Shown here piece by piece: positions 1 through 26,281 of a stretch of DNA of 26,281 bases (the stretch's first letter is position 1; every line of letters starts with the position of its first letter). The translations under genes and the position numbers were made by a program. This DNA comes from a virus. Where the stretch lies: IMG/VR virus record IMGVR_UViG_3300019776_000341, positions 1-26,281 of that record; one strand, 5' to 3'. The notes under the pieces were generated by a model that was not told where the DNA came from, ran no database searches, and saw nothing but the letters and a program-made list of their open reading frames with translations.

Positions 1-960
1 ATATAAACTAGCTGTAGTACTACTATTACGAACAGTCCAAGTCACACCGTCTGGGCTGGTTAATACTGTTCCACTGTAACCTACTGCCACAAACTGAGAT
101 CCTGACCAAGTTATACCTAGCAAAGTATTAGTAGTACCACTATTACGAACAGTCCAAGCCACACTGTCTGGGCTGGTTAGTACTAAAGCAATTCCAACTG
201 CCACAAACTGTGATCCTGACCAGGCTATACCAAATAAACCATTAGTAGTACTACTATTACGAACAGTCCAAGTCACACCGTTTGGACTGGTTAGTACTGT
301 TCCACTGCTCCCTACTGCTACAAACTGAGATCCTGACCAAGTTATATCATTTAAATTATCATAAGTATTAATACCACTATTACGTAGGGTCCAAGTCACA
401 CCGTCTGGGCTGGTTAGTACTGTTACAGTGCTTCCTACTGCCACAAACTGGGTTCCTGACCAGGTTATAGCATATAAACTAGCTGTAGTACTACTATTAC
501 GAACAGTCCAAGTCACACCGTCTGGGCTGGTTAGTACTGTTCCACTGTTCCCTACTGCTACAAACTGAGATCCTGACCAGGTTATGCTTTGCAAACTAGC
601 TGTAGTACCACTATTACGTAGGGTCCAAGTCACACCGTCTGGGCTGGTTAATACTGTTCCACTGGCCCCTACTGCCACAAACTGGGTTCCTGACCAGGTT
701 ATATCATATAAAATATTAAATATATCAATAGAACCAGTATAACGTACGGTCCAAGCCACACCGTCTGGACTGGTTAAAATTGTATAGTTCTCTCCTACTG
801 CCACAAACTGTGATCCTGACCAGGTTATGCTCTTCAAACCAGCTGTAGTACCACTATTACGTAGGGTCCAAGTCACACCGTCTGGGCTGGTTAGTATTGC
901 TCCACTGTCCCCTACTGCCACAAACTGAGATCCTGACCAAGTTATATCTGATAAGATATA
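1..960 (-). repeat. Tandem coding repeats, about 117 bp period, 8 units
   Basis: The plus-strand marker CCTGACC recurs at 101, 215, 332, 455, 572, 689, 815 and 932. The spacings are 114, 117, 123, 117, 117, 126 and 117 bases, all multiples of three. Units are closely similar at the DNA level around the blocks TCACACCGTCTGGGCTGGTT and CTACTGCCACAAACTG. The array continues past base 1. Frame-preserving spacing shows that gain or loss of units would leave the protein open. Confidence 0.93.
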
Positions 961-1041
961 TCTGTAAAATCTGCTGCCCCAAGAAGTGCCCTCAGCTACA
1001 CCTGACGACATACCAAACAATAATCTAGTTATTTCATTCAT
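1..1041 (-). CDS. Tandem-repeat beta-propeller-like tail protein (partial, runs off left edge)
   Basis: The frame is open from ATG at 1041 to base 1 (347 codons, no stop), so the C-terminus lies outside the window. After about 30 N-terminal residues (MNEITRLLFGMSSG...) the protein consists of repeats of 38 to 42 residues. The repeat consensus is ITWSGSQFVAVG, then SGTVLTSPDGVTWT, then RNSGTTA. The SPDGVTWT segment resembles the Asp-box of sialidase/BNR and Ycf48-like propellers (S-x-D-x-G-x-T-W), shortened by one residue. Eight such units are visible plus part of a ninth. Each would form a propeller blade, so a surface-exposed receptor- or glycan-binding protein at the tail end is likely. It follows the fibre gene at 1048-1515 by six bases and lies in the same frame. 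The ribosome binding site is weak (TTGAGATTAT). Repeats and coding are certain; the function is inferred. Confidence 0.8.
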   Translation of the reverse strand, partial: MNEITRLLFGMSSGVAEGTSWGSRFYRYILSDITWSGSQFVAVGDSGAILTSPDGVTWTLRNSGTTAGLKSITWSGSQFVAVGENYTILTSPDGVAWTVRYTGSIDIFNILYDITWSGTQFVAVGASGTVLTSPDGVTWTLRNSGTTASLQSITWSGSQFVAVGNSGTVLTSPDGVTWTVRNSSTTASLYAITWSGTQFVAVGSTVTVLTSPDGVTWTLRNSGINTYDNLNDITWSGSQFVAVGSSGTVLTSPNGVTWTVRNSSTTNGLFGIAWSGSQFVAVGIALVLTSPDSVAWTVRNSGTTNTLLGITWSGSQFVAVGYSGTVLTSPDGVTWTVRNSSTTASLY

Positions 1042-1047
1042 ATAATC

Positions 1048-1515
1048 TCAACTATTGTAATTGGTTTGTGAGGAACCTTTCCAAGTAGTTCCGCCATCAT
1101 CAGTTAAAAATACAAACAAATGAACTTTACCAGTTGTTAGTATTGGAGCAATGTTTTGTGGCCATACTACACCTGAAAACCAAGTAATACTTCCTGCAGT
1201 ATGTGTGACTTCTAGTACAAAACTATAGGCTTTGCCTATTGGCACGTTACTAACAGTAAAAGTGCTGTTAGAATTGATAGTTTTAGTGAAAAAATTTCCA
1301 GTTGAACAATCAATATTTAGTGCTGAAACGGGTTTAATCTCTGATCTAACAGATCCAGTTACATCAACAATTCCACTGTATGTATCATTAATATTTATGT
1401 TTGTCAATTCGCTGTTGATATTAATGAAGTTTTGATCTATTTCAGCATTGGTTAGTGGACTGTTTTTAACAGTGGCACCAGTGCCAGCTGTTTCTCTGGT
1501 TATAATTGCTGCCAT
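1048..1515 (-). CDS. Phage tail fibre-like protein, 155 residues
   Basis: The N-terminus MAAIITRETAGTGATVKNSP followed by LTNAEIDQNFININSEL is the start commonly seen in phage fibre and fibre-adaptor proteins. The C-terminal half (FFTKTI, STFTVSNVP, AYSFVLEVTH, ITWFSGVVWP, LFVFLTDDGGTTWKGS) matches a small beta-sandwich module that recurs in phage tail-region proteins. The end contains TDDGGTTW, which fits the Asp-box pattern found in the repeats of the next gene. The start has AAGGA nine bases upstream. It ends with TGA, after which the same frame reads GAT TAT and then the ATG of the repeat protein. The exact role in the fibre is inferred. Confidence 0.75.
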   Translation of the reverse strand: MAAIITRETAGTGATVKNSPLTNAEIDQNFININSELTNININDTYSGIVDVTGSVRSEIKPVSALNIDCSTGNFFTKTINSNSTFTVSNVPIGKAYSFVLEVTHTAGSITWFSGVVWPQNIAPILTTGKVHLFVFLTDDGGTTWKGSSQTNYNS

Positions 1516-1538
1516 GTGTGTATTCCTTATTTAGCCAC

Positions 1539-1569
1539 AATCAATGGCAAAAATATTACATCATTGATT
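1539..1569 (-). other. Intergenic 8-bp hairpin
   Basis: AATCAATG (1539-1546) and CATTGATT (1562-1569) are perfect inverted repeats around a 15-base loop, between the fibre genes at 1048-1515 and 1571-2020. No U-run follows on the minus strand, so it is not a standard terminator. It may stabilise or process the messenger, or have no function. Confidence 0.35.
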
Positions 1570-1570
1570 A

Positions 1571-2020
1571 TTAAACTACTGCTGCCAGTGTTATGGTCCA
1601 TGTAATTATCATAGTATCCAATGCACCTTTATTAACAGTAGCAAACACTGTACGACATAGCATTGTTCCAGCACTGAGTGCATTAAAAATTCCTGCCTCT
1701 GTTAAGGCTGCAGTAGCTGTACCGGCTGGAAAAGTCGCTGTGTATGTTACACTTCCGGAACCAGTAGTAGTGCTGTTAATGGAAACTCTAGAAGTTTCAG
1801 CAACTAAAGCAGTTTGACTACTACCCACTACTGTAGTTCCTGTACCAACTGCCATGTGTGACATAACACCTGCAGAAGTGCCAGTCATGCGACTAACAAT
1901 GTGATTTAATCCACCAGCAACTACCAAGTTATTAACCGTTCTATGATCTTTTAATAGCCCAGAACGATCAAATATTTGTATATCTAGTTTTCCAGTTAAT
2001 TTTAATTTTTCGTCTAACAT
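1571..2020 (-). CDS. Phage tail fibre/structural protein, 149 residues
   Basis: The chain contains NLVVAGGLNHIVSRMTG, then SHMAVGTGTT, QTALVAETSRV, LTEAGIFNA, MLCRTVF and a final MIITWTITL. I recognise this order as that of a widespread family of phage tail-region proteins that contribute to fibres or the distal tail; its biochemical role is not established. The ORF begins MLDEKLKLTG with AGAAGGG seven bases upstream and ends in tandem stops (TAA TAA). It follows the unknown gene at 2035-2556 by 14 bases and probably belongs to the transcript started at the promoter near 2985. Confidence 0.7.
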   Translation of the reverse strand: MLDEKLKLTGKLDIQIFDRSGLLKDHRTVNNLVVAGGLNHIVSRMTGTSAGVMSHMAVGTGTTVVGSSQTALVAETSRVSINSTTTGSGSVTYTATFPAGTATAALTEAGIFNALSAGTMLCRTVFATVNKGALDTMIITWTITLAAVV

Positions 2021-2034
2021 AATAACCCTTCTGG

Positions 2035-2556
2035 TTATGAGAGTTGTCTTGATGTTCCCACATAGTCACTGGAAAAGTAACCAGCTCCGTCTACATAGTT
2101 TTGATTTAGCAGAGTACCAACACTGATCAACTGCAAGTATTCAATATTACTGGTAATTAAACTTTTTGTTAGTATATCACCAAAATTTAAAACTTCTATG
2201 GGTATTCTATTAAACTCAGTTACTACAGCAACTGTTTCTAACAGTTCTACTGTATCGGACTGCTGTTTTGATACAGTTAAATTTGGTGAGTCTGTTACAG
2301 CTAAGTCGTCAGCAAATAGTTTTGTAACTATATTGAAAAATCCTGCCAATACAACCAGCTTTGTTTTATCGTATAGACTTGCACTGTTTAAAACTGTTTT
2401 TAAATTATAACTATAGTTACTAATAGCTGTTTTATTTTGTAATTCAATGTTATCTAACTTTATTTTTGAATTGTAGCTGTAGGCGGCCAGAGTGCGTGTA
2501 GCAACTGCTACTGTGGCTACAGTTTTAGCTATGAGTGCTGATATGGATATAGACAT
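2035..2556 (-). CDS. Unknown phage tail-region protein, 173 residues
   Basis: I do not recognise this protein with certainty. The N-terminal 25 residues are rich in Ala, Val and Ile (ISALIAKTVATVAVATRTLA) without a clear signal cleavage site. The middle has alternating hydrophobic and polar stretches around DDLAVTDSPNLTVSKQQSD, reminiscent of the loosely repeated sDsl.vtD segments of phage fibre-associated proteins. The C-terminus is Tyr- and Ser-rich. Its start overlaps the stop of the BppU-like gene by one base (TAATG), so the two are translationally coupled, which places it in the same receptor-binding cassette. A structural or fibre-linking role is inferred from position only. Confidence 0.6.
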   Translation of the reverse strand: MSISISALIAKTVATVAVATRTLAAYSYNSKIKLDNIELQNKTAISNYSYNLKTVLNSASLYDKTKLVVLAGFFNIVTKLFADDLAVTDSPNLTVSKQQSDTVELLETVAVVTEFNRIPIEVLNFGDILTKSLITSNIEYLQLISVGTLLNQNYVDGAGYFSSDYVGTSRQLS

Positions 2557-2915
2557 TATGTCCCCACTATGTCTGCAATGTTCTCGCGTATGACCAGTGT
2601 TAAGGTTTCATAAATTGTTTCTCTACTATTGGTACTGGCATCATAAATCTCAATCTCTGCTGTATAGGTACCTGCTGGACGATTTAAGTTGCCAGGTTCC
2701 CAAATTACATAGGCAATGCCGTTTTGACGATCCAATGGATTAACGTCTAGACTACATGATCTAGTAAAACTTACACCTGTTCCAGCAGCTGGTTTAACGT
2801 GCAGACTCACCAGTTTGCCTGTTAAGTTTTTTGGCTGATTGGTAGTCTCGTCGGTCAACGTCAATTTGATTTGAGGCAGTGTGTCATTTTGCACAAAGTA
2901 TAGAGTGGTTGCCAT
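2556..2915 (-). CDS. BppU-like N-terminal domain protein (baseplate/tail), 119 residues
   Basis: The sequence follows the N-terminal domain of phage baseplate upper protein BppU: MATTLYFVQNDTLPQIKLTL, then a linker, NLTGKLVSLHVKP, a central turn, NGIAYVIWEPG and PAGTYTAEIEIYD, closing in a beta-strand LTLVIREN. That domain is an immunoglobulin-like fold anchoring receptor-binding proteins to the tail. Here it stands alone with no long C-terminal helix or head. The ATG at 2915 has CCAGGAG seven bases upstream. It is the first gene after the promoter at 2972-3000 and is coupled to the next gene by a one-base overlap. The domain call is good; location in the virion is inferred. Confidence 0.7.
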   Translation of the reverse strand: MATTLYFVQNDTLPQIKLTLTDETTNQPKNLTGKLVSLHVKPAAGTGVSFTRSCSLDVNPLDRQNGIAYVIWEPGNLNRPAGTYTAEIEIYDASTNSRETIYETLTLVIRENIADIVGT

Positions 2916-2933
2916 GGTTTCTCCTGGTTGGAT

Positions 2934-2958
2934 ACACCAATATTTTTTGTAATGGTGT
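2934..2958 (-). other. Small hairpin in the leader of the fibre cassette
   Basis: ACACCA (2934-2939) pairs with TGGTGT (2953-2958) around a 13-base AU-rich loop, between the predicted transcription start near 2965 and the Shine-Dalgarno sequence of the BppU-like gene. It leaves the ribosome binding site free. A role is not evident. Confidence 0.3.
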
Positions 2959-2971
2959 TTTATTTGACCTT

Positions 2972-3000
2972 ATTATACCACAAGGGCAGTTTAGGGTCAA
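2972..3000 (-). promoter_or_regulatory. Sigma70-type promoter P3 for the distal fibre cassette
   Basis: Read on the minus strand, TTGACC (3000-2995) is followed by a 17-base spacer and TATAAT (2977-2972), with TGG just before the -10, giving an extended -10. The spacer CTAAACTGCCCTTGTGG carries TGCC at the same position as the spacers of the two other promoters in the window. It lies in a 155-base gap (2916-3070) and points at the BppU-like gene about 50 bases downstream of the predicted start. No strong terminator was seen before it. Confidence 0.8.
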
Positions 3001-3070
3001 ACTCAAAAAATGTTTTGGTAATGTTACCGCTATTAGTCAGTGTATTAGTAACCACGTACAGTTTACTAGT

Positions 3071-3427
3071 TTAATGTCTTATATTAACATTAACTGGATC
3101 AAGTGCAAAATGAACTGTATCAGGCACTACACCAATTTGTGCCTTTTGATAGTTGATTTGTTCAGTATGGTATGTCAAGAGTTGATTTAAAAACTTCTGT
3201 CCACCGTGAACTTGGAACGCCCAGTCCAAGACCTGCTCTCTAGACAACTCATTGATTGGTACAAAGTTTTCAATATTGTCTGTATCCAGCAGTGATTCTC
3301 CAGCAGCACAACTGGTAATCCCATCCTCTTCATACTCTATGCCCCAGCGTACGCGAGCTACCACATTTTGTAAATTTTTTAGTGTGGGTAGAACTCCTAC
3401 CTCATATAGTTTATAGCTTATATTCAT
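3071..3427 (-). CDS. Small tail-region protein of a cyanophage-type family, 118 residues
   Basis: The layout MNISYKLYEVGVLPTLKNLQ, NVVARVRWGIEYEEDG, FVPINELSREQVLDWAFQ and a C-terminal helix rich in Gln and Glu resembles a family of small proteins near fibre genes of cyanophages and other aquatic phages. In those the pattern is also a beta-rich start, then VPYEQLTEEQVIGW, then a helical tail. The function of that family is not known to me; fibre assembly is a guess from its place. The start overlaps the stop of the preceding gene (ATGA at 3424-3427). It is the last gene before promoter P3. Confidence 0.6.
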   Translation of the reverse strand: MNISYKLYEVGVLPTLKNLQNVVARVRWGIEYEEDGITSCAAGESLLDTDNIENFVPINELSREQVLDWAFQVHGGQKFLNQLLTYHTEQINYQKAQIGVVPDTVHFALDPVNVNIRH

Positions 3428-3891
3428 GGATTTTCTGCTCCTAAAAGTTGATTTAAAGAAATGGTACCAGAACTGGGAACACCTGTATTTATATTTACCG
3501 ACGATGTAATCCTATAAAGATTATACCATCTATATACACGGTTAACTTCGGTATCGGTAATGCTTGTTACAAGTGTGCCTCTGTAGTATGTAATATTGCC
3601 AATAGTTACAGAAGTTGTGGCTTCTCCTGAAGACGAGTACCACACCCGTGTACCATTCCACCAAGCTTCGCCATACCCAAGTGTAGATGATCCAATTATA
3701 TCTTCTGTTTGCCAGTAGTATAGTGGGGGACTTGCATCACTGTAGTAGTATCCACTAGCTGGTTCTCGCACGTTAGATCTAGTTGATGGCACATAAAGTC
3801 CTCCTCGGTAATACTCGCTCATCGAGATGGGGTTGATCCCGCCCAGTTGGGCCTGAACGTGTGAAAGATTGCGTTGAGTAACTGTTCCCAT
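3424..3891 (-). CDS. Tail fibre-associated protein, 155 residues
   Basis: The N-terminus contains INPISMSEYYRGGLYVP and the C-terminus contains VPSSGTISLNQLLGA. Both are versions of the short ISLxEYYRGG / ISLNDLxGA module found at the ends of many phage fibre and structural proteins. Between them lies a Tyr- and Trp-rich region (YYYSDASPPLYYWQ, AWWNGTRVWY, VYRWYNLYRI) typical of exposed beta-structure that binds sugars. The start codon overlaps the stop of the S74 fibre gene (TAATG), with GGAGAAG just upstream, so the two are probably made together. The specific function is unknown. Confidence 0.6.
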   Translation of the reverse strand: MGTVTQRNLSHVQAQLGGINPISMSEYYRGGLYVPSTRSNVREPASGYYYSDASPPLYYWQTEDIIGSSTLGYGEAWWNGTRVWYSSSGEATTSVTIGNITYYRGTLVTSITDTEVNRVYRWYNLYRITSSVNINTGVPSSGTISLNQLLGAENP

Positions 3892-5057
3892 TACTTCTCC
3901 AACTCATGTTTCAGTGCACGTATTTCATCGCGCAGGCTCATGACCTCTTTGGCCAGTGCCACGCACGCAGCAAGGGCGGCATTACCATAGGAGACCGACA
4001 GCATGCCACTGTCGTCTTCCTTTACTGCCTCTGGCATTACTTCGCGAAGGCTCTGAGCACTTACACCAACCTGGATAGCTCCAGTATCAGTACGATTATA
4101 GACTCCGTGCTTGACTGTTGCAAAACGGGTCAAGAAGTCGTGCGGTAGTGGTTGCCAGTTGGTCTTCAACCTTTCGTCGGAGTAGGCGGTAACATTGCCT
4201 ATTGCTGTAAAATTTCCACCACAAGTAGCATCATTATTGCTAAGATCAATTGTGAGTGGCCACTGGCCATTTACTTGTGTCCATGTAGTGGTATCAGTGC
4301 CGCCTCTTAATACATAAAAAAGATTTGAATTACAGAGGAGCATTGCGCTCATGTTATCTGTATCTCTAAAATATAGTGTGGGACTTGAATTTCGTATAAC
4401 TGGACTATCTGTAAAAGTCTTTACTCCTCCTACATCCTGAGAACCGGTATTATAGACTCCGTTTGTTACTGTGGCGGCATTACCAGTAATATTGATGCCC
4501 CAAGTACCAGACGCTCCAGTACCTGTTGTAGACGGAGCACCTACTGAGTTATAACTTACTGTAACGGCACTACCACCATTAAAAGTACCACCACTTGCAA
4601 CACCACTACCACCATTGTTAAAGGTTAGTGAGTTGTTTAGGTTGATGCTAATAGCGGCAGTACCATCAAAGGCTACACCGTTTATATTTCTGGCAGTCTC
4701 CAACTTTGTAGCACTACCAGAGTTACCAGAAATGGCCCCAGTTATTTTGCTGCCAGCGAGAGCGGAGATCCAGCCAGGGTTGCTGTACGATCCAGTAGTA
4801 TATACGCCATTTGTTACTGTTGCTGAGTTACCACTTATACTTATAGTATAAGTGGTAGCTAAATCATTCCATGCAGTACCATTGTACTTTTCCCACTTTG
4901 TACCCACACTGTTCCATCGTATGGAGTTGGTGGGTACATTGGTGGCTGTTGTAGTAGCAGGGTCCAAACCCAGTGCAATATCGTTAAAACGACCCGACAT
5001 TTGAGACACGAAGTTTGAATACGTACTTGTTAAGGTTGGCAATTGATGGTCGGCCAT
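3891..5057 (-). CDS. Tail fibre/spike with C-terminal S74 intramolecular chaperone, 388 residues
   Basis: The N-terminal third is short and Thr/Ser-rich. The middle is an irregular beta-repeat region with two similar segments (GNSATVTNGVYTTGS and GNAATVTNGVYNTGS), typical of trimeric fibres. The last 97 residues start with YSDERLKTN, the conserved Ser-Lys motif of peptidase S74 (Ser near residue 293). They continue with VGVSAQSLREVMPEAV and end in a coiled coil, MSLRDEIRALKHELEK. In the known family this domain helps trimer folding and then cuts itself off before the motif serine. The gene begins three bases after the tail tip gene and is coupled to the next small gene. Target receptor not predictable. 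Confidence 0.88.
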   Translation of the reverse strand: MADHQLPTLTSTYSNFVSQMSGRFNDIALGLDPATTTATNVPTNSIRWNSVGTKWEKYNGTAWNDLATTYTISISGNSATVTNGVYTTGSYSNPGWISALAGSKITGAISGNSGSATKLETARNINGVAFDGTAAISINLNNSLTFNNGGSGVASGGTFNGGSAVTVSYNSVGAPSTTGTGASGTWGINITGNAATVTNGVYNTGSQDVGGVKTFTDSPVIRNSSPTLYFRDTDNMSAMLLCNSNLFYVLRGGTDTTTWTQVNGQWPLTIDLSNNDATCGGNFTAIGNVTAYSDERLKTNWQPLPHDFLTRFATVKHGVYNRTDTGAIQVGVSAQSLREVMPEAVKEDDSGMLSVSYGNAALAACVALAKEVMSLRDEIRALKHELEK

Positions 5058-5059
5058 TG

Positions 5060-8000
5060 TTAATATCCTTTAATAGACCAAGAAACATCTGAAGATGCAC
5101 GAGTTCCAGAATTGTTGTATAAGTAGATTCTGAAAGATTGTGGATAGAATGACATACTTCCAGAAGTATTGCCCACAGTCATGGCTACATTGAACGTGTT
5201 GGTTGTATAACTTGTTATGGTATATACTCCGCTCAAGCCAAGTCCGGAACCCACAAACAGTTTTATTTTTTGACCTGTAATAAACCCATGATTTGCAAAT
5301 GTCACAGTGCACACATTGGAAACAACACTGTAAGTTCCTGTTTGAAACACATCTTTGAAGTCATATACTGCATACAGAGGAGTAGCTGCAGCACCTGCCG
5401 GTGACAGCGTTATACTCTGAATATCAATAAACTCTTTGTTAAAGTTTACCACAGTTCCCAAGGTGTCTGCCGCACTAACAGCATTGTATCCTGCATCATC
5501 TTTTAATTTTGCGTCCAAGCTCACTTTTAGGTTGGTTATGGCGTACAGGGTTGTATTGCCTGTTCCAGACACGCTCACTCGTACTTTTACATATCTAAAG
5601 GTACTTGCAAAGATCTGACTTACACCAACAAAGTCTGTATAGGTTGCGTTATTGAGAGACACACTAATAGTGTTGGTTACTACAGGTGTTCCTGATATGG
5701 TTGTACCTTGATAAGTAAGTGTAACTCTACTAGATGCCAGCGGCTGGCCGAAATCAAACATTTGTTCGTAGTAACCACTTGATTCAGATGGTTGAATAAA
5801 TATAGGATACCCTGCACTTACTTGACTTTGCGGACTAGTCCAACCTCTAGTTGTAAAATGCTGTTCATAGGTTTCAACAGTATTTACTGGCAATACTAAC
5901 TGTGAAGTTCCGTCAAAAGCTGAATTAACTTTTGTACCTGAAAAGTCACTAACACGTTCTCCATTAAATACAAAGTCTGGCGGCTCACTCACTGTTGCAA
6001 TTGTAGATACTGGGGTACTCTCAGCACCCTCTGTATCTACGCAAGCCAACCAGTAAGTAAAAGTACCACCTGTAATTTCACTGATACTGGTAAACTCACC
6101 TTTCTTTTCTCCCAACACTGTTGCAGTATTCCAAGTACTTCCTCTTTTTATCAGTATGTGGTCTATTGGCAGAGAGGTTCTACTAGGTAGTGTCCAATAC
6201 AACATTACATTGTTATCAATCACTTGAGATTTTACACCCTGTGGAGAGTTTGGAACAAATCTGGTTACAGAACCAATATAACCACTTGATTTTTTACCCA
6301 GTATGTCTACTGTTTTAACGGTAAAAGATCTGTCTCCTATCCAGTCTGCTGGTATAATAATAGAGTTGCTATTGGTGGTTTTTAGTATGTTGCCGTCTGT
6401 TGGATGGTAGTAAGCTATTTCGTAATATGAAACCACGAACTCTGAATTATCAACAGTGTTCCAGCTCAAAAGGACTGTGGCATTGGTTAGCGATGTATCA
6501 GCAAACTCATGATTCAATTGTGTAATATTTGGAACACTTTGAATATTGTATTGAACTGAAGAGGACGTTGTACCATAATTGTTGGAACTATCTACTGCTC
6601 TTATATAATACGTGGTTGCAGTGAGCGGTGTAGCAATGTTTGTTTTTGTTGAATCACCAAAAAATACTCTAAAAGTATCATTAGATCCCCAGTTGGAGTC
6701 TTGTGTTCGCACTTCATAAGTATAAGTATCCGGTTCAGGATTATCGTTCCAAGCTAACAGCAGCTGTCCGCTGGCCTTGTTTGAGGTTACAGTAAATCCA
6801 GTAACAATACCTGGAGGGGTTATTTTTCCTACTACAGTATGATTGCTGTAGGAAGACCAAGGCCCTGCGATACCATCTTTGGAAACATAACGCATTCTAA
6901 TCTTGTATGTTTCACCCTCTGTTACATCTGGTATATTAGCCGAACCTTTTTGGAATGGTACTATAACAGAGTTACTATTGAGATTGGTGGTTTGTGACTG
7001 CAGGTCGTACTGTACTTGTACTGCTTCGGTATTTTGTGGTAAATTGGATTGATTTATGTAGGAAACATTGATCTTATACTTAAATACACCCCTACTCACT
7101 CGCTCCATTACCGACTCGTCGCTCACAAATCCTGTGATTTGTGGAGCTTTGGTTCCAAACGACTGAATTTGCAGTGTGGGCGGCAGTGTGATCTGAGATT
7201 CAAAAACTGTGGCTTCACTGAGTGTCTGATAGTCGGTAAATATGTTGTAACTGCCAGTAACAACACCATAATCTACCAATGTAATTCTTGCATTGTTATT
7301 TGTTGTTGGCTCTATTTTTAATACCAACAAGTCTTGTGACTCTTGGTTTAGTGAACCAAATAAGAACAAGTCGCCTACGTCTGCTTCTGTGGTAGTCACA
7401 GAACTGGTTAAGGTTATTGTGTTGTAGTAGCCGTCCTCAATTTTTGGTACCACAGTTCTGGTAACAGAACCGCCTGTTTTGCTGCGAAATCGGACAGTAT
7501 AGTTGGTGTTAGCAACCATGGCCAATTCTTCGTCTAATACCAAAACTGTGTCAGACGTTCTGGCCTTGATGCGACCAGACCCCAATCCCCACATTGGAAC
7601 ATCATGCATTACTTTTACACGATCACCGCGATTACACACCAAGTATTCTATGTCACAGTTGAGAGTGTACACTTCTGGACGTAGCTTTATCTGCGCCATG
7701 TGCCAACGAGCATGGTCGATTACCAGGGACTTTTTGGTAACTCCTGGCAACACGATGCTCTCAAATAGACTGGAATTTACACTATTCTTGCCAGTATCAT
7801 AAACAATGATTTCTGATTCTTGATAGTCACGGTCCTGATCATAGTAGGTAACCCTCAACCCATCTGGTCTCTTTGGCAACGCTTTTACGCCTTCAAAGCC
7901 CCAGCTGTTGTGTGGTGTAAAGTGTTGGACTACTGTGGACTTTACTTCGTCTATTACAACACTCCATTTGCCATTTACAAGTGCAGGGCTGGCCCTGCCG

Positions 8001-10009
8001 GCTGCGCAAATGTCTCGTAACACCTCCAATATGCTGCGGGGTTGACCGCTCAATACACTGTTGTACTCAAATCCACGATTTTGGCAATAGTTGTAAAAGT
8101 TTTGCAGTGCGGGTAGATCTATCTGATTGGTGGCATCTGTAACTCTACGAGGATTTGCTGGGTGTTCCAACACGTATCGCATTAGAGCAGCTGGGTTGCT
8201 AGTAGCAGCATCGGCCCAAGAGCTTCCATTCCATGTTTTGCAATATGTTTGAACGACAGCATTAACGCCCTGAATACTACCGCCCAGCTGTTCACTGGCC
8301 TTTATTTTGATGGCAGTTTTTGCAATCTTTGCACCTACAGGATCTACTGCAGGATTACTGTTGCGTAAAAACGTTATGCTTTGCAATATGCTAGTAAAGT
8401 AGTATCGTTTGTCTGGGTTATCTTCAGTATTATCTCCCTTTGTACGACGAATTCTGATTAACAACTTATTAAAGTTTTGGTTATTGTATGTTTTTGTAAA
8501 AGTAAAGCCATCACGCTTTGGTGCGTCCCCACCGATAGTCAGTGCGTCTAAATAACTCCAGGTGGCTCCTTCGTTAGTAGAGTACTCTAGGTCAAAAGTT
8601 ACACTTACTGCAAAACTTTCTCCCGCGCTGCTACCCTTTGCCCATATTCCCCTCAAACCTTGCGGAAAGTGTAAGGCTATGGTAGTGGATACAACCGGAA
8701 CGACGGTTTGAGTATTTGGATCCAATTCTTCACCGACTCCGGCTTCATACCAAGGACCTGGCGATACCACAACCTCTGGGTTACCGTCACATACCAACTC
8801 CAATTGTGGGTTGATTTGATTGGTATCTTTGCCGTAAATAGCGTCAAAATTTTGCTTTACTGTACCGCTGGGTTCAGTAATACGATCCAAGTCTACTTTT
8901 GTAACCTGATCAAAGTTGTTTAACGGAATGGTTCCTATTCTATAACTGCTATTATCAATTACTAACGGTCCGTAACCCCAGACCAATAACATAGACAAAT
9001 AGCTATCACGTTCATTTTCGTAGGTCAAATAGTTTACACTGCCCAGTGGTGGAGTCATTCGTACACGACCCAACACCACAGGAATTGCACCGTATGGATT
9101 CAATTGATTTGATCCACCTGTCACCATGAGTTGGCGCTCGCTGCTGCCGGGGTCTTTTGGTTCTGCTGACGGTCTGATTGGGGCGATAGCGTTGATTAGA
9201 GCACCACCAAGAAGTGTTATACCGGCGGCTACAGCACTCGTTAACAAGGTTACGCCGGTTGCTGTAGTTATCCCTAAGGCCCCAGCAAGACCGGCTCCGC
9301 CGGCGGCTCCGACAATAGATCCAGCAAGAGGGCCTGCGGCAGCGGTCAGTGCAACAAACGCCAGCATTCGTACGGTGTCTTTACCAGCCAATGCACGGTA
9401 TTCCACAGTGTCGGTTGGGCCGATCACTGTAACACCCCACGCCACGCGCGGTACTGGTACGCCGTTGACCATTATAACAGCAGTTTTGCACAATTCTGGT
9501 GCAATGTTGTTTTGAGTGTTTACTAGTTCAAACAATTCCTCCAGGTTGGTACCAGGAGAAACATACTGTGTGATTCTTGTAGTCTTCAATGGATGTGGTA
9601 CTGCATTCAATACCACGCCCGTTTGTTCTACATACTTGTAAAACCCCACTACCCTCTTGGCCCACTTTGCATTACACACAGACTCGACTGCACTGTTGCT
9701 GTTTTGGCGTACGTGAACGAACTGGGTGTTGTTTATCATAACACCCACGTGTTGAGTTACTCCAAGTATTCTGAAAAGTACTAGGTCTCCACAGGTTGGG
9801 GATTCGACAGGTTGCCAGCCCTCTTTGTATTGAGCAAATAGTTCTGCAATACGTTCGTCGTCTTCCAACACATAACTGTCTTGAAAGCTGGGTAGGTCAA
9901 TGTTGTAGACTTCCTTGTAGATCAGTCGCACCAATCCCCAGCAGTCAAGACCAGCTGTGTCTCTGCCTTTTTCAAGGTAGGGAATACCAATGTACTTTTC
10001 AAAATTCAT
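5060..10009 (-). CDS. Tail tip fusion: NlpC/P60 peptidase + gpI-like + gpJ-like with FN3 domains, 1649 residues
   Basis: Three parts that are separate in lambda (K, I, J) are joined here. Residues 1-130 are an NlpC/P60 cell-wall peptidase with Cys23 in LDCWGLV, His87 in QHVGVMI and His99 in FVHV. Residues about 150-290 resemble gpI: a ubiquitin-like segment (FELVNTQNN...VMVNGVPV) and a long Gly/Ala-rich hydrophobic stretch that could cross or touch the membrane. From about 290 onward the chain is J-like (ERQLMVTGGSNQLNPYGAIP, VVLGRVRMTP), the central tip that contacts the receptor. FN3-like domains start near residues 958, 1068, 1161 and 1255; a beta-rich C-terminus follows from about 1345. 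The role is host wall opening and adsorption. The fusion is read from one uninterrupted frame. Confidence 0.92.
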   Translation of the reverse strand: MNFEKYIGIPYLEKGRDTAGLDCWGLVRLIYKEVYNIDLPSFQDSYVLEDDERIAELFAQYKEGWQPVESPTCGDLVLFRILGVTQHVGVMINNTQFVHVRQNSNSAVESVCNAKWAKRVVGFYKYVEQTGVVLNAVPHPLKTTRITQYVSPGTNLEELFELVNTQNNIAPELCKTAVIMVNGVPVPRVAWGVTVIGPTDTVEYRALAGKDTVRMLAFVALTAAAGPLAGSIVGAAGGAGLAGALGITTATGVTLLTSAVAAGITLLGGALINAIAPIRPSAEPKDPGSSERQLMVTGGSNQLNPYGAIPVVLGRVRMTPPLGSVNYLTYENERDSYLSMLLVWGYGPLVIDNSSYRIGTIPLNNFDQVTKVDLDRITEPSGTVKQNFDAIYGKDTNQINPQLELVCDGNPEVVVSPGPWYEAGVGEELDPNTQTVVPVVSTTIALHFPQGLRGIWAKGSSAGESFAVSVTFDLEYSTNEGATWSYLDALTIGGDAPKRDGFTFTKTYNNQNFNKLLIRIRRTKGDNTEDNPDKRYYFTSILQSITFLRNSNPAVDPVGAKIAKTAIKIKASEQLGGSIQGVNAVVQTYCKTWNGSSWADAATSNPAALMRYVLEHPANPRRVTDATNQIDLPALQNFYNYCQNRGFEYNSVLSGQPRSILEVLRDICAAGRASPALVNGKWSVVIDEVKSTVVQHFTPHNSWGFEGVKALPKRPDGLRVTYYDQDRDYQESEIIVYDTGKNSVNSSLFESIVLPGVTKKSLVIDHARWHMAQIKLRPEVYTLNCDIEYLVCNRGDRVKVMHDVPMWGLGSGRIKARTSDTVLVLDEELAMVANTNYTVRFRSKTGGSVTRTVVPKIEDGYYNTITLTSSVTTTEADVGDLFLFGSLNQESQDLLVLKIEPTTNNNARITLVDYGVVTGSYNIFTDYQTLSEATVFESQITLPPTLQIQSFGTKAPQITGFVSDESVMERVSRGVFKYKINVSYINQSNLPQNTEAVQVQYDLQSQTTNLNSNSVIVPFQKGSANIPDVTEGETYKIRMRYVSKDGIAGPWSSYSNHTVVGKITPPGIVTGFTVTSNKASGQLLLAWNDNPEPDTYTYEVRTQDSNWGSNDTFRVFFGDSTKTNIATPLTATTYYIRAVDSSNNYGTTSSSVQYNIQSVPNITQLNHEFADTSLTNATVLLSWNTVDNSEFVVSYYEIAYYHPTDGNILKTTNSNSIIIPADWIGDRSFTVKTVDILGKKSSGYIGSVTRFVPNSPQGVKSQVIDNNVMLYWTLPSRTSLPIDHILIKRGSTWNTATVLGEKKGEFTSISEITGGTFTYWLACVDTEGAESTPVSTIATVSEPPDFVFNGERVSDFSGTKVNSAFDGTSQLVLPVNTVETYEQHFTTRGWTSPQSQVSAGYPIFIQPSESSGYYEQMFDFGQPLASSRVTLTYQGTTISGTPVVTNTISVSLNNATYTDFVGVSQIFASTFRYVKVRVSVSGTGNTTLYAITNLKVSLDAKLKDDAGYNAVSAADTLGTVVNFNKEFIDIQSITLSPAGAAATPLYAVYDFKDVFQTGTYSVVSNVCTVTFANHGFITGQKIKLFVGSGLGLSGVYTITSYTTNTFNVAMTVGNTSGSMSFYPQSFRIYLYNNSGTRASSDVSWSIKGY

Positions 10010-10018
10010 AACATTCCT

Positions 10019-10537
10019 TTAGAACATTCCAGGAAAATATCTTGGTGTAAATGAATGCATAGGGAACGGCTCACGTTCATAATCAATCATAGACAAGTCA
10101 GCTGTAATTGATTCTGCATTGTATGTAAAGTTGGTGATGTAGAAATCTGAAAAGGATACCTCTACAACATCTGGTGTTTTGGACAACACCAGGTCTAACT
10201 TTATTCGTGGTGGTGCAGTTAAGTTTCGGATTGTGGGGGTTAGATATCGAGTTACATCGTAAAGGGTAATAGAAGAACGAGGTGCTTGTGCTTCATCTTC
10301 GGACGGTAACGTTATGTTCATTGGTACAAAGATGTAGTCAAGGCTGTTGCTGGTTACACCATAAATAACCTCAGGATCTGATGTTATTCTTTTGGTGTAA
10401 CCATCAGCTAATCTGGCCAATACCTGTGACTCGTTGAGTGGATTGTAGATTGTTAACAGTGTAATTAGGTCGTCATCTGATTCAGGAGAAAATATTGCCT
10501 TTAAGGCGTTGGGTGTCATTGAGGTTAAACGACTCAT
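10019..10537 (-). CDS. Minor tail protein, DUF1833/lambda L-position, 172 residues
   Basis: The chain begins with a helix (NALKAIFSPESDDDLITLLTI) followed by alternating strands (YGVTSNSLDYIFVPMNITLP, RSSITLYDVTRYL, RIKLDLVLSKTPDVVEVSF) and ends with ITADLSMIDYEREPFPMHSF. This matches the DUF1833-type minor tail proteins that sit between the tape measure and NlpC/P60 tail-tip genes in many siphophages. It occupies the place of lambda gpL near the base of the tail tip. ATGA overlap (10534-10537) couples it to the preceding minor tail gene. The stop lies nine bases before the tip gene start. Confidence 0.75.
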   Translation of the reverse strand: MSRLTSMTPNALKAIFSPESDDDLITLLTIYNPLNESQVLARLADGYTKRITSDPEVIYGVTSNSLDYIFVPMNITLPSEDEAQAPRSSITLYDVTRYLTPTIRNLTAPPRIKLDLVLSKTPDVVEVSFSDFYITNFTYNAESITADLSMIDYEREPFPMHSFTPRYFPGMF

Positions 10538-10896
10538 GGCAGTATTTCTAGTGTTAAGGATACCATCCAGTAGCCTGGTGCTTGGTAGGTAATGTTATAC
10601 AATTCACCACTGCTTTGTGGTACTATTCTGACTTCTACTGTGGTGTTGAGCCGCGGGTGTGTGTAGTCGTATCGGGCTGTACCCTGCAATGTAGTTTTTA
10701 CAAAGCCCTCAAAAGTCACTACCTGGGCTGAGGTCATTAAATATGACACCTGCATTACCTGCGGCTTTTGGCCACGGCGACGCTGTTTTGCAGGACCAGA
10801 GTCCATTGGGGTCCTCAGGACGAGTACCCCTCCGGTCTCTGTGAATCCCCGCTGTGGTGATTGTGGCAATGAGATGGGCCAACTATAAAGAGCCAT
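10534..10896 (-). CDS. Minor tail protein, lambda M-like position, 120 residues
   Basis: MALYSWPISLPQSPQRGFTE and LVLRTPMDSGPAKQRRRGQK open a small beta-rich protein with VVTFEGFVKTTLQGTARYDY, HPRLNTTVEVRI and a final YWMVSLTLEIL. I recognise this as the conserved small protein commonly found just after the tape measure gene in siphophages. It probably forms part of the distal tail ring, though I cannot assign the exact lambda homologue. The start is four bases after the tape measure stop. Its basic loop (KQRRRGQK) is typical of the family. Confidence 0.7.
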   Translation of the reverse strand: MALYSWPISLPQSPQRGFTETGGVLVLRTPMDSGPAKQRRRGQKPQVMQVSYLMTSAQVVTFEGFVKTTLQGTARYDYTHPRLNTTVEVRIVPQSSGELYNITYQAPGYWMVSLTLEILP

Positions 10897-10899
10897 ATT

Positions 10900-13800
10900 T
10901 TATCTCCTGATCAATTGTGGTTGTAGACCAAAAGTGCCACGAAGTGCTCTTTGACTAGAACTGCCTGAACGATTCAACTCTCCGGCCGCTGCGTCTCCAA
11001 TGGTTACCTCTATACGACGATTTCCACGGCTGTCCATGGTTTCTTGAGCCTGGGCTTGTTCACCACTGTAGTTGTTGACAACTACTTCCACAGAACCACT
11101 ACCGCCGCGCACACCCAAGTTGCCCTGACTATCGCGTTTCAGCGGCATGATCGCCTCAGGGCCGGCTTCACCCATCAAACCGGTGCCCTTGGCAAAACGG
11201 AACAGGGTAGGTTGGTCCACTATAGAGTTGGTAAACATTCCGCCCCTGGCATACTTGCGTATACCGTTGTCGAAGGCGCCACCCAGGGCCATAGGTACTC
11301 CACTTGGAATACCAAATCCCACACTACTACCGCTAAAGCCACCCATGCCCGGCAACATTGGCAAGACTTTGTCAAACAGGTTGGTAAAGATTCTGTTTGT
11401 GTAGAGCCGTGCAATTTGAGCCAACATGTCATTGATTAAACTTCCAAAGTTCAGTTTGCCTGTTTTGACAAATTCTACAATGGAGTCGCCCATACTCTTA
11501 AAGCTGTTTTCGTAGACGTCTCGTAAAGCCATTTGATCTTTGAGTATGTCATCATTTATGTTGATTATTTCCAGCTTTTTGTTGCGCTCTTGGTCTAACA
11601 ATTGTAGGCTACGCTCACGTGATACATTTGCTGCATTGGCTGCTTCTACGGCAAGTGGATCATATTCTGCATCGCTTCTTTGACTTATTTGACCTATCTG
11701 CGAACTAAAGTCTTTTTCAATTTGGCGGCGCTTGTTTTCTGTATCAGCATTAAGTTTTAATACTTCCAATCTACGACGTTCTTCTTTTTGCTGACGCTCT
11801 GTCATTAAAACTGTTTTTTCTTTCAATTCCAGTTCCAGCTCAGCAAACTCTAGGGCGGTAGATCTTTCCAACTGCAATCTGTTTTCTGAGATTTCTAGGA
11901 TCTGACGTTCTAGATCTATCTTCTTGTTCAAAATGCCCAAGTTATACTCTGATTGCTTGTTTAGGTCTGTTAGTAGCCCCACACCGTTTCTTACCAGAGT
12001 GTTATTAAGCTCTTGTTGAGCGTTAGCTTTTTCTTTACTTACTTCTTGTTGAAGTGCAGCAGCTGTTTCTTCAGTCCACTGTTTTGAGGTGCGAAGACGT
12101 TCCTCTCTGGTGGCTGCTTCTAGATCTATTTTTTCCAGCTTTGTTTGAAAGTCTAGTTCAGCTTTTTGATCAAGCAGTTTAACTTTCCTTAGGGCCTGTT
12201 CTTCTGTTAAATAAGTTTTAGCCTGTTCAGCTATGTTTAAGATTTCTAGCTGATTTTGCAAAGAAGATCCTTCCAACATTAAGTTCTTTGTTTTTATATT
12301 TGATTCTTGTTGTAGCTTGTTTAATCTGAAATTTAATTCTGCAATCTGTTCTTGGCCCCCAAGCTCTGCACTTTTAGCTTGAGTTTTCCTAGTTCTTAGT
12401 AGTTCTCCTAACAGGGACTGTAAAGATGCCTGTTCGGTTGGACTAGCCAGTGGTAAGTAGTCCTCTATTCTTTTTATTAAGCCTTGCTGGCCTTTATTGC
12501 TGGTTATTGTTTTAGTGAACTCTTGTGCAATCAGTTGAAATTCTGTTTTAAATTCTCCAGGATATCTTCTTTCTATTTTTGATGCCTGTGTGGCTGCAAG
12601 AGTTTCTGTTTGTATTGCCAAGCTAAGTGAGTTGGTTCTGGCAATGTCTTCCAATATATTATTGGCTTCTCGCTGTATATTGATAGACTCCATGTCCAAT
12701 CTAAACTGGGCTTCTGCGACTCCTGGGATTCCTTGACCAGCCAGTCCACTTAAAGCACTCTGGCGCACAGTCAGGGCTGCTTTTTTGAAGGCCAGATCCA
12801 CTTCTCGGGTCATGTAATCTACGCTTTTGACGATGCTGCTTGATATAGCTTTTGCAATTCTAGGGTCTGCTAAAAGTTTTTCTTGCTCTAGTCTTAGTGT
12901 ATTTCTTTCTGCTTCAAGCTGTGCTACTGAGTTCTGAGATTGAGCTATTAAACTTGGCAACTCATCAACATACCTTTTATACTCGTCTTGAGATAGTGGG
13001 ACTCTTCCTTTAGCTTTCTGCTGTAGAACACCTTGTTCTTTTTGAAGTTCAAGCAGTTTATTTTTTTGATCGTTAAGAGCTGTATTAACAGCTTTATTTG
13101 CCCCTTCAAGTCTTTGTACTTCAGCAGTCATTTCCATTAGACCGCGAGCAACGTCGGGACTAAATATGCCTAAATTCTTTTGATCACTTAACAGACTGTT
13201 TAAGCGACTTAGCCCTACCTCGCTCTCGCCAAGAGCCCCTTTAAAATCTATAGCAAATTGTAATAATTTACCAGCAAATTTTCCTGCGGGTGTTTGATCT
13301 TGCAAAGAGGTAATTAGGTTTTGCTGCTCTACTTTTAATTCTTTTAGAGTATTGTCAAACTTTTTACTGGCATCATCAGCATTACCATAGCTTGCTGCAA
13401 TTCTTTCCAATACTGGTTGAATCTTCTTTAAACCTTCTGCGGCCTTGGGGCCATCTTTTGCAATCTTTTCAGCCCACTGACTTCTATCTGCTCCCAATGC
13501 TTCTGAGATAGTTAGTATTAATTCTTGTTCTTTACCGTAGCGACTAGCTGCTGATACAAGAGCTTCTAGGCTTGCTACTTGCGTCTTTGAAAAAGTATCG
13601 GCCGCTCCACGACCAAACAATCCAGCAACTGAATTTGTGAAACGATCCCAGAAACTGGCATCAATAGCCTTTTGTAGTTCTACATAGCTGGTAATAGTAT
13701 CCTTGAAATTGTCTCGCAAGGTTTTTACTGCGTTGCTGGCTGCTGTCAGAGCTTCAGTTTTGAATGGATCGCCTTCTTCACTTATAATTTTAAGTGCTGC

Positions 13801-15567
13801 ATAGTAGGTTTTAACTCCGGCTTCGCCATCTTTTATTGCAAGATTAAATTTTTCAGCTTGTTCTGCTGTTTTTGATAACCAACCATCCAACGCTGAAAAT
13901 GCAGCTACTGCTACACCTACTACCATTCCAACTGTGCCTAGGCTACTAGCCAATCTAACGACGGCATTTCCAGCAATACTGGCAGCTCCGCTAATGAAAG
14001 TGATACTCTTACCAAGAGTACCCATTTCTTTGCTGGCTTTGGTTTCTCTAAATAGTTGCCATCCGCTGGAAATGAACCCTCCTGTAGAAGATTCTTCTAC
14101 AGCCCGACTTACTATACTGGCCCGCTCCGCTCTGCTTGCAGCACCTTGGGCAATTCTTTGATTTATACCAGCAGCGCTAAAAAATGGGAGTGGTTTTGCC
14201 TCTTCGGCAGCTTTTGCAGCTTTTGCTGCAGCAAATGCTCGTGCCGCATCTTGTGCATCGCGAATTTCTTGAGCTAACTGACGGTAAGTACCTGCTATTT
14301 TAGTGGTTTTAGTACCAAGATCATCCAATACTTTTAAATCTTTTTGTGTTACATCAAAAAGATTATCTTTTGATAATAGCTTTGTCAGTGCTGGTTTTAC
14401 ACTACCGGCAACCTTACTACTACTCTGTTTGATTGCTTTTTCTAGATTATCCCAAGTCTTTATAGCTTTGTCTTCCGCTTGTGTAGCTATATCATCAGCT
14501 TTTTGCAGGGCACCGCCAAAAGCAGCCAGTCTTGTTTCTCTGCTCTCTAAAGCTTTTTTAGCCGCTACTTGGCTAGACAATTCTGCGGTTTTCTTTAATT
14601 CTTCTCTGTACTGTCCGATTGCGGGCAGTGCTTGTTTTATCAAATTCAATCCCAACAACCCAATTATGCCTGTTAAGGCTGTAGGGCTTTGACTCAGTAC
14701 ATTTACAAGTGGTAATAGTGCTTTGTTGACTAATTCTAGGGCAGACTGAGCTAGATTTTTTAAACTGGCTGTTAATTTGTCATAAGGATTAGCTGGCAAG
14801 TCCAATTTACCAAACTTGTTAAGACCTTCTTCCAATACTGCATTTGCAAAAGCCTGACGACGTTCAAAGTCGGTTAAGGCAGCTACTGGTTTGCCCAAGT
14901 CATTAGCATATTTTTCTGTGGCTGGACCAATTTTTGCAAAGATACCCAATTCATCCAACAGTTCAGGTTCCAGCTTAGTAATACCACGAGTAAGACGACT
15001 AACTGCATCACTCATGTTGATGCCCAAGGCCTGAGATGCTTTTTTCGCTACTTCGCCCAACTGAATAAATTGCTTTTGAGACAGTCCGCTACTAACGGCT
15101 TTGGTGGTGGCTTCTACACTTTCTCTCAAACTAATGGCACCATCAGTTGCTTGACTAAATCTTTGGGCCAGACTACCAAGTGCGATGCCGCTACGAGCCC
15201 CTAGCTGATCCATACCTTTTATCATGGTCTCAGTTGCGGCTGCTTCGCGAAGAGCAGTAAAAGCTGCTCCTGCTGCGTACAAGTTGGCAGCATAGATAGC
15301 ATACAAACGTACTAACCCACTCAATCCCTCGGCTTGTTTTGCAAAGTCACGTGCTTCTGCACCTGTACCAACAGCAGCACGACCACGATTATAGTCCATC
15401 ACTGATTGACTGGTAGGACCGCCTGAAGCACTTTGGCCGCTAAAAGCACTACGAGCCAACTTCTGGCTTTTAGTCAGTTCGCCATTGAGCTCTTTTACTT
15501 CGCCTGTTTTCTTTTTGACAGTGTTGCCACTGTCTTGTAACATCATATCAATCTTTACATCTGCCAT
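10900..15567 (-). CDS. Tape measure protein, 1555 residues
   Basis: This is the longest tail gene before the tip. Long helical, charged stretches dominate residues 700-1350 (e.g. QQKEERRRLEVLKLNADTEN). A hydrophobic segment near residues 520-550 (GTVGMVVGVAVAAFSAL) could cross a membrane. The C-terminus has GEAGPEAIMPLKRDSQGNLG, a hallmark of tape measure proteins. It sets tail length and helps DNA entry; at about 0.15 nm per residue the tail would be near 230 nm (inference). I chose ATG at 15567 (MADVKIDMML) because AAGGAGAG lies at ideal distance; a GTG at 15594 has no ribosome binding site. It is the first gene after promoter P1, and its ribosome binding site is in a hairpin. Confidence 0.93.
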   Translation of the reverse strand: MADVKIDMMLQDSGNTVKKKTGEVKELNGELTKSQKLARSAFSGQSASGGPTSQSVMDYNRGRAAVGTGAEARDFAKQAEGLSGLVRLYAIYAANLYAAGAAFTALREAAATETMIKGMDQLGARSGIALGSLAQRFSQATDGAISLRESVEATTKAVSSGLSQKQFIQLGEVAKKASQALGINMSDAVSRLTRGITKLEPELLDELGIFAKIGPATEKYANDLGKPVAALTDFERRQAFANAVLEEGLNKFGKLDLPANPYDKLTASLKNLAQSALELVNKALLPLVNVLSQSPTALTGIIGLLGLNLIKQALPAIGQYREELKKTAELSSQVAAKKALESRETRLAAFGGALQKADDIATQAEDKAIKTWDNLEKAIKQSSSKVAGSVKPALTKLLSKDNLFDVTQKDLKVLDDLGTKTTKIAGTYRQLAQEIRDAQDAARAFAAAKAAKAAEEAKPLPFFSAAGINQRIAQGAASRAERASIVSRAVEESSTGGFISSGWQLFRETKASKEMGTLGKSITFISGAASIAGNAVVRLASSLGTVGMVVGVAVAAFSALDGWLSKTAEQAEKFNLAIKDGEAGVKTYYAALKIISEEGDPFKTEALTAASNAVKTLRDNFKDTITSYVELQKAIDASFWDRFTNSVAGLFGRGAADTFSKTQVASLEALVSAASRYGKEQELILTISEALGADRSQWAEKIAKDGPKAAEGLKKIQPVLERIAASYGNADDASKKFDNTLKELKVEQQNLITSLQDQTPAGKFAGKLLQFAIDFKGALGESEVGLSRLNSLLSDQKNLGIFSPDVARGLMEMTAEVQRLEGANKAVNTALNDQKNKLLELQKEQGVLQQKAKGRVPLSQDEYKRYVDELPSLIAQSQNSVAQLEAERNTLRLEQEKLLADPRIAKAISSSIVKSVDYMTREVDLAFKKAALTVRQSALSGLAGQGIPGVAEAQFRLDMESINIQREANNILEDIARTNSLSLAIQTETLAATQASKIERRYPGEFKTEFQLIAQEFTKTITSNKGQQGLIKRIEDYLPLASPTEQASLQSLLGELLRTRKTQAKSAELGGQEQIAELNFRLNKLQQESNIKTKNLMLEGSSLQNQLEILNIAEQAKTYLTEEQALRKVKLLDQKAELDFQTKLEKIDLEAATREERLRTSKQWTEETAAALQQEVSKEKANAQQELNNTLVRNGVGLLTDLNKQSEYNLGILNKKIDLERQILEISENRLQLERSTALEFAELELELKEKTVLMTERQQKEERRRLEVLKLNADTENKRRQIEKDFSSQIGQISQRSDAEYDPLAVEAANAANVSRERSLQLLDQERNKKLEIININDDILKDQMALRDVYENSFKSMGDSIVEFVKTGKLNFGSLINDMLAQIARLYTNRIFTNLFDKVLPMLPGMGGFSGSSVGFGIPSGVPMALGGAFDNGIRKYARGGMFTNSIVDQPTLFRFAKGTGLMGEAGPEAIMPLKRDSQGNLGVRGGSGSVEVVVNNYSGEQAQAQETMDSRGNRRIEVTIGDAAAGELNRSGSSSQRALRGTFGLQPQLIRR

Positions 15568-15572
15568 AACCT

Positions 15573-15588
15573 CTCCTTGAGGAAGGAG
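15573..15588 (-). promoter_or_regulatory. Hairpin sequestering the tape measure ribosome binding site
   Basis: On the messenger CTCCTT (15588-15583) is followed by CCTC and then AAGGAG (15578-15573), a perfect 6-bp stem with a 4-base loop. AAGGAG is the Shine-Dalgarno sequence of the tape measure start at 15567. The stem would hide the ribosome binding site and lower initiation. Seen directly; effect inferred. Confidence 0.65.
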
Positions 15589-15623
15589 GATCACAAAAAT
15601 AGGTGACCACTCAAGTAGCTCTA

Positions 15624-15652
15624 ATTATACCATGTAGGCAAGTGGCTGTCAA
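15624..15652 (-). promoter_or_regulatory. Consensus sigma70 promoter P1 for the tape measure/tail tip unit
   Basis: Minus strand: TTGACA (15652-15647), a 17-base spacer GCCACTTGCCTACATGG, then TATAAT (15629-15624), with an extended -10 (TGG). Both hexamers are perfect consensus. It lies between the terminator after the chaperone genes and the tape measure, with a leader of about 50 bases. The spacer block TTGCCTAC is shared with promoter P2. Confidence 0.9.
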
Positions 15653-15662
15653 ACCAAAAAAC

Positions 15663-15692
15663 AAAAAAGCCCACCATTAAGGCGGGCTTTTT
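15663..15692 (-). terminator. Rho-independent terminator after the tail chaperone genes
   Basis: AAAAAGCCCGCC (15692-15681) pairs with GGTGGGCTTTTT (15675-15664), 12 pairs including one G-U, around the loop TTAAT. U-runs follow. The upstream arm encodes the last residues of the chaperone frame (KSPP), and its TAA stop (15679-15677) sits in the loop. It separates head/tail-tube transcription from the tape measure unit, which restarts at P1. Confidence 0.88.
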
Positions 15693-16012
15693 CTGTCTTT
15701 TAGGCTGTCTTCTTGTTTTCGCTTGATGTCAATCTGAGAAGTTCGTTCAACATCAATTAACGCTATCAATTCTAGTAGGAACCGTTTTTCATCTTGTGGT
15801 ACCTGGTAGATTTGCATCAAGTCACTTATACCATTCATGTTCTTGCCCATGTAGGCTCCACTCATAGGCTCCCACACGTCTTGTAACACCTGATAGATTT
15901 CAAAAGCACTTTGAATTTCTGGTGGAAAGTCACTCAATTCTACAGGTATCTCTTCTTCTACTGGGGAGGTACCCAATGCTTCGCACATTTCAAAATAGCC
16001 TTGTTTGGTCAT
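15677..16012 (-). CDS. Tail chaperone T part, expressed by frameshift, 111 residues from its first Met
   Basis: The frame starts MTKQGYFEMCEALGTSPVEE and is acidic, then helical (DFPPEIQSAFEIYQVLQDVW), ending in DIKRKQEDSLKDRKSPP. No Shine-Dalgarno sequence precedes the ATG at 16012 (upstream messenger CAAAACAGCGCCGTCAAA). The frame is open without a stop up to 16102, across the end of gene G, and is exactly -1 relative to G. It is therefore best read as the T half of a GT fusion and not as an independent gene. Its last codons form one arm of a terminator. Acidic, short T domains of this kind are typical in siphophages. Confidence 0.8.
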   Translation of the reverse strand: MTKQGYFEMCEALGTSPVEEEIPVELSDFPPEIQSAFEIYQVLQDVWEPMSGAYMGKNMNGISDLMQIYQVPQDEKRFLLELIALIDVERTSQIDIKRKQEDSLKDRKSPP

Positions 16013-16473
16013 TTTGACGGCGCTGTTTTGAAAGAAGTTGGTGAGAGCAGAACGGATGTATAATCCCTGCTCAGTTAGAAGTTTCCCAGGTCTGTTACCT
16101 GTTCAGTAATAAAGCTATCAAAGTTACTACTGTTCTTCATCAGACTTAAAGCATTTTCTTCTGAGTAGTCTACTGTTGTGGCTGGATCTTGATCGCCCAA
16201 TTCAATTGGTACCAGCTTGCTCAGGTGTTCCAGTGTTAGACCAGTCCAGCCTTTGATAGTACCCTGTACATATAACTGTAAGAACAAGTCTTCGTCAAAC
16301 TCTTCACTAGTCTGACGGTTCTTAAACACTGTTTTTGTGCTCTTTTTACGAATCGTTGTAAGAGTTTCACGACTCAAAAAACATAACTTGATCTTAAAGC
16401 CTGGCAGACCAGGAAACTCAGTTTCCACAGTCTTGTTTGGTACAATCAGGGTTTTGATATTGGAAATTGACAT
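15677..16473 (-). CDS. Tail assembly chaperone G-T fusion made by -1 frameshift (about 265 residues)
   Basis: Ribosomes reading the G frame slip back one base at GGGAAAC (16087-16081). They avoid the TAA at 16077-16075 and continue in the frame of the downstream ORF. The product would be G residues 1-131, then LLTEQGLYIRSALTNFFQNS and AVK, then the 111 residues starting MTKQGYFE. In lambda the same arrangement (G and GT) binds the tape measure and recruits tail tube subunits. Frame relation, slippery site, 8-base spacer and hairpin all agree. The frameshift itself is inferred, not measured. Confidence 0.85.
16045..16087 (-). promoter_or_regulatory. -1 programmed frameshift signal (slippery GGGAAAC plus hairpin)
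   Basis: In the G frame the messenger reads CTG GGA AAC TTC TAA, giving the heptamer G GGA AAC (16087-16081), which fits X XXY YYZ. After an 8-base spacer a hairpin starts at 16072: GAGCAG pairs with CTGCTC (16050-16045). An inner GGAT/ATCC stem (16066-16063 with 16057-16054) closes a 5-base loop, with a 3-base bulge GTT between the stems. The lambda G/GT site is GGGAAAG, differing only in the last base. Confidence 0.9.
16075..16473 (-). CDS. Tail assembly chaperone G, 132 residues
   Basis: The protein starts MSISNIKTLIVPNKTVETEF and contains FKIKLCFLSRETLTTIRKKS, EEFDEDLFLQLYVQGTIKGW and TLEHLSKLVPIEL. Its closing FDSFITEQVTDLGNF is typical of siphophage chaperones upstream of tape measure genes. 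It would coat the tape measure protein during tail assembly. The start has AAAAGG nearby (modest strength). It lies 96 bases after the tail tube gene and ends at TAA two codons after a slippery site, so a fraction of ribosomes should yield the G-T fusion. Confidence 0.85.
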   Translation of the reverse strand: MSISNIKTLIVPNKTVETEFPGLPGFKIKLCFLSRETLTTIRKKSTKTVFKNRQTSEEFDEDLFLQLYVQGTIKGWTGLTLEHLSKLVPIELGDQDPATTVDYSEENALSLMKNSSNFDSFITEQVTDLGNF

Positions 16474-16488
16474 TTGTGCCTTTTATTG

Positions 16489-16530
16489 TTGATAGTACAG
16501 AAAATCTTATACATACAGTTTTGATAGTAC
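16489..16530 (-). repeat. Direct repeat of a 10-base motif upstream of the chaperone gene
   Basis: TTGATAGTAC occurs on the plus strand at 16489-16498 and again at 16521-16530, 32 bases apart (three helical turns), in the 96-base gap between tail tube and chaperone G. It could be a protein binding site or chance; no promoter of the P1-P3 type lies with it. Confidence 0.4.
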
Positions 16531-16533
16531 TAT

Positions 16534-16561
16534 ATAGCAGGGATATTACTATCCCTGCTAT
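16534..16561 (-). other. Perfect 12-bp hairpin after the tail tube gene
   Basis: ATAGCAGGGATA (16534-16545) and TATCCCTGCTAT (16550-16561) form a perfect stem with a 4-base loop, nine bases after the tail tube stop. No U-run follows in the transcribed direction, so it is not a classic terminator. It may protect the abundant tail tube messenger from 3' exonuclease, be cut by RNase III, or act as a weak attenuator before the chaperones. Confidence 0.6.
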
Positions 16562-16569
16562 TTGTATCA

Positions 16570-18036
16570 TCAAGAGAAGTATCTTACTAATAGATCTGTT
16601 GGTTTTGTTAGATCAAACGTGTTGTTTGCTGCAGTTGCATTGGGTGTATAGCCCTGAGCTGTAAAGTTGATAGTTGTACTAACAACTTGCTCTGCATTAA
16701 TTGTTGGTATGCCTATTGTTACAGACGGCATCTCAAGACCTACTCTAACTGTATTACTACTCCCACCAATCCATACTGTAAGTGCTAACATTGGCTCAAT
16801 GACGCTGCTAGAAGCTGCCAACATATCTGACAGCAATTCGCCCGTTTCTTTTCCTGGTAGTCCAGTACGTAGGTATGCATTTATACTGCCACTGATTGCA
16901 CGGACGCCTGTATAGTATGTAATTGGAGCGTTTACAACACCTAAATTATTTGGTGTTAAGTAGGTAATGTTATTATTTATTGTAACACTGCCACCTGTAA
17001 TAGGTATTGTATAACTGTCACCAGCTGCAATACCGCTACCAATGGCTTTTACAGCAGTCAGACTGACTGTACTCAGCTTATTGGTAATGTAGTTTGCATC
17101 TGTTACTTTTCCAGTAAATGCTCCGCTACCTACATCACTAGTAGTACCACCACTAAAACTATTGAGACCGGCTGTTACAGTTGTTGAAAACTCGCGGATA
17201 GCTGTAGCTTGGCCGGTCCATTGAGCTGTAGCAATAGCATCTAGGCCAAAGTCAATTGTTACCTGATTTAAGGCGCAGTTATCAACTGCATAGAGTACAT
17301 TGTCTACTAGGAACAATAGACCAAATTTTTGTAATTGATTTTTATCACTTACACCAGTTGTTGCTTGGCTGTATGTAGCAGTAGATTCGTTCCAAGCACA
17401 TTTGCTGTAACGTACGGTACTTGCTGTTGTCAGTGTTGTGGCTGTAATGGCTGCTGTTGGGAAGTTGAAAAGTTGAACAGTTATACCTGTAGCTGCTGAA
17501 GTTATGACAGTTCCTGCACCATTTAGTAATCTATCACTTCCAGCTGGGGTTGTTGTGGCGATACCAGATAACACAACAATGTCGCCAACAGTTGGAAGTG
17601 TACCAGCAATTGCAGTACCAGCAATTGTTACCAGTCCTGTTGCGTTTGCAGTTACACCAGTTACTGCAGTAAGTGTAGTTGTACCCACAGCAGTATCACT
17701 TAATAGTGCATTCCACAGTACATAATCTTCTGCTGTTATTTTGTCTGGAGTACCAGTTACCTTTTTTGGTCTGATATAGGTTGAAAATGAGAAGTCGACT
17801 GGAGCCAGGCTAGTATTAAAACTTCTTTGTCCACGGGTTGGTACATTGCCAGACTCGCTCAGTGTTACAGTTTCTTGATTTATGTTTTGTGAAAACGTAA
17901 ATCCATCTAATACTTGAAGCTCAAAAGTATTTGTTGCTGTGTAAGCCTGTGTCGACGACGCCCGAACGACTCCAGTTGTTGAGTCAACGTTTGTAGTAAA
18001 GAAAACTCTACTATTACGTACTAAATTAATTGCCAT
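16570..18036 (-). CDS. Major tail tube protein, 488 residues
   Basis: Position between tail terminator and chaperones, together with a beta-rich chain, identifies the tail tube. Recognisable blocks are TFELQVLDGFTFSQNINQET, FNTSLAPVDFSFSTYIRP, VLWNALLSD and VTIDFGLDAIATAQWTGQA. The C-terminal strands include LTVWIGG, VGLEMPSVTIGIP and VVSTTINFTAQG. At 488 residues it is longer than most siphophage tube subunits (roughly 150-350). The extra length seems to lie in a Thr/Ala/Val-rich block at about 115-210 and another at about 290-370. These could be surface domains decorating the tail (inference). AAAGGA stands eight bases before the ATG. Gap 18037-18114 upstream holds nothing else I can support. 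Confidence 0.85.
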   Translation of the reverse strand: MAINLVRNSRVFFTTNVDSTTGVVRASSTQAYTATNTFELQVLDGFTFSQNINQETVTLSESGNVPTRGQRSFNTSLAPVDFSFSTYIRPKKVTGTPDKITAEDYVLWNALLSDTAVGTTTLTAVTGVTANATGLVTIAGTAIAGTLPTVGDIVVLSGIATTTPAGSDRLLNGAGTVITSAATGITVQLFNFPTAAITATTLTTASTVRYSKCAWNESTATYSQATTGVSDKNQLQKFGLLFLVDNVLYAVDNCALNQVTIDFGLDAIATAQWTGQATAIREFSTTVTAGLNSFSGGTTSDVGSGAFTGKVTDANYITNKLSTVSLTAVKAIGSGIAAGDSYTIPITGGSVTINNNITYLTPNNLGVVNAPITYYTGVRAISGSINAYLRTGLPGKETGELLSDMLAASSSVIEPMLALTVWIGGSSNTVRVGLEMPSVTIGIPTINAEQVVSTTINFTAQGYTPNATAANNTFDLTKPTDLLVRYFS

Positions 18037-18114
18037 AATTATTTCCTTTAAGGCTGTATGCTGAGTGAGCTTGTACTAGACCTTTATCTGTATTTGGCTC
18101 TTCTGCACATTGTT

Positions 18115-18549
18115 CTACTGGACCTGGTAACGGACCTGTAGATTTATTTCTCCGACTGCATACGGAGCAAGCAAACCCTCATCTGTGGTTATGCTGGTGA
18201 TCAATATCTCTGTGGTTTCATTGCCAGACCCATCATAGACCAGCACTCTGTTTGAATCTATGCAATGCTCTACGTCTTCTAATAGGGCTTCCAATTGATC
18301 TTGACTATCGTCGCCTTTACAATACAATTTGACACACAATCCCAGAAACCCCCAGGTAAAGTTACCTGGATGATACTCTCTCATTTCAGTTCCAGGGGTT
18401 ACATAAACTGACGGAAAGTTGTTGCATTCATCCCAGAACACCAGTTTAGAAAAGGCCGCATTATATAGATTGGTTTTATAAGAACCAGTACCGTCTATAG
18501 TCTTCAATTTTTCACACAGTGCTTTTACTATACTGGTTCGTTTAGACAT
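18115..18549 (-). CDS. Tail terminator protein, 144 residues
   Basis: An N-terminal helix (MSKRTSIVKALCEKLKTID) is followed by FPSVYVTPGTEMREYHPGNF, a strand FLGLCVKLYCKG, a helix QLEALLEDVEHCID and closing strands ILITSITTDEG and INLQVRYQV. This is the fold order of siphophage tail terminators (lambda gpU and relatives), which form the ring that stops tube growth and joins the head. It lies directly before the tube gene. The ATG at 18549 lies inside the end of the upstream gene (8-base overlap), with GAGGGC as ribosome binding site. Family by pattern; no catalytic residues apply. Confidence 0.75.
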   Translation of the reverse strand: MSKRTSIVKALCEKLKTIDGTGSYKTNLYNAAFSKLVFWDECNNFPSVYVTPGTEMREYHPGNFTWGFLGLCVKLYCKGDDSQDQLEALLEDVEHCIDSNRVLVYDGSGNETTEILITSITTDEGLLAPYAVGEINLQVRYQVQ

Positions 18550-20209
18550 TTACAGCCCTCATACGGTTGGCTACCTGAGCTTGAGCAAGTTCTCTGATAG
18601 AACGGCTAATAAGAAGTTTGGGATCTCGGGTAAAGGGGCGCTCTTGGCGACCACCTCTGGAAAACGTTGCGTAAGGGTTTTTCATGTAGCTGTAAAAGGC
18701 AGTGATCATACCCTCACGGCTCTCGCTGATGCGCTCTACTCTGACTGAGTTGGCAAATCGGCCGGTCCGATAGTTCAACACATCTCTGCGGTCACCGGTG
18801 CCCATGTTTTTCTTGATTTGATCGTGCAGGTCACTGTTGATCAACATCATAAGTGAAGTTAGGTTAATAGCCGAGGAAGCCAAATCAACAGAATTTAATG
18901 GTACTATTCTAGTATTAATTTTTGATAAAGATCTATCAGTAACTTTTTTATCGGTGGCAGTGTATATTGTTTTCTTGTATTTTACAGACTTTTTTGAGTT
19001 ATATTTTACAGGTTTTACTTTTTTACCCTCTAAAGTAGCTATTGTTGCATACTTTACAAACTCAAGTATATTTTTTCCGCTTCTGCCAAGTACTGGATTT
19101 AATCTTAAAACAATATTATAAAGTTTAGTGGTTAATACTTGCTGTTGTTTACTAGTTAGTTTTTGTACCGGTATTTGACCTATTATTCTAGATGTAGGAC
19201 CTTCAAACTTTCTTCCTCTATCTGAGTTTATTACAGCATCTTCAAAATTAGTAAATGTAACACCTAGGGCTAGTAGTGGTGCGTAACCTTCTTCTGTTGT
19301 TAGGTTTTTATTAACTACTATTTTATTTTCTACAATTTTGCTTTCTTTTTTAAAGAAAGATGCTGCTTCTGATAACTGTGTAGGGGCAAACTTTGCAGAC
19401 CCGCCCTTTGCAACAGTAAATAATGATTTAGCAAAAGCAGGAGTATTTACATAAACACCAAGATCATTAACTAAAGCCGCGTGTCCTAAGTTAGCTATAC
19501 TACCAATAGATATAGTACTTTTTGATTCTATGTATCCACCCAAGAGTCTACTGCGCAAGTATTCAATTAGTGGATTATATACCTTGTCACGTATAGACGG
19601 ACCCAAACTGTTAAAACTAGAGGAGAAAAATACAAAAACAGTCGAAGAACTACCAAGTTGTGGTTCTATTGCGGCTAGAACACTTCTATTACCAAAAACT
19701 TTTCGAATAGCTTTTCCAAAGCTTACTCCTAGCACTCTGGCACTAATGTCATTTTGTATGTTGGAAGTCTTGGAAAACAGTCTTCGGCTGAGTTCGTTTA
19801 AGTCTTTTATTGGATTTGTACTACCTTGCTGATTTAGTAATCCGCGATGGTATGAAAAAAGTAATCGTCTTACTCTAGTTTGTAGTTTAATATACTCTGA
19901 ACTAGACTTATCGCTGAAAACTTTTGCTAAAGCTGCTCCTGTTGAGGTATCTTCATAGAATTTTTCAGGATTTTCAGATATTCTATTTGCTATCAGATTA
20001 GTAAGAGTGTCGGCATTTGCAACCATAACATTTGGTATTAAAGCATCATACGAATCTCTCAGTTTTTCTCTAATTCTGGTAATTTCTCCATCTAGTCTCT
20101 TAAACGCTTTTTCTTTACTGGCGGTATTTGCGGCCTCTTCTGCAGCTATACCCAATAAAAACTGTTCAGCATTAGCAGCTATACTAAAGGGTAGACTGAC
20201 TTTTGTCAT
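18542..20209 (-). CDS. Neck/tail-completion candidate with a large extra region, 555 residues
   Basis: The position between head-tail adaptor and tail terminator is normally held by a head-closure and/or HK97 gp10-like protein of 100-200 residues. Only the last hundred residues look like that (GDRRDVLNYRTGRFANSVRV, then ARGGRQERPFTRDP-like ending with ISRSIRELAQAQVANRM); TGRxxNSxxV is the gp10-like motif. The first 450 residues are unrecognised: helical start, then basic and Lys/Ser-rich near 390-430 (KKVKPVKYNSKKSVKYKKTI). DNA for the C-terminal part is about 50% GC by hand count, while upstream stretches are about 25-35%, so it looks composite. The start follows the adaptor stop by one base (TGATATG). 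Confidence 0.6.
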   Translation of the reverse strand: MTKVSLPFSIAANAEQFLLGIAAEEAANTASKEKAFKRLDGEITRIREKLRDSYDALIPNVMVANADTLTNLIANRISENPEKFYEDTSTGAALAKVFSDKSSSEYIKLQTRVRRLLFSYHRGLLNQQGSTNPIKDLNELSRRLFSKTSNIQNDISARVLGVSFGKAIRKVFGNRSVLAAIEPQLGSSSTVFVFFSSSFNSLGPSIRDKVYNPLIEYLRSRLLGGYIESKSTISIGSIANLGHAALVNDLGVYVNTPAFAKSLFTVAKGGSAKFAPTQLSEAASFFKKESKIVENKIVVNKNLTTEEGYAPLLALGVTFTNFEDAVINSDRGRKFEGPTSRIIGQIPVQKLTSKQQQVLTTKLYNIVLRLNPVLGRSGKNILEFVKYATIATLEGKKVKPVKYNSKKSVKYKKTIYTATDKKVTDRSLSKINTRIVPLNSVDLASSAINLTSLMMLINSDLHDQIKKNMGTGDRRDVLNYRTGRFANSVRVERISESREGMITAFYSYMKNPYATFSRGGRQERPFTRDPKLLISRSIRELAQAQVANRMRAVNV

Positions 20210-20210
20210 A

Positions 20211-20783
20211 TCAACTGTAGTCCATCATGTATAAGTCCAACACACGCTTGATATGGGCTGGCAAGCTGGTAGTGGTTACGTATTCGATTTGTACTGAATT
20301 GGTACCAGGTGCCTTACTACTATGCACAGCTGCATCATTTTTCAAGTAGTAGGTTATTAAATCCAACACTGCCAGTTTCAAATCTTCTGGTAGGACTTCA
20401 TAGCCGGCTGTATAGGTCACCTTGTAGCCGTTGACCAACTCATCAAAATATCGAGTACCACTAACTGGTACGATCTGGTGTGTAGTCTTCTTTAACACCC
20501 AGTCAGTGTATTCTACTAACTCAGTCCAGGTTTGACCATAGTCTTCACTCTTCTCCACACTGGTTACCTGTAACACGGGGCCTTCACCTAAGTTGAAAAC
20601 CTCTCCGCCCTCAAAGTACTCTACTTTGCCATCATCTACCCAGTCTACAAAGGTTCTGCGGCAGATGGTCTTTACCAATTCACTCACTTTGGGAATGATG
20701 TTCGCAATGACTGTGTCTTGATTGGGATTAGCGATACCCGCATAGTTTTTATATTCTGTCAAAGTAACTAAGCTAATGCCCAT
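20211..20783 (-). CDS. Head-tail connector/adaptor (gp6-like), 190 residues
   Basis: MGISLVTLTEYKNYAGIANP, then DTVIANIIPKVSELVKTICR and RRTFVDWVDDGKVEYFEGGE, is the typical start of HK97 gp6-like adaptors that form the ring under the portal. A middle of strands (VLQVTSVEKSEDYGQTWTEL, WVLKKTTHQIVPV, GYKVTYTAGYEVLPEDLKLA) and a helix LAVLDLITYYLKND complete the pattern. I use ATG at 20783, with AAGGAGAG at good distance. A GTG at 20822 in the same frame has no ribosome binding site and falls inside a hairpin. It follows the capsid gene across two overlapping hairpins. Confidence 0.82.
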   Translation of the reverse strand: MGISLVTLTEYKNYAGIANPNQDTVIANIIPKVSELVKTICRRTFVDWVDDGKVEYFEGGEVFNLGEGPVLQVTSVEKSEDYGQTWTELVEYTDWVLKKTTHQIVPVSGTRYFDELVNGYKVTYTAGYEVLPEDLKLAVLDLITYYLKNDAAVHSSKAPGTNSVQIEYVTTTSLPAHIKRVLDLYMMDYS

Positions 20784-20794
20784 AATCTCTCCTT

Positions 20795-20834
20795 GGTTTT
20801 TCCAAAGTGTTGAACACAACACTTTGGAAAAACC
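20795..20834 (-). other. Perfect 18-bp hairpin beside the adaptor ribosome binding site
   Basis: Bases 20795-20812 pair perfectly with 20817-20834 around a 4-base loop. The stem ends right next to the AAGGAGAG (20794-20787) of the adaptor gene and shares GGTTTTT with the downstream arm of the capsid terminator, so both cannot form fully. It could act as an antiterminator, an RNase III site, or a shield of the 5' end of the adaptor messenger. Confidence 0.8.
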
Positions 20835-20854
20835 GGGGGTATCCCCCCGGTTTT
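20828..20854 (-). terminator. Rho-independent terminator after the capsid gene
   Basis: On the messenger AAAACCGGGGG (20854-20844) pairs with CCCCCGGTTTT (20839-20829) around the loop GATA, an 11-bp stem ending in a run of five U. It starts nine bases after the capsid stop. It probably reduces read-through into the adaptor and tail genes and favours capsid messenger. Confidence 0.85.
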
Positions 20855-20863
20855 AGTCAGTTA

Positions 20864-22264
20864 TTAAACTGCTCCGTTAACGTAACGTAGGGTGCTTACT
20901 GCAGGGCCTAGGTTAGTTGTCAACTGAGTTAGACCTGTACGCAGTGATGCCACTAGTACACGGCTCTGACGCTCTGTCAACACGTCTGTGTCAACACGTA
21001 GACCACGCTGGTTGCCTACCAAGAAGTTGGCAGGTGCAAAGCAGAAAGCTGCAATGTTTGTACTTGCGCCGTCAGCTGCTTCAGCGATTGCAGGCATTTC
21101 GCCGCTTACAACGACCGGTGTGTTGGCAATAGTACCAATTTGGCCGGTTAACAATGTAGCACGATCACCGATCTTGTCTACAGTCAAGAAGCTGGTGTCG
21201 TCTAATAGATTGTAGTAGGTTTCTGTGTTAACTACATAAACCAGCTCTGAGGGCTCTAGACCCCAAGCTCCCAAGTCCTTGCGAAGGGCTCTCATCTTGG
21301 CGATGGTTACAAGGTTGCTTGAATCAATCTGTACAGCACTTGCAGTATCATACATTGCAACGCCACGAACTGGATCGCTTGCAGTACCAGCACCATTGAT
21401 CATGGCAGCGTCTACAGCACGTGCAACACGGCGTAGCATAGCGTCACGAACTAGTGGTAACAACACAATGATTGAATCCTCTTCTTCTTCGAGAGCCATG
21501 TACTCACGTGTGGCTACCTTGAAGGCATTTAGAGTGATTTCTTTCAATACATGAGTGTCTGTAGTACCAGAGCTATTTAGGTTACTGTTACCAAAATCAC
21601 TGTTCTGAACCCAAGTGGCCTTGCCGGCTTCTGGGTTTAGAGGCATTCTCATAACGTTGGTTTGCATTGCAACGTTTCTCATGAGAGGAGCCATTACCAA
21701 TCGACGGCGCACTTCGTTTTCCATATTTGTAGAAACTTCTGTTTCCCAAATGCTGGCAGGTGCTGCAACTAAGCCTGATGTGTTGCTGGTACCACCCAGG
21801 TGACCACCGGCCTTTTCAACGACCATCTTACCATAGCGAGTGCTTTCAATGCTCTTGCCAGTTACCTTGCTGAGCAACACAGCCATTTCACGCTCTTGGT
21901 AAGTTGTACTATCGCTGCCGCGCTTGTCACCAAAAGTCATCTTTGACTTTTGTAGAGCTTCTAGTTCGGCAGCCTTTTCCTTTAGGCTGGCTTCTAGACC
22001 TTCTAGAATGCCTTTTTGGGCTTGACGCTCGTCAGCCAGGCGCTTTTCAACTTCGGCTAATAGCTTTTCTGCACCAGTTTGACCAACCTGGATCTGAGCT
22101 TCGACGGCAGCCTTAACGCGGCTGTCGATTTCAGCTTGGCGGGCAGCTTCTTTCGCCTTAGCCTCTGCTTCGGCTTGTTGACGGGCTTCTAGAGCCTTGG
22201 TAGCTTGTTCTGCGGCTTCACGAGCAGCTTGTGCAAGCATTTGCTTGATTTCTTCTGGATTCAT
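20864..22264 (-). CDS. Candidate internal-start product: scaffold-capsid protein, 466 residues
   Basis: Met193 of the fusion is an ATG at 22264 (MNPEEIKQMLAQAAREAAEQ) preceded by AAAAAGGA seven bases upstream. The product would contain the coiled-coil scaffold and the complete capsid domain but no protease. It is the size of a normal HK97-type capsid precursor with delta domain. This would let capsid be made in large excess over protease from one gene. Predicted from the ribosome binding site and domain border only. Confidence 0.7.
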   Translation of the reverse strand: MNPEEIKQMLAQAAREAAEQATKALEARQQAEAEAKAKEAARQAEIDSRVKAAVEAQIQVGQTGAEKLLAEVEKRLADERQAQKGILEGLEASLKEKAAELEALQKSKMTFGDKRGSDSTTYQEREMAVLLSKVTGKSIESTRYGKMVVEKAGGHLGGTSNTSGLVAAPASIWETEVSTNMENEVRRRLVMAPLMRNVAMQTNVMRMPLNPEAGKATWVQNSDFGNSNLNSSGTTDTHVLKEITLNAFKVATREYMALEEEEDSIIVLLPLVRDAMLRRVARAVDAAMINGAGTASDPVRGVAMYDTASAVQIDSSNLVTIAKMRALRKDLGAWGLEPSELVYVVNTETYYNLLDDTSFLTVDKIGDRATLLTGQIGTIANTPVVVSGEMPAIAEAADGASTNIAAFCFAPANFLVGNQRGLRVDTDVLTERQSRVLVASLRTGLTQLTTNLGPAVSTLRYVNGAV

Positions 22265-22840
22265 ATTCCATTCCTTTTTAATATCGCCGTTTGAACTTGT
22301 ACCCTTTTCTAGCCCTTTAGCTGATGGAGTATTATTTGCAAACTGCTCTTTGTAACGCTTATAATCGTCAGCACTATCAAATGCTTTACTTAAATCAAAA
22401 ACAGTATTTTGATTTGCAGGTACTGAAACGACAGAAATTTCTACCAGTTCCAATTCCTTGATTAAAAACACTTCAGCGGCTGAGTTGTACTCAGCGTCCA
22501 ACACCCTGAAGCCGATAGAAAAAGCTGTTAACACCCCGTCTTTGATAAGCTGGAACTGTTTGGCAGCTGTTGAAATTCTTGCTTTAATCCATAATCCCTT
22601 TGAATCCGTTTTATGCTCAGTCATACGTCCGATCGGATTGCTGTGATCATGGTATGCTAAGATAATAGGATTTTTAAGGTAGTTAGTCATGCCCTTTTCC
22701 CAGACTGAACTGGGAACAACATCTCCCTGACGATCTACGTCGGTGGTACTTGCGTAGCCTTCAATGTAGATAGAACTGGGATTGTCAGTTGCAGCTTTAA
22801 TGGAAAAAGCACTATTTAAATGTAGTACTTTATCTTTCAT
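20864..22840 (-). CDS. Prohead protease-scaffold-major capsid protein fusion, 658 residues
   Basis: Residues 1-165 are an HK97 prohead protease (PF04586 type): YIEGYASTTDVDRQGDVVPS, His64 in LAYHDHSNPIGR, Ser108 in TAFSIGFRVLD, and ELVEISVVSVPANQN. Residues about 195-300 are an Ala/Glu/Lys/Gln-rich coiled coil like the HK97 delta/scaffold segment. From about 310 the chain is an HK97-fold capsid protein (ETEVSTNMENEVRRRLVMAP, VQNSDFG, VATREYMALEEEEDSII, LRKDLGAWGLEPSELVYVVN, VDTDVLTERQSRVLVASLRT). In HK97 protease and capsid are separate genes. Here the frame is unbroken, with an internal start. Start ATG 22840 has TAAGGAG upstream, just after the portal stop. Confidence 0.93.
   Translation of the reverse strand: MKDKVLHLNSAFSIKAATDNPSSIYIEGYASTTDVDRQGDVVPSSVWEKGMTNYLKNPIILAYHDHSNPIGRMTEHKTDSKGLWIKARISTAAKQFQLIKDGVLTAFSIGFRVLDAEYNSAAEVFLIKELELVEISVVSVPANQNTVFDLSKAFDSADDYKRYKEQFANNTPSAKGLEKGTSSNGDIKKEWNMNPEEIKQMLAQAAREAAEQATKALEARQQAEAEAKAKEAARQAEIDSRVKAAVEAQIQVGQTGAEKLLAEVEKRLADERQAQKGILEGLEASLKEKAAELEALQKSKMTFGDKRGSDSTTYQEREMAVLLSKVTGKSIESTRYGKMVVEKAGGHLGGTSNTSGLVAAPASIWETEVSTNMENEVRRRLVMAPLMRNVAMQTNVMRMPLNPEAGKATWVQNSDFGNSNLNSSGTTDTHVLKEITLNAFKVATREYMALEEEEDSIIVLLPLVRDAMLRRVARAVDAAMINGAGTASDPVRGVAMYDTASAVQIDSSNLVTIAKMRALRKDLGAWGLEPSELVYVVNTETYYNLLDDTSFLTVDKIGDRATLLTGQIGTIANTPVVVSGEMPAIAEAADGASTNIAAFCFAPANFLVGNQRGLRVDTDVLTERQSRVLVASLRTGLTQLTTNLGPAVSTLRYVNGAV
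22272..22279 (-). promoter_or_regulatory. Internal ribosome binding site for the scaffold-capsid product
   Basis: The messenger reads AAAAAGGA (22279-22272), then seven bases, then ATG at 22264, inside the protease-capsid fusion and at the boundary between protease and coiled coil. The spacing is close to ideal and the strength similar to that of other starts in this window. Confidence 0.7.
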
Positions 22841-22852
22841 AGGCTCCTTACC

Positions 22853-24040
22853 TCAATTTTGCGGAGTCTTTTTAGGAGCTCCTCCCACGCTAGGATTGCT
22901 AGCACTGCCTGCAATATTGGCTGGTACACGCAGGTCGTCATGACCTGGCTTGGCCACATAGCGTAGTTCCTCTCGGGCTTCGTTTGGAGAAATTACTCCG
23001 CCGTTGACCAGAGTGGTATAGTAAGCAGCCACGTCTTTCAATTCAGGCTGCAATGCTGATACGGTTGCAGTTACTGCTTCTACATCGTATCCGAAAAATC
23101 TTTCTACTGCACTAACATATCGATTTACGATGGGTAACACAGTCTCCAAGTAAAACAGTCTGAGGTTGGGGGCAATGTTTGCATTGTTGCCACCGTCTAA
23201 CAGGATTGGCGGCACTCCCAAGCTCTTCAATATCTTGGTGTCATGAGTTTTGATTGAGACATCAAAATCCATGTCTTTGAAAGTGTCGGCAAACTCTCCC
23301 CAGGGCTTTAATCCGCTGTCTAATATCATGGGACGTCGAGCACCATTTTTGGGTGAGTATTGAGTTTTCCAAGCTTCTAATGTTCGTTGCTTTGCAGTAG
23401 GGCTCAGAGTGTTGTCACTGGTCAAGATCAGGCCCATCACAGCTCCATTATCAAAGAACTGTTCTTGAAAGGTCTGCATCTTGTACAATATCTTGATGTT
23501 GCGGTCAGCTGAAGCTAAACGACTGGTGCCACGATAGATTGACACGCTGCTCAAGTCTTTGATGTGAAACACCTCGTCAGGCTTGAAAGTCACCTCTGAG
23601 TTGTAAGTATAGCCCTTTACAAAAGTTTTAGGGTCTGTTTCAATCTGTACGTTGCTGGCTGGTAGGTGGTACATGTGGGCACCATCCCAGTAGATAAATA
23701 TGTTGCCTTCCAGCAAGAAGTCTGTGAACATATTTATGCGAAATTCTTGTGCGCTTTGATATGGATTGGGTGTATAGTTCAACAACTTGATCAAGCTCTT
23801 TTGTCGTACACCACCCACTACCGCGTCGGCTTTGCTCTCTTTTACGTCGTAGTCCAGACTACTGCATGCACTCACAATCATGTTGACGCCACGGTTAACA
23901 CTCTCCAACCGGTTAAACGCCTGTAGGTAACTGATTGTGGCATTGGTGTCAACGCTGGTGCCTTCGTCACGACTAATAACGCCTTGAGCTGGGTTTAGTT
24001 TGGTAACCAACCAGCCCCTAAAATCTTTGATGATGTTCAT
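22853..24040 (-). CDS. HK97-type portal protein, 395 residues
   Basis: The chain has features of the phage portal family PF04860: NRLESVNRGVNMIVSACSSL, LLNYTPNPYQSAQEFRINMF, DFLLEGNIFIYWDG, YHLPASNVQIETDP and FKPDEVFHIKDLS. Further on are FFDNGAVMGLILTSD, LKSLGVPPILLDGG and LRLFYLETVLPIVNRYVSAV. Twelve copies would form the DNA channel at the unique capsid vertex. The start ATG is at 24040 (MNIIKDFRGW), with GAGGA about six bases upstream; a TTG at 24052 is in frame but less likely. The ribosome binding site overlaps the stop codon of the HNH gene. The stop is followed after 12 bases by the protease-capsid fusion. Confidence 0.92.
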   Translation of the reverse strand: MNIIKDFRGWLVTKLNPAQGVISRDEGTSVDTNATISYLQAFNRLESVNRGVNMIVSACSSLDYDVKESKADAVVGGVRQKSLIKLLNYTPNPYQSAQEFRINMFTDFLLEGNIFIYWDGAHMYHLPASNVQIETDPKTFVKGYTYNSEVTFKPDEVFHIKDLSSVSIYRGTSRLASADRNIKILYKMQTFQEQFFDNGAVMGLILTSDNTLSPTAKQRTLEAWKTQYSPKNGARRPMILDSGLKPWGEFADTFKDMDFDVSIKTHDTKILKSLGVPPILLDGGNNANIAPNLRLFYLETVLPIVNRYVSAVERFFGYDVEAVTATVSALQPELKDVAAYYTTLVNGGVISPNEAREELRYVAKPGHDDLRVPANIAGSASNPSVGGAPKKTPQN

Positions 24041-24048
24041 GGGATTCC

Positions 24049-24477
24049 TCAATAAAATTCGCTAAAACTGCCAGTCACCGCTTTGGGTTTAGTGTCTTGC
24101 GGTAACAATGTCTTAGCTTTTTGAGTTTCTATCCAGGAACCTTGCTTGACAGCAGTGGAAAGTGGTGGTGCTTTACCATACACTCCGTGCAGGGCTACAT
24201 GGTGACGGTTGCACAGTGTGTACACATCATCATATATTTCTTTGCGGTGATATTCAATAAACTCCTCACGATTTGCTAATACGGCTTCATCCGAGGAAAA
24301 ATCACGACCAGTTTTTTCAATCCAACGCTCTAACAACAGTGTCACTGAATGAGTGTGGTGCAGCTCCAAGTCTTTGTCGGTGCCACAAATATAACAATGA
24401 GCCTCTTTTTCATAAGCACTTTTAGCTTTATCCCGTATCCATTTTACAGGTATTCTGTTCCTAGTATTATTAGCCAT
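24049..24477 (-). CDS. HNH endonuclease, 142 residues
   Basis: A Cys-x2-Cys pair (CYIC, residues 28-31) is followed by ELHHTHSV (His40-His41) and LCNRHHVALHGVYG (Cys89, His92-His93). This is the HNH nuclease core with a zinc-binding cluster. HNH proteins near the terminase and portal genes of HK97-like phages take part in DNA packaging, while others are homing enzymes; I cannot separate the two roles here. Beside two GIY-YIG genes a homing role is possible. I use ATG at 24477 (MANNTRNRI); the frame extends to a TTG at 24486. It overlaps the end of the upstream GIY-YIG gene by eight bases. Confidence 0.85.
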   Translation of the reverse strand: MANNTRNRIPVKWIRDKAKSAYEKEAHCYICGTDKDLELHHTHSVTLLLERWIEKTGRDFSSDEAVLANREEFIEYHRKEIYDDVYTLCNRHHVALHGVYGKAPPLSTAVKQGSWIETQKAKTLLPQDTKPKAVTGSFSEFY

Positions 24478-25177
24478 CGGCGGCAATTCTCCAGCCTTTG
24501 TGAGTTTTACGGTTGCCTTTTAATAACATACTAAAAGCATATTGATGTAATGCATGCTGTCTACAAAATTCTGTAACGTTAGAAATATTGTTATATACTT
24601 CACCACTGGGAGATACTACTGGAAGATATTTTATACCTCTGGCCCCAGAAGAATTTCTAATACTAATTCTGGTTCCATTGAGCGACATTACATTACTATA
24701 CATGTCCGGATATTTTTCCTCAAGCCACTGATGAGTCTTACCACAAGCTGTTTGTCCTATAATACTGACGCTTACTCCGGTAATTTCACTAATTTTTACA
24801 AATGTAATTTTAGGATCGCAAAGTAGTTCTAATACTTTTTCTACTTGACAATTTGAATATTTAGCATGACCATTGTTTTCACCACGCGACTCGGGTGTAT
24901 CTGTAGCATGTTCTAGTACATTGAAACCGTTATTTACGCAGTCAAATATCTCTATTGCTTCATCTTCTGTGATATTTAATTCTTCAACACTACATTCACA
25001 GAGTATTTCTAAAAAAGGATTTCCATACTGAATGTACGCTTCCATCATTTTTGGATTAGCTTTATTGTTAATAAAGCTACTTAAATGCTGTTTGTAACGT
25101 TTTTCTATGTTGACGCTTTGCCCAACGTAGCACTGATCTGTGCCATTGAAGCACAGACGATAAATTCCAATAGTCAT
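24470..25177 (-). CDS. GIY-YIG endonuclease with C-terminal DNA-binding modules, 235 residues
   Basis: The nuclease core lies in residues 1-95: GIY at 4-6, YVG at 17-19, Arg27 and His31 in KRYKQHL, and a probable catalytic Glu73 in ITEDEAIEIF. Residues about 110-160 (HAKYSNCQVEKVLELLCDPK, then ISEITGVSVSIIGQ) look like a helix-turn-helix. Residues about 185-230 (VSPSGEVYNNISNVTEFCRQ, then SMLLKGNRKTHKGWRIA) resemble NUMOD-type modules of homing endonucleases. It is more AT-rich than its neighbours, which suggests transfer. It is the first gene after promoter P2 with a leader of about 100 bases. A free-standing mobile endonuclease is likely. Confidence 0.88.
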   Translation of the reverse strand: MTIGIYRLCFNGTDQCYVGQSVNIEKRYKQHLSSFINNKANPKMMEAYIQYGNPFLEILCECSVEELNITEDEAIEIFDCVNNGFNVLEHATDTPESRGENNGHAKYSNCQVEKVLELLCDPKITFVKISEITGVSVSIIGQTACGKTHQWLEEKYPDMYSNVMSLNGTRISIRNSSGARGIKYLPVVSPSGEVYNNISNVTEFCRQHALHQYAFSMLLKGNRKTHKGWRIAADG

Positions 25178-25285
25178 ATATTCCTACCCCTGACAAGGTT
25201 GAACTGGCGGTCCGTGTGTCAGCACGATGAAGGGTTAATTAGGCCCACCCGCAAAAAGTTGGTATTACAACTCTAAATTACCGAT
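25178..25285 (-). other. Long leader between P2 and the GIY-YIG gene
   Basis: About 100 bases separate the predicted start of transcription (near 25279) and the ATG at 25177. There is no ATG-started ORF inside. ACCCTT in the leader can pair with AGGGGT at the ribosome binding site (one G-U pair), and TGACA/TGTCA segments near the 3' end are inverted. The leader could fold and limit translation, as known for phage T4 homing endonuclease genes, but this is only a possibility. Confidence 0.4.
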
Positions 25286-25314
25286 ATTATAGCACGTAGG
25301 CAAACACCTGTCAA
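25286..25314 (-). promoter_or_regulatory. Consensus sigma70 promoter P2 between the endonuclease genes
   Basis: Minus strand: TTGACA (25314-25309), a 17-base spacer GGTGTTTGCCTACGTGC, then TATAAT (25291-25286), with TGC as extended -10. Both hexamers are perfect. It would transcribe the GIY-YIG, HNH, portal and capsid genes. The spacer shares TTGCCTAC with promoter P1. Confidence 0.9.
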
Positions 25315-25329
25315 AACCTTTTTTGGGGA

Positions 25330-25380
25330 CCTACAAATTTCAGTTCCACAATTTATACCACCAGCTACTAGATTTGTAGG
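25330..25380 (-). repeat. 9-bp inverted repeat at the end of the upstream GIY-YIG gene
   Basis: CCTACAAAT (25330-25338) and ATTTGTAGG (25372-25380) are perfect inverted copies, 33 bases apart, spanning the last codons and stop of the gene at 25340-25825. No U-run follows directly. It may form a long hairpin or mark an insertion boundary; evidence for either is thin. Confidence 0.35.
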
Positions 25381-25825
25381 CTCGAAGTGAAGCCACCTCC
25401 AGTTCCAAGTCTTTCAATCGGTCTAGTTCCCCAGGAGCCACTACACCGTGAAGACGTAGGTCCTTTAACTCACGGGCATTCTCAGACATGTTTTTGAGTA
25501 GGGCTCCTGTGCTGTGCTCCAAGACATGGCTATAACTACGTACCCAGCTGTCGTGTTCTGGAACGTCGGGGTACACAGTATTCAACAAGTTGACGCCTCG
25601 GCTAATCCAGGACCTCTCCAAAACATCTAGATGATCTGGATGGCACAGCTCTAACACCTCACAACTTGGAACTCCCCACACCTTGTAGTGAGACTGCAAT
25701 TCGGATGTGTGATTACCACGACGCAGTGAATTCAAGTGCTGTTTGTAGCGAGCACTTATGTCTACACTCTTGCCAATGTAGTTATAGCCGCTGTCGAACT
25801 TTAGGATATAAATTCCGCTTTTCAT
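25340..25825 (-). CDS. GIY-YIG endonuclease, 161 residues
   Basis: GIY at residues 4-6, YIG at 16-18, Arg26 and His30 in ARYKQHL, and Glu70 in LDVLERSWI form the GIY-YIG nuclease core. The tail is short (ELKDLRLHGVVAPGELDRLK, DLELEVASL), with a coiled-coil helix and no recognisable NUMOD module. RYKQHL and the spacing match the other GIY-YIG protein in the window, so the two are distant relatives. I use ATG at 25825 (MKSGIYILKF), four bases after the terminase stop. The frame extends to 25855, but that would overlap the terminase end and place extra residues before the conserved GIY start. A free-standing homing-type enzyme inserted between terminase and portal is the likely role. Confidence 0.85.
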   Translation of the reverse strand: MKSGIYILKFDSGYNYIGKSVDISARYKQHLNSLRRGNHTSELQSHYKVWGVPSCEVLELCHPDHLDVLERSWISRGVNLLNTVYPDVPEHDSWVRSYSHVLEHSTGALLKNMSENARELKDLRLHGVVAPGELDRLKDLELEVASLRAYKSSSWWYKLWN

Positions 25826-25829
25826 AGTC

Positions 25830-26281
25830 TTAAATAGTCCAAGAGTACAGGGCATATCTTAAGGCATCTGCCATGTGACTGTGTTTGTCGTGTAATGGTT
25901 TTTCTTTGGTCAGAGTCTCTCTGCTATCCCATCTGTATTGGCTTAACATTTCTAAGGTGTGAACACAATGAGGCGATACTTTTAACCGTCCGGTTTCTAT
26001 AATGGTTTGTACATATGCGATTCCAGGCAGTATATCTTTTTTTGCCTTGATAGTTGCTATGTCGTATAGATACGCAAGATCACTTGCAAATTGAGGTGCG
26101 GCGCTGTCTATAAATATACTGTCTACTTTCCAGCGCTCAATAAGTTCTTTAAAAGCAACGGCATGTATATCTGTAGTAGCTTCTGCTTTTAGGTACTCGT
26201 CTACCACATGAAAGGTGGACGAGGCTTGATTATAAACTATTACTATGAAAGATGTGGGGTCCCGGTATCCCACGTCAATAC
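25830..26281 (-). CDS. terL: Terminase large subunit, C-terminal nuclease domain (partial)
   Basis: The frame is open to the right edge, so only about 150 residues are seen. It begins with IDVGYRDPTSFIVIVYN, the first Asp motif of the RNase H-like nuclease that cuts concatemeric DNA during packaging. SIFIDSAAPQFASDLAYLYD carries the middle acidic motif, and KHSHMADALRYALYSW the last Asp (HxxDAxRYA). The ATPase half lies outside the window. The first GTG in frame (26273) is inside the nuclease core and is not a start. It ends at TAA four bases before the GIY-YIG gene. Confidence 0.92.
   Translation of the reverse strand, partial: IDVGYRDPTSFIVIVYNQASSTFHVVDEYLKAEATTDIHAVAFKELIERWKVDSIFIDSAAPQFASDLAYLYDIATIKAKKDILPGIAYVQTIIETGRLKVSPHCVHTLEMLSQYRWDSRETLTKEKPLHDKHSHMADALRYALYSWTI

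Follow-up and report, generated by a model that had tools for sequence, protein, structure and literature searches.

Does a gene that joins a prohead protease, a scaffold and a major capsid protein in one reading frame make one protein or two? The question is raised by a stretch of viral DNA of 26,281 nucleotides (IMG/VR record IMGVR_UViG_3300019776_000341; hereafter the window), in which such a gene lies on the minus strand. A preliminary description of this DNA had noted HK97 modules fused without a stop, with a ribosome-binding site and an ATG exactly at the border between protease and coiled coil, and had proposed that few full-length fusions and many scaffold-capsid chains would result. 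Comparison with related sequences leads us to propose that this one gene has dual-start expression, giving both protease-scaffold-capsid and scaffold-capsid chains, a reading whose probability we put at roughly 85%.

Layout of the fused gene and its split relatives

Positions 20864-22840 (minus strand) form a single frame of 658 codons, from ATG to TAA, with no internal stop, and both HK97 modules were recovered in it, as the preliminary description had claimed. The 658-aa product comprises a prohead protease, a linker, a scaffold (delta-like domain) and a T5-type major capsid protein. Its Peptidase_S78 domain occupies residues 17-150 (22391-22792, minus strand; Pfam, 4e-19) and its Phage_capsid domain residues 367-634 (Pfam, 7.5e-13); the NCBIfam models proheadase_HK97 and major_cap_HK97 both score above their cut-offs in the fused ORF, and PHROG 617 covers almost the entire protein. 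The N-terminal part belongs to the caudoviral S78 prohead proteases (PF04586: 69.8 bits for a cut-off of 21; TIGR01543: 75.3 bits for a cut-off of 59), and His64, His66, Ser108 and Glu134, unchanged across 14 fusions, are its putative catalytic residues. The C-terminal part is a capsid protein of the T5-type HK97 fold: a profile of the 14 fusions retrieved 8ho3 (2.9e-62), 8zvi (5.9e-61) and 5tjt (4.9e-53) from the PDB, the alignment with the mature T5 chain beginning at about profile position 346. In the AF2 model, the protease is confident (about 80 pLDDT) up to approximately residue 166 and matches T4 gp21 (Foldseek, 1e-05) and herpesvirus assemblins, residues 170-194 have very low confidence, a helix starts at 195 and the scaffold helices (195-300) are predicted with low confidence; built on an alignment of 14 sequences, the model is reliable for the protease alone and its capsid part is unusable. 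On this model, residues ~170-194 would form a disordered linker between protease and scaffold.

The gene is preceded by the SD region TAAGGAG-CCT-ATG (22841-22855, minus strand), with a spacing of 3 nt. Directly 3' of the capsid stop codon lies a terminator-like hairpin, AAAACCGGGGGGATACCCCCGGTTTTT (20828-20854, minus strand), although the count of such sites in the region is not above chance. Between this hairpin and the next gene's SD, a near-perfect inverted repeat, TTTTTCCAAAGTGTTG-TGTT-CAACACTTTGGAAAAA, was observed (20797-20832), to which Rfam returned only chance matches of miRNA type. Elsewhere in the window, two GIY-YIG homing-endonuclease-like ORFs (24470-25177 and 25340-25855, both minus strand) separate a terminase fragment (25830-26279) from the portal gene, and a small ORF with HNH-like Cys/His residues (24049-24486, minus strand) lies where T5/BF23 have their nicking endonuclease (L042:1825-2262). 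An edge-open ORF (1-1041, minus strand) with about eight repeats like 'ITWSGSQFVAVG..GTVLTSPDGVTWTVRNSGTT' is probably a propeller-type tail protein, and a 1649-aa ORF (5060-10009, minus strand) seems by eye to be another fusion, of an NlpC/P60 peptidase-like N-terminus with a tail-tip protein.

Three scans of IMG/VR yielded 161 loci (window included) having both halves of the gene, and the fusion is in one frame in all of them. A search of a genome collection for close relatives returned distant protease matches only. The closest cultured phages are T5-like (Demerecviridae), and the three that were fetched are all split, unlike the 161 fused loci. They share with the window the T5-family capsid, its N-terminal scaffold domain (predicted in the window) and the order portal-protease-capsid; however, their protease and capsid are two genes, 14-17 nt apart, with the SD ACGGAGAA between them, whereas here a single frame contains an internal SD. 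BF23 also carries a decoration-protein gene between portal and protease, which is missing here, the two genes being 12 nt apart (22841-22852). In Aeromonas phage AhSzq-1 (MG676224), protease and capsid are annotated as broken fragments, both covered by tblastn, which probably reflect sequencing or annotation errors. In BF23 and Eos, the capsid gene is separate, with an SD of its own, and begins at a position that aligns, within a few residues, with codon 193 of the fusion; thus the internal start discussed below is the place where a stand-alone capsid gene starts. In the simple reading, the fusion would have arisen by loss of the intergenic stop. The T5 capsid precursor bears an N-terminal helical delta domain of approximately 160 residues that is removed at maturation (PMC10713586), and HK97 gp5 likewise has its scaffold (delta) domain joined to the N-terminus of the capsid protein (PMC10275583), although in HK97 the protease has a separate gene.

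A conserved candidate internal start

The internal in-frame ATG is codon 193 (22262-22264, minus strand), the predicted start of a 466-aa scaffold-capsid chain. It follows the SD AAAAAGGA (22272-22279, minus strand), in which AAGGA (22276-22272) stands 7 nt 5' of the ATG with the spacer ATGGAAT. The predicted short product (20867-22264, minus strand) would consist of the scaffold helices and the capsid protein, related to 8ho3, 8zvi and 5tjt. Since AF2 confidence ends with the protease, falls over the following residues and gives way to helices at 195, this ATG sits at the protease/scaffold border, and its placement in the preliminary description was exact: codon 193 is where the linker ends and the scaffold helix begins.

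The 161 loci comprise 124 distinct fusion sequences, which were reduced to 74 representatives (less than 90% aa identity). An ATG in the codon-193 column, preceded by RAGGA, is present in 124 of the 124 distinct fusions; RAGGA is found 4-11 nt 5' of the internal ATG in all 74 representatives, versus only 10 of the 1197 in-frame ATGs elsewhere in these ORFs. The gene thereby displays the nested dual-start pattern of the lambda C/Nu3 type, namely an in-frame internal start with an SD inside a protease gene, conserved in relatives. A synonymous-site scan of the 74 representatives placed the SD codons among the minima of the ORF (observed/expected 0.03 and 0.00), and over 37 phylogenetically independent pairs they exhibited 0 synonymous differences for 16.2 expected (P 6e-9). 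The peptide encoded at the SD varies (KKEWN, NEEWK, TKELE, SKEIG, SKEII) while the motif is constant; it lies 3 nt further upstream in L059, L168 and sequences of the L066/L082 type, and L075 retains it in a different codon register (SKGKWK), with a 9-nt spacer. Furthermore, the weakest RNA folding of all 50-nt windows of the ORF surrounds the internal ATG (-2.7 versus a mean of -8.7 kcal/mol, s.d. 2.1). The comparison with homologues thus indicates that the internal ribosome-binding site is conserved beyond amino-acid constraint, the nucleotide sequence of the SD itself being under selection. Related fusions devoid of such a site, which the preliminary description had named as evidence against its proposal, were not found among the close relatives.

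These data also bear on another explanation, in which the full-length chain is the sole product, each subunit loses its protease by self-excision, and the internal SD is left over as a relic of a two-gene ancestor or comes as a by-product of the KKEWNM peptide. The fusion itself fits this scheme, as do the processed precursors common among viral structural proteins, and single-sequence synonymous shuffles reach a similar SD strength. As a test of the SD, however, such shuffling was rejected: taken one by one the sequences are not significant, and the test has no power because runs of K, E, R and G yield SD-like codons anyway. A relic would decay, whereas the SD codons are without synonymous change in the independent pairs, and the residues near the SD vary while AGGA and ATG persist. 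Moreover, if each of the several hundred subunits carried a protease, the inside of the shell would presumably be crowded. We therefore judge this explanation very improbable.

The linker speaks for the long product. Its sequence is highly variable and its length changes by whole codons only (22-28), and its frame is open in 161 of 161 loci, whereas the +1 frame has stops in 68 of the 74 representatives and the +2 frame in all 74. Since the linker is open in every relative, the long product should be selected as well; judging from these alignments, the fusion and the internal start both appear to be maintained by selection. One could argue from the T5-like relatives, where protease and capsid act as separate proteins, that the shell depends on the short chain alone, the open linker frame being accidental and the protease merely carrying a passenger. 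Yet so variable a linker without stop or frameshift in 161 loci, next to alternative frames that are nearly always closed, makes an accident scarcely credible.

The relative amounts of the two products are less evident. The SD of the protease start has a mean duplex energy of -7.4 kcal/mol, with AGGAG mostly 3-5 nt from its ATG. For the internal SD, of moderate strength, the mean is -5.8 kcal/mol, with RAGGA 7 nt from the internal ATG. Neither strength nor spacing clearly indicates which product is in excess. Hence, of the few full-length and many scaffold-capsid chains initially proposed, the two nested in-frame products are sustained by the conserved SD and ATG, the open linker and the T5-like capsid start, whereas the ratio is not, the upstream SD being stronger but more tightly spaced. 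By analogy with other phages, an excess of short chains would be expected.

A second constrained element upstream

The strongest synonymous constraint in the ORF lies elsewhere, in a 16-nt stretch at codons 173-178 that we call element B (CAGCTAAAGGGCTAGA; 22308-22323, minus strand). Its synonymous rate is the lowest in the gene, below that of the SD (two codons: P ~1e-15), with P 4e-28 over the scanned block of codons 172-177. In the fusion sequences compared, element B is located 54-60 nt 5' of the internal ATG; among its exact matches from IMG/VR, 116 of 119 share this gene context, at a distance of 51-63 nt (mostly 57). It has one copy in the window, and nearly all of the long contigs searched likewise contain a single copy per genome. 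The codon positions beside it are free (tca/aca/cca/gca; gaa/gag/gac/gat), and GGG, which represents 4% of glycine codons, is present in 65 of 65 elements. The sequence is invariant and could fold into a small hairpin with a bulged A. It is absent or degenerate in nine representatives belonging to several clades, and it was not found in the T5-like phages, so that inheritance from T5-like ancestors was rejected. Thus, while the internal start of the preliminary description was confirmed, a stronger nucleotide-level element approximately 57 nt upstream, which may join in its control, had been missed.

Two roles for element B were rejected. Its single copies contradict a repeated promoter or one arm of a long-range pairing, the other one-mismatch matches being scattered at about the control level. 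For a programmed frameshift, both other frames do have stops, but no conserved slippery site was seen and two sequences lack the +1 stop. An internal sigma-70 promoter was also dismissed, such sites showing no excess over chance.

Nested products can also arise at the level of transcription. In herpesviruses, the protease-scaffold gene UL26 contains UL26.5, a nested co-terminal scaffold made in excess; the protease has a related fold (model match), but UL26.5 is transcribed from a start of its own inside the gene, and the capsid is a separate protein. By the same route, the short product of the present gene could come mainly from a separate message, if transcription began, or the RNA were cleaved, close to element B, leaving the SD within a 5' leader of some 50 nt. 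The constraint on element B, the strongest in the ORF, its gene specificity and its mostly constant distance of 57 nt from the ATG are all in keeping with this, as is the terminator-like hairpin 3' of the capsid gene. However, several clades keep SD and ATG with element B absent or degenerate, no sigma-70-like site stands out from a chance number, and a single copy per genome is unlike a general phage promoter. We consider a separate message unlikely as the main source. A reasonable guess is that element B influences the nested start as a site of RNA processing or of regulator binding; it may also indicate, against the dual-start reading, control at the RNA or DNA level rather than at initiation alone.

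Unrelated fusions, precedents and implications

Fusions of protease, scaffold and capsid are already known in Arthrobacter phages Circum and Maggie, Microbacterium phages BurtonThePup and Camille, and RRH1 (PMC5513430, PMC7302621); where these papers treat the fusions, an internal start is not mentioned. Like the window's ORF, to which their sequences are barely related, these genes and that of Lactococcus 1706 encode the three modules together, most with an SD and ATG after the protease. We fetched 23 such fusion genes, most of which display an in-frame ATG with a good SD after the protease (GTG in Lactococcus 1706); the internal start is at codon 165 in Circum, 171 in Camille, 160 in Maggie, 166 in BurtonThePup, 172 in MooKitty, 173 in Barebow and 241 in Nightmare. 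Within 120 codons after the protease, an internal start exists in 16 of 17 ORFs of actinophage/Lactococcus type. A strong SD precedes 24 of 46 ATGs in this zone versus 22 of 135 elsewhere (P = 4e-6, for a zone picked post hoc and uncorrected for relatedness). Alphaproteobacterial prophage fusions of family NF045541 have an internal start in nine of the 10 readable genes (L357 not read), as in L353 (AAAGGAGAACCGTTCT-ATG). The window's protein was not assigned to this family, its match being limited to residues 60-276 at 57.8 bits, versus more than 525 bits for full-length members. An internal ribosome-binding site, which the preliminary description would expect in related fusions, is also present in most of the unrelated ones, although Emperor has no clear internal start and those of L355 and Yavru are weak. 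These fusions attest the presence of internal starts, nucleotide-level selection being shown in the window's family only. The Circum-type genes (L178, L181, L191-L198) contain a second conserved in-frame start with SD, on the scaffold/capsid side (motif EG....M.RNVFDQ), and might therefore yield three nested products.

Dual-start expression is the best explanation of the window's gene because it accounts for the conserved SD and ATG, the nucleotide selection, the low structure, the open linker, the T5-like capsid start and the unrelated fusions. Comparative sequence analysis supports the fusion, the conserved SD and ATG, the selection at the SD and the in-frame linker. We infer the following scheme, in which one late gene would be translated in a single frame from two starts. 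The protease-scaffold-capsid chain would be initiated at 22840, and the scaffold-capsid chain, counterpart of the stand-alone capsid precursor of T5-like phages, at the internal SD and ATG (22264). With an identical scaffold-capsid part at their C-terminal ends, the two chains are expected to co-assemble; the protease would enter the procapsid covalently, as part of the long chain, and would there remove linker and scaffold by cleavage. More tentatively, and at somewhat below even odds, unrelated fusion lineages may have converged on an internal start at the edge of the protease, whether by retaining or by evolving it, while in the window's lineage the so far undescribed element B would regulate the choice of product, for instance as an RNA-processing or regulator-binding site.

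In phage lambda, the scaffold Nu3 is nested in frame inside the protease gene C. The scaffold is also nested in the protease gene in Mu (I/Z) and the Mu-like PaMx73 (PMC4378225). As in the present gene, lambda C/Nu3 and Mu I/Z combine a nested in-frame start in a protease gene, an SD about 8-9 nt before it and a co-terminal product; however, the part shared by their two products is the scaffold alone, the capsid being encoded elsewhere, whereas here it is scaffold plus capsid. The principle is known from lambda and Mu; for capsid fusions, no description of such nested starts was found in the open-access papers searched, where it appears not to have been reported.

In hundreds of phage records, a protease-capsid fusion is given as one protein, an annotation that would be incomplete if two products are made. 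Element B is a candidate cis-signal in environmental phages of a very common group. Comparison with the split T5-like phages suggests how a two-gene module can fuse yet retain a separate supply of capsid subunits and, if dual-start expression is true, the dosing of protease into the shell would become testable by silent mutation within one gene.
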